A stretch of 60,328 nt of DNA from positions 1 through 60,328 of the forward strand of contig JALHMR010000028.1 of assembly GCA_022843945.1 (NCBI GenBank), in the 5' to 3' direction. This document shows, one piece after another, positions 1 to 60,328 of this stretch. The notes under the pieces were generated by a model. That model was not told where the DNA came from, searched no databases, and saw only the letters and a list, made by a program, of their open reading frames with translations. The position numbers and the translations under genes are program-made. The stretch is from Rhodospirillaceae bacterium. GTDB lineage: Bacteria; Pseudomonadota; Alphaproteobacteria; CACIAM-22H2. Position 1 is the stretch's first letter, and each line of letters starts with the position of its first letter.

Positions 1-511
1 CGGCCCGCGCCAGGCCCAGCACGCCGCCGGCGCAGCCTAGGCCGAAGATCGGCAGGCGGACCACGTCCGGGCGCAGACCCATCCGGTCGACGAGCCTGGC
101 ATCCAGGCTGGGCGTGGCGATCCCCGTGGTCGAGACGACGACCACCGCGTCGACCTCGGCCGGCTTGATGCCGGCCGCCGCCAGGCAGTTCTCCGCCGCC
201 TCGACGAGCAGGACGAGCGCATGGTCGATATAGAGCTGGTTGCGCTCCGACCAGGAATGCGAGTGCTCGTACCAGTCGAGCGGCACGCAGGAGTAGCGGG
301 TCTCGATCCCGGCATTCTCGAAGACCGGCAGCAGGCGGTTGATGTCGGAGGCGCGGCCGTCGAACAGTCTGGTGGCCCGGGCCACCACGTCGGCCTGGTG
401 GAGCATGATCGGCGGCACGGACGTTGCTACCGACAATAGGCAGGGAGCTGCGGGTACCGGCCCGCCAACGGGGTATGTCGCCTGCGCGTGGAGGACGCTA
501 TCCTGCGGCAT
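1..511 (-). CDS. Type III polyketide synthase (chalcone/stilbene synthase family), N-terminal part
   Basis: This is the first 170 codons of a minus-strand gene that runs off the left edge. The translation carries the thiolase-fold N-terminal pattern of type III PKSs: LLSVATSVPP near residue 30, ETRYS followed by a WSERN stretch, then VVVSTTGIATPSLDA. The nucleophile loop GLGCAGG places the catalytic Cys near residue 160, close to Cys164 of plant chalcone synthase. The ATG at 511-509 gives a 25-30 residue leader before the first strand. A second in-frame ATG at 406 would cut into that strand, so the upstream start is preferred. The enzyme family condenses malonyl-CoA units onto an acyl-CoA starter in the cytosol, giving alkylresorcinols, alkylpyrones or similar products. 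The catalytic His and Asn lie outside the window, and the product cannot be predicted. It is divergent from the hydrolase gene at 535. Confidence 0.85.
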   Translation of the reverse strand, partial: MPQDSVLHAQATYPVGGPVPAAPCLLSVATSVPPIMLHQADVVARATRLFDGRASDINRLLPVFENAGIETRYSCVPLDWYEHSHSWSERNQLYIDHALVLLVEAAENCLAAAGIKPAEVDAVVVVSTTGIATPSLDARLVDRMGLRPDVVRLPIFGLGCAGGVLGLARA

Positions 512-534
512 GAGGCCTCGCGGAGGGCAAAGGG

Positions 535-1404
535 TTGTTCCCGGGATTTACGCAGCATAGGGCGAAGGTCAACGGGGTGGAGATCAATTTTCGGCGCGCG
601 GGCAACGGCCCCCCGGTGCTGCTCCTCCACGGCTATCCACAGACCCACGCCATGTGGCATGGCGTGGCGCCCGGGCTGGCCCGGCGCTTCTCGGTCGTGA
701 CGCCGGACCTGCGAGGGTACGGGGATTCAGGCAAGCCGCCTTCGGACCCGGATCACGTCACCTATTCCAAACGGGTCATGGCCCAGGACATGGTCGAGCT
801 GATGGCGGAGCTTGGCTGGCGGCGGTTTGCCGTGGTGGGGCACGACCGGGGCGGGCGCGTCGCCTATCGCCTGGCGCTCGATGCCCCGGACGTGGTCACC
901 AGGCTGGCCGTATTGGATATCGTGACCACGCACACCATGTGGTCAAGCATGAACATGGCCTCGGCCAACGCGGCCTATCACTGGCTGTTCCTGGCCCAGC
1001 CCGATGGACTCCCGGAGCGGCTGATCAACCACGAGCGGGAATTCTATCTGCGCAGCACGCTGAAACGCTGGGCGGCTCCCGGTTTTGTCTTCGCGCCGGA
1101 GGCCATGGCGGAGTACATTCGCGGCTTCTCCACACCTGAAGCGGTCCACGCGGCCTGCGAGGATTACCGGGCCGGTGCCAGCATTGACTTCCAGCTCGAC
1201 GAGGCCGATCTCGGACGTCGCAGGATCGGCTGCCCGGTGCTCGCCCTGTGGGGCGAAACCGGCTTCGCCAGTCGGGCGCGCGACGTGATCGGCGCCTGGA
1301 AACCCTGGGCGGATGACGTGCGCGGCGGCCCGATCGACTGCGGCCATTTCATCGCGGAAGAGAAGCCAGCCGAGACGCTGGCCGGGCTGGAGGCCTTCCT
1401 GTGA
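535..1404 (+). CDS. Alpha/beta hydrolase, fluoroacetate (haloacetate) dehalogenase-like
   Basis: A 289-residue alpha/beta hydrolase. The TTG start at 535 is supported by a GGAGG at about 522-526. The HGYPQTHAMWH oxyanion-hole region lies near residue 32. The nucleophile elbow GHDRGGR has Asp at residue 104 rather than Ser, which marks the dehalogenase/epoxide-hydrolase branch. Arg105 and Arg108 could bind the substrate carboxylate, Asp128 could be the charge-relay acid, and His271 lies in CGHFIAEE. His149-Trp150 and Tyr211 fall where the fluoride pocket of characterised fluoroacetate dehalogenases lies. The expected reaction is hydrolysis of a haloacetate to glycolate plus halide. The stop overlaps the next gene's GTG start, so the pair is probably co-transcribed. 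Actual halide specificity cannot be read from sequence; an epoxide hydrolase is the alternative but would normally show two lid tyrosines. Confidence 0.85.
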   Translation: MFPGFTQHRAKVNGVEINFRRAGNGPPVLLLHGYPQTHAMWHGVAPGLARRFSVVTPDLRGYGDSGKPPSDPDHVTYSKRVMAQDMVELMAELGWRRFAVVGHDRGGRVAYRLALDAPDVVTRLAVLDIVTTHTMWSSMNMASANAAYHWLFLAQPDGLPERLINHEREFYLRSTLKRWAAPGFVFAPEAMAEYIRGFSTPEAVHAACEDYRAGASIDFQLDEADLGRRRIGCPVLALWGETGFASRARDVIGAWKPWADDVRGGPIDCGHFIAEEKPAETLAGLEAFL

Positions 1405-2081
1405 CCGAGAGCCTGACTCCGCCCGAGCCGGAGCCCATCATCCACATGAGCCTGATGGCCAGGCTGCGCGCCTATTTTTTCGCCGGCATCCTGATCACCG
1501 CGCCGATCTCGCTCACCCTCTACATCGCCTGGCTGCTGATCAATTTCATTGATGCCCAGGTCGCGCGGATCATCCCCTGGGACTACAACCCGAACATCTA
1601 CCTGCCGGTGAATATCCCCGGCCTCGGCCTGATCATCGCCGTGGCGCTGCTGACCCTGATCGGCTGGGTGACGGCCGGCATCTTCGGCCGCCTGTTCCTG
1701 CGCATCAGCGAAAGCATCCTGCGGCGCATGCCGGTGGTGCGCTCGATCTATGCCTGGGTGAAGCAGATCTTCGAGACGGTGTTCCACGAGCGCGCCTCGC
1801 CCTTTCGCGAGGTGGTGCTGGTGGAGTTTCCGCGCAAAGGCCTGTGGCGCGTCGGCTTCATCACCGGCCGCACCCCGGGTACGACGCAGGACATCATCCC
1901 CGGCGGCCTGGTCAACGTGTTTCTGCCCGGCACGCCCAACGCCGCATCCGGGTTCCTGGTGCTGGTGCCGGTGGCCGATATCTACCGCGTCGACCTGACG
2001 ACGGAAGAGGCGCTGAAGCTGGTCGTCTCCGGCGGCATCGCCACGCCGCTGCCGCGCACGCCACCGCTGGAGCCGGGCTAG
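1401..2081 (+). CDS. DUF502 family membrane protein
   Basis: A 226-residue protein starting at a GTG that overlaps the stop of the preceding hydrolase (GTGA at 1401-1404). It has two hydrophobic helices: one near residues 22-50 ahead of a DAQVARIIPW stretch, and a second near 70-95 (LGLIIAVALLTLIGW). A conserved soluble part follows, with RMPVVRSIYAWVKQ and a VEFPRKGLWRVGF segment typical of DUF502. The family is widespread in bacteria and plants (COV-like proteins) but has no established biochemical role. Translational coupling to the dehalogenase gene looks like chance operon structure rather than a shared pathway, though this cannot be excluded. Confidence 0.85.
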   Translation: MTESLTPPEPEPIIHMSLMARLRAYFFAGILITAPISLTLYIAWLLINFIDAQVARIIPWDYNPNIYLPVNIPGLGLIIAVALLTLIGWVTAGIFGRLFLRISESILRRMPVVRSIYAWVKQIFETVFHERASPFREVVLVEFPRKGLWRVGFITGRTPGTTQDIIPGGLVNVFLPGTPNAASGFLVLVPVADIYRVDLTTEEALKLVVSGGIATPLPRTPPLEPG

Positions 2082-2163
2082 CCGCAGCCCAGATCGGACG
2101 TTGTGTGAGAGTGGTCGAATCGCGTATCGTGCGTACGCACCGAACTGCGCCGCAGCTATGAGA

Positions 2164-2949
2164 CTACGGCACGAACCTAGCGTGCCTCGGGTCGAAGCCC
2201 GGAGGCGGATCGGCGTCGTCCCAAGAGCGGGCGATCACTCGACACGCTGCTGCCATGTTGTCCATGAGGCCACGGTAGTCGCGCGGCGCCGACTGGGTGA
2301 CGCCTCGTTGCACATCGACCCACAGACACAGCTTCAACGACGGCGCGCCGAAGCTGTTCAAATGTTGACTAACGTGCATGTGCACGAGCGTCGCCGCGTG
2401 TTGCGCGAAGGCCGCAAGTCGGGCCTTGGCCGGGGCGGTTTTCGGGGATTGTCCTTTGGACAGTTCGAAGAGCAAGCCACCGACCAACGCCTCATTGAGC
2501 GGCCCGGCCACGATGAAGTCGAGCGCGATGCTCAGCTTGACGCCTTCGAGGGGCGTCTTGGGCTGGGCTCCATGGATCGGAGTCAGCCTCAGACCAGTAA
2601 GCCCGAGCGAGTTGTAGTTCCGCTCGAAGGCGGCCAGCGCCTCCATGTTGTTCAGAAGGCGTTCCCGCGTCCCCGGCTTCACGTCGGGCGCTTCCGCCTT
2701 CTTCTGAAGATCGGCCATCGCCTGATGAATCACGCGCCAGTTGCGGATCGGGTCCGACAGGAACCTGGAAATCGCGACGTCGGCAGCCCGGTAGTACGAG
2801 ACGACAACAACCGATTGGTATTTGGCGTCACGAACAATCGTTTCTCGGCGTCGTTCGGAACTCGTCATGTAGTCGGCGAGTTGATTCGCCGACATTTGCG
2901 GAGAATTCCGAACGCGCCACTTAATCTCGGGGGTCTCCATGAAAGACAT
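2164..2949 (-). CDS. Hypothetical protein of unknown function (accessory)
   Basis: A minus-strand ORF of 261 residues from the ATG at 2949. An upstream ATG at 2991 would add 14 unconvincing residues, and one at 2940 is also possible. An AGGAG lies 11 nt upstream of 2949. No domain is recognised. The N-terminal half is charged and helical, with the segment QSVVVVSYYRAADVAISRFL. A short hydrophobic stretch follows (VAGPLNEALVGGLLFEL) and the C-terminus is proline-rich. Base composition is lower in GC than the flanking housekeeping genes. It converges on the DUF502 gene and its 5' end overlaps the divergent small gene at 2939. It looks like recently acquired accessory DNA. Confidence 0.6.
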   Translation of the reverse strand: MSFMETPEIKWRVRNSPQMSANQLADYMTSSERRRETIVRDAKYQSVVVVSYYRAADVAISRFLSDPIRNWRVIHQAMADLQKKAEAPDVKPGTRERLLNNMEALAAFERNYNSLGLTGLRLTPIHGAQPKTPLEGVKLSIALDFIVAGPLNEALVGGLLFELSKGQSPKTAPAKARLAAFAQHAATLVHMHVSQHLNSFGAPSLKLCLWVDVQRGVTQSAPRDYRGLMDNMAAACRVIARSWDDADPPPGFDPRHARFVP

Positions 2950-3217
2950 ATGCTTATCCACTCCTCTGGCCGATGGCCGAGAACTTTGCATCTCGCCTCT
3001 GTCCCGTCAGACGTTCGAGGCACATGAGTTGGAAGCCCTGGGGGACGACGCGGGCTTTTTCGTCTACGAGTTCGACCCCAAGCAGCCTGCCGCCGGAATC
3101 GAGGTGTTGGCGAAGGTCGCGTCGTACGACGCAGCGCTTCGTCTGGTTGAGATATTCGTCAGTGCTCAAAAGCACGCTCAAGAACGTCTCTTTCTTGCTG
3201 TCCCAATGCCGTCGTAA
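2939..3217 (+). CDS. Small hypothetical protein (92 residues)
   Basis: A compact ORF with believable protein character: an amphipathic N-terminus, the segment GDDAGFFVYEFDP, then an alanine-rich helix ending in VEIFVSAQKHAQERLF. No family is recognised. The ATG at 2939 follows a GGGGG-like purine run, but its first codons overlap the start of the divergent minus-strand gene, so the true start may be internal. It converges on the 3235-3771 gene with only 17 nt between stops. Composition matches its two neighbours, suggesting that all three arrived together. Confidence 0.5.
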   Translation: MKDICLSTPLADGRELCISPLSRQTFEAHELEALGDDAGFFVYEFDPKQPAAGIEVLAKVASYDAALRLVEIFVSAQKHAQERLFLAVPMPS

Positions 3218-3234
3218 TGACGGCCATCTATCCG

Positions 3235-3771
3235 TCAGTCTTCACTCTCGTTTCGGTGTCCAAAGTCGGTGTTAGGGAAGTCGTGGGCCGATACCAGGAG
3301 GGCGCCGTCGACCAGATATCGACCGCGCGCCACGCGCCTGATCTTGCCAGCCGAGTGTAAGTAACCGAGGACATTCAGAACCGACTTCGGGTCGGCCTGT
3401 AAGCCTCGCTCAGCTAAAGCAGTGTGAACCTCTGGTGCCGTCCATTCGCGCCGTTCGCTACGGGCGAAGAGATTCACGACGTTGTTGTGGACAGGGCTGC
3501 CTTTCGGCGGCGCAGCCGGAAGGAGCGGGGTAGCCTGAGCCTTGTATCCCTGTTGGAGAGCGGCTGGTAACAGCGCAATCAAACCGGCGATGACGCCTTC
3601 AAGATCGGCGCAGCGCGTACGCCATTGGCCGACGGCCTCGGGGGCAATGCCCCGCACACCGCGCAGCTGGGATAGCTCCTGGAGAGCCGCCTTGAGTGCG
3701 ACCTCCTGCCAATCTCCGCTGTGCTGAGAAGACGAAATAGCAACCAGCTGCATTCTGACAGTCTGACTCAT
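3235..3771 (-). CDS. Hypothetical protein with winged-helix-like C-terminus
   Basis: A 178-residue protein if it starts at the ATG at 3771; an alternative ATG at 3825 adds 18 residues. The C-terminal half has the rhythm of a small winged helix: EWTAPEVHTALAERGL, then SVLNVLGYLHSAGKIRRVARGRYLV. A helix, a recognition-like helix and a terminal beta-hairpin wing ('RVARGRYLV') can be picked out. The N-terminal half is leucine- and alanine-rich and may dimerise. This pattern occurs in small DNA-binding regulators and in proteins of defence or mobile modules. The perfect palindrome at 3845-3863 lies just upstream and could be its own operator. The exact family is not recognised. Confidence 0.55.
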   Translation of the reverse strand: MSQTVRMQLVAISSSQHSGDWQEVALKAALQELSQLRGVRGIAPEAVGQWRTRCADLEGVIAGLIALLPAALQQGYKAQATPLLPAAPPKGSPVHNNVVNLFARSERREWTAPEVHTALAERGLQADPKSVLNVLGYLHSAGKIRRVARGRYLVDGALLVSAHDFPNTDFGHRNESED

Positions 3772-3844
3772 CGCAAGTGCGGAGTCGAGTCCGAATCGCA
3801 GCAGTTGTGGAGAAAAGAGTAGCACAGCCCCACTAATTGACGCA

Positions 3845-3863
3845 ATACGCCAAAATGGCGTAT
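3845..3863. promoter_or_regulatory. Perfect inverted repeat upstream of the winged-helix gene
   Basis: ATACGCCAAAATGGCGTAT consists of two perfect 8-nt arms around an AAA centre. It lies in the AT-richer gap between the 3235-3771 gene and the recG stop. The position fits an operator for the minus-strand gene, but the assignment rests on symmetry and location alone. Confidence 0.45.
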
Positions 3864-3912
3864 GCGCAGCGGCGATGGGGGTATTTTCTATTAAACCACT
3901 GGAGTTATTGCC

Positions 3913-6030
3913 TTATCCAGACCTAATCAACCTAATCGCCGCGTCGCGCTCGAACAGGTAGAGCAGCACGCGCAGATTCTTGCCGCGCTCGCTGGCCAGC
4001 TCGGGATCGCGCTCGAGGAACAGCCGGGCGTCGTCGCGGGCCACCTGCAGCAGGTCGCCATGCGCCGCCAAGTCGGCCAAGCGGAATTCCGGCATGCCGC
4101 TCTGCCGCGTGCCCAGAACCTCGCCGGCGCCGCGCAGCCGCAGGTCTTCCTCGGCGATTCGGAATCCGTCCTCGGTTTCGCGCAGGATTGTGAGCCTCTT
4201 GCGGGCGTTTTCGCTTAGCGGTTCGCCATAGACGAGAATGCAATGCGAGTTTCTATTGCTTCGGCCTATTCGTCCACGAAGTTGGTGAATCTGAGCGAGA
4301 CCAAAGCGCTCCGCATGCTCGATCACCATAATTGTCGCTTCCGGCACGTCGACACCGACTTCAATCACAGTTGTCGAAACGAGAATCTGGATTTCGCCTG
4401 AGCTGAACCGCGCCATGACGGAGTCTTTCTCCGCGCCTTTAAGACGACTATGGATCAGCCCTACACGTTTGGCCCCGAAACGCTTTGCTAGGTCGTTGTG
4501 GCGGTTTGTTGCGGCTGTAAAGTCGAGCTCATTCGTCTCCTCGACCATTGGACACACCCAGTATGCTCTGGGCGCGCCAAGCTCGATCTGTCGATGAACT
4601 CCGGCAATCACCTCGTCGACCCGGGCCAACGGTACAGTCCGCGTGTCGATCGGCTGGCGGCCCGCCGGCTTCTCGGTCAGGCGCGAGACATCCATGTCGC
4701 CATAGGCGCAGAGCATCAGCGTGCGCGGGATCGGTGTCGCGGTCATCACCAGCACGTCGATGCGGCCCTCGTTCCCCTTGGCCGCCAGGCCGAGGCGCTG
4801 ATGCACGCCAAAGCGATGCTGCTCGTCGATCACCGCGAAGCCCAGATCGCGGAACTCGACGTCATCCTGGAACAGCGCATGCGTGCCGACGACAATGTGC
4901 ACGCTGCCGTCGGCAAGCCCGGCCAGGATCTCGTCGCGCGTGCGGCCCTTCTCGCGGCCGGTGAGCAGGGCCACGCGCAGCCCCGCCGCCTCGGCCAGGG
5001 GAGCGATGGTCTTGAGATGCTGGCGGGCCAGGATTTCCGTGGGCGCCATCATCACCGCCTGCATGCCGGCCTCGACCGCGGTGAGCATGGCCATCAGGGC
5101 CACGACCGTCTTGCCGCTGCCCACGTCGCCCTGCAGCAGGCGCAGCATGCGGCTCTCCGAGCCCATGTCGGATTCGATCTCGCGCATCGCGGCGCTCTGC
5201 GAGGCGGTGAACTCGAAGGGCAGGGCGGCTTTGGCCTTGGCCCGCAGCCCGCCCTTGCCGGCGATGCGGCGGCCCGGGAGGCGGCGCTGGTGGGCACGCA
5301 CGAGGGACAGAGCGAGCTGGTTGGCCAGCAGCTCGTCGTAGGCCAGGCGGCGGCGGGACGGGGTGGTGGGGAGCAGGTCCTCGTTGCCGGCCGGTGCATG
5401 CAGGGTACGCAGCGCTTCGCGCCAGGGCAGCCAGGTCTCGCGCTGGAGCAGGGCCGGATCGAGCCATTCCGGCAGCTCCGGCGCCTGTTCGAGCGCGCCG
5501 CGCACTGCCTTGGTCATGACTTTCGGCGTCAGCCCGGCGGTCATGCCATAGACCGGCTCGATGGCCGCGAGGCTGGCGAATTCCTCCGGCCGGGCGACAT
5601 GGTCCGGATGGGTCATCTGGACCTGGTCGCGGAAGCGCTCGATACGCCCGCTGACCACCCGGGTTTCGCCGACCGGCAGCAGCTTTTCCAGGTAGTCGGC
5701 CTTGGCGTGGAAGAACACGAGGAACATCGAGCCCGTCTCGTCACAGCAGCGGATGCGGTAGGGCTGGCGGGGGTTGTGCGGCGCCATGTGCGCCTCCACC
5801 TCCACCGTGATCGTGGCGATCTGGCCTTCCGGCGCCGCGGCGATCTTGGGGGCGAAACGGCGGTCGATGATGCCGGTCGGCCAGTGCCACAGCAGATCAA
5901 CCAGCTTGGCCGCGCCGCCACTCTCGGCATCGATCCCCAGCACCCGGTCAAAGAGCTTGCCGAGGCGGGGGCCGATTCCGGAGAGCTTGGTGACCGGCGC
6001 GAACAGCTTGAACAGGATTTGCGGGCGCAT
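3913..6030 (-). CDS. recG: ATP-dependent DNA helicase RecG
   Basis: 705 residues, full length for RecG. This superfamily 2 helicase remodels stalled forks and Holliday junctions. The N-terminal wedge/OB region runs from about residue 60 to 160. Walker A GDVGSGKT lies near 305, the DEQH box follows in the motor, then TATPIPRTL. The second RecA fold has STTVIEVGVDVPEA and ends in QLRGRIGRSN (motif VI). The TRG-like C-terminal hairpin region (LRLRGAGEVLGTRQSG) is intact. It is divergent from sdhE-mfd across a 76-nt gap, a common alphaproteobacterial arrangement. Within the gene, 4261-4560 has markedly lower GC (163 of 300 bases) than the rest, although the reading frame and motifs are unbroken. 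Confidence 0.97.
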   Translation of the reverse strand: MRPQILFKLFAPVTKLSGIGPRLGKLFDRVLGIDAESGGAAKLVDLLWHWPTGIIDRRFAPKIAAAPEGQIATITVEVEAHMAPHNPRQPYRIRCCDETGSMFLVFFHAKADYLEKLLPVGETRVVSGRIERFRDQVQMTHPDHVARPEEFASLAAIEPVYGMTAGLTPKVMTKAVRGALEQAPELPEWLDPALLQRETWLPWREALRTLHAPAGNEDLLPTTPSRRRLAYDELLANQLALSLVRAHQRRLPGRRIAGKGGLRAKAKAALPFEFTASQSAAMREIESDMGSESRMLRLLQGDVGSGKTVVALMAMLTAVEAGMQAVMMAPTEILARQHLKTIAPLAEAAGLRVALLTGREKGRTRDEILAGLADGSVHIVVGTHALFQDDVEFRDLGFAVIDEQHRFGVHQRLGLAAKGNEGRIDVLVMTATPIPRTLMLCAYGDMDVSRLTEKPAGRQPIDTRTVPLARVDEVIAGVHRQIELGAPRAYWVCPMVEETNELDFTAATNRHNDLAKRFGAKRVGLIHSRLKGAEKDSVMARFSSGEIQILVSTTVIEVGVDVPEATIMVIEHAERFGLAQIHQLRGRIGRSNRNSHCILVYGEPLSENARKRLTILRETEDGFRIAEEDLRLRGAGEVLGTRQSGMPEFRLADLAAHGDLLQVARDDARLFLERDPELASERGKNLRVLLYLFERDAAIRLIRSG

Positions 6031-6106
6031 CGGGTTCCGGAACAGGCGGCTGACAGCCGCCGGGGAGCGGTCTATAGCTTTAGCCGATCAACCTAGATTC
6101 GCCCAA

Positions 6107-6379
6107 ATGTCCGAGCCTCATGACAGCGATGTGGCCCGCCGCCGCCGGCTTATTCATCGCAGCCTCTATACCGGGATGAAGGAAACCGACCTGTTGCTCG
6201 GGCCGTTTGCCCAGCGTCATGTCCCGGATTTCTCGGCCGAACAGCTGGACCGCTACGAGCGGCTGCTGGAGGAGCCGGACCCCGATATCTTCGACTGGGC
6301 GACCCGGCGGCAGGCGGTTCCCGAGCGCCACGAGCACGACGTCATGAGACTTTTGCAGAACTTTAGAAACGAACGTTAG
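6107..6379 (+). CDS. sdhE: Succinate dehydrogenase assembly factor SdhE (YgfY/DUF339)
   Basis: A 90-residue protein with the SdhE helical-bundle pattern: RRRRLIHRSLYTGMKETDLLLG, a helix with LDRYERLLEEPDPDIFDW, and a charged C-terminal helix. SdhE promotes covalent FAD attachment to the succinate dehydrogenase flavoprotein. The family signature RGxxE appears here as T-G-M-K-E at residues 22-26: the glycine and glutamate are kept but the arginine is threonine. It sits between recG and mfd, and mfd starts only 4 nt after its stop. The ATG at 6107 is the only start giving the standard length. Confidence 0.9.
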   Translation: MSEPHDSDVARRRRLIHRSLYTGMKETDLLLGPFAQRHVPDFSAEQLDRYERLLEEPDPDIFDWATRRQAVPERHEHDVMRLLQNFRNER

Positions 6380-6383
6380 TAAA

Positions 6384-9300
6384 TTGGAATTAATAGAAAA
6401 ACTTAAAGACGCCCCGGCGCGGCTGAGCGTCGCCGGCGCCCCTTCCGGCTACGACGCCAGGGTCATCGCAGCGGCGGCCCGTTCGGGTACGCCGGTGCTG
6501 CATGTGGCCCGCGATGACGCGCGTATGGCCACGGTGGCCGAGGCGCTGGCCTTCTTCGAGCCCGGCCTGGCCGTCCTGACCGTTCCCGCCTGGGACTGCC
6601 TGCCCTATGACCGGGTCTCGCCCCACGGCGAAGTGGTCAGCCGGCGCATCGAGGCGCTGAGCCAGCTGGCCTCGGGCGTCGCCGGCCAGGCGCCCGTGGT
6701 TCTCACCACGGTGAACGCCGTGCTGCAGCGGCTGCCGGCGCGGGCCGTGTTCGCCGGGGCGAGCTTCGCCGCCCGGGTCGGCGACCGCCTGTCGGTCGAG
6801 CGACTGACCGAGTTCGTCACCCGCAACGGCTATCGCCGGGCCGATACGGTGCGCGAGCCGGGCGAGTACGCGGTGCGCGGCGGCATCGTCGATCTCTTCC
6901 CGCCGGGCACGACCGAGCCGCTGCGCCTCGACCTGTTCGGCGACACGCTCGATGCCATCCGCGCCTTCGATCCGATGAGCCAGATCAGCGCCGGGCGTTT
7001 TGACGAGTTTGTCCTTAAGCCGGTCAGCGAGGTGCTGCTCGACGAGGCCTCGATCGCCCGCTTCCGCACGGGCTATCGCGAGCTGTTCGGCGCGGTGAAG
7101 GACGATGCGCTCTACGAGGCGGTGAGCGCCGGCCAGCGCTACGCCGGTCTCGAGCACTGGCTGCCGCTGTTCCACGAGACCCTGGAGACGCTGTTCGACT
7201 ATGTGCCCGGCGCGGCCGTCACCCTCGACCATCAGGCTGCCGAGGCGGTGGCGGCACGCTTCGACCAGATCAAGGAATTCTTCGAGGCGCGCAAGGACGC
7301 GGCGCAGGGCAAGCGCGGCGCCGAAGGCCCGGCTTACAACCCGCTGCCGCCGGAGCGCCTCTACCTGGAGCGCGACGAATGGGCGAAGCGGCTGGGCCAG
7401 CGCGCCGTCGCCGCCTTGTCGCCCTTCGCCCCGGCCGAGGCCGACCGCGATGTCCTCGACGCCGGCGGACGGGTGGGGCCGGAATTCGCGCCGATCCGCG
7501 CCCAGCCGGGTGGCAACCTGTTCGAGGCCGTCAGCACCCATATGGTCCGCGAAATCGCCGCCGGGCGGCGGGTGGTCATCGCCGCCTACAGCAACGGCTC
7601 GCGCGACCGCCTGGCGCATCTGCTGCGCGACCACGCCATCGGCGAGACCTTCGCCGTCGAAAGCTGGGCGGCGGCGCAAGGCCTGGCGCCCAAGGTCGTG
7701 GCGCTCGCCGTGCTCGGCCTGGAGCGGGGCTTCACCGCCGGCGATCTCGCCGTCATCACCGAGCAGGACATCCTCGGTGACCGCCTGGTCCGCGCGGCCA
7801 AGCGCAAGCGCCGGGCCGAGAATTTCCTGGTCGAAGCCTCGGCGCTCGGCGAGGGCGATCTCGTGGTCCATGTCGATCACGGCATCGGCCGCTACGAGGG
7901 GCTGTCGCGCATCGAGGTGGGCGGGGCGCCGCATGACTGCCTGCGGCTGATCTACGCCGACGGCGACAAGCTGTTCGTGCCCGTAGAGAACATCGACGTG
8001 TTGTCGCGCTACGGCTCCGAGGAGACGGGCGCGCAGCTCGACAAGCTTGGCGGCATCCAGTGGCAGGTGCGTAAAGCACGCGCCAAGAAGCGGATCAGCG
8101 AGATCGCCGCCCAGCTGATGACCATCGCCGCCGAGCGCCAGCTCAAGCAGGGCGAGATCATGGTGGCGCCGCAGGGCGTCTACGACGAGTTCTGCGCCCG
8201 TTTTCCCTATCCCGAGACCGAGGACCAGGCGCGGGCCATCGACGAGGCCATCACCGACCTCGCGGGCGGCAAGTCGATGGACCGGCTGGTCTGCGGCGAT
8301 GTCGGCTTCGGCAAGACGGAAGTGGCGCTGCGCGCCGCCTTCGTCGCCGCCATGGCCGGCTTCCAGGTGGCGGTGGTGGTGCCGACGACCCTGCTGGCGC
8401 GCCAGCACTTCCAGACCTTCAGGAGCCGTTTCGACGGGCTGCCGCTGCGCATCGAGCAGCTCTCGCGCCTGGTCACTGCCAAGGATGCCGACACGGTCCG
8501 TGACGATCTCGCCCAGGGCAAGGTCGACATCATCGTGGGGACCACCGCGCTGCTCGCCAAGTCGATGCAGTTCAAGAATCTCGGCCTGATGATCGTCGAC
8601 GAGGAGCAGCATTTCGGCGTCGGCCAGAAGGAGCGGCTGAAGCAGCTCAAGGCCAATGTCCACGTGCTGACCCTGACCGCCACGCCGATCCCGCGCACCC
8701 TGCAGATGGCGCTGGCCGGTGTACGCGACATGAGCATCATCGCCAGCCCGCCGGTGGATCGCCTGGCCATCCGCACCTTCGTGCTGCCCTACGACCCCGT
8801 GGTGGTGCGCGAGGCGATCCTGCGCGAGCGCTTCCGCGGCGGCCAGACCTTCTATGTGTGCCCGCGCATAGAGGATATCGGCATGCTGCGCGAGCGCCTC
8901 GCCAGGCTGGTGCCGGAATGCAAGGTGGCGGTGGCCCACGGCCAGCTGGCGCCGACCGAGATCGAGAACGTGATGACCGCCTTCGTCGAGCGCAGCTACG
9001 ACGTCCTGCTCTCGACCAACATCATCGAATCCGGCCTCGATATCCCGACCGCCAACACCATGATCCTGCACCGCGCCGACATGTTCGGCCTAGCGCAGCT
9101 CTACCAGCTGCGCGGCCGTGTCGGCCGGGCCAAGGTGCGCGCCTATGCCTACCTCACGGTCCCACCGGACCGGCTGCTGACCAAGACCGCGCAGAAGCGC
9201 CTCGAGGTCATGCAGACGCTCGACAGCCTGGGTGCCGGTTTCCAGCTCGCCTCGCACGACCTCGACATCCGCGGCGCGGGCAACCTGCTGGGCGAGGAGC

Positions 9301-9854
9301 AGTCCGGCCATATCCGCGAGGTTGGCATCGAGCTCTACCAGCACATGCTGGAGGAGGCGGTGAAGGCGACGCGCGAGGCGGGCGCGGCCGAGCCGCCGGC
9401 CGAGGAATGGACGCCGCAGATCGCCATCGGCACGCCGGTGCTGATCCCGGAATCCTATGTCCAGGATCTGGGCGTACGGCTCGGCCTCTATCGCCGCATC
9501 GTGGCGCTGGTCGACAGCACCGAGATCGAGGCTTTCGCGGCCGAGCTCATCGACCGCTTCGGGCCGCTGCCAGCCGAGGTCCAGAACCTGCTCGACATCA
9601 TCGCCATCAAGCGCCTCTGCCGGCGCGCCGGGATCGACAAGGTCGATGCCGGCCCGAAGGGTGCGGTGGTCAGCTTCCGCGACAACCGCTTCGCCAATCC
9701 ACAGAAGCTGGTGGCCTATATCACGGCGCGGGCGGGCGAGATGAAGGTGCGGCCCGACAACAAACTGGTCTACGTGACCAGCTGGGGCAACGCCAAGGAG
9801 CGGCTGGCGGGCATCAACAAGCTGCTCGGCGACCTGGTGAAGCTCGCGGCCTAG
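6384..9854 (+). CDS. mfd: Transcription-repair coupling factor Mfd
   Basis: 1156 residues, the expected length for Mfd. Mfd releases RNA polymerase stalled at lesions and recruits UvrA. The N-terminal UvrB-like region includes PAWDCLPYDRVSPH near residue 72 and TREPGEYAVRGGIVDLFPPG-type sequence near 155. The RNA-polymerase-interacting CarD-like domain begins around 490 (GDLVVHVDHGIGRYEGL). The translocase has Walker A GDVGFGKTE, a DEEQ box, TATPIPRTL, and QLRGRVGRAKVRAYAYL. A TRCF C-terminal domain follows. The start is a TTG with a very AT-rich environment (13 G+C in 50 bases, 6361-6410) and no clear Shine-Dalgarno; coupling to sdhE is likely. Its TAG stop shares a CTAG with the stop of the convergent gene. 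Confidence 0.97.
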   Translation: MELIEKLKDAPARLSVAGAPSGYDARVIAAAARSGTPVLHVARDDARMATVAEALAFFEPGLAVLTVPAWDCLPYDRVSPHGEVVSRRIEALSQLASGVAGQAPVVLTTVNAVLQRLPARAVFAGASFAARVGDRLSVERLTEFVTRNGYRRADTVREPGEYAVRGGIVDLFPPGTTEPLRLDLFGDTLDAIRAFDPMSQISAGRFDEFVLKPVSEVLLDEASIARFRTGYRELFGAVKDDALYEAVSAGQRYAGLEHWLPLFHETLETLFDYVPGAAVTLDHQAAEAVAARFDQIKEFFEARKDAAQGKRGAEGPAYNPLPPERLYLERDEWAKRLGQRAVAALSPFAPAEADRDVLDAGGRVGPEFAPIRAQPGGNLFEAVSTHMVREIAAGRRVVIAAYSNGSRDRLAHLLRDHAIGETFAVESWAAAQGLAPKVVALAVLGLERGFTAGDLAVITEQDILGDRLVRAAKRKRRAENFLVEASALGEGDLVVHVDHGIGRYEGLSRIEVGGAPHDCLRLIYADGDKLFVPVENIDVLSRYGSEETGAQLDKLGGIQWQVRKARAKKRISEIAAQLMTIAAERQLKQGEIMVAPQGVYDEFCARFPYPETEDQARAIDEAITDLAGGKSMDRLVCGDVGFGKTEVALRAAFVAAMAGFQVAVVVPTTLLARQHFQTFRSRFDGLPLRIEQLSRLVTAKDADTVRDDLAQGKVDIIVGTTALLAKSMQFKNLGLMIVDEEQHFGVGQKERLKQLKANVHVLTLTATPIPRTLQMALAGVRDMSIIASPPVDRLAIRTFVLPYDPVVVREAILRERFRGGQTFYVCPRIEDIGMLRERLARLVPECKVAVAHGQLAPTEIENVMTAFVERSYDVLLSTNIIESGLDIPTANTMILHRADMFGLAQLYQLRGRVGRAKVRAYAYLTVPPDRLLTKTAQKRLEVMQTLDSLGAGFQLASHDLDIRGAGNLLGEEQSGHIREVGIELYQHMLEEAVKATREAGAAEPPAEEWTPQIAIGTPVLIPESYVQDLGVRLGLYRRIVALVDSTEIEAFAAELIDRFGPLPAEVQNLLDIIAIKRLCRRAGIDKVDAGPKGAVVSFRDNRFANPQKLVAYITARAGEMKVRPDNKLVYVTSWGNAKERLAGINKLLGDLVKLAA

Positions 9855-10570
9855 GCGAAGCGCTCGATCAGGCGGCCGACGCCGCGCAGGGTCTTCACCG
9901 CGTGGCGGAACCACAGCACCTCGGCCGCACCGACGTCGATGTGGCGGCGGTTGAGGAACAGCATGTCGCCGTGATGATGGCGGGTGAAGCGTAGCGCGGT
10001 GAAGCCCAGGCCTTCGAGCCGCCGGATGATGTCCTGCACGCCGGGTGAGAGCGCCGGGTCGAGGAAGTCGTGGAACTCGACCGTGATCTGGCCGATGGAA
10101 GTCAGCGTCTCGTCCTTGACCGCGTTGAACAGCGGGAATTCGGCGCCTTCGATGTCGAGTTTCACCAGGTCGAAGCGGGGCACGCCGGCCAGGCGCTGGA
10201 AGCCTTCGAGCGTCACGCTGTCGACCTCGATGCGGTCGCGCTCCGGCAGGCTGTCATAGCTGCCGAAGCTGGCCGAGGTATGAAACGTATTGCGCACGCC
10301 GAGCGCGATGCGCCCGTCGGTCCCGGAGAGCGCCACCGGAAACGCGGTGATGCGCGGATGCGCCGTGATGCGCCTGAAATTGTCGGGCAACGGCTCGGCG
10401 GCGAAGCAGCGCGAGCCGAAGCGCGCCGCGATCTCCTGCGAGAAGCCGGCCGTCGAGGCGCCGAGATCGGCGATCACCGATTGCGGCCCCAGCGCCGGCG
10501 CGTAGAAGGTATGGCTCTGGATCTCGGCGAGGCGGCTGTCGAAGCCGCGGAGCCGCTGCGACAGGCTCAT
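9851..10570 (-). CDS. FkbM family methyltransferase
   Basis: A 239-residue SAM-dependent methyltransferase fold. Motif I is VIADLGASTAGFSQEIA near residue 32. The FkbM hallmark is FDLVKLDIEGAEFPLF near residue 132, followed by VEFHDF. A basic histidine pair (RHHHGDMLFLNRRH) lies near the C-terminus. Family members O-methylate diverse small molecules, sugars or lipids; the substrate here is unknown. The gene converges with mfd, and their TAG stops overlap inside one CTAG at 9851-9854. It lies 19 nt downstream of the DsbA-family gene on the same strand, so the two are probably one transcript. Confidence 0.85.
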   Translation of the reverse strand: MSLSQRLRGFDSRLAEIQSHTFYAPALGPQSVIADLGASTAGFSQEIAARFGSRCFAAEPLPDNFRRITAHPRITAFPVALSGTDGRIALGVRNTFHTSASFGSYDSLPERDRIEVDSVTLEGFQRLAGVPRFDLVKLDIEGAEFPLFNAVKDETLTSIGQITVEFHDFLDPALSPGVQDIIRRLEGLGFTALRFTRHHHGDMLFLNRRHIDVGAAEVLWFRHAVKTLRGVGRLIERFA

Positions 10571-10589
10571 GGTCTTGGGTCGAGGGGCG

Positions 10590-11231
10590 TCAGATCAGCT
10601 CGGGCGAGACGGCGTCCTCGCCCTTCTTGGCCAGCTCGAAGATCTCGAGGAAGGCTTCGGCCGGCTGCGCGCCCGAGACGGCGTATTGCCGGTCGATGAT
10701 GAAGCAGGGCACGCCCTGGATGCCGATCTGGCGCGCGAAGGCATCCTCCTGGCGGATGGTCTCGTCGTCCTCGCTGCCCGCCAGATACTGGGCCGCATCG
10801 ACGCCCACGCTCGCTGCGACGCTCGCCAGAATCTCGGGATCGCCGATGTCCTTGCCGTCGGTGAAATAGGCGACGAACAGCGCCTCGACGAGCGCGTCCT
10901 GCCTGTCGTTTCGCGCGGCGAAGCGGATCAGCCGGTGCGCCAGGATCGTGTTGGGCGTGCGCTTGATCCTGTCGAACTGGAAATCGATGCCCTCGGCCTT
11001 GCCGGTTTCGATGATCGCATCGTAGCGCTTGCCGCCGCTCGCATCGCCGAACTTGGCGCGCAGGTAATCCTTGCGATCCATGCCTTCGCGCGGCATCTCG
11101 GGATTGAGCTGGAACGGTCGCCAGCCGATCTTGAGATCGTCCTGCGGGGCGAGAAGCAGCGCCTTTTCCAGGCGGCGCTTGCCGATATAGCACCAGGGGC
11201 AGATGGCGTCGGAGACGATATCGATGATCAT
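10590..11231 (-). CDS. DsbA family oxidoreductase (FrnE / HCCA-isomerase-like)
   Basis: 213 residues without a signal peptide. A thioredoxin-fold CPWC motif lies at residues 11-14, right after the first strand. The helical insertion typical of the FrnE/2-hydroxychromene-2-carboxylate isomerase clade follows. The cis-proline loop IQGVPCFIIDRQYAVSGAQ is near residue 175, with the expected GVP. FrnE-type proteins act as cytosolic disulfide oxidoreductases or isomerases; HCCA isomerases of the same fold usually lack a full CxxC, so the oxidoreductase reading is favoured. The gene is divergent from the acyl-CoA synthetase operon across the repetitive segment 11262-11395. Confidence 0.88.
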   Translation of the reverse strand: MIIDIVSDAICPWCYIGKRRLEKALLLAPQDDLKIGWRPFQLNPEMPREGMDRKDYLRAKFGDASGGKRYDAIIETGKAEGIDFQFDRIKRTPNTILAHRLIRFAARNDRQDALVEALFVAYFTDGKDIGDPEILASVAASVGVDAAQYLAGSEDDETIRQEDAFARQIGIQGVPCFIIDRQYAVSGAQPAEAFLEIFELAKKGEDAVSPELI

Positions 11232-11261
11232 GGCCCTAGTTTACGCTGCCCGTTGACCGCC

Positions 11262-11395
11262 GCCTAGAGGGCCGGCGAAAGTGCCGCCGAGGAAACCGCC
11301 GAGAAAGCCGAAGAATGGCCCGACCCAAATCCCGCCGAAAGGCCCCCAGAGGAAAGCCCCGGGAATCCCGCCGAGAAAGCCGAACAGGGGCTGTC
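11262..11395. repeat. Low-complexity intergenic segment with degenerate internal repeats
   Basis: The divergent gap ahead of the acyl-CoA synthetase contains recurring CCGCCGAGAAAGCCGAA-like units (around 11293 and 11370) and related spaced variants. Read on the plus strand it would encode a Pro/Arg/Lys-rich run from a GTG at 11281. On the minus strand it is open for more than 40 codons and would encode a Gly/Phe/Leu-rich hydrophobic peptide, but with no ATG, GTG or TTG start. It may be a decayed small membrane-protein gene or a structured leader. No function is assigned. Confidence 0.4.
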
Positions 11396-13033
11396 ATGTT
11401 CGAGGCGGATCTGGGGCAGGGGCCGGCCAACCACGTGCCGCTCACCCCGCTGTCCTTCCTGGCCCGCTCGGCGGCCACCTACCCCCGGAAAATCGCCGTC
11501 ATCCACGGCGAGCGCCGCTTCACCTACGCGCAGTTCCACGCGCGTTGCCGCAAGCTGGCCTCGGCGCTCAAGCGGCGCGGCATCAAGCGAGGCGACACGG
11601 TCGCGGTGATGGCGCCCAACGTCCCCGCGTTGCTCGAAGCGCATTACGGCGTGCCGCTCTGCGGCGGCGTACTCAACGCGCTCAACTACCGGCTCGATGC
11701 GCGCACCATCGCCGTGTGTCTGGAGCATGGCGAAGCGAAGATCCTGATCGCCGACCGCGAATATTCGCAGACCATCGCGGCGGCGCTGACGCTGATGAAA
11801 AGGAAACCCATCGTCATCGACATCGACGATCCGCTGCATGTCGGCGGAACGCTGCTCGGCGAGACGGACTACGAGGCGCTGCTCGCCGAGGGCAGCATCG
11901 ACGACACGTTTCCCGCGCTGACCGACGAGTGGCAGGCGATCTGCCTGCTCTACACCTCGGGTACGACCGGCGATCCCAAGGGTGTCGTCTATCACCACCG
12001 CGGCGCCTACCTGAACGCGCTGGGCAACGCGCTGGCCTTCGGCCTGGGCCCGCGCTCGGTCTATCTCTGGACCCTGCCGATGTTCCACTGCAACGGCTGG
12101 ACCTACACCTGGGCGGTGACCGCGGCGGGCGGCACGCATGTCTGCCTGCGCAAGGTCGATCCGGCGCTGATCTTCCCGGCGATCAACCAGCACAGGGTCA
12201 CGCAGATGTGCGGCGCGCCCATCGTGCTGACCACGCTGATCCACGCGCCCGAGGCGGTGAAGCAGCGTTTCAGCCACACCGTCGAGGTGATGACCGGAGG
12301 TGCCGCGCCGCCCTCGCCGGTCATCGTGGCGATGGAGAAGATGGGCTTCCGGGTCGTGCATGCCTACGGCCTGACCGAGTGCTACGGCCCGGCGACGATC
12401 TGTGCCTGGCAGGACGAGTGGGACGGCCTCGATCTCCCGGCGCGCGCCGCGCTGATGGCCCGCCAGGGCGTGCGCTACGCGACACTCGAGGACTGCACCG
12501 TCGCCGACCCGCACACACTCGAGCCCGTACCCAGCGACGGCACGACCTTGGGCGAGATCGTGCTGCGCGGCAACACGGTGATGAAGGGCTATCTCAAGAA
12601 CCCCAAGGCCACGGAGGCCGCCTTCCGCGGCGGCTGGTTCCACACCGGCGATCTCGCGGTGAAGCACCCCGACGGCTATATCGAGGTCAAGGACCGCTCC
12701 AAGGACATCATCATCTCCGGCGGCGAGAACATCTCCTCGCTCGAGGTCGAGGAGGCGCTCTACAAGCATCCGCAGGTCATGGAAGCCGCGGTGGTGGCGC
12801 GGCCCGACGCGAAATGGGGCGAGACCCCTTGTGCCTTCGTCACCCTCAAGCCCAATGCCGCCGCCGTCAGCGATACCGACATCATGGACTGGTGCCGTGA
12901 TAATCTGGCGCGCTTCAAGGTGCCGCGCACGGTGGTCTTCGGCCCGCTGCCCAAGACCTCGACCGGCAAGATCCAGAAGTTCGTGCTACGCGAGCGGGCG
13001 AAGAACCTGCTGCAGAACCGGGAGGATGCGTGA
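11396..13033 (+). CDS. AMP-dependent acyl-CoA synthetase (LvaE-like position)
   Basis: 545 residues from the ATG at 11396, the start matching the usual N-terminus of the family (NHVPLTPLSFLARSA). The adenylate-forming P-loop is YTSGTTGDPKGV near residue 185. The A5-like region is VHAYGLTECYGPA near 320. The hinge and A8 loop are DRSKDIIISGGENISSLEVE near 450, and the A10 lysine lies in KTSTGKIQKF near residue 527. It would activate a carboxylic acid to its CoA thioester in the cytosol. It leads a six-gene operon, so it probably supplies the acyl-CoA used by the downstream SDR, kinase and dehydrogenase. Substrate chain length cannot be read directly; operon logic suggests a 4-oxo or 4-hydroxy acid. 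Confidence 0.9.
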   Translation: MFEADLGQGPANHVPLTPLSFLARSAATYPRKIAVIHGERRFTYAQFHARCRKLASALKRRGIKRGDTVAVMAPNVPALLEAHYGVPLCGGVLNALNYRLDARTIAVCLEHGEAKILIADREYSQTIAAALTLMKRKPIVIDIDDPLHVGGTLLGETDYEALLAEGSIDDTFPALTDEWQAICLLYTSGTTGDPKGVVYHHRGAYLNALGNALAFGLGPRSVYLWTLPMFHCNGWTYTWAVTAAGGTHVCLRKVDPALIFPAINQHRVTQMCGAPIVLTTLIHAPEAVKQRFSHTVEVMTGGAAPPSPVIVAMEKMGFRVVHAYGLTECYGPATICAWQDEWDGLDLPARAALMARQGVRYATLEDCTVADPHTLEPVPSDGTTLGEIVLRGNTVMKGYLKNPKATEAAFRGGWFHTGDLAVKHPDGYIEVKDRSKDIIISGGENISSLEVEEALYKHPQVMEAAVVARPDAKWGETPCAFVTLKPNAAAVSDTDIMDWCRDNLARFKVPRTVVFGPLPKTSTGKIQKFVLRERAKNLLQNREDA

Positions 13034-13797
13034 GCGAAGCGTTCGGTCTCAAGGGCTGCGTCGCCGTCGTCACCGGGGCGTCGTCCGGCCTCGGCCGGCA
13101 CTTTGCTCTCACTTTGGCGAAAGCCGGCGCCAAGGTCGCGCTCGCGGCGCGCCGCATCGAGCTGCTCAAGGCGCTCGATGCCGAGATCGCCTCGTTCGAC
13201 GGCCGCGCCCTGCCGGTGAGCATGGACGTGACCAGCCCTGAATCAGTGGCGGCGGGGCTGCAGACCGTGGAGACCGAGCTCGGGGCGATCAACATCCTGG
13301 TCAACAACGCCGGCATCGCCGCCACGCGCTCGTTCCTCGAGCAGGGCGAGGAGGAGTGGCGCCAGGTCCTCGACACCAATCTCGACGGCGCCTGGCGCGT
13401 GGCCCGTGCCACCGCCGGCCTGATGGTCAAGCACGGCAAGGGCGGAACGATCATCAACATCGCCTCGATCCTCGGCCTGCGCGTCGCCAGCCACCTGTCG
13501 GCCTACGGCGCCGCGAAATCGGCGCTGGTCAGCCTGACCCAGACCATGGCGATCGAGCTGGCACGCCACAAGATCCGGGTCAATGCCTTGGCCCCCGGCT
13601 ATATCGAGACCGATCTCAACCGCGAGTTCCTCACCGGCGAGACGGGCCAGGCACTGCTCAAGCGCCTGCCCATGCGGCGCTTCGGCGAGCCGGCGGACCT
13701 CGACGGCGCGTTGCTGTTGCTCGCCTCCGATGCCGGCCGCTATATGACTGGCAGCATTATCGTGGTCGATGGCGGCCACGGCCTGGGCTTTCTTTGA
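13030..13797 (+). CDS. Short-chain dehydrogenase/reductase (LvaD-like position)
   Basis: 255 residues. The GTG start at 13030 overlaps the synthetase stop (GTGA). A classical SDR: cofactor loop TGASSGLGRHFAL near residue 16, NNAGIAA near 95, catalytic Ser in NIASILG, YGAAK Tyr-Lys pair near 160, and PGYIETDLNREF after it. The C-terminus has the VVDGGHGLG closing motif. An Ala-Arg-Arg after beta-strand 2 favours NADP(H). In the lva levulinate pathway an SDR reduces the 4-oxoacyl-CoA to 4-hydroxyacyl-CoA, and the gene's place between synthetase and dehydrogenase fits that role. A 3-oxoacyl reductase role is the main alternative. Confidence 0.9.
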   Translation: MSEAFGLKGCVAVVTGASSGLGRHFALTLAKAGAKVALAARRIELLKALDAEIASFDGRALPVSMDVTSPESVAAGLQTVETELGAINILVNNAGIAATRSFLEQGEEEWRQVLDTNLDGAWRVARATAGLMVKHGKGGTIINIASILGLRVASHLSAYGAAKSALVSLTQTMAIELARHKIRVNALAPGYIETDLNREFLTGETGQALLKRLPMRRFGEPADLDGALLLLASDAGRYMTGSIIVVDGGHGLGFL

Positions 13798-13827
13798 CCT
13801 GGGGCTTCCTGTGAAAGGCAGAAATCC

Positions 13828-14490
13828 ATGATTGTCGATATCCGCACCTACACCCTGAAGCCCGGCGTGATGCCCGCCTATCTCAAGGCCTATGGCAATA
13901 ACGGCTGGCCAATCCAGCTGCGCTACCTGCCGAAATGCCTCGGCTACTACCAGGTCGAGACCGGTGTGCAGAACCGCGTCGTTCATCTCTGGCAGTACAA
14001 GGACATCGTCGAGCGCGCCACGGCGCGCGCCAAGATGGAGGAAGACGCGGCCTGGCTTGGTTATCGTACCGCCTCGGGATCGTTTTTCGTCGCCCAGGAA
14101 AACAAGATCATGAGGGACACGCCGTTCTGGCCGAAGATGACGACCGTCGAGAAGATCCCGGTCGGCATCGTGGACAAGCGCACCTATACCCTGGCGCCCG
14201 GCGCCTTCGGTGAGTGGGCGCAGATCTACGCAAACGAGGCGATGGAGACCCAGATCCGCCATCTCGGCCGCTGCATCGGCTACTACGTCTCGGATATCGG
14301 GCCGCAGCACCAGATCGTTCATCTCTGGGCCTATAAGGATATCGGCGACCGGGCCGAGCGGCGCGCCAAAATGGCGGAGGATCCGAACTGGAAGGCCTAT
14401 GTCGCCCGCCTCGGGTCGATGGGTTTGTTCATGCATCAGGAGAACGAGATCCTGAAGCCGGCCCCGTTCTGGCAACCGCCGGGCACCTGA
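13828..14490 (+). CDS. NIPSNAP family protein with two tandem domains
   Basis: 220 residues containing two copies of the roughly 100-residue NIPSNAP dimeric alpha-beta fold. Copy 1 opens with IVDIRTYTLKPGVMPAYL and copy 2 with IVDKRTYTLAPGAFGEWA. Both repeat a VHLWxYKDIxxRAxxRAKM pattern, followed by a block ending in APFW or TPFW. NIPSNAP proteins are often encoded beside acyl-CoA or aromatic degradation enzymes, but no catalytic role is established. An AGGCAG-type ribosome site precedes the ATG, and the stop is immediately followed by the dehydrogenase ATG (TGAATG). It has no counterpart in the P. putida lva operon as I know it. Confidence 0.88.
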   Translation: MIVDIRTYTLKPGVMPAYLKAYGNNGWPIQLRYLPKCLGYYQVETGVQNRVVHLWQYKDIVERATARAKMEEDAAWLGYRTASGSFFVAQENKIMRDTPFWPKMTTVEKIPVGIVDKRTYTLAPGAFGEWAQIYANEAMETQIRHLGRCIGYYVSDIGPQHQIVHLWAYKDIGDRAERRAKMAEDPNWKAYVARLGSMGLFMHQENEILKPAPFWQPPGT

Positions 14491-15687
14491 ATGGACTTCA
14501 CACTCTCCCCGGCGGTCGAGAAGCTCCGCCGCCGCATCCGGGACTTCGTCGCCGAGGAGCTGCTGCCGGCCGAGCGCGATCCCACCAACTGGGGCGACGG
14601 CGAGAACATCCGTCTCGACCGGCTGGAGGTCCTGCGCCAGAAGGCGAAGGCTGAGGGCCTGTGGGCGCCGCAGATGCCCCGGGAGCGCGGCGGCCTCGGC
14701 CTCGACCACGTCGGCATGGCGGCCTGCTACGAGGAGGCCGCGCGTTCGCTGTTCGGACCCGCCGCGATCAACTGCGCGCCGCCCGACGACGGCAACATGC
14801 AGCTGCTCAACAAGGTCGGCACGGCGAAGCAGAAGACCCGCTGGCTGCAGCCGATCATCGACGGCAAGGTGCGCTCCTCCTTCGTGATGACCGAGCCGAT
14901 GCCGGGCTCTGGCTCCGATCCCTCGGCGATGCTGACCAAGGCGACCAGGCGCGGCAAGAAATGGGTGGTCAAGGGCCGCAAGTGGTTCATCACCGGCGCG
15001 GGCGAGGCGCAGCATTTCATCCTGATCGCCCGCACCTCGAACGACACGCGCAAGGGCCTGAGCGCTTTCCTGTTCGACGCCGACCAGAAGGGCTGGAAGG
15101 TCACCCGCCGTATCCCGATCATGGGGCCGGAGGAGCATGGCGGGCATTGCGAGCTCGAATTCGACGGGCTGGAGATCACCGACGAAAACCTGCTGATGAA
15201 GGTCGGCGACGGGCTCAAGGCGACGCAGATCCGTCTCGGTCCGGCGCGCCTCACCCACTGCATGCGCTGGCTGGGCATGGCCAAGCGGGCGCTGGAGGAA
15301 TGTTTCGCCTACGTGAAGGAGCGCGAGAGCTTCGGCATGAAGCTGGCCGACCACGAGGGCGTTCAGTGGCTGCTCGGCTCGGCGGCGATGGAGATCGAGA
15401 TCGGCCGGCTGCTGACCATGCGCGCCGCCTGGAAGCTCGACCAGGGCGATTTCGCCCGCAAGGAAGTCTCGATGGCCAAGGTGGCCGTCGCCGACGTGCT
15501 GCACAAGTCGATCGATACCTCCATGCAGCTTCTTGGCGCACGCGGCTATTCGCGCGACACGCCGCTCGAATGGATGTACCGCTACGCCCGCCAGGCGCGC
15601 CTGGTCGACGGTGCCTCCGAGGTCCACAAGATGGTGCTGGCGCGCTCGCTGCTCGCCGAGGGCACGGAGTTCTGGGGTTGGAAATAG
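14491..15687 (+). CDS. Acyl-CoA dehydrogenase family protein (ACAD10/11-like, LvaC-like position)
   Basis: 398 residues with a complete ACAD architecture. The N-terminal helical domain comes first, then the FAD/substrate signature FVMTEPMPGSGSDPSAML near residue 130 and KWFITGAGEAQHFILIA. The C-terminal four-helix domain contains ARGYSRDTPLEWMYRYARQARLVDGASEVH. The catalytic-base position, Glu in most ACADs, is Asp373 (LVDGASEV), as in ACAD10/11-type enzymes that work with phosphorylated 4-hydroxyacyl-CoAs. It lies in an operon with an APH-type kinase, the same two domains that are fused in animal ACAD10/11. The expected reaction is elimination of phosphate from 4-phosphoacyl-CoA to give an enoyl-CoA; an ordinary dehydrogenase cannot be excluded. 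Confidence 0.9.
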   Translation: MDFTLSPAVEKLRRRIRDFVAEELLPAERDPTNWGDGENIRLDRLEVLRQKAKAEGLWAPQMPRERGGLGLDHVGMAACYEEAARSLFGPAAINCAPPDDGNMQLLNKVGTAKQKTRWLQPIIDGKVRSSFVMTEPMPGSGSDPSAMLTKATRRGKKWVVKGRKWFITGAGEAQHFILIARTSNDTRKGLSAFLFDADQKGWKVTRRIPIMGPEEHGGHCELEFDGLEITDENLLMKVGDGLKATQIRLGPARLTHCMRWLGMAKRALEECFAYVKERESFGMKLADHEGVQWLLGSAAMEIEIGRLLTMRAAWKLDQGDFARKEVSMAKVAVADVLHKSIDTSMQLLGARGYSRDTPLEWMYRYARQARLVDGASEVHKMVLARSLLAEGTEFWGWK

Positions 15688-16718
15688 GGCGCCCGGACAG
15701 GCCGGGCGTCGGGCCGGGCAGCGAAGCCTCAATCGCCCGCTACCTGATCGCGGCACTCGGCGCGCGGTCGGTCTCCGTGCGCCGCATGGACAAGCTCGGC
15801 GGCGGGGCGATCCAGGAGAACTACGCGCTGGACGCCGACGTCTCCGGCGGTCCGCAGGCCGGGGCGCAGAAGCTGGTGCTGCGCACCGATGCGCCGTCCG
15901 GCGTGGCGGTCAGCCACAGCCGCGCCCAGGAGTTCGCGTTGCTCAAGGCGGCGCATGAAGCGGGCGTCACCGTGCCGGAGCCGCTGGCGCTGTGCACCGA
16001 CAAGGCGATCATCGGCCGGCCGTTCTACGTGATGAAGCGGGTCGCCGGCACGGCCGCCGGGCATCTGCTGGTCCGCGACGACCGGTGGAAGGGTGACCGG
16101 GTGGCGCTGGCCGCGCGCCTGGGCCGCGAGCTGGCGAAGATCCACACCATCCGCCCGCCGCGTGACGACCTTGCGTTCCTGGAGCTGCCCAAGCAGACCC
16201 CAGCTCTCGACGCGATTGCCGGGTATCGCGGCTGGCTCGATACCTATCGTGCGCCGCGCCCGGCACTGGAGTGGGGGCTGCGCTGGCTGGAGCGCCATGC
16301 GCAGAAGTGTGCCGATCTGGTGCTTAGCCATCGCGACTATCGCACCGGCAACTACATGGTCGACGAGAACGGTCTGACCGGCATCCTCGACTGGGAATTC
16401 GCCGGCTGGGGCGACCGCCACGAGGACATAGGCTGGTTCTGCTCGCGCTGCTGGCGCTTCGGCATGAACCAGCGGGAGGCGGGTGGCATCGGTGCCCGCG
16501 CGGACTTCATCGCTGGTTACGAAACGGAATCAGGCCAGCGCGTTGATCCCCAACAGGTGCATTACTGGGAGACCATGGCCCATGCGCGCTGGGGAACCAT
16601 CGCCATCCAGCAGGGCGAGCGGCATGTTTCGGGCGCCGAACCATCGCTCGACCTGGCGCTCACCGGAAGGCGGGTGGCCGAGCTCGAATACCAATTGCTG
16701 CGGATGACGGCGCCATGA
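15678..16718 (+). CDS. APH/choline-kinase-like phosphotransferase (LvaA-like position)
   Basis: 346 residues from the TTG at 15678, chosen because a GGAG lies 8 nt upstream and no better start precedes the first conserved strand. The start overlaps the dehydrogenase stop by 10 nt. The kinase-like fold shows LGGGAIQENYAL (nucleotide loop) near residue 38. The Brenner motif SHRDYRTGN has His218, Asp220 and Asn225. The metal-binding GILDWEFAGWGDRHEDIGW follows. In bacterial 4-hydroxy-acid catabolism such kinases phosphorylate the 4-hydroxyl of a hydroxyacyl-CoA, so this is not expected to be an antibiotic-resistance enzyme. It is followed by the DUF6285 gene with a 4-nt overlap. Confidence 0.88.
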   Translation: MEIGRPDRPGVGPGSEASIARYLIAALGARSVSVRRMDKLGGGAIQENYALDADVSGGPQAGAQKLVLRTDAPSGVAVSHSRAQEFALLKAAHEAGVTVPEPLALCTDKAIIGRPFYVMKRVAGTAAGHLLVRDDRWKGDRVALAARLGRELAKIHTIRPPRDDLAFLELPKQTPALDAIAGYRGWLDTYRAPRPALEWGLRWLERHAQKCADLVLSHRDYRTGNYMVDENGLTGILDWEFAGWGDRHEDIGWFCSRCWRFGMNQREAGGIGARADFIAGYETESGQRVDPQQVHYWETMAHARWGTIAIQQGERHVSGAEPSLDLALTGRRVAELEYQLLRMTAP

Positions 16719-17008
16719 CGGACAGGCCCGACGCCAAGGAACTGATCGAGATCGCGCGCGCGACGCTAGTGGCTGAGTTGCTGCCGTTCCTGCCGCCGGA
16801 TAAGCGGGTCACCGGATTGATGGTGGCCAGCGCCATGGCGATCGCGGCGCGCGAGCTGTCCGCGTCGCTATCGCCGGTTCCCGCCGTGAGAACCGCGGAT
16901 ATTCGCGGGGGCAAGCACGACGCCGACAAGCCGCTCTATGAGGCGCTGCTCGCGGACGCGCGCACGCGAGCGTTGATCAGCAATCCGAAGGATGTCGAAG
17001 CAGAATAA
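16715..17008 (+). CDS. DUF6285 family protein (LvaB-like position)
   Basis: 97 residues, starting at an ATGA overlap with the kinase gene. The helical pattern ELIEIARATLVAELLPFLP, then LMVASAMAIAARELS is characteristic of the small DUF6285 proteins that accompany APH-type acyl-CoA kinases. In the P. putida levulinate operon the equivalent small protein is needed, with the kinase, for phosphorylation of 4-hydroxyvaleryl-CoA. I infer a kinase partner subunit here. It is the last gene of the operon, and a hairpin-rich element follows. Confidence 0.82.
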   Translation: MTDRPDAKELIEIARATLVAELLPFLPPDKRVTGLMVASAMAIAARELSASLSPVPAVRTADIRGGKHDADKPLYEALLADARTRALISNPKDVEAE

Positions 17009-17015
17009 TCTTTCT

Positions 17016-17095
17016 GTCATGCCGCACTTGATGCGGCATCCATGGTTCGAGCGGCACAATGGACCCCGGCTCGCGCTTCGCTTGGCCGGGGTGAC
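17016..17095. repeat. Alphaproteobacterial intergenic palindromic element, probable bidirectional terminator
   Basis: Two hairpins lie in the convergent gap between the DUF6285 gene and the aldolase-like gene. The first (17019-17039) has perfect 8-nt arms ATGCCGCA/TGCGGCAT. The second (17063-17092) has arms ACCCCGGC/GCCGGGGT and is followed by TGACATTTTCTTTTT. The wording, a GTCATGCC...GGCATCCATGG half joined to a TGGACCCCGG...CCGGGGTGACA half, resembles dispersed repeats I know from other alphaproteobacterial genomes. The U-rich tail suits termination of the plus-strand operon. Confidence 0.7.
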
Positions 17096-17108
17096 ATTTT
17101 CTTTTTAG

Positions 17109-18251
17109 CTACCACCCGTTCACGCGGTCCCATTCGTCGACGATCTCGCTGCCGCCGTCGGTGACGTAGTAGCGGTCGTACATCGCTGCGGTCATGCAGA
17201 CGTGGTTGGGCAGCACGCGCAGGCGGCTGCCGATGGGAAAGCGGTCGAAGGGCAGCTTGTTGATGGCGTCGAGCGCCTTGGCGTGGCCGATCAGGCCGTG
17301 CTCCTGGTGCACGTCGAGCACGGCGAGGCCGGGCAGGGGCACCTTGCCGCCGGGCAGGCAGACCAGGCCGTAGCCGGTGCCCGGCTGGTTCTTGTTGGCG
17401 CCGGTGTCCTTGGACAGCGCCAGGCCACCGGCATCGATCAGCAGGTGGTTGCGCTCGCGGTGATGGCCGTCGACCGAGGCGAGGACCGAGACGGCGATGT
17501 CCTCCACGGCGCAGGACTCGATACCGAGCTGGAAGAGGTCGAAGAAGACGAAGTTGCCGGGCCGCATCTCGGTGACGCCGTCGAGGCGGTCTGCGTGGAT
17601 CGCGGTCGGTGTCGAGCCGACGCTGACGATCTCGCAAGGATAGCCCGCGTCGCGCAGGCGCTGCGCGGCCTTGACGGCGCCGGCGCGCTCGGCCTCGGCG
17701 ATGGCCTTGATCTCTTCGATGCTGTGGGCGTTGTAGGAGTGGCCCGCGTGAGTCAGCACGCCGGCGAGGGCCGCCCCCTTGCCGTTGAGCGCGGCGGCGA
17801 TAGGTAGGAGATCGGCCGACCCGGGCGCGATACCCGCGCGACCAAGACCGGTATCGATCTTGATCAGGATGCGGAAGGTGACACCAAGCTCAAGGCCCCG
17901 CGCCTCGACGGTGCGGGCCACACCCTCGTTGTCGGTGATCAGCTTGAGATCGGTACCGCCGGCGACCAGGCGCGCGACATTTTCGAGTTTCGCCGGGACA
18001 ATCGGCACGGCGTAGGTGATGTCGTGGAACCCGTGCTTTGCGAAATACGTTGCCTCGGCGAGGGTGGATACCGTGATGGGTCCCTTGCCGCCGGTGGCCA
18101 GTTCCGCCACCCGCGCCGATTTCGCGGTCTTCATATGGGGCCGCAGGACCACACCCAGCTCGCGGGCCCGGCCCTGCAGCCGGGCGACGTTCCTGGCAAG
18201 GCGCGAGCGGTCGAGGATCAGCGAGGGAGTAGGGAGATCATCCAGGCGCAT
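17109..18251 (-). CDS. D-threonine aldolase / D-serine dehydratase-like PLP enzyme (DSD1 family)
   Basis: 380 residues from the ATG at 18251, which directly precedes the conserved opening DDLPTPSLILDRSRL. An upstream in-frame ATG at 18323 adds a weak leader. This is an alanine-racemase N-terminal fold type III PLP enzyme: the Schiff-base lysine lies in RPHMKTAKS near residue 42. Strands with IKIDTGLGRAG, LTHAGHSYNAH and IVSVGSTPTA follow. The C-terminal domain has the PNHVCMTA motif whose His and Cys bind the divalent metal (zinc or manganese) in this family. Expected chemistry is D-threonine or D-3-hydroxyamino-acid cleavage, or D-serine dehydration; sequence alone does not decide. It is divergent from egtD. 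Confidence 0.88.
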   Translation of the reverse strand: MRLDDLPTPSLILDRSRLARNVARLQGRARELGVVLRPHMKTAKSARVAELATGGKGPITVSTLAEATYFAKHGFHDITYAVPIVPAKLENVARLVAGGTDLKLITDNEGVARTVEARGLELGVTFRILIKIDTGLGRAGIAPGSADLLPIAAALNGKGAALAGVLTHAGHSYNAHSIEEIKAIAEAERAGAVKAAQRLRDAGYPCEIVSVGSTPTAIHADRLDGVTEMRPGNFVFFDLFQLGIESCAVEDIAVSVLASVDGHHRERNHLLIDAGGLALSKDTGANKNQPGTGYGLVCLPGGKVPLPGLAVLDVHQEHGLIGHAKALDAINKLPFDRFPIGSRLRVLPNHVCMTAAMYDRYYVTDGGSEIVDEWDRVNGW

Positions 18252-18382
18252 TGAAGGTCCGTACAAGATAGTCAGTTCAGAAAAGAGACTGGGGTCCGCG
18301 AAAGATACCGACGATAGCATCACGAGGAATTGAGGTCGCGGGTCACGGGGTGCTTATGGCAAAGTCACAGCAGAGGGAACGC

Positions 18383-19351
18383 ATGTCCGAGAACGTCGCC
18401 CGCCTTGTCGATCTGGCTCCGGAAACCGTGTCGTTCCGCGACGCCGTGCTGCACGGGCTGTCGCGCACGCCCAAATCCATTCCCCCGATGTATTTCTACG
18501 ACGAGCCGGGCGCCCGGTTGTTCGAGGAGATCTGCCGGCTGCCGGAGTACTACCCGACGCGGGCCGAGACGGCGATCCTCAAGACGAACGCCGCCGACAT
18601 CGCCGCGCGGATCGGACCCGAGGCGCACCTGATCGAGTACGGCAGCGGCGCCACCGAGAAAGTGCGCCCGCTGCTCGATGCGTTGCAGGACCCGGTGGCC
18701 TACACGCCGGTCGATATCTCGGCCGAGCAGTTGGCCGCCGCGGCGTCGGACCTTGCCGCGTCCTATCCTGACATCGAGGTGACGGGAATCATCGCCGACT
18801 ACTCGCGTCCGTTCACCCTACCGCCGCCGCGCCGCCGTCCGGCGCGTACCCGGGCCGCGCTGTTCCTGGGCTCGACCATCGGCAATTTCGGGCCCGCGGA
18901 GGCGCTGGCCTTCCTGCAGCAGGCGGCCCGGCGCCTGAGCGATGGCGGACTTCTGCTCATCGGGGCCGACCTGCGCAAGGACCCCAACCGCCTGCACGCG
19001 GCCTACAACGACAGCGCTGGAGTGACGGCTCGCTTCAACCTGAACCTGCTGACCCGTATCAATCGCGAGCTCGACGGCAATTTCGACCTGGCGGCGTTCG
19101 ACCACTACGCCTTCTACGATCCCGTCCCGGGGCGCATCGAGATGCACCTGGTCAGCCGCCGGACCCAGCGCGTCAGCGTCGCCGGCAAGACGTTCAGCTT
19201 CGGCGAGGGCGAGAGCCTGCACACCGAGAACTCCTACAAGTTCACGGTCGAGGGCTTCCGCACCCTGGCGCGCCGCGCCGGCTTCACGCCCGAAGCCGTG
19301 TGGCTCGACGACGACAACCTCTTCAGCCTTCATTTGCTGCGCGCGACCTGA
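18383..19351 (+). CDS. egtD: L-histidine N-alpha-methyltransferase EgtD
   Basis: 322 residues from the ATG at 18383, preferred because a GAGGGA lies just upstream; ATGs at 18350 and 18356 are alternatives. EgtD trimethylates histidine to hercynine using three SAM. Family signatures: PPMYFYDEPGARLFEEICRL, EYYPTRAE, the SAM loop LIEYGSGATEKVRPLLD near residue 90, PVDISAEQL, LGSTIGNF, and near the C-terminus TENSYKFTVEGF. Its stop (TGA) is immediately followed by the ATG of the SelD fusion, so the two are translationally coupled. Hercynine is the shared precursor of ergothioneine and selenoneine, and the neighbours point to the latter. Confidence 0.95.
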   Translation: MSENVARLVDLAPETVSFRDAVLHGLSRTPKSIPPMYFYDEPGARLFEEICRLPEYYPTRAETAILKTNAADIAARIGPEAHLIEYGSGATEKVRPLLDALQDPVAYTPVDISAEQLAAAASDLAASYPDIEVTGIIADYSRPFTLPPPRRRPARTRAALFLGSTIGNFGPAEALAFLQQAARRLSDGGLLLIGADLRKDPNRLHAAYNDSAGVTARFNLNLLTRINRELDGNFDLAAFDHYAFYDPVPGRIEMHLVSRRTQRVSVAGKTFSFGEGESLHTENSYKFTVEGFRTLARRAGFTPEAVWLDDDNLFSLHLLRAT

Positions 19352-21613
19352 ATGACGCCGGGGGGCGTGGCGATCGTCAAGGACCTGGTGCTGGTCGGCG
19401 GCGGCCATGCCCATGTCGCGGTGCTGCGCAGTTTCGGCATGAAGCCGATGCCCGGCGTGCGCCTCACCCTGATCGCCCGTGACATCGAGACGCCGTATTC
19501 TGGCATGTTGCCGGGCTTCATCGCCGGCCACTACCGCTTCGCGGAATGCCATATCGATCTCGGGCCGCTCGCCGCCTTCGCCGGGGCGCGGCTCTACCAC
19601 GACGAGGCGATCGGCATCGATCGCGCCAAGCGGCACGTCCTGTGCGCCGGCAGGCCGCCGGTGCCGTACGACGTGCTGTCGCTCGATATCGGCTCGCGCC
19701 CGCGCCAGCACGACGTGCCCGGCAGCGCCGAGCATACGACACCGGTGAAACCGATCGACGGCTTTGCCGAGCGCTGGGCGGAGATCGTGGCGCGCGTCAC
19801 CGCCGACAACCGTCCCTTGCGCATCGGGGTGATCGGGGGTGGAGCGGGCGGGGTCGAGCTCACACTGGCCATCCATCACCGCCTGCGCGCGCTGCTGCGC
19901 CAAGCGGGGCAGGACCCGGACCGGCTGACCTTCGTGCTGGTCACGGCGCACGAGCTGCTGCCGACGCATAACCAGAAGGTCGGCCGGATCTTCGCCCGCG
20001 TACTGGCCGAGCGCGGCGTCGAGGTTCATACCAAGTCGCCGGTGCGTTCGGTGGAGGCGGGGACGGTGATCGCCAGCAAGCGCATCGCGCTCGACGAGAT
20101 CCTGTGGGTGACCCAGGCCGGAGCGGCCCAGTGGATCCGGGAGTCCGGCTTCGATTGCGACGACGGTGGCTTCGTGAAGGTGCACGACACGCTGCAGACG
20201 GTCAGCGACCCGGCCGTGTTCGCCGCCGGCGATGTGGCGGCGGTCGAGACGCATCCGCGGCCCAAGGCCGGCGTCTTCGCCGTGCGCCAGGGCCCGCCGC
20301 TCACTGACAATCTCCGCCGCGCGCTCGCCGGCCAGGCGCCGCGTCCATTCACGCCGCAGAGCAAGTTCCTGTCGCTGATCTCGACCGGCGACAAATATGC
20401 GGTCGCTTCGCGCGGCGGCTGGGCGGCCGAGGCCGGCTGGCTGTGGACGCTCAAGGACTGGATCGACCGGCGCTTCATGGACAAGTACTCGGACCTGCCG
20501 GTGATGCGCACGGCGCCGGTGGCGGCCGTGCCCTCTGCCGGCGTGGCCGACGCGGCGGCGCTGCAGGAGCTGTCGACCATCGCCATGCGTTGCGGCGGCT
20601 GCGGCGCCAAGGTCGGCAGCACGGTGCTGTCGCGGGTGATGAGCCGTCTCGCGGTGATCCAGCGCGACGACGTGGTCATCGGCCTGAACGCGCCCGACGA
20701 CGCGGCCATCGTCCGGCCGGTCCCAGGCAAGGCGTTGATCCACACGGTCGACTACTTCCGCGCCTTCATCGACGACCCGTATGTCTTCGGCCGCATCGCC
20801 GCCAATCACAGCCTCGGCGACGTCTACGCCATGGGCGGCGAGCCGCAGACCGCGCTGGCCATCGCCACCGTGCCCTACGGTATCGAGAGCAAGGTCGAGG
20901 ACGACCTGTTCCAGATGATGTCCGGCGCCTTGACGGTGCTCAATGAGGCGGGCGCGGCGCTGGTCGGCGGCCACACCAGCGAGGGCGCGGAGCTGGCGCT
21001 GGGCTTCGCGGTGACCGGCGCGATCGCCGAGAACGAGGCACTGCGCAAAGGCGGGCTGATGCCCGGCCAGGCGCTGATCCTGACCAAGCCGCTCGGCACC
21101 GGCACGCTGTTCGCGGCCGCCATGCGCCGGCAGGCGCGCGGCATCTGGATCGATGAGGCTCTGGCCTCGATGCAGGTGACGGCGCGCGAGGCGGCGACCT
21201 GTCTGCGGCGTTTCGGCGCCACGGCCTGCACTGACGTCACCGGGTTCGGGTTGCTCGGGCATCTGGTGGAGATGACCAAGCCGTCCGGCGTCGAGGCGGA
21301 GATCCGGCTGGGGGCCTTGCCGCTGCTGGCCGGCGCCGTCGACACGGTGCGCGCCGGCATCTTCAGCTCGCTGCAGCCGCAGAACCTGCGCCTGCGCCGG
21401 GCCATCCGCGACGGCGAGGCGCTGAAGGACGATCCGCGTTACGCGCTGCTCTTCGATCCGCAGACGGCCGGCGGTCTGCTGGCCGGCGTGCCCGAGGCGG
21501 CGGCGGCCGAGTGCGTGGCCGAGCTGCGCCGCCTCGGCTACATCGCGGCGGCGATCATCGGCCGCGTTTTGCCTTCGGGCGACGCGGCCGAGCCGATCCG
21601 CGTTGTGGCCTGA
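19352..21613 (+). CDS. senC: Selenide,water dikinase fused to an NADH-dehydrogenase-like flavoprotein domain (SenC/SelD type)
   Basis: 753 residues in two parts. Residues 1 to about 395 form a two-dinucleotide-binding flavoprotein: LVLVGGGHAHVAVL at the N-terminus, a second IGVIGGGAGGVELTLA near 160, and AVFAAGDVAAVETHPRPKAG near 293. Residues about 405-753 are a full SelD: GGCGAKVG with Cys417 and Lys420 (same spacing as Cys17/Lys20 of E. coli SelD), LNAPDDAAIV, VDYFRAFIDDPY, and TDVTGFGLLGH. SelD makes selenophosphate from selenide and ATP. The flavoprotein domain might deliver reduced selenium, an inference from the fusion. The ATG follows directly on the egtD stop, and the 3' end overlaps the convergent senB gene by 59 nt. 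The nucleophile is Cys; no selenocysteine UGA is seen. Confidence 0.93.
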   Translation: MTPGGVAIVKDLVLVGGGHAHVAVLRSFGMKPMPGVRLTLIARDIETPYSGMLPGFIAGHYRFAECHIDLGPLAAFAGARLYHDEAIGIDRAKRHVLCAGRPPVPYDVLSLDIGSRPRQHDVPGSAEHTTPVKPIDGFAERWAEIVARVTADNRPLRIGVIGGGAGGVELTLAIHHRLRALLRQAGQDPDRLTFVLVTAHELLPTHNQKVGRIFARVLAERGVEVHTKSPVRSVEAGTVIASKRIALDEILWVTQAGAAQWIRESGFDCDDGGFVKVHDTLQTVSDPAVFAAGDVAAVETHPRPKAGVFAVRQGPPLTDNLRRALAGQAPRPFTPQSKFLSLISTGDKYAVASRGGWAAEAGWLWTLKDWIDRRFMDKYSDLPVMRTAPVAAVPSAGVADAAALQELSTIAMRCGGCGAKVGSTVLSRVMSRLAVIQRDDVVIGLNAPDDAAIVRPVPGKALIHTVDYFRAFIDDPYVFGRIAANHSLGDVYAMGGEPQTALAIATVPYGIESKVEDDLFQMMSGALTVLNEAGAALVGGHTSEGAELALGFAVTGAIAENEALRKGGLMPGQALILTKPLGTGTLFAAAMRRQARGIWIDEALASMQVTAREAATCLRRFGATACTDVTGFGLLGHLVEMTKPSGVEAEIRLGALPLLAGAVDTVRAGIFSSLQPQNLRLRRAIRDGEALKDDPRYALLFDPQTAGGLLAGVPEAAAAECVAELRRLGYIAAAIIGRVLPSGDAAEPIRVVA

Positions 21614-22562
21614 CTTCGACCAGCAATTTTTTCCACGCCTCTTTCTCGCGCGCCGGCTCGAAGAGCTTGGCCTCTTTGGCCAACGCCCGACGCAGGCGAG
21701 TGACGAATTTCGGATCCGTTTCGACCCGGCGCATCAGCCGGGCGAGGGCGGCCGTGTTGCCGACGGGGAAGTAGCCGGGATAGTCGGCGCCCAGCAGGCC
21801 GACATTGCCATCCATCCGCGAGGCGAGGATCGGCACGCCGGCGACGGCGGCCTCGGAGACGACGTTGGCGCCACCTTCGCTAAGCGAGGAAATCACCATG
21901 GCGTGGCTGCGGCGCAGGAGGGCCTCGACGCCGGCCCGCGGCACGTCGTCGCGCCATTGATAGCGCGGATTGTTCGCCATCTCGGCCTTGGCGCGCTCGG
22001 CCCAATCAGGCGTGTAGGCGCGGCCGATCTGCTCGATGCGGATGCGCGAGGCGGCGGGCAGGGCGCGGGCGGCCTCGGCGGCGCGCAGCGGGTCCTTCAC
22101 GTCGCGCAGATGGCCAATGACCGAGATGATCACCGCGCGCGGGTCCGGCTGCCACGGCTTCGCCGGCCTGGCCGCGGACTGATAGATCAGCCGCAGCTTG
22201 CCGCGCTGGGCCTTCGGTACTTTCTTCCAGGCCAGGCTGTTGATCGCCACCAGCCGGTCGGCCAGTTCCAGCGAGCGCCGGGTCGGCTGGGGATCGCTGT
22301 CGATGTAGTCGTAGATATCCGTGCCGCTGAGCTGGATGATCACCGGGCGCTGGCCGAGATAGCGGCTCTTGAAGCGCTCGATCGCCGCGGCGCTGCGCCA
22401 GGCATGGATGGCGACCATCAGGTCGGCCGAGGCGCCGTCGTACTCGGTGGCGACCTCGACCTCGTGGCCGAGCCTCGCAAGAATACCGGCCCAGCGCTGG
22501 GCCGCGACCCGGTTGCCGGTCCGTGAACTCGGGCCCGCGGGCGTGATAAGAATGATCTTCAT
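21555..22562 (-). CDS. senB: Selenosugar synthase-like glycosyltransferase SenB
   Basis: 335 residues of GT-B fold. It opens with IILITPAGPSSRTGNRVAA, characteristic of the SenB-type glycosyltransferase family, then HAWRSAAAIERF near 75, a GTDIYDY loop near 95, and VISVIGHLRDVKDP near 165. The C-terminal nucleotide-sugar site reads SSLSEGGANVVSEAAVAGVPILASRMDGNVGLLG. SenB joins selenophosphate to a UDP-sugar to give a selenosugar. The tail is a basic Arg/Lys/Pro-rich extension. The ATG at 22562 overlaps the ATG of senA in a CATG palindrome, and the 3' end runs 59 nt into the SelD fusion gene. A generic glycosyltransferase is the alternative, but the surrounding three genes make SenB much more likely. 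Confidence 0.9.
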   Translation of the reverse strand: MKIILITPAGPSSRTGNRVAAQRWAGILARLGHEVEVATEYDGASADLMVAIHAWRSAAAIERFKSRYLGQRPVIIQLSGTDIYDYIDSDPQPTRRSLELADRLVAINSLAWKKVPKAQRGKLRLIYQSAARPAKPWQPDPRAVIISVIGHLRDVKDPLRAAEAARALPAASRIRIEQIGRAYTPDWAERAKAEMANNPRYQWRDDVPRAGVEALLRRSHAMVISSLSEGGANVVSEAAVAGVPILASRMDGNVGLLGADYPGYFPVGNTAALARLMRRVETDPKFVTRLRRALAKEAKLFEPAREKEAWKKLLVEVRPQRGSARPRRPKAKRGR

Positions 22563-23874
22563 GGACGGCCCCGTTTTACGCCCCACCAGCGGCGCCAGCG
22601 CCGAAACCCTGGCCGCGCAGCTGCGTGAAGTCCGCCGGCGGTTGAACCGGTTGGTCGACGACCTCGCGCCGGACCAGTTGATGGGGCGCAAACTCGAGAT
22701 CGTCAATCCCATCCTCTGGGAGATCGGCCATATCGGCTGGTTCCATGAGCGCTGGACCCTGCGCCAGGCGCGCGGCGAGGCGCCCTTGCGCGCCGACGGC
22801 GATGCGCTGTGGGATTCGAGCGCCGTGCCGCACGCCACGCGCTGGACGCTGAAGCTGCCGGACCGCGAGGGCACGGCGGCCTATCTCGGCGAGGTCATGA
22901 GCCGCCAGCTCGAGCGGCTGAGCCGGAGCAACCTGTCGGACGACGTGCGCTACTTCTACGACCTCTGCATCCGCCACGAGGACATGCATGTCGAGGCCCT
23001 GACCTACACGCGCCAGACCCTGTCCTATGCGCCGCCCGAGCTCGGCGACCTGGCGCCAGAAGGGGCCGGCAGCTTCCCGGGCGATGCCGAGGTGCCGGGC
23101 GGCAGGTGGTGGCTGGGATCGACAACCAGCGAGGGCTTCATCTTCGACAACGAGAAATGGGCGCATCCGGTTGAACTGGCACCCTTTCGCATCGCCCTGG
23201 CGCCGGTGACCAATCTCGACTTCGCCGAGTTCGTCGCCGATGACGGCTACGCGCGGCAGGAGCTGTGGAGCGCGGGTGGCTGGGCCTGGCGCGAGGCGAC
23301 CGGGGCGCAGCGCCCGGTCTACTGGGTCGAGGAAGGCGGGCAGTATGCCTGCCGGCGCTATGACATGGTCGAGGCCCTGCTGCCCGACGCGCCGGTGATG
23401 TTCGTCAACTACTGGGAGGCCGAGGCCTGGTGCCGCTGGGCCAAGCGCCGGCTGCCCACGGAAGCGGAATGGGAGGCAGCCGCCCTGGGCGAGCCGGGCG
23501 AGGGCGGCCGGCTGGCGCTGGGCAAGCGGGCCTGGCCGTGGGGCGACCAGCCGCCGGCGCGCTTCCGCGCCAACACGGATTTCACCTACGACGCGCCGCT
23601 CGACGTGGCCGCCTGCTCGGCGGGCGACAGCGCCTTCGGCTGCCGGCAGATGATCGGCAATGTCTGGGAGTGGACGGCGTCCGACTTCCTGCCCTTCGCC
23701 GGGTTCAGCGCCGACCCCTACGAGGACTACTCGCAGCCCTGGTTCGGCACGCGCAAGGTGCTGCGCGGCGGCTGCTTCGCCAGCTCGGCGCGTATCGCCC
23801 GGCCGGGCTATCGCAATTTCTTCACACCCGACCGGCGCGACGTATTCGCCGGTTTCCGGACCTGTGCGCTATAA
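22561..23874 (+). CDS. senA: EgtB-like selenoneine synthase SenA
   Basis: 437 residues: an N-terminal DinB-like helical domain and a C-terminal formylglycine-generating-enzyme-like (FGE-sulfatase) domain, as in EgtB. Candidate iron ligands are His57 in EIGHIGWFHER and His139/His143 in RHEDMHVEAL. The C-terminal half shows LAPVTNLDFAEFV, WCRWAKRRLPTEAEWEAAA, GNVWEWTASDF and VLRGGCFASS. SenA oxidatively couples a selenosugar to hercynine; EgtB does the sulfur equivalent with glutamylcysteine. The surrounding senB, senC and egtD favour SenA, but residues separating the two activities were not identified. No in-frame start lies between 22561 and the conserved region, so the head-to-head overlap with senB appears real; an ATG at 22552 is also in frame. 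Confidence 0.9.
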   Translation: MDGPVLRPTSGASAETLAAQLREVRRRLNRLVDDLAPDQLMGRKLEIVNPILWEIGHIGWFHERWTLRQARGEAPLRADGDALWDSSAVPHATRWTLKLPDREGTAAYLGEVMSRQLERLSRSNLSDDVRYFYDLCIRHEDMHVEALTYTRQTLSYAPPELGDLAPEGAGSFPGDAEVPGGRWWLGSTTSEGFIFDNEKWAHPVELAPFRIALAPVTNLDFAEFVADDGYARQELWSAGGWAWREATGAQRPVYWVEEGGQYACRRYDMVEALLPDAPVMFVNYWEAEAWCRWAKRRLPTEAEWEAAALGEPGEGGRLALGKRAWPWGDQPPARFRANTDFTYDAPLDVAACSAGDSAFGCRQMIGNVWEWTASDFLPFAGFSADPYEDYSQPWFGTRKVLRGGCFASSARIARPGYRNFFTPDRRDVFAGFRTCAL

Positions 23875-23906
23875 GACTGCATTCACCAAGGGAGACGCCT
23901 TCGTCC

Positions 23907-24617
23907 ATGACCGACACGCTGAGCGACGCCGAGCGCAACGGGCTTCTGGCCCTCGATACGCCGACCATCTGCAACGCCCTCGAGCTGACCGCGCCCGAGC
24001 GCCGGGCCAAGGGCTTCACCGTGCGGCCGCTGGTCGCCTGCTTTCCGCAGATGAAGCCGGTGCTGGCCTATGCCCGCACCGCGACCATCCGCTCCAAGGA
24101 GCCGAGCCCGCTGGCCAAGGACAAGGCGAAGGCCCAGCGCCTGGCCTATTTCGAGTACATCGAGAAGGGCGGGCCACGGCCCTCGATCTCCATCATGCAG
24201 GACATCGACGGCGACGATCGCGGCTTCGGCGCCTTCTGGGGCGAGGTGCAGACCAACGTCCACAAGTCCCTGGGCTGCGTCGGCACGGTGACCGACGGCT
24301 GCGTGCGCGACATCGACATGATGGCCGACGGCTTCTTCGTGCTCGCCGGCTCGATCGCCCCCTCGCATGCCTGGGTGCACCTGGTCGATTTCGGCGGCAC
24401 GGTGAGCGTCGCCGGCATGGTGGTCAGCTCGGGCGACCTGATCCACGCCGACCGTCACGGCGCGGTGATCATCCCGGCCGGCAGCGCCTCAAAGGTGATC
24501 GAGGCCGCGGCGCTGATCGCGCGCAAGGAGGCCGTGATCCTCAGCGCCGCCAAGCAGCCGGGCTTCACCGTCGAGGTGCTCAAGCGGGCGATGGGCGAGG
24601 CCGACGACATCCACTGA
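23907..24617 (+). CDS. RraA family protein (HMG/CHA aldolase-like)
   Basis: 236 residues. The conserved RraA-like motif GTVTDGCVRDIDMM near residue 130 carries the Arg-Asp pair used for substrate and metal binding in 4-hydroxy-4-methyl-2-oxoglutarate aldolases. The C-terminal block GMVVSSGDLIHADRHGAVIIP is also standard. The fold is that of the RNase E inhibitor RraA, but plant-type and environmental homologues of this kind are usually class II aldolases or decarboxylases. It starts 33 nt after senA behind a GGGAGA site, so it may be co-transcribed. No known step of selenoneine synthesis needs it. The 3' end overlaps a convergent gene by 129 nt. Confidence 0.85.
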   Translation: MTDTLSDAERNGLLALDTPTICNALELTAPERRAKGFTVRPLVACFPQMKPVLAYARTATIRSKEPSPLAKDKAKAQRLAYFEYIEKGGPRPSISIMQDIDGDDRGFGAFWGEVQTNVHKSLGCVGTVTDGCVRDIDMMADGFFVLAGSIAPSHAWVHLVDFGGTVSVAGMVVSSGDLIHADRHGAVIIPAGSASKVIEAAALIARKEAVILSAAKQPGFTVEVLKRAMGEADDIH

Positions 24618-25511
24618 GCGAAACAGCCGGCGCAGTTCCTCGCGCACGGCGCGGCCGGTCTTCAGGCTGCGGCAGTTGACGATGGCCAGGCGAAAGCCGC
24701 CGGGCGGCATGGCGTGCTCGGCCGGCGGCTTGGCCGGGTCGAAGGTGATCTGGATCGAGGACACGCCGGGCCGGCGGCGCAATTGCTCGACCGCCTCCGG
24801 ATCGATGTGCCAGTGGCTGCCGTGATCGCCGAACAAGACCACGCTGTAGCCGATGCGCCGGTCCCGGTCGGCGAAGCGCCAGACCCCGTCGCGATAGAGC
24901 CGCACCACCGCCTCGAGCCAGCCCTCGCCGTTGAGATCGAGCCACTGTTCGGCCATGCGCAGGTGGCATTCGATGATCCGCCCGCCGATGGTCTCGAGGT
25001 TGATCAGGCCGGTGAAGCCGGCCAGGGTGCGGCCGATCCAGGCCGCGAGATAACGCTCCAGGGCCGGGCGCGGGGCGGCGTGCACGGTCCAGTAATCGAA
25101 GGTACCGTGCGGGCCGGGCTTGCCGGTGGTGTGACGCCACCAGCGGGGCTTGCCGCGGACCAGTGCCACGTCGGTGCTGAGATGCGGGCCGCTGAACAGC
25201 TTCATCCACATATGACCAGGCGTCAGCGAGGCCCGGTAGCCGCGCGCCGAGCGGATGACGTGGCCGCCGATGCCCATGCCGCGCAGGTTGATGATCGGCT
25301 TGGAGAAGACCGGGTAGGCGGAGGGTTCGGTGCCGTGCGGCCCGCCCGGCAGATCTTGCGTGGCGCAGATCTCGAGCTTGTTGTAGAGCCAGCGGTGGCG
25401 AGGATAGAGGTCCCAGGCCGTCGCGTCGTCGATCGGAATGACCAACGAGGCCGGAACCGGCTGGTGCGCGAAATACTGCCAGCGCCACGGATCGACGCCG
25501 AGAAACCCCAT
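24489..25511 (-). CDS. ATP-grasp-like protein of unknown substrate
   Basis: 340 residues with no firmly recognised family. The pattern suggests an ATP-grasp fold: YPRHRWLYNKLEIC near residue 36, SKPIINLRGMGIGGH near 70 (a possible nucleotide-binding lysine and glycine-rich loop), and INLETIGGRIIECHLRM near 175. The last resembles the metal-binding end of ATP-grasp enzymes, where the family usually has E-x-N. A DLNGEGWLEAVVRLYRDG stretch follows. The C-terminal 40 or so residues are read from the opposite strand of the RraA gene and are the least convincing part. ATP-grasp enzymes form carboxylate-amine or carboxylate-thiol bonds; this is inference only. Confidence 0.55.
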   Translation of the reverse strand: MGFLGVDPWRWQYFAHQPVPASLVIPIDDATAWDLYPRHRWLYNKLEICATQDLPGGPHGTEPSAYPVFSKPIINLRGMGIGGHVIRSARGYRASLTPGHMWMKLFSGPHLSTDVALVRGKPRWWRHTTGKPGPHGTFDYWTVHAAPRPALERYLAAWIGRTLAGFTGLINLETIGGRIIECHLRMAEQWLDLNGEGWLEAVVRLYRDGVWRFADRDRRIGYSVVLFGDHGSHWHIDPEAVEQLRRRPGVSSIQITFDPAKPPAEHAMPPGGFRLAIVNCRSLKTGRAVREELRRLFRSVDVVGLAHRPLEHLDGEARLLGGAEDHGLLARDQRRGLDHL

Positions 25512-25561
25512 GGGCTAACGGTAGCAGCGCTATCGGAAGGCAGCAAGGCGAGGAGGCTTTC

Positions 25562-25786
25562 GTGGATGGTTTGACGCTGTTCGGGCTGGCTGCGGTGACC
25601 GCGATGCTGGTGTTCTACGCGCTCGAGGATCGCGACCCGCTCTTCGTGCTGGCCTTCGCGGGTTCCTGCGCGCTCGCCTCGGCCTATGGCTTCCTGCAGG
25701 GCGCCTGGCCGTTCGGCGTGGTCGAGGCGATCTGGACGCTGGTCGCCTTGCGCCGTTGGCGCCAGCGCCGCGCGGCTATGGCATAA
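25562..25786 (+). CDS. Small conserved membrane protein (74 residues)
   Basis: A GTG start at 25562 sits 6-8 nt after an AGGAGG, one of the best ribosome sites in the window. The protein has two hydrophobic helices, at about residues 4-20 and 28-62. The conserved-looking segment YGFLQGAWPFGVVEAIWTLVALRRW is followed by a basic tail. Similar short proteins occur in other alphaproteobacteria without assigned function. It lies 26 nt ahead of the cupin gene, so the two probably form one transcript. Confidence 0.7.
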   Translation: MDGLTLFGLAAVTAMLVFYALEDRDPLFVLAFAGSCALASAYGFLQGAWPFGVVEAIWTLVALRRWRQRRAAMA

Positions 25787-25812
25787 CAGGGGCAAGCAAG
25801 GAGCCCACCCCC

Positions 25813-26307
25813 ATGACCATCCAAGCCCCCGCCCATCCGCTGTCACCGCCCGAGATCGTGGTGAACCAGGCCGTCCCCGAGGACGAGCGGGTCTGGGTTC
25901 CCCAGGCCCCGAATGTCTGGTTCCGGCCGCTGATGCTCAACACCGTGAACGGCCAGTGGTGCAACCTCCTGCGCGTGCGCCGGGCCGGCGTGCTCAGCCG
26001 CCACCGTCATCCGGCGCCCGTGCACGGCTATGTCATCAAGGGCTCGTGGCGCTACCTCGAGCATGACTGGGTGGCGACGGAAGGGTCTTACGTGTTCGAG
26101 CCGCCGGGCGAGACCCACACGCTGGTTGTCGATCCCGACGTCCCGGAGATGATCACCTTCTTCAACATCTCAGGCTGCATGTACTACGTCGACGAGCAGG
26201 GCAACCACACCGGCTTCGAGGACGTGTTCAGCAAGATCGACATGTGCCGCAAGCACTACATCGCCGCCGGGCTGGGCGAGCGCTACGTCGATCAGTTTGT
26301 GCGCTAA
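25813..26307 (+). CDS. Cupin-domain protein, 2,4'-dihydroxyacetophenone dioxygenase-like
   Basis: 164 residues from the ATG at 25813, nine bases after a GGAG. A single cupin barrel: the first metal motif is SRHRHPAPVHGYVIKGSWRY near residue 57 (HxH and a later His). The second motif is VFEPPGETHTLVV near 95. The N-terminal part with VWVPQAPNVWFRPLMLN and the C-terminal DVFSKIDMCRKHY match the ChrR/DAD-like cupins. Those enzymes use non-haem iron to cleave aromatic ketones, but many homologues are uncharacterised. No aromatic pathway genes lie beside it. Confidence 0.78.
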   Translation: MTIQAPAHPLSPPEIVVNQAVPEDERVWVPQAPNVWFRPLMLNTVNGQWCNLLRVRRAGVLSRHRHPAPVHGYVIKGSWRYLEHDWVATEGSYVFEPPGETHTLVVDPDVPEMITFFNISGCMYYVDEQGNHTGFEDVFSKIDMCRKHYIAAGLGERYVDQFVR

Positions 26308-26360
26308 CGCGCACAAACGGTCGTTCATTGAGAATCTGGCGCTGAAATCGGGCGCTGAAA

Positions 26361-26402
26361 AAAGAAATCCACCCTGACCGCCGCGAGGCGGCCGGGGTGG
26401 AT
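26361..26402 (-). terminator. Rho-independent terminator for the HU gene
   Basis: A stem with ATCCACCC/GGGTGGAT outer arms and a CCGCC/GGCGG inner stem lies at 26367-26402. On the minus strand it is followed by the run TTTCTTTTTT (complement of 26357-26366). It sits about 110 nt beyond the HU stop, so it would end that transcript. The opposite strand lacks a T-tract. Confidence 0.75.
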
Positions 26403-26514
26403 GCCATATTCGTTACCTTCCGGGGCCGACCGGTAGACAGCGTTCCGGCAGGTCCGAATCAAACTCCCGGCTGAGGTCCGGCCTTGCGGGCGGGCTTCGG
26501 CCGAGGCGTGCCGC

Positions 26515-26784
26515 TCAGAGGCCGCCCTTGAGCTGCTTCGAGGCCTTGAAGCGGACGGTCTTGCTGGCGGAGATCTTGATCGTCGCGCCCGTCTGCGGGT
26601 TGCGGCCCATGCGGGCAGCCCGCTTGGAGACCTTGAACGTGCCGAAGCCGACGATCGGCATCGCGCCTTCCTTCTTCAGCGTCTTGGCGATGGTTTCGAA
26701 AATCGCGTCGACGGCCTCCTTGGCGGAGTTGACGGTGCACTCGGTGTGCTCGCGTACGACGTCGACGAGTGTTGCTTTGCTCAT
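26515..26784 (-). CDS. hup: HU family DNA-binding protein
   Basis: 89 residues, the standard HU length. The N-terminal two helices read KATLVDVVREHTECTVNSAKEAVDAIFETI. The beta-saddle and arm contain VGFGTFKVSKRAARMGRNPQTG, whose RNP tip proline intercalates DNA, and the C-terminal ASKTVRFKASKQLK completes the fold. HU compacts the nucleoid and bends DNA without strong sequence specificity. It is monocistronic, with a GGGAGAATTCC ribosome-site region ahead of the ATG and a terminator downstream. Confidence 0.96.
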   Translation of the reverse strand: MSKATLVDVVREHTECTVNSAKEAVDAIFETIAKTLKKEGAMPIVGFGTFKVSKRAARMGRNPQTGATIKISASKTVRFKASKQLKGGL

Positions 26785-26949
26785 GGAATTCTCCCGGTTG
26801 AGCGGTGACGCCAGGGGGCGGAATGTGATTCAAAGCCGCCATGGCTCAACTGGTGTGCGCCGATTCGGGGCAGGGATGCAACGCGAATAAAGGATTTTCC
26901 TGCATCCGCGTGCGATTCGTCGCCTCGCGACTCGGGCCGCGGGCGAGTC

Positions 26950-27252
26950 TCAATCCCCCGGCAGATCGCCGGGCAGGCATCGGCGCAGGCCGGCGACCCG
27001 ATCGGGCCGCACGCCCGCCGCCCCGGCCACCGCGACCAGCAGCGTCTCATCCGCGAGGATGAAGTCGAGGACACCGCCCAGAAAAGCCGGGTCCTGGATG
27101 CGCTGCGCCAGCTCAGCTCCCTCCAGGCCGGTCACGGAAAGGAAGCGCGAGGTGCGCTCGCTGTCCTCCAGCAGGAAAACGAGCGCCGACAAAGCAACGG
27201 CCTGAGCAGCATCCGCCGCCCCTGTGGCCATTGCTTCGCGGCGCTCAAACAT
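26950..27252 (-). CDS. DUF3572 family protein
   Basis: 100 residues, mostly helical. AQAVALSALVFLLEDSERTSRFLSVTGLEGAELAQRI and LGGVLDFILADETLLVAVAGAAGV are typical of the alphaproteobacterial DUF3572 family, whose function is unknown. The ATG at 27252 has a GAGG 8 nt upstream inside the preceding gene's end; an ATG at 27231 is an alternative. It is the last gene of a three-gene minus-strand set. Confidence 0.8.
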   Translation of the reverse strand: MFERREAMATGAADAAQAVALSALVFLLEDSERTSRFLSVTGLEGAELAQRIQDPAFLGGVLDFILADETLLVAVAGAAGVRPDRVAGLRRCLPGDLPGD

Positions 27253-27255
27253 GTT

Positions 27256-27441
27256 TCAGGCCTCGGCCGCTTCCAGGCCCGGCGTCGTGCCCAGCAGATC
27301 GTTGAGGAAGGCCTCGGCATGCTCGCGGTAGCCGAAGCTCGCCAGGCGAACCACGACCTCGGCACCGCGCTGCTGGTGCAGGCACAACACCTCCCAGCCA
27401 GACAGGCCGCAGCCGCTCCCGGGAGCGATAGCGAAATCCAT
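27256..27441 (-). CDS. Small hypothetical protein (61 residues)
   Basis: A short ORF directly upstream of the DUF3572 gene. It has a glycine-rich start, a WEVLCLHQQRGAEVVVRLASFGY stretch of alternating hydrophobic residues, and a C-terminal helix (AEAFLNDLL). It ends 3 nt before the DUF3572 start and begins 11 nt after the 33-residue membrane peptide stops, which supports a real operon. No family is recognised. Confidence 0.5.
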   Translation of the reverse strand: MDFAIAPGSGCGLSGWEVLCLHQQRGAEVVVRLASFGYREHAEAFLNDLLGTTPGLEAAEA

Positions 27442-27452
27442 TGCAGCGATCC

Positions 27453-27554
27453 TCAGCGCAACCAGGCTTCGCCCAGGGTCGCCCAGAGCAGGATCGACGT
27501 CATCACCGCAGCCAACCCCACCCCTTCGCCGACCCGAGAAAGAAACGCATCCAT
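27453..27554 (-). CDS. 33-residue single-helix membrane peptide
   Basis: The ATG at 27554 is preceded by CAGGAGGCAGTC, a full AGGAGG Shine-Dalgarno at good spacing. The product has a short polar start (MDAFLSRVGEG), then a hydrophobic helix VGLAAVMTSILLWATLG, and ends EAWLR before a TGA. It is the first gene of a compact minus-strand set followed by the 61-residue gene and DUF3572. Small one-helix proteins often modulate a larger membrane partner, but no such partner is identified. An in-frame ATG at 27593 is possible but has no comparable ribosome site. Confidence 0.6.
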   Translation of the reverse strand: MDAFLSRVGEGVGLAAVMTSILLWATLGEAWLR

Positions 27555-27589
27555 GACTGCCTCCTGAGCTGTTGGAGGGCAGAGAATGT

Positions 27590-27702
27590 TCATGATTTGT
27601 TCTTTCGTCAAGCGGTTCTGCGAAATATCCCTTAAGCTATTCTTTTTAAATAATACTTTTGAATATCTATCAGCAACCCAGCAAGGCTAGCCACCAGGCG
27701 TT
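27590..27702 (+). promoter_or_regulatory. AT-rich promoter region ahead of the ABC exporter
   Basis: The 60 bases from 27601 contain only 19 G or C, against about two thirds in the surroundings, with TTCTTTTTAAATAATACTTT as the core. The region serves the divergent ABC exporter (plus) and the peptide/DUF3572 set (minus). No specific -35/-10 pair or operator could be fixed by eye. Confidence 0.45.
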
Positions 27703-29586
27703 ATGATCAAACGCGCCCGTCTCGCTCAGCAAAACACCGATCTCATGGTCGCCCTGACAGAGCCTTCCGGCACCTCCGACGTCGCGCCGGCTCGCGACGA
27801 AGCGATCTATTACCGGAGCTTCGCCGACCGACCGATCCCCAAGCAGCCCTGGGCCTTCGTCTGGCTGTTCATCCGGACGCGCTTTGCGCGCCAGGCCCTG
27901 GTGCTGGTCTTCGCCGCCGCCCTGTCGATGGCGACCATGGGCCTCGAAGCACCGGCCCTGCGGGGCCTCGTCGACGAGCTGCAGCGCGTTGCCGGCAGCG
28001 GTGTGTGGACGGGGGCGGTGGTGTTCTGGCTGGTCATGCTCGGCGGCATGTGGATCGCCTCGTCGATCTTCAACCGGGTCTACCAGCTCGCCGATATCCG
28101 CTTCTCGCCACCGTTGCGCTACATGATCCAGGCCTATCTGTTCTCGTACCTGCTCGAGCACTCGCCGCGCTATTTCCAGGAGAACTTCGCCGGCACGCTC
28201 GGCCAGAAGATCAAGCAGGCCGGCCAGAGCACGCTCGGCGTCATGAATATCGTGCTGCACGACGCGGTGCGCATCCTGACCATCCTGGCGCTGGGCGTTG
28301 GCCTGTTGATCGTAGCGAACCCGGTCTTCGCCCTTGTCATTCTGCTGTGGAGCGCGGCCTACATGGCTTTCTCCGCGCGCCTGGCACGCCGCACCCTGGT
28401 CCTGTCGCGCGCCATGTCGGCGGAGGTCTCGACCTCGACCGGCCGGCTGATCGACGCCATCAGCAATGCCGAGCTGGTGCGTGCCTTTGCCCGCGCGGCC
28501 TTCGAGCGCGACTTCATCGCCATCTTCCTGCGCCGGGAGGCGGACGCGTCGCGCCGCATCCGCCGCTTCCTGGCCATCGCGCATCTGTTCCAGCATGGCG
28601 CGACGCTGGCCTTCCAGATCCTGCTGATCGCCGTGGCCGTGACGGAGGTCATCGGTGGCGCCATGACGCCCGGCGATTTCGTCATGGTGGTGTCGCTGTC
28701 GACGCTGATCGCCACCCAGGTCTGGTCGCTGTCGAACCGCTTCCTCGAATTCTTCGAGCACTATGGCGCGATCGCTGATTCGATCGAGCTGGTCAGCCGC
28801 CCGCACGAGATCGTCGACCGGCCCGCGGCGCGTCCCCTGGTCGTCAGAGAAGGGGCAATCGATTTCCGCGCCGTGCATTTCGCCCATGCCGACGGCACGC
28901 CGGTCTTCGAGGGGCTCAACCTGCGCATTACCGGCGGCGAGAAAGTGGCCCTCGTCGGTCCGTCGGGCGCAGGCAAGAGCACGTTGATCAAGCTGCTGCG
29001 TCGGCAGTTTCCGCTCGATGCGGGACAGATCCTGATCGACGGGCAGGAAGTCGCCTCGGTGACCCTGGACTCCCTCAACCACTGCATCGGCGAGGTGCCG
29101 CAGCAGGCCGGACTGTTCCACCGGCCGATCGGCGACAATATCCGCTACGCGAGGCCGGAAGCGACCGACGCCGAGGTCGTCGAGGCCGCCAAGCAGGCTC
29201 ACTGCCACGAGTTCATCATGCGGCGTGCCGAGGGCTACGGCACGATCGTCGGCGAGCAGGGGATCCGGTTGTCCGGCGGCGAGCGTCAGCGCGTCGCCAT
29301 CGCACGCGCCTTTCTCAAGAACGCGCCGATCCTGGTGCTCGACGAAGCCACCTCGTCACTCGATTCAGAAACCGAGCACCTGATACAGCAGGCCCTGTGG
29401 CGCCTCATCGAAGGCCGCACGGTGATCGCCATCGCCCACCGGCTGTCGACGATCACCGGCATGGACCGCATCCTTTACCTGGAAGCTGGCCGCATCGTGG
29501 AGGAGGGGCCGCACGCGGCGCTGCTCGAGCGCAACGGTCCCTACGCGGCGCTCTGGCGCCGGCAGGTCGGCGGCTTCCTGCCCTAG
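27703..29586 (+). CDS. ABC transporter, fused permease and ATPase (exporter half-transporter)
   Basis: 627 residues: a cytosolic leader, six transmembrane helices between about 65 and 350, then one nucleotide-binding domain. Walker A is [12 protein letters not shown] near residue 425, the Q-loop is [12 protein letters not shown], the signature is [12 protein letters not shown] near 527, Walker B is [14 protein letters not shown] near 547, and the H-loop is IAHRLSTI. The order is that of MsbA/HlyB-type exporters, which work as homodimers or paired half-transporters in the inner membrane. The cargo cannot be told. The ATG at 27703 is used; another at 27745 would remove an uninformative leader. 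Its TAG stop overlaps the stop of the convergent chemoreceptor gene. Confidence 0.93.
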
Positions 29587-31652
29587 GCCGCCTTCAGGTC
29601 GGCAAAGAAGGCCGAGACCGCCGTGCGGAGCGCCTCGGCGCGCTCCTTGATCTCGCCAGCCACGGCCCGGACATCCGATGACGCGCGCGCCGTGCCATCG
29701 GCGGCCGAATTCACCGACCCGATATTGGTCGATGTCTCCGAGGTCGCCTGGGCGGCGGCCTGGACGTTGCGCGCGATCTCGCCGGTGGAGGCCGTCTGCT
29801 GCTCGATGGCGCCGGCGATGTTGGTGGCGCTCTTGTGGATCTCGTCGATCGTGGCGCGAATGCTGGCGATGGCGCTGACCGAGCCGCGGCTGGCGCTCTG
29901 GATCGACGCCACCTGCTCGGCGATCTCTTCCGTCGCCTTGGCGGTCTGGCCGGCCAGGGTCTTGACCTCGGAGGCGACGACGGCAAACCCCTTGCCAGCA
30001 TCGCCGGCCCGCGCGGCCTCGATCGTGGCATTGAGAGCGAGAAGATTGGTCTGGGCCGCGATCTGGTTGATCAGGTCGACGACCGCGCCGATCTTGTCGG
30101 CAGCCGCCGACAGGCTCTGCACCGTATCGCCGGTCGAGGTCGCCTCGCTGACGGCGCGGCCGGCAATCGTCGTGGCATGGCCGACCTGGCCATTGATGTC
30201 GCGAATGGAGGCGGTCAACTCCTCGGCCGCCGCGGCCACCGTCTGAACGCTGCCGGCGGCCGCGTCCGAGGCGGACGAGACGACGGCGCAGCGCTCGGTC
30301 GTGGCCGACGCCGACTGGGCCAGCTGATGGGATGTCGCCTCCATCTTTTCCGCCAGGCGCAGGTTGTCGGCGATCAGCCCGTCCAGCGTCACGTTGAATT
30401 CGGCGATACGGCCGTCGACCGTGGCGCGGCGCTGCTCCTTCGCCTCGCTCTCCTGGTGCGCGGCGGCTTCGAGCTCCGCGCTGCGCTGGGCGCTGATCCG
30501 CAGCTTCTCGAGCGCCGCCGCCATGCGGCCAAGCTCATCGTCGTAGCCGGTTGCCGGCACCGCCGTCGCATAGTTCCCGTTGGTCAGCTCGCCGACGGCG
30601 CCGGTCAGGCCACGCAGCGGCCGGGCGAAGCGGCGCACCAGCACCAGGCCCGTCCATCCGGCGAGCAGGATTGCCGCGCAGAGAAGCAGGCCGGCGACGA
30701 TCAGGCGGGAGCGCGCCTCGGCGACATGCGCGCGGACGACCTCGCCGGCGTGGTCCAGGGCGATCGTGCCGATCGCCAGGATCGGCTCAAAGACCTCGTT
30801 GCACTTGGCGCTCCAGGCCGGATCCGACATCAGCGGCTCGCCGCCGAGCTTGGCATAGAGACCGTCGGCATACGTCCGCGACGCTTTGGCCGCGGCCTGG
30901 GCGCTTGAATAGGCCTCGCGCATGGCGGGCAGGGCGCCCGGGCGGGCCAGGGTCTCGCCAAGGTTCATCCAGGCCAGATCGGTGGCGCCGCGGTTGCTGT
31001 TCAGCAGCCTGATCCCGTCGGCCGTGAATGTCTTGCCGGTCGGCACGTTGCTGCGGGTCTGCGAACATTCGCGGCCCGTGTAGTCCCGGATATGCCAGCT
31101 CAGCTGGCGCACGCCGATCAGCTCCGCGATCTGCGGGCTGCTCATGCGCGCCTCGTTGGCCATCATCAGCGAGGTGACGCTCATTGAATCGAGCACCCCG
31201 CTCACCGCGTTGTACCAGGGACGTGTGTTGGCTGCCGGGTTGCGCTCGGCGCGCGGCTTGTCGGCCTCGGCGAGAACCGTGCGATAGGTCGGGGCGATGG
31301 CGCTCCATTTCGCCTCGAGGTCGCGGATACGCTCGGCGCTATTGGGCATTCCGGCGGCGCGGATGGCGCCGACCGTTTCGGTGACGTCGGCCTGGATGCC
31401 CGAATAAAGGCTTTCGATCTTGGCCTTGACGCTGTCTTCGTTGCCGAGAAGCACCTGGGGCTGGATGCGCCGCTTGCGGATGGTCTGCAGATTCTCGTAG
31501 AGCGTGCGGTCGCCGGCCACGAGCTGCTCTGCCGCAAGGCTCTGGCGCAGATCGGCGGCGGCATCCCAGACCACGAAGCCGATGGCGGTGCAGAGCACGG
31601 CGCCGACCGCGCCGAGCGCGGAGGCAAACAGAACGGTGATCGACTTACGCAT
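29583..31652 (-). CDS. Methyl-accepting chemotaxis protein
   Basis: 689 residues from the ATG at 31652, placed just before the first membrane helix ([20 protein letters not shown]). A periplasmic domain of about 300 residues follows, and a second helix ([22 protein letters not shown]) starts near 330. Then come a HAMP domain and a long signalling coiled coil with the hairpin tip [23 protein letters not shown] near 560. The receptor would relay ligand binding to CheA/CheW. No CheR/CheB pentapeptide ends the protein. The sensor domain contains [28 protein letters not shown]-like helical sequence but no family I can name. No che genes lie nearby. Confidence 0.92.
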
Positions 31653-31898
31653 GTGAAAACCCCGAAGAAAGGCGCGTTCGGACGCCTGATGCTCTTCCTC
31701 AAGGGTCAACCTAGGAAACGATAGATAACGAAACGTAAATTTCCGCTTACCCAAAATTTGCGATATTTCCCGCACACTCTGAGGTGCACGCGCGGCAGGT
31801 GCAGACGATTGCAGAGACGTCACCGAACAGAATCACGCTTCGTTCACTCAGGAAATGCCTGAGTTGATTGTGGCATGGCACTATGCGGAGATGCACCG

Positions 31899-32270
31899 AT
31901 GTTCTCCGACGATGTTAAAGGCTTTCTTGGCTTCGCCATCAAGTCGGTGTGGGCGCTGGAACTTCTGTTGTTCCTGCGCACGCACGCAGAGGATCCGCCG
32001 TGCACCGTCGAGGCCCTGACCCGAGAGCTGCGAGCCTCGGAGCTCATCGTGCGCGAGGCGCTCGCCGCCTTTCGGGTCGCGGGCCTGATCGCCGAGGACG
32101 AAAGCGGGGCGGTCAAATACGCACCGGCATCGCATTACCTCGACAGGCTGGTGGGAGATTTGGCGGCAGCCTACGTGACACGGCCACTGGCAGTCTCGCG
32201 CGAGATCTACGCCGCCGATGCCGCCAAGATCAAGAACTTTGCGGACGCGTTCCGCTTCCGGAAGGATTGA
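31899..32270 (+). CDS. Small winged-helix-like regulator
   Basis: 123 residues from the ATG at 31899, chosen because a GGAG lies 8 nt upstream. The sequence suggests a winged helix: WALELLLFLRTHAEDPPCTVEALTRELRASELIVREALAAFRVAGLIAEDE, then a short wing (GAVKYAP). The C-terminal helix with DAAKIKNFADAFRFRKD may dimerise. It is the first of a three-gene set with two DUF5985 membrane proteins, an arrangement I have seen in other proteobacteria. The target is unknown. Confidence 0.65.
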   Translation: MFSDDVKGFLGFAIKSVWALELLLFLRTHAEDPPCTVEALTRELRASELIVREALAAFRVAGLIAEDESGAVKYAPASHYLDRLVGDLAAAYVTRPLAVSREIYAADAAKIKNFADAFRFRKD

Positions 32271-32273
32271 GCG

Positions 32274-32537
32274 ATGAGCTTTCCGACCCTTGTCTTTTTC
32301 CTGTGCCTGATCACGAGCGTGATCTGCATGGCCCTGCTGCTGCGAGGCTGGTGGCGAACCGGCACGCGCCTGCTGTTCTGGAGCGCACTCTGCTTCGTCT
32401 TCCTCGCCTTGAACAATCTCTTCGTGGTGTTCGACCTGGTCCTGTTCCCCACGATCGACTTCCTGCCATTGCGCTATCTCTCTTCGCTGGCGGCGATTTC
32501 GGTCTTGCTGTGGGGCTTCATCTGGGAGGCTGATTGA
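32274..32537 (+). CDS. DUF5985 family membrane protein (first copy)
   Basis: 87 residues with three hydrophobic helices. The DUF5985 pattern is clear: SVICMALLLRGWWRTGTRLLFWSALCFVFLALNNLFVVFDLVLFP, then LRYLSSLAAISVLLWGF. It starts 3 nt after the winged-helix gene. The function is not established for the family. Confidence 0.78.
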   Translation: MSFPTLVFFLCLITSVICMALLLRGWWRTGTRLLFWSALCFVFLALNNLFVVFDLVLFPTIDFLPLRYLSSLAAISVLLWGFIWEAD

Positions 32538-32833
32538 TGACGCCCGACATTCCAGCCTCGCTGCCCTTCATCTCGGGCCTCGTCTGCATGGGCTATATCG
32601 TGGCCAGCCTGTTCTTCGCTCGCTTTTGGCGGCGCACGGGAGACGACTTGTTTGCCGCCTTCGCTGCGGCATTCCTCTTGCTGGCGACGAATACCGCGCT
32701 CGTGGTGATCTTGGATGTCCCTCGGGAAGAGGTCGGCTGGATCTACCTGCTGCGGCTGGCGGCCTTCACCCTGATCATCATCGCCATCGTTAAAAAGAAC
32801 TGGCGCAGCCCTCGCGCTGACGAGCGCCGGTAA
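32537..32833 (+). CDS. DUF5985 family membrane protein (second copy)
   Basis: 98 residues from the ATG at 32537, which overlaps the previous stop (TGATG); a TTG one codon earlier is less likely. A paralogue of its neighbour: helices around YIVASLFFARFWRRTGDDLFAAFAAAFLLLATNTALVVIL, and a LRLAAFTLIIIAIVKKNW C-terminal helix. The paired copies may form a hetero-oligomer, which is inference. Confidence 0.78.
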   Translation: MTPDIPASLPFISGLVCMGYIVASLFFARFWRRTGDDLFAAFAAAFLLLATNTALVVILDVPREEVGWIYLLRLAAFTLIIIAIVKKNWRSPRADERR

Positions 32834-33297
32834 CTAATACTCCCCCAATACCGCCTAGATGTTTTTCCCATGGGGTCCTAGGGGAATCCCTCGTTAGGGG
32901 GGTTGCCAAAGCGTTGATACGATTGCACGCTTTTGGCTGGGCCGGTCGCCCGGAGGGGCGCCAATGGCGTCCGTTCGCGATCGAACAATGAGGGGTAGCA
33001 CAAATGGTTGCGTCGCTGGACAGGCGCGTGGCCGGCGTCATGGAGAGAGCCGGACAAGTCGCCAGCCGCGCCTTGACGGTCCGTCTTGCGCACGCGGTGC
33101 CAACGTGGCGCGGAGCCCGATCTGTTCGATGCCACGCCCCGGCAAAGCTTGCTTCGAGGCTTTCATTTCCGCCTACTCGGGTGTTAGAACCGGGTCAGGC
33201 TGTCCCAAAACCAATAGCGACCCAGCGGCACGCTCTGCCGCGGCGGTCGCCGTTCCGTTCGTCCGCAGCGCCGTAGATCCGGCTCGGGGAGACAGTC
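32834..33297. other. 464-nt intergenic region ahead of the poly-HAMP kinase
   Basis: No convincing gene was found; the short open frames here have Arg/Ser-rich, protein-unlike composition. The left part (32846-32900) holds G/C runs arranged as short palindromes, CCCATGGG at 32867-32874 and CCTAGG at 32877-32882, then ATCCCTCGTTAGGGGGG. This part looks regulatory. The right part is featureless up to the GGGGAGA ribosome site just before the ATG at 33298. No EcfG-type -35/-10 pair with correct spacing was seen. Confidence 0.5.
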
Positions 33298-39636
<6,339 letters not shown>

Positions 39637-39676
39637 TGGACAGGGGGATAGTCGCCATGAAGGGCTGCCGCAAGCG

Positions 39677-41380
39677 ATGAAGGCAGAGAGCAACAGCGTC
39701 AACATCCTGCTGGTCGATGACCAGGTCGGCAAGCTGCTGAGCTACGAGGCGATTCTCACCGAGCTGGGCGAGAATCTTCTCAAGGCGAGCTCGGCCAAGG
39801 AGGCGCTCGAGCATCTGCTGAAGCACGACGATGTCGCGGTAGCGCTCGTCGATGTCAGCATGCCGGAGCTCGACGGCTTCGAGCTGGCATCCATGATCCG
39901 CAACCATCCGCGCTTCCAGACCACGGCGATCATCTTCGTCTCGGCCATCGCTCTCACCGACATCGACCGGGTGAAGGGCTATGAGCACGGCGCGGTCGAC
40001 TACATTCCGGTGCCCGTGGTGCCGGAGGTATTGCGCGCCAAGGTCCGGGTGTTCGTCGATCTCTACCGCAAGACGCGCCAGCTCGAGCGCCTGAATGCTG
40101 AGCTCGAGCGCCGCGTCAGCGAACGAACGGCGGAGCTGGCCAAGGCCAATGCGGGCCTGGCCCAGGCCAATGCCGACCTCGAGCAGCGCGTCGAGGAACG
40201 GACACGCGAGCGCGAGATGGCGCTGGCCCAGGTCCATGAGATGCAGAAGCTCGAGAGCCTCGGCCATCTCACCGGCGGCATCGCCCACGACTTCAACAAC
40301 GTGCTGATGGCGGTGTTGGGCAATCTCGACCTGGTCGAGGCGCGGCTGAGCGATGACCGGCTGCGGCGGCTGGTGCAGAACGCCCGCCGGGCCGGCCAGC
40401 GCGGCGCCAAGCTGACCGAACAGCTGCTGGCCTATGCGCGCAAACAGCGCCTGGTTCCGGAAGCCACCGATCTCAACCGGCTGCTGGCGGCCGAGCCGGT
40501 CGACATCCTGCGCCGGGCGCTGGGCGGCACGATCGAGGTGCGCACGCGCCTGGCCAACGATTTGTGGATGGCGCTGGTCGATCCCGCGCAGATCGATTCC
40601 GTCATCCTCAACCTCGCGATCAACGCCCGCGACGCCATGCCGTCGGGTGGCACCCTGACCATCGAAACGGCGAACGTGCCCGGCGACGACACGACCCGGC
40701 CGGCGGACCTGGCGCCGCGCGACTACGTGCTGATTGCCGTGACCGATACCGGCACCGGCATGCCGCCAGCCGTTGCGGCGCGCGCCTTCGAGCCGTTCTT
40801 CTCGACCAAGGAGCCGGGCAAGGGCTCCGGGCTGGGCCTGAGCCAGGTTCTCGGTACGGCGCAGCAGCTCGGCGGCGGCGTGCGCCTGAGGACGGCGCCG
40901 GACAAGGGGACACGCGTCGAGGTCTACCTGCCACGCACCGACGGCAAGCCGCGCCTGGCGGCGGTCGAGCGACCGCGGGCCGCGACGGCCACGGGCTCAG
41001 CCACGGTGCTGGTGGTGGACGATCAGGAGGAAGTCCGGGAGATATCGGTCGCCCATGTCGAGACCCTGGGCTATCGCGCGATCCCCGCATCGAGCGGCAA
41101 GGGGGCGCTCGACATCCTGAAGGACATGCCGAATATCGACATCCTGTTCGCCGACTTCGCCATGCCCGGCATGTCGGGACTGGATCTGGCGAGAAACGTC
41201 CGGCAGCTGCGGCCGCGGCTGCCGGTCATCCTGGTGACCGGCTATGCCGACATCGGCAACACAGCCGATCTTGACGGCATGCAGCTGCTCAAGAAGCCCT
41301 ACCGGCAGGATGACCTGGCCGCCGCGATTCAGCGGGCGCTCGGGGACGGCCCCCCGGTAGCGGCCGCAGCCTCGGCCTAA
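39677..41380 (+). CDS. REC-HisKA-HATPase-REC hybrid histidine kinase
   Basis: 567 residues. The N-terminal receiver (ILLVDDQVGKLLSYEAIL, phospho-Asp in LVDVSMPELDG) is followed by a heptad-rich linker (about 125-185). The kinase core has GGIAHDFNNVL with His204, then NLAINARDAMPSGG, TDTGTGMP and GSGLGLSQVLG. A C-terminal receiver has VLVVDDQEEVREI and phospho-Asp in LFADFAMPGMSG. No membrane helix or output domain is seen. It starts 40 nt after the poly-HAMP kinase stop, so the two proteins are probably made together. Its N-terminal receiver could take phosphate from the larger kinase, which is inference. Confidence 0.92.
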   Translation: MKAESNSVNILLVDDQVGKLLSYEAILTELGENLLKASSAKEALEHLLKHDDVAVALVDVSMPELDGFELASMIRNHPRFQTTAIIFVSAIALTDIDRVKGYEHGAVDYIPVPVVPEVLRAKVRVFVDLYRKTRQLERLNAELERRVSERTAELAKANAGLAQANADLEQRVEERTREREMALAQVHEMQKLESLGHLTGGIAHDFNNVLMAVLGNLDLVEARLSDDRLRRLVQNARRAGQRGAKLTEQLLAYARKQRLVPEATDLNRLLAAEPVDILRRALGGTIEVRTRLANDLWMALVDPAQIDSVILNLAINARDAMPSGGTLTIETANVPGDDTTRPADLAPRDYVLIAVTDTGTGMPPAVAARAFEPFFSTKEPGKGSGLGLSQVLGTAQQLGGGVRLRTAPDKGTRVEVYLPRTDGKPRLAAVERPRAATATGSATVLVVDDQEEVREISVAHVETLGYRAIPASSGKGALDILKDMPNIDILFADFAMPGMSGLDLARNVRQLRPRLPVILVTGYADIGNTADLDGMQLLKKPYRQDDLAAAIQRALGDGPPVAAAASA

Positions 41381-41477
41381 CGCCTCTCTCGATCAGTCAC
41401 GGGAGCCATGCGGAAAGCGCGCGCTTGCGCGAGGCCATCTGCGTGCCATAGTGCATCTGCTTTTCCGGGAGGATTCC

Positions 41478-42257
41478 TTGAGCACTGACGAATTGATCTA
41501 TGAAGTCCGCGACGGTATCGGCCGTATCACCTTCAACCGTCCGCAGGCGCGCAACGCCCTGACCTTTGCCATGTACGAGCGCCTCGCCGCCATCTGCGAG
41601 GAAGCGCCGACCAAAGGCGTGAAGGTCCTGCTGCTCACCGGCGCAGGCGAGAAGGCCTTCGCCTCGGGCACCGACATCTCACAGTTCCGCGCCTTCAAGG
41701 AACCGAAGGACGCGCTGGAGTACGAGGCACGCATCGACCGCGTGCTCGGCACTCTCGAGAAGTGCCCGATCCCGACGATCGCGGCGATCTCGGGGGCCTG
41801 CACCGGGGGTGGCGCCGGAATCGCGGCCTGCTGCGACATCCGCGTGGCGACCAAGCCGTCTCGTTTCGGCTTCCCCGTGGCGCGCACGCTGGGCAACTGC
41901 CTGTCGATGTCGAATATTTCACGGCTCGTCGCGCTGATCGGTCCAGCGCGCACCAAGGAAATCATCTTCACCGCGCGGCTGCTCGAGGCGCCCGAAGCCC
42001 AGGCCGCCGGCTTGATCCACGAGGTGGTGGAAGACCACGCCGCCCTGGTGGCGCGGGCCGAGGAGCTGGCGAAGACCGTGGCAGGCAATGCGCCGCTGAC
42101 CTTGCGCGCCACCAAGGAAGCCGTGCGCCGGCTGCAGAAGCGCCTCAGCCGCGAAGAGGGCGAGGACCTCATCCTGCTGTGCTACATGAGCAAGGATTTC
42201 CGCGAGGGGATGGAGGCGTTTCTCAACAAGCGCCCGCCGCAGTGGAAAGGCGAATAG
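41478..42257 (+). CDS. Enoyl-CoA hydratase/isomerase (crotonase) family protein
   Basis: 259 residues from a TTG at 41478, preferred over the GTG at 41451 because GGGAGG lies 6 nt upstream and the crotonase N-terminus (LIYEVRDGIGRITFNRPQARNALT) then begins normally. The oxyanion-hole segments are KAFASGTDISQF near residue 60 and ISGACTGGGAGIAACCDIRVAT near 105. The C-terminal helices include TLRATKEAVRRL. The catalytic glutamates of true hydratases are not obvious, so an isomerase or CoA-ester hydrolase-type reaction is possible. It is not close to the acyl-CoA operon at 11-17 kb. Confidence 0.87.
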   Translation: MSTDELIYEVRDGIGRITFNRPQARNALTFAMYERLAAICEEAPTKGVKVLLLTGAGEKAFASGTDISQFRAFKEPKDALEYEARIDRVLGTLEKCPIPTIAAISGACTGGGAGIAACCDIRVATKPSRFGFPVARTLGNCLSMSNISRLVALIGPARTKEIIFTARLLEAPEAQAAGLIHEVVEDHAALVARAEELAKTVAGNAPLTLRATKEAVRRLQKRLSREEGEDLILLCYMSKDFREGMEAFLNKRPPQWKGE

Positions 42258-42268
42258 CGCTGCAGCGC

Positions 42269-42493
42269 CTAGGCCATCCGCGCCACGGTTTCGAGGTACT
42301 CGCGCAGCCGGCGGTCATGCTCGTCTTTGAGCCGCTCCCGCCGCTGCTGCTCGAGGCTCGGCACGCGTTCGGTGGGAACATTGCGGGCGATCAGCGGATT
42401 GGCGGGCTGCTGCACCGGCGACTGGGCAAAGGCCGCAGGCGTGCCGAGCAGGGGCAGAGCGGCGAATAGGGCGATCAAGGCTAGTCGCTTCAT
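42269..42493 (-). CDS. Small secreted protein of unknown function
   Basis: 74 residues with a clear Sec signal peptide: MKRLALIALFAALPLLGTPAAFA followed by QS, giving an expected mature peptide of about 50 residues. The mature part is proline-containing, then strongly charged (LEQQRRERLKDEHDRRLREYLE), probably one helix. It lies 12 nt downstream of the copper-protein homologue on the same strand, so a periplasmic metal-related role is possible but unsupported by any motif. Confidence 0.65.
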   Translation of the reverse strand: MKRLALIALFAALPLLGTPAAFAQSPVQQPANPLIARNVPTERVPSLEQQRRERLKDEHDRRLREYLETVARMA

Positions 42494-42505
42494 GGTGACG
42501 TCTCC

Positions 42506-42853
42506 CTAGCCGGCCATGGTGCGGCAAAGCTCCGCACACTCGTGACAGACCGCGGCGCAGCGCCGCATCTCGTCGTCGTCGGCCATCGCCTCGCAGTCAC
42601 GCGCGCAAGCTTCGCAGACTGCCGCGCAGGCGCCGCAGGTCCAGTGATGGAGCGGCGAATCGCGGAGCATGAAGCCAGCCGAGGTGGCGCAGATTTCGGC
42701 GCAGTCGATGAGAAGGCGGATATGGTCGGAGCCAGCATGTTTTCCGCCTTTGTCCAGGCAATGCACTAGCGTGGTACTGCACATGCTCTGGCACCGCTGG
42801 CACGCCTCAATGCAGGCGCGCACGTCTACTGCAGCATCTCGGAGGAGGCTCAT
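42506..42853 (-). CDS. Cysteine-rich four-helix-bundle protein (DUF326, copper-storage-like)
   Basis: 115 residues with many cysteines in helical i, i+3, i+4 spacing: CIEACQRCQSMCSTTLVHC, CAEICATS, CGACAAVCEACARDCEAM and CAAVCHECAELC. This is the DUF326 pattern seen in Csp-type copper-storage proteins, where cysteines line a four-helix bundle and bind many Cu(I) ions. No signal peptide is present, suggesting a cytosolic (Csp3-like) form. It is divergent from the molybdenum hydroxylase genes across a promoter region carrying three palindromes. Confidence 0.82.
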   Translation of the reverse strand: MSLLRDAAVDVRACIEACQRCQSMCSTTLVHCLDKGGKHAGSDHIRLLIDCAEICATSAGFMLRDSPLHHWTCGACAAVCEACARDCEAMADDDEMRRCAAVCHECAELCRTMAG

Positions 42854-42854
42854 A

Positions 42855-42896
42855 CGGTTTCAACCGGGGATACCCCGTTTGGGTTCCACGGAACCC
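42855..42896. promoter_or_regulatory. Three consecutive palindromes in a divergent promoter
   Basis: CGGTTTCAACCG (42855-42866), CGGGGATACCCCG (42865-42877) and GGGTTCCACGGAACCC (42881-42896) follow each other immediately upstream of the DUF326 start. Each is a perfect inverted repeat with a 2-3 nt centre. The position suits an operator or mRNA-leader structure for the copper-protein gene. No regulator gene is adjacent, so the binding protein is unknown. Confidence 0.45.
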
Positions 42897-42993
42897 TGAA
42901 GTACCGCGCCCGGTTTGACCCCCACGCGGCGCGGGGCGCATAATTTCTCCACCGAGGAGCCGAAAACGGCCCGGCCATGGGAGGAAAATGCCG

Positions 42994-43458
42994 ATGACTC
43001 AGCGGATTTCCCTGAGCGTGAACGGTCGCGTCCAAACCATCGACGCCGACCCGGACATGCCGCTGCTCTATGCCCTGCGTAACGATCTCGGCCTCAGCAA
43101 CCCGCATTTCGGCTGCGGGCTCGCCCAGTGTGGCGCCTGCACGGTCCATATCGACGGCGAGCCGGTCCGCTCCTGCGTGACGCCGGTTTCCGCGGCCGAT
43201 GGCGTGCAGATCACCACGCTCGCCGGCCTCGGCACGCCCGAGAAACCGCACCCGGTCCAGAAGGCCTATGTCGACGAGCAGGTCCCGCAATGCGGCTACT
43301 GCGTCAACGGCTGGATCATGACCGCCGCCGCCTTCCTCAAGAAGACGCCGAAGCCGACCGACGGGCAGATCCGTGAAGCCCTGTCCGGCCTCAAGTGCCG
43401 CTGCGGCACGCATCTCGCCATCCTGCGCGCCGTGAAGCGCGCGGCGGCGATCGGTTAA
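42994..43458 (+). CDS. (2Fe-2S)-binding small subunit of a molybdenum hydroxylase
   Basis: 154 residues from the ATG at 42994, 9 nt after a GGAGG; the ATG at 42988 is too close to that site. Two [2Fe-2S] clusters are predicted. The plant-ferredoxin type uses GCGLAQCGACTVHIDG plus a downstream Cys, and the helical type uses QCGYCVNGWIM and KCRCGTHLAILRAV. This matches the small subunit of isoquinoline-1-oxidoreductase/xanthine-dehydrogenase-type enzymes. It would pass electrons from the molybdenum subunit encoded 11 nt downstream. No FAD subunit gene is present. Confidence 0.92.
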   Translation: MTQRISLSVNGRVQTIDADPDMPLLYALRNDLGLSNPHFGCGLAQCGACTVHIDGEPVRSCVTPVSAADGVQITTLAGLGTPEKPHPVQKAYVDEQVPQCGYCVNGWIMTAAAFLKKTPKPTDGQIREALSGLKCRCGTHLAILRAVKRAAAIG

Positions 43459-43469
43459 GGGGGCGCGCC

Positions 43470-45737
43470 ATGAACGCCATCAATCTGTCGCTGTCGCGCC
43501 GCCAGCTCCTGCAGAGCACCGGCGCCCTCATCGTCACCACCGCTGCCCCCGTCGAGGCGCTGGCCCAGCTCGCCGGCTCCGCCGTGCCGGCGGGCAAGCC
43601 GCCGCTACACCCGACCGAGCTCGATTCCTGGGTCGCGGTCGGCGCCGACGGAAATGTCACGGCCTTCTTCGGCAAGATGGATATGGGGCAGGGCGTGGAT
43701 GTCGCCATCGGCCAGATCGTGGCCGACGAGCTCGACGTGCCCTATGGCCGCGTTACCGTGGTGATGGGCGATAGCGGCCTGACCTGCAACCAGGGCGGTG
43801 CGAGCGGCAGCACCGGCATCCAGACTGGCGCCAATGCCCTGCGCAACGCGTCGGCTGAAGCGAGACGATTGCTCCTCGAACAGGCGGCGCAGCGCCTCGG
43901 CGTGCCGGCCGAGCAGTGCCAGGTCGCCGATGGCGTGATCACCGGCGGCGGCAAGCGTGTCACCTATGCCGAGCTGATCGGCGGCAAGTACTTCCAGCAC
44001 AAGCTGGAATGGAACAACCAGTGGGGCAACCCGCTGAACGTCACCGGCAAGGCCAAGCCGAAATCACCGGATCAGTACAAGGTGGTCGGCCAGTCGATCC
44101 CGCGCAACGATGTCGCGGGCAAGGTCTACGGCACCGACGACTTCGTCACCGACATCTCGGTGCCGGGGATGCTGCACGGCCGCGTCATCCGGCCGGAAAC
44201 CGCCGGCGCCGTACCGGTATCGGTCGATGAGTCGAGCATCCGCGAGTTCAAAGGGGCGCGTGTGGTGCGCAAGGGCGACTTCATCGGCGTCGTCGCCGAG
44301 AAGGAATGGGACGCGATCCAGGCGGCCGAGAAGCTCAAGATCACCTGGTCGAACGCGCCCTCGATCTTTCCGGATCAGCCGTCGATCTACGACCACATCC
44401 GCAAGGCGCCGGTCGCCCGGCACACGGTCGAGGCGAATGTCGGCGACGTCGACGCGGCCTTCGCCGGCGGCGCGCGCATCGTCGAGGCCGAATACGAATG
44501 GCCGTTCCAGTCGCATGCCTGCATGGGGCCCGCCTGCGCCGTGGTCGATGCGCGGCCGGGCGAGGCGACGGTGTGGACCGGCTCGCAGAAGCCGCATTTC
44601 GTCGGCCAGGGCGTGGCCAAGATCCTCGACCTGCCCGCCGACAAGGTCCGCGCGATCTGGATCATGGGGCCGGGTTCGTACGGCCGGAACGATTCCGGCG
44701 ACGCGGCGCATGACGCCGCGGTGATGTCGCAGGCGGTCGGCAGGCCGGTGCGTGTCCAGGGTGCACGCCATGAAGGCCATGGCTGGGATCCCAAGGGCCC
44801 GGCTTCGGTTCATCGCGGCCGCGCCGCCATCGACGCGCAGGGCAACGTCGTGGCTTACGAGTTCATGAGCAAGGGCTTCAGCCGCATCGACATGGCGACC
44901 AACGAGAGCAATCCCAGCGACACGCTGGCCGGGATGCTGGTGGGCTTTCCCAACGCCACCCAGCACGGCTTCGGCGTGCCGGCGGAATCCTACGCCTTCG
45001 CTACCAAGCGCACGGGCTGGGAGACGATCGCCCCGCTGCTGACCAAGGCCTCGCCCCTGCGCACCGGGCATCTGCGCGATCCCGTGGGTCCGCAGATCCA
45101 TTTCGCCAGCGAGTCGTTCATCGACGAGATCGCGACCGCCGTCGGCGCCGATCCGGTGGAGTTCCGCCTGCGTCACGTCAAGGACCCGCGCGACATCGAG
45201 GTGATCAAGGCGACGGCGGAGAAAGCCGCTTGGAAGGCAGGGCCGGCGGGCACAAGGCGCACCGCCAGTGGCGACACGCTGGCCGGGCGTGGCTTCGCCT
45301 ACTCGACGCGCAACGGCACGGTCGTCGCCGTGGTCTGCGACGTCGAGGTCAACCGCCGCACCGGCGCGGTCTGGGCGCGGCGCTTCGTCGTCGGCCATGA
45401 CTGCGGCATCATCGTCAACCCGGCAGCCTTGCGCCTGTGCATCGAGGGCAACGTCGTGCAGGCGGTCAGTCGCGCGCTGTGGGAAGAGGTGACCTTCGAC
45501 AACAAGAGCGTCACCAGCAATGACTGGCTGTCCTATCCCATCCTCGACATGACCGAGGCGCCGGAATCGGTGGAATGCGTGTTGATCAACCGGCCGGCGA
45601 TGAACCCGCGCGGGGCAGGGGAGCCGTCCACCCGGCCGATGGCCGGCGCGGTCGCCAATGCCATCTTCGAGGCGACCGGTGTGCGTATCCGCCGCGCCCC
45701 GTTCACGCCGGACCGGGTCAAGGCGGCGCTTGCGTGA
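43470..45737 (+). CDS. Molybdopterin-binding large subunit, IorB-like aldehyde/isoquinoline oxidoreductase
   Basis: 755 residues. The N-terminus has a twin-arginine-like signal (LSLSRRQLLQSTGALIVTTAAP), so the mature enzyme is probably periplasmic. The xanthine-dehydrogenase molybdopterin domain includes GKMDMGQGVDVAIGQIVADEL near residue 75, GGASGSTGIQTGA, and FVTDISVPGMLHGRVIRP near 215. GPGSYGRNDSGDAAHDAAVMS lies near 395, and the catalytic glutamate is in RGAGEPSTRPM near 714. The two-gene layout without an FAD subunit fits isoquinoline-1-oxidoreductase-type enzymes using a membrane or periplasmic electron acceptor. The substrate is unknown. A terminator hairpin follows. Confidence 0.9.
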   Translation: MNAINLSLSRRQLLQSTGALIVTTAAPVEALAQLAGSAVPAGKPPLHPTELDSWVAVGADGNVTAFFGKMDMGQGVDVAIGQIVADELDVPYGRVTVVMGDSGLTCNQGGASGSTGIQTGANALRNASAEARRLLLEQAAQRLGVPAEQCQVADGVITGGGKRVTYAELIGGKYFQHKLEWNNQWGNPLNVTGKAKPKSPDQYKVVGQSIPRNDVAGKVYGTDDFVTDISVPGMLHGRVIRPETAGAVPVSVDESSIREFKGARVVRKGDFIGVVAEKEWDAIQAAEKLKITWSNAPSIFPDQPSIYDHIRKAPVARHTVEANVGDVDAAFAGGARIVEAEYEWPFQSHACMGPACAVVDARPGEATVWTGSQKPHFVGQGVAKILDLPADKVRAIWIMGPGSYGRNDSGDAAHDAAVMSQAVGRPVRVQGARHEGHGWDPKGPASVHRGRAAIDAQGNVVAYEFMSKGFSRIDMATNESNPSDTLAGMLVGFPNATQHGFGVPAESYAFATKRTGWETIAPLLTKASPLRTGHLRDPVGPQIHFASESFIDEIATAVGADPVEFRLRHVKDPRDIEVIKATAEKAAWKAGPAGTRRTASGDTLAGRGFAYSTRNGTVVAVVCDVEVNRRTGAVWARRFVVGHDCGIIVNPAALRLCIEGNVVQAVSRALWEEVTFDNKSVTSNDWLSYPILDMTEAPESVECVLINRPAMNPRGAGEPSTRPMAGAVANAIFEATGVRIRRAPFTPDRVKAALA

Positions 45738-45760
45738 AGAGAAGGGCGTCTGAAAGCGAA

Positions 45761-45787
45761 ATGCCCCGCGACAGCATCGCGGGGCAT
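45761..45787 (+). terminator. Strong hairpin after the molybdenum hydroxylase operon
   Basis: An 11-bp perfect stem ATGCCCCGCGA/TCGCGGGGCAT with a 5-nt loop (CAGCA) lies 23 nt after the stop of the large subunit. The T-tract on the plus strand is weak (TTTC). The minus strand has TTTCGCTTTC. It could serve both convergent genes. Confidence 0.7.
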
Positions 45788-45823
45788 TTCCATCCGTCAC
45801 GCCAATCCGCGGAGTTTCGATAG

Positions 45824-46540
45824 CTACGAAGGAAATGCCTGCTTGGCGGCGTTTTGCTCGGCCTCCAGTTCACCAGCCCCTCTTACTAATTTGAGCAACG
45901 ATAGCAGACGATCCGCAAGATCGCGGCGTTCCACCCAGTATTGCGTCAGATCTCCGGGGTCTAGAACAAGCCACATTGCCGAGCCACGCGCCGACACTCC
46001 GGTGGGCATGATATGGAATCGTCCGGGGTCTTTCGGATCATAGTACTCAGTTGGTTGGGTCGCGTCCTCACCGACCCGGTACATCGGCAAAGGCTGCGTC
46101 AACGCCTTGTCCTTTGCGATCTCAAATTTCGCTATGGGCATTCGTAAGCGTTCGAAGTCGGTGAAGTTTGATTTGAATTCGGCCAACTCAGATACACCTG
46201 AAGTCCGCTTGCCGGCTTTAGTGGCTTTCTGATCCCGTTCTCGGAACGCGCGAAGGATTTCGTAGCAACCAACAACCCACGCTTCGGAAAACATCATCTG
46301 ATAGTGGTGGGAAAACTCCATTCCAGACGTTTCTTTTTTCAAGTCGAATTCATCTTCAAGGCTCCTCAGCAATATGTCGAGATCGCCTTCACGCTGTATG
46401 CTCGATGCAGCGATGGGCAGATTGAACCGTCCGGAGAGACGGTGAGATAGCTGCACCCAAGCTTCGTTTTCTGCCCTGTATCTTGCTCGGGCAATGTTGA
46501 ATAACGAGTTCAACAAAGGGGATACGGGAGGTAGCGTCAT
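45824..46540 (-). CDS. Hypothetical protein of unknown function beside tRNA-Ser
   Basis: 238 residues from the ATG at 46540, with AGAGG close upstream. No domain is recognised. It is largely helical, with ENEAWVQLSHRLSGRFNLP, GMEFSHHYQMMFSEAWVVGCYEILRAFRERD and a C-terminal YWVERRDLADRLLSLL. Codon use is clearly less GC-biased than in the neighbouring operons, which suggests transfer. It sits between the molybdenum hydroxylase operon and tRNA-Ser, a common insertion hotspot, but no integrase or repeated tRNA end was found. Confidence 0.6.
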   Translation of the reverse strand: MTLPPVSPLLNSLFNIARARYRAENEAWVQLSHRLSGRFNLPIAASSIQREGDLDILLRSLEDEFDLKKETSGMEFSHHYQMMFSEAWVVGCYEILRAFRERDQKATKAGKRTSGVSELAEFKSNFTDFERLRMPIAKFEIAKDKALTQPLPMYRVGEDATQPTEYYDPKDPGRFHIMPTGVSARGSAMWLVLDPGDLTQYWVERRDLADRLLSLLKLVRGAGELEAEQNAAKQAFPS

Positions 46541-46581
46541 GGCCTCTTATTCATACGCCTCCTAGGCAAGAGGGGAAAAAT

Positions 46582-46671
46582 GGCGGACAGGGTGGGATTC
46601 GAACCCACGAGGAGCTTGCACCCCTGCCGGTTTTCAAGACCGGTGCCTTAAACCGCTCGGCCACCTGTCCG
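46582..46671 (-). tRNA. tRNA-Ser (UGA anticodon)
   Basis: On the minus strand the 90-nt sequence begins GGACAGGTGGCCGAGCGG and ends CCTGTCC-G-CCA, with an encoded CCA. The anticodon loop is CTTGAAA, giving anticodon UGA for UCA codons, closed by an ACCGG/CCGGT-type stem. A long variable arm, CAGGGGTGCAAGCTCCTC, fits a class II tRNA. The T-arm reads GTGGGTTCGAATCCCAC. Confidence 0.96.
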
Positions 46672-46750
46672 CATACAGAGGGTATTAGGCGTTCCCCCGG
46701 GGCCCGGTCAACGCCGCGGGCGGTGAATTCCATGGTATTTTTGTCCCGAC

Positions 46751-47185
46751 ATGCTGGAGCTTTCGTCCCTGCCGTCTCGGCTGCGCGATTTCCACGCCCT
46801 GTGGGAGCGCAAGCGCGGAAGCCGTGCTTTCCCGGCGCGCCAGGACTTCCCCTTCGAGGAGCTTGTCCCGTGGCTCGGTGAGCTGCATCTCATCGAAGTC
46901 CTGCCCGATGACTTCCGCTTCAAGGTGTTCGCCGGCAAGAGCGCCGCCCGTATGGGGCAGGAGGCGACCGGGCGCCTGCTTTCGGAGTTTGAGCCGCGCT
47001 GGATGGCGGAAGACGCAGCGAGGGATTACCGGCAGAGTGTGGAAGGCAGAATGCCGATCTATGCCGACCGCAGCCGGCGCGAGATGGATGGGCGCATGTA
47101 TTCCTGGCGCCGGCTGATTTTGCCGCTGGGCCAGGGCGAGGCGGTCGACCATCTTTTCGTGTGCATGGAATACGATTTCATCTGA
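46751..47185 (+). CDS. PAS_5-like protein (first of a tandem pair)
   Basis: 144 residues with the PAS_5-type pattern of alphaproteobacteria: RLRDFHALWERKRGSRAFPARQDF, then PWLGELHLIEVLPDDFRFKVFAG, and a C-terminal SWRRLILPL...DHLFVCMEY strand pair. These stand-alone PAS-like proteins have no attached output domain and no established ligand. The next gene encodes a close paralogue of the same length, and its ATG follows this stop with no gap. Both are downstream of, and opposite to, tRNA-Ser. Confidence 0.72.
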   Translation: MLELSSLPSRLRDFHALWERKRGSRAFPARQDFPFEELVPWLGELHLIEVLPDDFRFKVFAGKSAARMGQEATGRLLSEFEPRWMAEDAARDYRQSVEGRMPIYADRSRREMDGRMYSWRRLILPLGQGEAVDHLFVCMEYDFI

Positions 47186-47620
47186 ATGATCGACCCTGAC
47201 AAGCTACCGCCGCGGCTGCGCCAGTTCCTGGACCTCTGGGAGCGGAAGCGCGGCACCGGCATCCTGCCGGCCCGCGCCGACTTCTCCTTCGACGACCTCA
47301 AGCCGTGGCTCGGTGAATTGCACCTGCTCGAGGTCCTGGACGACGATTTCCGCTTCAAGGTCTTCGCCACGGGCACGGCGGAGCGGGTGAAGCGGGAATA
47401 CACGGGCTACCTGATGTCCCAGGTGACGCCCGTGGAGCTGGCGCGCGAAGCCGCCACGGAGTATCGCCGTGTCGTCGAAGGCCGCACGCCGGTCTTCACC
47501 GAACGCTCGCAGATCATGGCCGAGGGACGGGTCTTTTCCTGGCAGCGACTGATTGCCCCGGCCGGCCGCGATCGCCAGACCCCCGACCATCTTTTCGTCT
47601 GCCTGCAGTTCCTGCTGTAA
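47186..47620 (+). CDS. PAS_5-like protein (second of a tandem pair)
   Basis: 144 residues, clearly paralogous to the gene before it: shared blocks include LWERKRGTG, PWLGELHLLEVLDDDFRFKVFA, VEGRTPVFTERS and SWQRLI...DHLFVCL. The start ATG directly abuts the previous stop (TGAATG), so the two are translationally coupled and may form a heterodimer. The middle part of the two proteins has diverged (AARMGQEATG against AERVKREYTG), where a ligand contact would be expected. Confidence 0.72.
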   Translation: MIDPDKLPPRLRQFLDLWERKRGTGILPARADFSFDDLKPWLGELHLLEVLDDDFRFKVFATGTAERVKREYTGYLMSQVTPVELAREAATEYRRVVEGRTPVFTERSQIMAEGRVFSWQRLIAPAGRDRQTPDHLFVCLQFLL

Positions 47621-47644
47621 CGGGGCTTGACCTGATCGGTCGCC

Positions 47645-47662
47645 CTGATTGTCGACAATCAG
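47645..47662. promoter_or_regulatory. Palindromic operator candidate for the GntR regulator (site 1)
   Basis: CTGATTGTCGACAATCAG is a perfect 18-bp palindrome whose core TTGTCGACAA fits the TNGTNNNACNA-type operators of FadR-subfamily GntR regulators. It lies 108 nt before the GntR start. Confidence 0.6.
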
Positions 47663-47731
47663 TGGGCGCTGAGGCTGGAGCGGCTCCCCAGTGCTGTCAT
47701 TTTAAAGGGTTGGCATTAAGCCGGCTTGTTT

Positions 47732-47743
47732 ATTGTTGACAGT
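47732..47743. promoter_or_regulatory. Operator candidate for the GntR regulator (site 2)
   Basis: ATTGTTGACAGT differs from the core of site 1 (ATTGTCGACAAT) at two positions and lies 27 nt before the GntR start codon. Two similar sites upstream suggest autoregulation and control of the following transporter operon. Confidence 0.5.
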
Positions 47744-47769
47744 TTAGGGGCGCCTTTTAAGGTCCCCTG

Positions 47770-48462
47770 ATGTCCGAGCTTCAGCCCCGCGCCGCCCCTG
47801 CGCCGTTGCCCCTGGCCGCGCGCTCGTTGCCCATGGTGCTGCGGACCGAGATCGAGAAGCTCATCCTGCGCGGCGAGCTGCCGACCGGCGAGCGGCTCAA
47901 CGAGAATTTCCTGGCCGAGCGTTTCAAGGTCAGCCGCGGGCCGGTACGCGAAGCCTTCCGGGCCCTGGTGGAAGCCGGGCTTCTCGAATTCGTGCCCAAT
48001 CGCGGCGTCTTCGTCCGTCAGATCAGCCTCGCCGAGGCGATCGCCACCTACGAGGTGCGGGCCGGGGTGTTCGCCCATGCCGGCCGTCTCGCCGCCGCCC
48101 GCGTGCAGGACGGCGAGATCCACCGCCTGCGCAGCTTCGTCGAGCACATGGATGAGTGCATCAGCCGCAAGGACGGCGCCGGCTACTACGCGCTCAACCT
48201 GCAGCTCCACGACCAGATCCTGTTCGCCACGCGCAACAGCCGGCTGATCACCACCTACATGGGCCTGATCAAGGAGCTGCACCGCTTCCGCGCCAAGAAC
48301 ATCGACCGTCCGGAGCATCTGCGCGTCTCGAATGCCGAGCATGCCGAGATGGTCGAGGCGATCGCCGCGCGCGACGAGCTGCGCGCCTACGAGGCTCACT
48401 ATCGTCACGTGATGAACGCCAAGGGACGCGTATTGGAAGTTTTCGGCAAGCGCGACGCCTGA
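47770..48462 (+). CDS. GntR family transcriptional regulator (FadR/FCD type)
   Basis: 230 residues. The N-terminal winged helix reads LRTEIEKLILRGELPTGERLNENFLAERFKVSRGPVREAFRALVEAGLLEFVPNRGVFVRQI, the classic GntR signature. The all-helical FCD effector domain follows, with YEVRAGVFAHAGRLAAARV, LNLQLHDQILFATRNSRL and HAEMVEAIAARD. The Asp and His positions usual for metal and carboxylate binding are present. It probably senses an organic acid and controls the TctCBA-PrpD operon that starts 53 nt downstream. Two candidate operators precede it. Confidence 0.93.
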   Translation: MSELQPRAAPAPLPLAARSLPMVLRTEIEKLILRGELPTGERLNENFLAERFKVSRGPVREAFRALVEAGLLEFVPNRGVFVRQISLAEAIATYEVRAGVFAHAGRLAAARVQDGEIHRLRSFVEHMDECISRKDGAGYYALNLQLHDQILFATRNSRLITTYMGLIKELHRFRAKNIDRPEHLRVSNAEHAEMVEAIAARDELRAYEAHYRHVMNAKGRVLEVFGKRDA

Positions 48463-48515
48463 CACGGCCGAAGGCCTGCGGGCGCCGCGCCAGATCATTA
48501 GAGGGAGGAAACGCC

Positions 48516-49481
48516 ATGTTCAGCCAGACCAAGACCACGATCATCGGCCTCGCCACGCTGCTCTCGCTTGCCGCGCTGCCGGCCGATGCCCAGCCCAAAT
48601 ATCCGCACGCCACCGTCACCATGGTGACGCATTCGAGCCCGGGCAGCGGCTCGGACGTCTTCCTGCGCGAGATGATCAAGTATCTCGGGCCCGAGATGGG
48701 CGTGAACTTCGTGGTCGAGAACGTGCGTGGCGGCGGCGGTGCCGGCGCCGTGGCGCGCGTCGCCAAGGGCCCGGCCGACGGCTCGATCTTCTACGCCACC
48801 ACGCCGACCTACATCCAGACCACGCTGCTCAGCAAGCCGGAATTCGGTTATGACGCGCTCGATCCGATCGTCACCGTCTTCTACGACCCGGAAGTGATCT
48901 ACACCCGCACCCAGTCGCCGTACCGCTCGCTGAGCGACGCGGTGAACTTCGCCAAGCAGAACCCCGGCAAGGGCAAGTGGGGCGCGGCCAGCCCCGGCTC
49001 GCTGGAGCGCATCGCGCTCGAAACGCTCAACCGCATGACCGGGGCGCGCGCGGCCGTCGTGCCGCATGACGGCGGCGGCGACATGATCATCAACATCCTC
49101 AACGGCACGCTCGATATCGGCGTCGGCGAGTTGCAGGAGATCTCGACCCAGCTGCAGACCGACAAGGTGAAGCTGCTGGGCGTGCTCACCGAGACGCGCA
49201 TCAGCCAGCATCCCAACCTGCCGACGGCCAAGGAGCAGGGCATCAACCTCGTGGTCACCAAGTTCCGCGGCCTGGCCGGGCCGAAGAACCTGCCGGCCAA
49301 CGTGGTCGCGGCCTGGGAGACGGCGATGCCCCGGATCCTCGCCAACCCGGCCTACAAGAAATACTACGAGGGCGAGAACCTGGTGCCGGTCTTCAAGGGC
49401 CAGAAGGACTCCCGCGAGCTGACCACCGCCTTCGCCGCCGACACGACGAAATCGCTGCGCGAGCTTGGTGTCATCAAGTAA
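48516..49481 (+). CDS. Tripartite tricarboxylate transporter substrate-binding protein (TctC/Bug family)
   Basis: 321 residues with a Sec signal peptide (IIGLATLLSLAALPADA, then QPKYP). The Bug fold is indicated by VTMVTHSSPGSGSDVFLREMIKYLG, VVENVRGGGGAGAVARVAKGPADG, LNGTLDIGVGELQEI and GLAGPKNLPANVVAAWE. It would bind a carboxylate in the periplasm and deliver it to the TctBA membrane pair encoded directly downstream. A GGGAGGAAACGCC ribosome site precedes the ATG. Confidence 0.93.
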   Translation: MFSQTKTTIIGLATLLSLAALPADAQPKYPHATVTMVTHSSPGSGSDVFLREMIKYLGPEMGVNFVVENVRGGGGAGAVARVAKGPADGSIFYATTPTYIQTTLLSKPEFGYDALDPIVTVFYDPEVIYTRTQSPYRSLSDAVNFAKQNPGKGKWGAASPGSLERIALETLNRMTGARAAVVPHDGGGDMIINILNGTLDIGVGELQEISTQLQTDKVKLLGVLTETRISQHPNLPTAKEQGINLVVTKFRGLAGPKNLPANVVAAWETAMPRILANPAYKKYYEGENLVPVFKGQKDSRELTTAFAADTTKSLRELGVIK

Positions 49482-49493
49482 GGCCGCGTCCGC

Positions 49494-49946
49494 TTGATCA
49501 AGGATCTCGGCTGCGGCGTCGCCGGCCTGGCTTTAGCCGCAGCCTACTATTTTCTGGCCGACGAGCTGCCGCGCAGCCTGCTTGCCGATCCGACCGGAGC
49601 GGACGGCCTGCCCAAGGTCCTGGCTGTCATGCTCGGCGGACTTTCGCTGCTGGTGATCATCGGCGCCCTGCGCCGCCGCGCCTCGGCATACCAGGCCCCG
49701 GAGGAGGGGTGGCTCAAGCACCTGCGCAGCGCCGGCATGCTCGGGCTCGGCGTCGCCTATCTCGTGCTGGTCGGCTGGCTCGGCTACCTGCCGACCATCG
49801 TCCTGTTCATCCTCGCCGTGGCGCTCTACGCCGGCACGCGCCCGGGCTGGCGGCCGGTGGCCATCAGCGCCGTCGGCGGCGTGCTGCTGTGGTTCACCTT
49901 CACTCGGCTGTTCAACATTCCCATGCCGGCCGGGACGTTGTTCTGA
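49494..49946 (+). CDS. Tripartite tricarboxylate transporter small membrane subunit (TctB)
   Basis: 150 residues starting from a TTG at 49494, 12 nt after the binding-protein stop. Four hydrophobic segments are visible (GLALAAAYYFLADEL, VMLGGLSLLVIIGAL, GMLGLGVAYLVLVGWLGYLPTIVLFILAVALYAG, VGGVLLWFTFTRLF), the standard TctB topology. It acts with TctA in secondary transport. TctA follows after 1 nt. Confidence 0.88.
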   Translation: MIKDLGCGVAGLALAAAYYFLADELPRSLLADPTGADGLPKVLAVMLGGLSLLVIIGALRRRASAYQAPEEGWLKHLRSAGMLGLGVAYLVLVGWLGYLPTIVLFILAVALYAGTRPGWRPVAISAVGGVLLWFTFTRLFNIPMPAGTLF

Positions 49947-49947
49947 G

Positions 49948-51441
49948 ATGGACGAGATCGCCATCGCCTGGAAGGCGCTGACCACCACCTGGGCCATCCC
50001 AGCGGCCTTCGGCGGCGTCATCTGGGGCATCTTCGGCGGCGCCCTGCCGGGCATCTCGCCGTCGATCGCCATGGCGCTGCTGCTGCCGTTCACCTACGGG
50101 CTTGATCCGGTGACCTCGGTCGTGCTCCTCGGCTCGGTCTATGTCGGCGCCGAATACGGCGGCTCGATCCCGGCCATCCTGATCCGCACGCCGGGCACCA
50201 ACGCATCGGCGGCCACGACCATCGACGGCTACGAGATGAACAAACGCGGCCAGGCCGGCCTGGCGCTCGGCATCTCGCTGTCGGCCGGCTTCGTTGGTGG
50301 GTTGTTCGGCCTGATGATGCTGGTGCTGATGACCGAATGGCTGGCGCGCGTCGCGCTGCTGTTCACGCCGCCGGCCTATTTCGCCCTGGGCGTGCTGGGC
50401 TGCAGCGTGGTCGCCGGACTGTCGGGCGGCTCGGTGGTCAAGGGCTGGATCGCCGGCGTGCTCGGCTTCATGGTCGCGACCATCGGCACCGATCCCGTCT
50501 CGGGCGTGCCACGCTTCACCTTCGGCAGCCCGGACCTGCTCGGCGGCATCCGGCCGATCCTGATCATGGTCGGGCTGTTCGCGGTCAGCGAGATCCTGAT
50601 CCAGGTGCGCGAGCCGCCCTGGGACAAGGCTGATGCACGCGATACGCGCCTGCGCTTCCCCGATCTCAAGCTGTGGAAGCGCCTCGCCCTGCCGCAGGCG
50701 ATCGGCGGCGTGGTCGGCACGATCGAGGGCCTGACGCCGGGTGGGGGCGGGACCATCGCCGCCTTCCTGGCCTACAACGAATCAAAGCGCTGGTCGAAAT
50801 ATCCCGAGGAGTTCGGCCACGGCTCGCCGGAAGGTGTGGCCGCCCCTGAATCGGCCAACAACGTGGTCACCGCCACGGCGCTGATTCCGCTGCTCAGCCT
50901 CGGCATCCCCGGCTCCAACTCGGCCGCCATCCTGCTTGGCGGGCTGCTGATCCACGGCCTGTCGCCAGGGCCGCTGCTCTTCGAGCGCAACCCGGACGTC
51001 GCCTACGGCCTCTACGCCGGACTGTTCGTCGCCAACATCGCCATGTTCCTCATCGGCCTGGTGATCCTCACGCCCTGCATCTGGCTGGTGAATCGGCCCA
51101 AGCCCTATCTGCTGGCCTTCATCTTCGCGCTGGTCGTCTCGGGCGTGTTCTCCATCGACCAGAGCCTCGTGGATGTCGGCCTCGTGCTGCTCGCCGGCGT
51201 GGTCGGCTATTTCATGCGCTGGGCCGAGATCCCGTTCCTGCCCATGGTGCTGGGCGTCGTGCTCGGCTACATGGTCGAATCGAATTTCCGCCGCTCGCTG
51301 CAGCTCTCCAACGGCGAGCTCATGGTCTTCCTCGAGGATCCCGTGTCCCTCGGCCTGCTGCTCTGCGCGGCGGCCCTCGTCACCTATTCGCTGATGCGCG
51401 AACGTCGCAATAAGAAAGCCGAAACAGGAGTTACGCCTTGA
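49948..51441 (+). CDS. Tripartite tricarboxylate transporter large permease (TctA)
   Basis: 497 residues, about twelve membrane helices. The conserved TctA motifs are present: GALPGISPSIAMALLLPFTYGLDP near residue 32, GSIPAILIRTPGTNASAATT near 75, and the second half-repeat LSLGIPGSNSAAILLGGLLIHGLSPGP near 315. It forms the transport channel with TctB, driven by an ion gradient. The 3' end overlaps the PrpD-family gene by 4 nt, so transport and metabolism are coupled. Confidence 0.95.
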   Translation: MDEIAIAWKALTTTWAIPAAFGGVIWGIFGGALPGISPSIAMALLLPFTYGLDPVTSVVLLGSVYVGAEYGGSIPAILIRTPGTNASAATTIDGYEMNKRGQAGLALGISLSAGFVGGLFGLMMLVLMTEWLARVALLFTPPAYFALGVLGCSVVAGLSGGSVVKGWIAGVLGFMVATIGTDPVSGVPRFTFGSPDLLGGIRPILIMVGLFAVSEILIQVREPPWDKADARDTRLRFPDLKLWKRLALPQAIGGVVGTIEGLTPGGGGTIAAFLAYNESKRWSKYPEEFGHGSPEGVAAPESANNVVTATALIPLLSLGIPGSNSAAILLGGLLIHGLSPGPLLFERNPDVAYGLYAGLFVANIAMFLIGLVILTPCIWLVNRPKPYLLAFIFALVVSGVFSIDQSLVDVGLVLLAGVVGYFMRWAEIPFLPMVLGVVLGYMVESNFRRSLQLSNGELMVFLEDPVSLGLLLCAAALVTYSLMRERRNKKAETGVTP

Positions 51442-52802
51442 CCGAGAAAGTGATCGCCGAAGCGCTGGTCCAGCGCCTGTCCACGCTTTCCACCGACGCA
51501 CTGCCCGCCAACGTGCGCACCGTCGTCGAGGCGCTGCTGATCGACGTCGCCGGCCTGTGCGTCGCCGCGCGCGAAACCGACTACGTGAAGGCCGTGGCGG
51601 CGGGCTGGGACGGGGAGGGGTCGTGCACCGCGCTGGGCCATGCGCGCGGCTTCGATGCAGCGGGTGCGGCGGTGATCAACGGCCTCGCCGCGCACGGCGA
51701 GGATTTCGACGACACGTTCGAGGGCGGTCCGATCCATGCCGGCGCGGTCATCGTGCCGGCGGTGCTCGCCGCCGCCGAGCGTTACGGGCTCGATGGCAAG
51801 GCGGCACTGCTGGCCATCGCGGTCGGCGTCGAGGTCTGCTGCCGCCTGTCGATGGTCATCCCCAAGGCCGTGCACAAGGCCGGCTTCCATCCGACCAGCG
51901 TGTTCGGCGCCATGGGCGCCACCGTGGCCGTGGCCGTGGCGCGCGGCCTGTCGCAGCAGCAGACGGTTGATTCCCTCGGTATCGCCGGCAGCATGGCCGG
52001 CGGCATCATCGAGTACCTGACCGACGGCACCTGGACCAAGCGCCTGCATGCCGGCTGGGCGGCGCAGATCGGTCTGCGCGCCACGGCCTTCGGCGCCAAC
52101 TCGTTCTCCGGCCCGCGCACCGTGTTCGAGGGACCGCATGGCCTGTTCCACGGTTTCGCGCATTCGCCCAAGGGCGATTACGACCAGCTTCTCGGCGACC
52201 TGGGCAAGCGCTGGGTCACCGAGACGGTGGCTTTCAAGCCTTACGCTTGCGGCACGATGATCCATCCGTATCTCGACTGCGCCATCCGCCTCGCGAAGAA
52301 GGGCGTGAAGCCCGAGGAGATCGACTCAATCGTCTGCGAGACGGCCGAAGGCATCGTCCATCGCCTGTGGGAACCTCTGGCGGCCAAGCAGAACGTCGCC
52401 AACGCCTATGCCGGCAAGTTCAGCATCCCGTTCTGCCTGGCGCTCGGCTTCTATACCGGCAAGGCGGGCCTCGAATCCTTCACCGAGGAAGCCGCCGCCG
52501 ATCCCAGGCTCAAGGCCCTGGCCGGCAAGGTCACCTATGTCATCGACCCGAACAATCCCTATCCCAAGGGATTCACCGGCCACGTGCGGGTGACCCTGAA
52601 AGGCGGGAAGGTGATCGAGGAGCGCCAGCCGCATATCCGCGGCGGCGCGCACGAGCCGCTGAGCCGGCAGGAAATCGAGGAGAAGTTCGACCGCAACGCG
52701 GCCTTCGGCGGCTGGCCGGCGAACCGCCGCCGGGCCTTCATCGAATTCGCCCGCCGTGTCTTCGACGGCGGCAAGGTCAGCCTGAGCGAGTTCCGCGCCT
52801 GA
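51438..52802 (+). CDS. MmgE/PrpD family protein
   Basis: 454 residues from a TTG overlapping the TctA stop (TTGA). The MmgE/PrpD pattern is clear: INGLAAHGEDFDDTFEGGPIHAGAVIVPA near residue 82, KAGFHPTSVFGAMGATVAVA near 150, IEYLTDGTWTKRLHAGWAAQ near 190, and KPYACGTMIHPYLD near 265. The family includes 2-methylcitrate dehydratase and cis-aconitate-related enzymes. Together with TctCBA it suggests import and dehydration of a hydroxy-di- or tricarboxylate. The exact substrate cannot be told. Confidence 0.92.
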   Translation: MTEKVIAEALVQRLSTLSTDALPANVRTVVEALLIDVAGLCVAARETDYVKAVAAGWDGEGSCTALGHARGFDAAGAAVINGLAAHGEDFDDTFEGGPIHAGAVIVPAVLAAAERYGLDGKAALLAIAVGVEVCCRLSMVIPKAVHKAGFHPTSVFGAMGATVAVAVARGLSQQQTVDSLGIAGSMAGGIIEYLTDGTWTKRLHAGWAAQIGLRATAFGANSFSGPRTVFEGPHGLFHGFAHSPKGDYDQLLGDLGKRWVTETVAFKPYACGTMIHPYLDCAIRLAKKGVKPEEIDSIVCETAEGIVHRLWEPLAAKQNVANAYAGKFSIPFCLALGFYTGKAGLESFTEEAAADPRLKALAGKVTYVIDPNNPYPKGFTGHVRVTLKGGKVIEERQPHIRGGAHEPLSRQEIEEKFDRNAAFGGWPANRRRAFIEFARRVFDGGKVSLSEFRA

Positions 52803-54002
52803 CTAGGCGGCCGCGATCACGTCGAAGGCGATGCTGATGCGCTCGCGCGTCCCGTCGAACGGGATCGTGCGGTGCCAGACATACGACGGGAAGGTGAGCA
52901 GCAGGCCTTCCACCGGCCGCACGAGCCGGACCTCGGGCTTCGCCGAGGCGTAAAGCTCCTCGGGCCCGCGCCCGAACTCGATCCAGCCTTCGTGGCCTTC
53001 CTGGCGCTCGTGGACAACCTCCGGCAGCTGCACGTAGTAGACGCCGCTGAGCCAAGCCTTGCGGTGGATATGCGTCACTTGGTGACCCTGGCGCCACATC
53101 TTCACACCCCAGGATTCGGTGCCCCAGCTCTTTGGTGCCGTCAGCCTGAAGGGATGCGGGCCCGCTGGCAGCCCAGCCAGCCGAGCCTCCACCTGAGCAT
53201 AGATGAAGCGCTTGAGGGCCACGACGCAGGGCTCATCGGCTTCGAGCAGCTCGTCGGTATCGAGCCCGTGCACGGTGGTCTTCTCCTCGTGCAGGGTCAC
53301 GTTCCTTGCCACGTGTTCGGCAAGGGCGGCATTGAATTCCTGCAGCGATGGAAAACCGTGGGCATCGCCGATCGTCGCCGGCTGCACCAGCCGGTCGAGA
53401 TCGACCAGGGCCTGCACCGCCGCCTTGTCCCCGAGCTCGGTCAGGGCAATGGCGCGATGGGCCTGCACGCCGGCATTGTTCATGCCCAGGGCCACGCAGG
53501 CGTCGAAATGCTCCAGGGCGGCGCGCGCTTCGCCCCCCATCAGGCGCTCCGCTCCCAGCATCTGATGGGCGGTGGCGTTGCGGGGATTGACGGCGAGGGC
53601 GCGGCCGAAGTTCTCGATCGCTTCGGCATGGCGGTTCATCGCGACCAGCAGGTTGCCGAGATTGAGCCACAGCGTGTCGTTATCCGGCGCCAGTTCGACG
53701 GCGCGGCGCAAGGCCGGCAAGGCCTCATCGTTGCGGCCCAGGCCGTGCAGCACATAGGCGAGGTTGTCGTGGGCCTTGGCGAGAAGCGGAGCGGCAGCCA
53801 GCGCCCGGTGAAGCAGAAGCTCGGCTTCCGGCGCGTCGCCTTGCTGGTATCGCAGGACGCCCAGCAGGCGTAAGGCGTCCGCATGGGTCGGCAAGGTCGC
53901 GAGCACGCGCCGGTACAGGGGCTCGGCCTCCGCCAAGCGGTTGCCCTGATGGTGGGCAACCGCGGCAGCGAAGTCGTCGCTTGGGGCGGTCATCGGGCTC
54001 AT
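52803..54002 (-). CDS. TPR-repeat protein with C-terminal 2OG-Fe(II) oxygenase-like domain
   Basis: 399 residues. The N-terminal half contains about five TPR units (for example HQGNRLAEAEPLYRRVLATLPTHADALRLLG and LWLNLGNLLVAMNRHAEAIENFGRALAVNPRNATAHQMLG). The C-terminal half matches a putative double-stranded-beta-helix 2-oxoglutarate oxygenase: SWGVKMWRQGHQVTHIHRKAWLSGVYYVQLP and LLTFPSYVWHRTIPFDGTRERISIAFDV. The latter holds the distal His and the Arg that binds 2OG. Such fusions may hydroxylate proteins or peptides. It converges with the PrpD gene and is divergent from kynU with 56 nt between starts. Confidence 0.85.
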   Translation of the reverse strand: MSPMTAPSDDFAAAVAHHQGNRLAEAEPLYRRVLATLPTHADALRLLGVLRYQQGDAPEAELLLHRALAAAPLLAKAHDNLAYVLHGLGRNDEALPALRRAVELAPDNDTLWLNLGNLLVAMNRHAEAIENFGRALAVNPRNATAHQMLGAERLMGGEARAALEHFDACVALGMNNAGVQAHRAIALTELGDKAAVQALVDLDRLVQPATIGDAHGFPSLQEFNAALAEHVARNVTLHEEKTTVHGLDTDELLEADEPCVVALKRFIYAQVEARLAGLPAGPHPFRLTAPKSWGTESWGVKMWRQGHQVTHIHRKAWLSGVYYVQLPEVVHERQEGHEGWIEFGRGPEELYASAKPEVRLVRPVEGLLLTFPSYVWHRTIPFDGTRERISIAFDVIAAA

Positions 54003-54058
54003 GGCCGGGAGAATAGGGGCGCGCTTGCCGGTGATCCAGTCGTAGGCGAAGCTTCTGT

Positions 54059-55309
54059 ATGGCTGCCGCCGTCCCGAGCCGCGAAGAGTGCCTGGAACTG
54101 GACCGGGTCGATCCGCTAGCTGGGCAGCGTGAGGCCTTCGCCCTGCCGACGGACGTTATCTATCTCGACGGCAATTCGCTGGGGGCGCTGCCCAAGACGG
54201 TGCCGGAGCGCCTGACGACCGTGGCGGCCGGCGAATGGGGGCAGGATCTGATCGGCAGCTGGAACCGCCACGGCTGGATCGATCTGCCCCTGAAACTTGG
54301 CGACAAGATCGCCCGGCTGATCGGCGCCCAGCCCGGCGAAGTAGCCGTAACAGAATCCACATCTATAAACCTTTTCAAGGCTCTGTATGCCGCTCTTGAG
54401 ATCAATCCGGAGCGCAAAGTTATCCTCTCCGAAGTCGGCAACTTCCCGACCGATCTCTACATCGTCCAAGGTCTGATCAGGGCCCTCGGCCACCGCCATG
54501 AGCTGCGTACTGTTCCTGCCGCCGACATCGCCGCCGCTGTCGATCGCGATACCGCAGCGGTTCTCCTGACCCAGGTGAACTACCGCAGCGGCGCGCTGCA
54601 TGACCTGGCCGCGGTCACGCGGGCGGCCCACGAAGCCGGCGCGCTGATGGTCTGGGACCTCGCGCATAGTGCCGGCGCGTTGCCCGTCGACCTCAACGGT
54701 GCCGAGGCCGATTTCGCGGTGGGCTGCGGCTATAAATATCTGAACGGCGGACCGGGCGCCCCGGCCTTCATCTTCGTGGCGCGGCGCCACCAGGCCCGTT
54801 TCAGCAACCCGCTCTCCGGCTGGCTCGGCCATGCGGCGCCCTTCGCCTTCGAGCCGGAGTACCGGCCGGCTGCCGGCATCGCCCGGGCTCTGACCGGCAC
54901 GCCGCCGATCCTGGCGCTTGCCGCCCTGGAGGCGGGGCTCGATACCGTGCTGGCTGCCGATATGACGCTCATCCGCGCCAAGTCGATGGCCTTGGGCGAC
55001 CTGTTCATCCGGATGGTCGAATGGGCCGGCGGGGAGCGGTCCGGTCTGACCCTGGCCAGCCCACGCGATGCCCGGCAGCGCGGCAGCCAGGTCTCCTTCC
55101 GTCATCACGACGGCTATCCGGTCATGCAGGCGCTGATCGCCCGCGGCGTGGTCGGCGATTTCCGGGCGCCGGACATCCTGCGCTTCGGTTTCGCCCCGCT
55201 CTATGTCCGCTATGTCGATGCCTGGGATGCGGCCGCCGCGCTGATCGACGTGGTGGCGACCAGGGCCTGGGACCGCCCGGAATTCAAGCACCGGGCCCCA
55301 GTAACCTGA
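54059..55309 (+). CDS. kynU: Kynureninase
   Basis: 416 residues. A PLP fold type I enzyme that cleaves kynurenine to anthranilate and alanine. Signatures: [18 protein letters not shown] near residue 33, [28 protein letters not shown] near 97, [13 protein letters not shown], and [15 protein letters not shown]. The PLP lysine lies in [18 protein letters not shown] near 225. A tryptophan 2,3-dioxygenase gene follows 22 nt after the stop, completing two of the three steps to anthranilate; a KynB formamidase was not found in the window. A patch around 54355-54440 has lower GC (27 of 60 bases at 54361-54420) but intact motifs. Confidence 0.96.
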
Positions 55310-55331
55310 ATTGGGACCTGAGGAGACCGTG

Positions 55332-56167
55332 ATGGCCGAGACGCCGAAGACGCCGGAAGGCGCGCACACCGATCTCGCCGGCGACATGAGCTACGGCGAC
55401 TACCTGTCGCTGGACCGGCTGCTGGGGGCGCAGAACCCGCGCTCCGACAACCACAACGAGATGCTGTTCATCATCCAGCACCAGACCACCGAGCTGTGGC
55501 TGAAGCTGGTCCTGCACGAGCTGCGCGAGGCCCGCCGCCGCATCGCCGCCGACGACCTGTCGGCGGCCTTCAAGATGCTGGCCCGGGTGAGCCGCATCAT
55601 GGCGCAGCTGATCCAGGCCTGGGACGTGCTGTCGACGCTGACACCCAGAGCGAATACCTCGCCTTTCGCGGAGTGCTGGGCAAGGCCTCGGGCTTCCAGT
55701 CCCAGCAGTACCGGCTGATCGAGTTCCTGCTCGGCAACCGCAACCCGGCGATGCTGGCTCCCCACCGCCACCGCGAGGATCTGCACCGCGAGCTGGCTGC
55801 CGAACTGGCGCTCCCCAGCCTGTATGACGAGGCGATCCGGCTGCTTTCCCGGCGCGGCTTCACCCTGGATGCGGCCCTGACCGAGCGGGACTGGTCGGGC
55901 CCGCGCCCGGCCGATTCGGCGGTGGAAGCGGCCTGGATCGCCGTTTACCGGGACCCCGATCACCATTGGGAACTCTACGAGCTGGCCGAGGAACTGGTCG
56001 ATCTTGAGGACTATTTTCGCCAGTGGCGCTTCCGGCACGTCACCACGGTCGAGCGGGTCATCGGGGGCCGGCGCGGCACCGGTGGAACCGCCGGCGTGCC
56101 GTACTTGCGCTCGCTTCTCGAGGTCCGGCTGTTTCCCGAGTTATGGGACCTCCGCACCCGGCTCTGA
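55332..56167 (+). pseudogene. kynA: Tryptophan 2,3-dioxygenase, frameshifted
   Basis: Two reading frames together give a full TDO. Frame 1 (55332 to about 55646) has [41 protein letters not shown] and ends WDVLSTLTP. From about 55649 the second frame continues [29 protein letters not shown] and runs to the stop at 56167, including [28 protein letters not shown] with the haem-ligand His. The break lies at ACACCCAGAGCGAATACC (55641-55658): dropping one AG of the AGAG at 55647-55650 restores the frame. As written the product would be a truncated protein. A sequencing error is possible because everything else is conserved. It is co-directional with kynU (22-nt gap) and has a GAGGAGA ribosome site. 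Confidence 0.88.
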
Positions 56168-56440
56168 ACCCTGCGAATCGGGCTTCGGGATCTGCCAACT
56201 AAATCCTTGAGGCAGCATGGTTTCTTCATGAATCAGTAATTCGTTAGGCGCAACTATGGTATTGTCCAAGCAGTGAAAAACGCCTTATCCACGCGGGCCG
56301 TTAGCGTCGTCAGAGATTGCAGTTGCACGCCCCTGTGATTTAGCGTTCTTAAGGCACAATCTGGAATTCGACGGATATGCGATCCATCGGCCAGTCCGGG
56401 GCAGGGGATAGCGCCAAAAGGGTACGGAGCAGACGTCGCG
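56168..56440. other. Intergenic region ahead of the EAL-like gene
   Basis: 273 nt of visibly lower GC than the flanks, with stretches such as TTCTTCATGAATCAGTAATT. It is probably a promoter region. No ORF with protein-like composition, no hairpin with a T-tract and no clear repeat was seen. Confidence 0.5.
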
Positions 56441-57730
56441 ATGAGCCGCCAGCCGCAATCTCGCCCGCCGCGCGACCACGTCCGCGTCATGCCCGGTAGC
56501 CGCGCGGGCGGCGCGATGTCGGACAAGGAATATGACGACTCCAAGCTGATGGGGCTCCTTCAGTCCGCGAAGAAGGAGCTGCAGGGGCTTCGTCTCGTGC
56601 ATCTGCATCTCGGCATGCTCGAGAACACCGAGTTCACCGATACGACCCTGATCACCCGTGTTCTCAAGGAGGTTGCTGACCAGTCGGCGTACCTGCAGAT
56701 CTTCAACATCTCCAACGGCGACATCATCATGCTCTACAAGGGCCTGAAGTTCGGCTCCGTGGAGGAGGTCTGCAAGAAGATCCAGGCGCTGCTCTTCGCC
56801 AAGACGCGGATGGTCGGCCCCAATCCCTACAGGGAGAACTCGCTCTTCTCGATCCTCGAACTGTCGCTCAACTTCATCCACGTCATCCGCTTCCTCGAAG
56901 GGATCGGCCGGGACGAACAGGTGGTGGCGGCGAGTGTCGAGGCGAAGCCGGCCGTGACTCTCGAAGAGCTGGCGAAGATCGACAAGGCGCTGACCATGTT
57001 CGATCTGTCGCCGTTCATCTTCAATCAGCCGGTGATCAACATCCGGGACGAGAGCGACCAGAACAAAGAGTATTTCGAGCTCTACATCTCGATCAAAGGG
57101 CTCCAGGACCGCCTCTCGCCGGACTTCGACCTGTCGGCGAACCGCTGGCTGTTCAACTACTTCACCGCGAGCCTCGACCAGAGCCTGCTGCGCAGCCTCA
57201 ACCACGGGCTGGACTTCATCGGCAACGAATCCATCGGCATCAATATCAACCTGTCGACGGCGCTCTCGACCTCGTTCGCGAAGTTCGATGAGCGGCTGCC
57301 CGCCGCCTATCGCGGCAAGGTCGTGCTGGAGATCAACAAGGTCGACCTGATCGAGAACCGGCCGCTCTATCAGGAGCTGCTGGATTTCGCCATCAAGCGC
57401 GAATACCGGATCTGCATCGACGGCCTCAACGAGTTCTGGGTCACCCAGCTCGATTTCGAATCCCTCGGTTGCGACTATGCCAAGGTCTTCTGGACCAACG
57501 ACATGCTGACGCTCGACGCCGATCTCGAGCGGGCCTATCTCGATCGCGTGGCGGCGGCCCATAAGGGGCGCTGCAAGTTCATCATGGCCCGCTGCGGCAC
57601 CATGGGCGGCCTGCTCTATGCCCATAAGCAGGGGATCGACCTGGTGCAGGGCCGGGCGATCGACACGATCCTGCGCAAGGGCGTCAAGATCACGGACGCC
57701 ATCAGAACCGCGATGTTGATGGACGGATGA
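56441..57730 (+). CDS. Degenerate EAL-like (c-di-GMP phosphodiesterase fold) protein
   Basis: 429 residues from the ATG at 56441; ATGs at 56489 and 56516 are alternatives, the last giving a more compact N-terminus. The C-terminal half follows the EAL barrel: SIGININLSTALSTSFAKFDERL, VVLEINKVDLIENRPLYQELLDFAIKREYRICIDGLNEF, DYAKVFW and HKQGIDLVQGRAID, the usual QG-x-x-I/F end. The opening E-A/V-L motif and the metal-binding DDF are absent (IDGLNEF replaces it), so phosphodiesterase activity is unlikely and c-di-GMP sensing or scaffolding more plausible. The N-terminal half (LLQSAKKELQGLRLVHLHLGMLENTEF) is not a recognised domain. It contains no membrane helix. Confidence 0.75.
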   Translation: MSRQPQSRPPRDHVRVMPGSRAGGAMSDKEYDDSKLMGLLQSAKKELQGLRLVHLHLGMLENTEFTDTTLITRVLKEVADQSAYLQIFNISNGDIIMLYKGLKFGSVEEVCKKIQALLFAKTRMVGPNPYRENSLFSILELSLNFIHVIRFLEGIGRDEQVVAASVEAKPAVTLEELAKIDKALTMFDLSPFIFNQPVINIRDESDQNKEYFELYISIKGLQDRLSPDFDLSANRWLFNYFTASLDQSLLRSLNHGLDFIGNESIGININLSTALSTSFAKFDERLPAAYRGKVVLEINKVDLIENRPLYQELLDFAIKREYRICIDGLNEFWVTQLDFESLGCDYAKVFWTNDMLTLDADLERAYLDRVAAAHKGRCKFIMARCGTMGGLLYAHKQGIDLVQGRAIDTILRKGVKITDAIRTAMLMDG

Positions 57731-57793
57731 GCCGCCCCGACTTCCGCCCGGGTTGAACCGGGACTGACGGCCGGCTAAGACACGGTGCCGGCC

Positions 57794-58600
57794 ATGGATC
57801 TCTACCTCGTCCTCTCCAAGCTTTTCTGGCTCGTCGCCGAGCCGGCGAGCCTCCTGCTGTCGCTGCTGCTGCTCGGCTGCGTGCTGCTTTGGACCCCCTG
57901 GCCGCGCCTCGGCCGCCTGGTCATCACCCTGACGACGCTGCTGATCCTGGCGAGCGCCATCCTGCCGGTCGGTCACTGGGCGCTGAAACCGATCGAGGAC
58001 CGCTTCCCGCCGCTGGTCAGCCTGCCGCCCCGGGTCGACGGCATCATCGTGCTGGGCGGGGTGGTCGACGACTACGTCATCGGCAAGCGCGGCCTGCCGC
58101 GCTCGCTGGCCGCCGCCGGCAGCCCGCGGCTCGACGCCTTCCTCGAGCTGGCGCGGCGCTACCCGATGGCCCGCCACGTCTTCACCGGCGGCTCGATCGA
58201 GCTGATCAACGAGCGCGACACCGAGGCCGACGTGGTGCGCCGCATCTTCGCCCGGCTCGGCCTCGACACGACGCGCATCATCTTCGAGGATCGCTCGCGT
58301 AACACCTGGGAGAACGCCAATTTCAGCTTCGAGCTGATCAAGCCGCAGCCCGAGGAGCTGTGGATCCTGATCACCTCGGCGCGGCACATGCCGCGCGCCA
58401 TGGGCACGTTCCGCAAGGCCGGGTGGAGCAACGTCCTCGCCTTTCCCATCGACTACGTGACCGGCGAGAACGATGCTTTTTCGCCGACCTTCGGCCTGGG
58501 CGCCAATCTCAACATCCTCAGCGAAGCCATTCGCGAGTACATCGGGCTCGCGGTGTATAATTACCTCGGCCGCACGCCGGAACTGTTCCCCGGTCCTTAA
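57794..58600 (+). CDS. YdcF/ElyC family protein (DUF218)
   Basis: 268 residues with two N-terminal membrane helices (about 5-35 and 42-65). The DUF218 domain follows: DGIIVLGGVVDD near residue 80, ARRYPMARHVFTGGS, EADVVRRIFARLGLDTTRIIFEDRSRNTWENANF, and ILITSARHMPRAMGTFRKAGW. In E. coli the relatives SanA and ElyC act in envelope integrity and lipid-carrier metabolism. An ATG at 57794 is used; a GTG at 57785 is in frame. It lies next to two cell-wall genes, which fits an envelope role. Confidence 0.88.
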   Translation: MDLYLVLSKLFWLVAEPASLLLSLLLLGCVLLWTPWPRLGRLVITLTTLLILASAILPVGHWALKPIEDRFPPLVSLPPRVDGIIVLGGVVDDYVIGKRGLPRSLAAAGSPRLDAFLELARRYPMARHVFTGGSIELINERDTEADVVRRIFARLGLDTTRIIFEDRSRNTWENANFSFELIKPQPEELWILITSARHMPRAMGTFRKAGWSNVLAFPIDYVTGENDAFSPTFGLGANLNILSEAIREYIGLAVYNYLGRTPELFPGP

Positions 58601-58675
58601 AGTCCCTCGCCTAAGGGCCAAGGCTGTGGCAAACAAAGGGTCGGCTGTCGCAGGGCGAGTCGCCGCGGGGCGTTC

Positions 58676-59674
58676 ATGAAGCGTAGGGATTTTGTAGCCA
58701 AGCTGCCGGTCGCAGCGCTGGGCTTGTTTGGGCTGCTGCCGTTTCGGGCGCTGGCCAACACCGTCGATTTCGACTCCTGGCTCGCCGCCCTGCGCGTCGA
58801 GGCCCGGCAGAAGGGCCTGTCGCAGCGCACGATCGACGACGCCCTGAGCAATCTCAGCCCGATCCCGCGGGTGCTTGAGCTCGATCGCCGCCAGCCGGAA
58901 ACCACGCTGACCTTCGATCAGTACGTCACCCGGGTGGTCAACGACGCCCGCGCCGAAACCGCCCGCCAGCGGATCGTCGAGCACCGCGAGATCCTCGAGA
59001 GCGTCTCGCGGCGCTTCAACGTGCAGCCGCGTTTCATCGTAGCGCTGTGGGCCATCGAGACCGATTTCGGCCGGATCACCGGCGGCTTCCCGATCATCCA
59101 GGCCCTGGCCACGCTCGCCCATGACGGCCGGCGCAGCGCCTTTTTCCGCGAGGAGCTGTTCAACGCCCTGCGCATCATCGAGCGCACCGGCATCGCGGCG
59201 CGCGACATGAAGGGTTCGTGGGCCGGGGCGATGGGCCAGAGCCAGTTCATGCCCTCGAGCTATCTCGCCTATGCCATGGATTTCGACGGCGACGGCCGGG
59301 CCGATATCTGGAACAGCCGGCCGGACGTCTTCGCCTCGATCGCCAACTACCTGAGCCGGGTCGGCTGGCGCGCCAACGAGACCTGGGGCCGCCCGGTGCG
59401 GCTGCCCGCCGGCTTCGATACGGCGCTGGTCGACGACCGCCGGCTGCAGAAGCCTGCCCGGCCGCTGGCGGAGTGGCAGGCCCTCGGCGTGCGCAAGACC
59501 GATGGCTCGGCCCTGCCGCAGCGTGATGTCTCGGGCTGGATCGTCCAGCCGGGCGGCGGGGAGGGACCCAGCTTCCTAGTCTACGCCAACTACAAGGCCC
59601 TATTGCACTGGAACCGCTCGCTGTTTTTCGCGACGGCCGTCGGCTATCTTGCCGATCGCATCGGCGACGGTTAA
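58676..59674 (+). CDS. Lytic murein transglycosylase (MltB family)
   Basis: 332 residues with an N-terminal signal region containing RRDFVAKLPVAALGLFGLLPFRALA. The MltB-type domain has FIVALWAIETDFGRITGGFPIIQALATLA (catalytic Glu in AIETDFG, near residue 127), GSWAGAMGQSQFMPSSYLAYAMDFDGDGR and DVFASIANYLSRVGW. It cleaves the MurNAc-GlcNAc bond with 1,6-anhydro formation in the periplasm. The signal could be Tat-like (RRDF) or Sec, as no lipobox is seen. The RlpA-like gene follows after 39 nt. Confidence 0.93.
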   Translation: MKRRDFVAKLPVAALGLFGLLPFRALANTVDFDSWLAALRVEARQKGLSQRTIDDALSNLSPIPRVLELDRRQPETTLTFDQYVTRVVNDARAETARQRIVEHREILESVSRRFNVQPRFIVALWAIETDFGRITGGFPIIQALATLAHDGRRSAFFREELFNALRIIERTGIAARDMKGSWAGAMGQSQFMPSSYLAYAMDFDGDGRADIWNSRPDVFASIANYLSRVGWRANETWGRPVRLPAGFDTALVDDRRLQKPARPLAEWQALGVRKTDGSALPQRDVSGWIVQPGGGEGPSFLVYANYKALLHWNRSLFFATAVGYLADRIGDG

Positions 59675-59713
59675 CCTACAATATTTAGCTGCGGCGGGCG
59701 GGAATACCCCTAT

Positions 59714-60328
59714 ATGCAGAAGCTCCTCCGGTCGACTACGGCGCTCACGGCGCTCCTTGGCGCGTCGCTGCTGGGCGGCTGCATGGAGACGACGTTTGCC
59801 GTCAGCGCCGCCAAGCAGGTCACCCGCGAGACCCCGAAGCAGCAGGGTATTTACAAGATCGGGGACCCTTACCAGATCAATGGCGCCTGGTATTACCCGG
59901 CCGAGGACTACGCCTACAACGAGACCGGTGTTGCGTCCTTCTACGGCGGCGAGACCCAGGGCGTGAACTTCCACGGCCGGCTGACGGCCAACGGCGAACT
60001 CTACGACATGAATGCGCTGACGGCCGCCCATCAGACGCTGCCCATGCCGAGCCTCGTGCGCGTCACCAACCTGGAGAACGGGCGCTCGCTGGTGCTGCGG
60101 GTCAACGACCGCGGACCCTTCGCCCGCGGCCGCATCCTCGACGTTTCGCGCCGCTCCGCGCAGCTCCTGGGCTTCGAAGGCAAGGGCACCTCCATGGTGC
60201 GCGTCCAGGTCCTGCCCGACGAAAGCCGGCAGCTCAAGATGGCCATGCTGCAGGGCACCGGCACGCCGGGGACCGAAGTGGTCGCGGCAGTGCCGCGCGG
60301 CGCGATCGAGAGCGACGCGCTGGCTCCG
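59714..60328 (+). CDS. rlpA: RlpA-like septal ring lytic transglycosylase lipoprotein, partial
   Basis: 205 codons are visible and the gene continues beyond the window. The N-terminus has a lipoprotein signal ending LLGASLLGGC with the lipidated Cys near residue 23. The double-psi beta-barrel domain follows: ETGVASFYGGETQGVNFHGRLTANGELYDMNALTAAH near residue 76, SLVRVTNLENGRSLVLRVNDRGPFARGRILDVSRRSA, and VRVQVL. RlpA cleaves denuded glycan strands and localises to the septum. A SPOR domain would be expected beyond 60328. The product would act in the periplasm anchored to the outer membrane. Confidence 0.92.
   Translation, partial: MQKLLRSTTALTALLGASLLGGCMETTFAVSAAKQVTRETPKQQGIYKIGDPYQINGAWYYPAEDYAYNETGVASFYGGETQGVNFHGRLTANGELYDMNALTAAHQTLPMPSLVRVTNLENGRSLVLRVNDRGPFARGRILDVSRRSAQLLGFEGKGTSMVRVQVLPDESRQLKMAMLQGTGTPGTEVVAAVPRGAIESDALAP

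Follow-up and report, generated by a model that had tools for sequence, protein, structure and literature searches.

The locus described here raises the question of whether four neighbouring genes, egtD, senC, senB and senA, make selenoneine, a selenium-containing antioxidant found in marine food chains and known from seafood, or a related product. They are located in a window of 60,328 nucleotides, by which we mean the whole stretch of DNA analysed (Table 1). A first-pass annotation had identified the four genes correctly, and the span that it gave fits if egtD starts at the ATG at 18383. Judging from the predicted proteins, their relatives and the genomes in which they occur, we consider it very probable that the locus makes selenoneine. 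It is a genuine complete candidate for a selenoneine locus, and represents a further instance of a pathway that was known already.

Table 1. Features of the locus, with positions counted from the first base of the window
Feature	Position	Strand	Description
egtD candidate starts	GTG 18350, ATG 18356, ATG 18383	+	
egtD	18350 or 18383..19351	+	histidine N-alpha-methyltransferase; TIGR03438 and PF10017 matches
senC	19352..21613	+	753 aa, fusion of NDH-2-like and SelD domains; TIGR03169, TIGR00476
senC, NDH-2-like FAD/NAD(P) oxidoreductase domain	about 19382-20488	+	
senC, selenophosphate synthetase SelD domain	about 20582-21502	+	
SelD CGGC (CxxC) selenium loop	20591..20602	+	Cys414 and Cys417
senB	21555..22562	-	selenosugar synthase (Se-glycosyltransferase), 335 aa; TIGR04348
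Antisense of senB codons 4-6, ahead of senA	22545..22553	+	GATAAGAAT; weak ribosome-binding-like
CATG palindrome	22560..22563		start codons of senB (-) and senA (+)
senA	22561..23874	+	437 aa, EgtB-like iron enzyme, predicted selenoneine synthase; NF041186, tree, pocket letters

All four reading frames (18350-23874) are open and intact. The ATG of senC (19352) follows the stop codon of egtD with zero gap, senC and senB are convergent with the 3' end of senC overlapped by senB over 59 bases, and senB and senA diverge from start codons that overlap in a single CATG at 22560-22563. The list of open frames gives longer versions of senB (439 aa) and senA (501 aa), both of which begin far upstream of the model matches; since the matches start well inside these frames, the starts giving 335 aa and 437 aa fit better. 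A promoter scan of 18200-24000 found none, terminator-like sites in the same interval occurred at the chance rate (2 vs. a mean of 2.3), and a tRNA was the sole Rfam match.

The comparison with profile models proposed in the first-pass annotation bore out its gene assignments, in that EgtD, SelD, SenB and SenA all scored over the NCBIfam cut-offs and EgtB scored under. EgtD yielded 404.8 bits with TIGR03438 (cut-off 290.9), as expected of an enzyme that supplies hercynine. For SenB, the score was 384 bits with TIGR04348 (cut-off 300), which identifies it as a member of that family, and 195-196 bits against the solved SenB chains. The N-terminal half of SenC scored 495.8 bits with TIGR03169 (Nterm_to_SelD; cut-off 310) and its SelD half 292.3 bits with the selenophosphate synthetase model TIGR00476 (cut-off 125), so that the protein combines an NDH-like N-terminal domain with a SelD that contains the CxxC loop. 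The senA product reached 491.7 bits with the SenA model NF041186 (cut-off 420) and 318 bits with the EgtB model TIGR03440, below the cut-off of 360.

The score with the EgtB model, the EgtB-like domains and the neighbouring egtD gene would also suit a locus for ergothioneine, in which SenA is a divergent EgtB that uses a thiol donor. However, the EgtB cut-off is missed while that for SenA is passed, senB adjoins senA, and another contig of the genome (C14) encodes an EgtB-II, which scored 580.6 bits against the cut-off of 360 and 533 bits to solved EgtB-II chains. We inferred a careful tree of 53 sequences, comprising 46 of the 104 rows of the SenA set and 7 added EgtB rows, of which L240 and L241 were labelled EgtB-I from their position beside PDB 4x8b in this tree and an adjoining EgtD. 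EgtB-II (100/100) and EgtB-I (98/92) stand apart from SenA and OvsA, which together with the solved chains form a 97/97 clade that contains the window SenA. The enzyme is placed outside both EgtB clades, in agreement with the phylogenetic expectation of the first-pass annotation. EgtB-II (PDB 6qki, 6o6l) belongs to the same superfamily, and the other copy in this genome falls there, but its 100/100 clade excludes the window SenA. The model scores and the tree position led us to reject the ergothioneine reading, which we hold to be extremely improbable.

The choice of EgtB as the rival to be tested proved too narrow, since OvsA is the best solved match of the window SenA and is passed by the SenA model. 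OvsA acts on histidine and makes ovoselenol; an OvsA-type selenoxide synthase at this locus would use histidine to make ovoselenol or a relative, and EgtD would serve only the EgtB-II encoded elsewhere. Among solved chains, the window SenA matched OvsA best of all (8ux5, 306 bits; 8u41, 296 bits), followed by SenA (8ryz, 243.5 bits; 8k5i, 243.1 bits) and EgtB (4x8b, 236 bits). Moreover, proteins from three genomes (L115-L117 in G554, G521 and G461) that are 60-62% identical to OvsA passed the NCBIfam SenA cut-off with 435-440 bits. The admission of OvsA-like proteins by the SenA model is a new finding, and it means that the product cannot be read from this model alone.

We therefore compared residues in an alignment of 104 sequences, from which a length filter had removed L147, L150 and L156. 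The iron-ligand histidines of the window SenA, at positions 57, 139 and 143, align with the ligands of solved EgtB and are the same in OvsA (PDB 8u41, 8ux5); these columns, which we chose as those of the EgtB ligands, hold His in 104, 103 and 103 of the 104 sequences. Three pocket columns read M, Q and A in PDB OvsA 8u41 and in L115-L117, whereas they read Y, N and F in the window and in solved SenA. The full counts were Y 97, M 4, F 2 and gap 1 in the first column, N 91, T 7, Q 4, Y 1 and gap 1 in the second, and F 63, Y 34, A 5, W 1 and gap 1 in the third. With T at the second column in seven rows, all gammaproteobacterial SenA, and Y at the third in 34, those letters are not fixed among SenA enzymes, and since Y and N are common to EgtB rows, the pocket argues against OvsA and not against EgtB. 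Chain 8ux5, labelled OvsA, reads Y and NF at the pocket places and is presumably an engineered variant.

In the careful tree, the window SenA lies within a clade of 31 SenA enzymes (98/88), while SenA of the Variovorax paradoxus type (99/96) and OvsA (100/100) form separate clades; we know of no assayed member of the window clade. The branch that unites the window clade with the V. paradoxus type to the exclusion of OvsA is weak (83/33). An earlier quick tree of 79 of the 104 rows (23 thinned by hand; L207 and L125 dropped as gap or odd rows) placed OvsA beside the window type, which was not monophyletic there, with very long rows included. Nested inside the window type in that tree were L095/L118 of G581, whose branch is very long, and L122, an additional SenA-like protein of G126 with F in place of Y, all of which were among the rows left out of the careful tree.

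The occurrence of EgtD also bears on the substrate. EgtD was present in 23 of 25 SenB genomes, with 22 copies over the cut-off and that of G005 running off a contig end; it was not found in the other two, namely the OvsA genome G521 and G597, where SenA was likewise not found. We examined 20 SenB genomes with the SenA model, and in 12 of them SenA was the only full-length enzyme of its family (G033, G135, G146, G208, G231, G301, G320, G326, G378, G397, G748 and G581), counting four genomes with a second, partial family match of 93-103 bits, G581 with a SenA below the cut-off (379/420), and some incomplete assemblies (77-100% complete). All 12 retain EgtD, so that hercynine there has no other visible consumer.

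The OvsA reading draws on the solved-chain scores, on the permissive model, on the weak junction between the SenA clades and on the presence of both SenB and Ndh-SelD in OvsA-bearing genomes. It is at odds with the Y, N and F of the window at the three OvsA columns, with the separate OvsA clade, to which the window SenA does not belong, with the retention of EgtD in the SenA genomes that lack EgtB but not in the OvsA genome G521, and with the position of egtD directly against senC. We rejected it on the basis of the pocket letters, the tree and the EgtD co-occurrence, and regard it as very unlikely. The same three lines of evidence indirectly favour hercynine as the substrate of SenA, and selenoneine as the predicted product. 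For annotation, the practical pitfall is that the public SenA model admits OvsA-like proteins, which the three pocket letters separate in the set read.

We also examined the rest of the genome (assembly 96.66% complete). The egtD gene of the window is the sole PF10017 match and is single copy, and with EgtB-II located elsewhere the two branches probably share hercynine; the genome would thus probably make ergothioneine too, from the same hercynine. That the only EgtD is sited in the sen locus, and not next to EgtB, is a new feature. The absence of EgtA, EgtC and EgtE from the neighbourhood, which had been taken as an argument against sulfur chemistry, loses its force given the EgtB-II on the other contig. 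A plain selD is located with selB, selA, fdhE and tRNA-Sec on contig C3, which indicates that the organism uses selenocysteine and has a separate SelD for it; a search for SelU in this genome was negative. Because of this second SelD, gene content does not settle the source of selenophosphate.

A further possibility is that divergence of the SenA clade and of SenB leads to a selenoneine-like product by way of another sugar intermediate or with another regiochemistry, such as 5-selenohercynine. The window SenB retains the equivalents of V. paradoxus N20, H58, R61, T85, R155, K158 (K156 in the window), E231 and E239, and with them most residues of the selenophosphate pocket, and differs at two key residues, T23 (Ala) and T83 (Ser); the EGGAHV motif reads EGGANV. 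The available text of PMC10891094 names K158 as the critical residue, N20/T23/E231 as determinants of the sugar donor and EGGAHV as a motif. With Ala in place of T23, the sugar may differ, and the window SenA clade is separate from solved SenA. The pocket letters of the window are nonetheless those of solved SenA in the three columns read, the characterised SenB enzymes accept several UDP-sugars according to the same text (PMC10891094), and a selenosugar is the selenium source of SenA (PMC9814287). Such a variant product seems to us a very slight prospect compared with selenoneine itself.

The sen cluster of V. paradoxus DSM 30034 likewise holds SenA, SenB and a selenophosphate synthetase together, but in the window SenC is fused to a flavoprotein and egtD is inside the cluster. 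The window proteins are 36-42% (SenA) and 34-40% (SenB) identical to those of five loci of the V. paradoxus type, and solved SenA lacks about 50 residues that are present in the window SenA.

SenB is uncommon. It exceeded the cut-off in 2 of the 23 genomes from the order, in 14 of 385 in a class draw and in 13 of 398 in a phylum draw, so that the observation at this locus is more than chance. A scan of named genomes with a SenB alignment was limited to the best 80 loci. SenA was present in 69 of these and a complete Ndh-SelD in 42, directly convergent with senB in 32; five more had an NDH match but no SelD match, two had a plain SelD, and EgtD was found within 10. Since many contigs end close by, these linkage counts are lower bounds. 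Among eight SenB genomes without SenA in the fetched stretch, seven have SenA or OvsA elsewhere and the eighth is G597. The reversed orientation of senB, which had been described as an unexpected layout, is the rule, as senB and senA are adjacent and divergent in 68 of the 69 loci with SenA. Three pairs of loci are apparently the same records (L172/L073, L205/L080 and L196/L075), and the counts of SenA loci, divergent pairs, Leu5 codons and aligned fusions given here are consequently not independent. The window clade comprises 26 loci, mostly from Reyranella-like alphaproteobacteria and including a genome of the same family (G005); within it, all four genes occur together only in the window and at the G005 locus (L072), where egtD is cut by the contig end.

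The fusion of senC was examined further. Among solved structures it is related to selenide, water dikinases and NADH dehydrogenase-like proteins, and the N-terminal domain resembles NADH dehydrogenase-like flavoproteins (top solved match 4nwz, 56 bits), with no invariant cysteine within this domain of the aligned fusions. In chain 3u0o, taken to be E. coli SelD, the residues aligned with Cys417 and Lys420 are Cys17 and Lys20. C414, C417 and C721 are invariant in all 57 aligned fusions from SenB loci, while among nine plain SelDs the position of C414 is Gly in the eight with a residue there, L199 having a gap, and that of C721 is not Cys in any of the nine.

In the class draw (385 genomes), fused Ndh-SelD was over the cut-off in 13 of 14 SenB genomes compared with 46 of 371 others (Fisher p = 9e-11, uncorrected for relatedness), with the two class draws of 385 genomes each, for SenB and for the fusion, taken as the same genomes, as their common handles support. 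Fusion was here defined as TIGR03169 over the cut-off in an open frame of at least 640 aa, and the SelD half was inspected in 30 loci. The one SenB genome of this draw in which a TIGR03169 match was absent was G088, and 46 of the 59 genomes with a fused Ndh-SelD were without SenB; both points speak against a dedicated role for the fusion. We also built a quick tree from 43 fusions (the best 30 of 65 matches and 13 hand-chosen loci), in which the 26 SenB-linked fusions required two label changes, against a mean of 13.5 for shuffled labels with none of 500 as low, and formed a group of 28 with two SenB-negative fusions (support 94); because of this selection of loci, the clustering may be flattered. 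The SenB-linked fusions cluster, which is a new observation, yet the fusion overall is not confined to sen genomes.

The Ndh-SelD fusions described in the available text of PMC2398784 (TIGR03169 and TIGR00476) have the same domain order and CxxC loop as senC, accounted for roughly 40% of the Cys-type SelD proteins of ocean metagenomes, and were called not fully clear in function in 2008. For extended SPS genes, the available text of PMC4561486 states that the host genomes also carry selenoproteins and Sec machinery, and predicts that selenophosphate synthesis is retained. No tie to selenoneine appears in the available text of either paper (PMC2398784, PMC4561486), whereas the window fusion sits in a sen locus; the literature searched, which included few subscription journals, contained no statement that connects selenoneine to the Ndh-SelD fusion or to genomes of alphaproteobacteria. 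It is conceivable, though we put it forward only tentatively, that the members of a distinct Ndh-SelD clade are self-sufficient enzymes that both reduce selenium with NAD(P)H and make selenophosphate, serving only the selenium small molecules selenoneine and ovoselenol, while another SelD in the same cell provides for selenocysteine.

We also studied the junction of senB and senA, with start codons chosen by rule. The two-base CATG overlap of starts occurred in 21 of the 85 divergent pairs scored, all 21 in the window clade, and is a new feature of the locus. Within the clade, L131 also has an ATG at the CATG position, though the script chose a later start, and L147 was absent from the scoring; L135, L137 and L149 showed overlaps longer than two bases, L207, outside the clade, a one-base overlap, and L095 a non-adjacent pair. 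Where SenB has Leu at position 5, the codon is CTT in all 25 such clade members and in 12 of the 57 such loci outside the clade; elsewhere in the same clade genes, CTT accounts for 8.8% of leucine codons. On the opposite strand, GATAAGGAC spans the Leu5 codon in 16 of the 26 clade members, and its AAGGA, eight bases ahead of the senA ATG, resembles a ribosome-binding site; the window version, GATAAGAAT, matches less well, and senA might also start at an in-frame ATG at 22552. The first 12 codons of SenB showed elevated synonymous conservation (26 rows, permutation p = 0.0097), and those of SenA did not (25 rows, p = 0.55); since the rows are related, these values are not strict. These patterns suggest that part of the senB start region may double as a translation signal for senA.

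Taken with the reactions established in V. paradoxus, the gene identities, active-site residues, phylogeny and co-occurrence obtained here suggest the following route in this organism. EgtD would trimethylate histidine to hercynine, and SenC would convert selenide and ATP to selenophosphate, with its NDH-2-like flavin domain probably using NAD(P)H as electron donor so that the CGGC loop, or the selenium bound there, stays reduced. SenB would form a selenosugar by joining selenium to a UDP-sugar, after which SenA, with iron and O2, would place selenium on C2 of the hercynine imidazole, and the adduct would break down to selenoneine. EgtD would probably feed EgtB-II as well, such that the cell would make ergothioneine from a shared hercynine pool. 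The selenoneine assignment of the first-pass annotation is in this way well supported by the models, the tree, the pocket letters and the EgtD co-occurrence, although its arguments from missing sulfur genes and from an odd layout, and its treatment of EgtB as the only rival, did not hold.

The locus represents a clear candidate selenoneine producer in a separate SenA clade, and it offers a testable link between the Ndh-SelD fusion and the synthesis of selenium small molecules. If the tentative proposal of a dedicated Ndh-SelD clade were true, it would provide a role for a fusion that is abundant in the ocean, and would suggest that marine bacteria are a main source of the selenoneine in seafood.

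The fusion of an NDH-2-like flavoprotein domain to SelD (Ndh-SelD), which is the senC product of the window, carries a cysteine, C721. In the alignment, all 57 fusions encoded at SenB loci have this residue, and none of the 9 SelDs without the flavoprotein domain (plain SelDs) has it. It was also found in 6 of 17 Ndh-SelD fusions that were SenB-negative. The two SenC types, Ndh-SelD and plain SelD, appear to be exchangeable between SenA types, since a SenA of the Variovorax paradoxus type is paired with Ndh-SelD in G732 (L098) and a SenA of the window's type with plain SelD in Methylobacterium sp. BTF04 (L201).

In the quick tree, a second SenA-like enzyme of the SenB genome G126 (L242) falls within the SenA type of the window; in the alignment it has F at the pocket Tyr position and reads NFE where others read NFF or NFY. 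Three OvsA-like proteins (L115-L117, from G554, G461 and G521), encoded apart from the SenB and Ndh-SelD genes of the same genomes, also passed the public SenA model NF041186, and automatic annotation would therefore probably label them selenoneine synthase. G521 (L244) contains both the OvsA-like protein and SenB, and a search of this genome for EgtD gave no match at E 1e-20, as expected if OvsA needs no hercynine.

Within the window, the gene for the PLP-type enzyme and egtD form a divergent pair separated by a short gap.

Coordinates of features in the window and in two compared loci
Feature	Position	Strand	Remarks
PLP-type enzyme	window 17109-18323	-	alanine-racemase-like and D-serine-dehydratase-like domains
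C721 of Ndh-SelD	window about 21512-21514		cysteine
Hybrid histidine kinase, 2112 aa	window 33298-39636	+	many HAMP repeats, GAF, HisKA, HATPase, three receiver stretches
Second kinase/receiver protein	window 39677-41380		next after the hybrid histidine kinase
Second SenA-like enzyme	L242 (G126) 5960-7300	-	
senB together with plain SelD	L086 (G597) 6568-8585		

Neither SenA nor EgtD was found in genome G597, where senB is accompanied by a plain SelD gene, and its selenosugar may perhaps serve another use.
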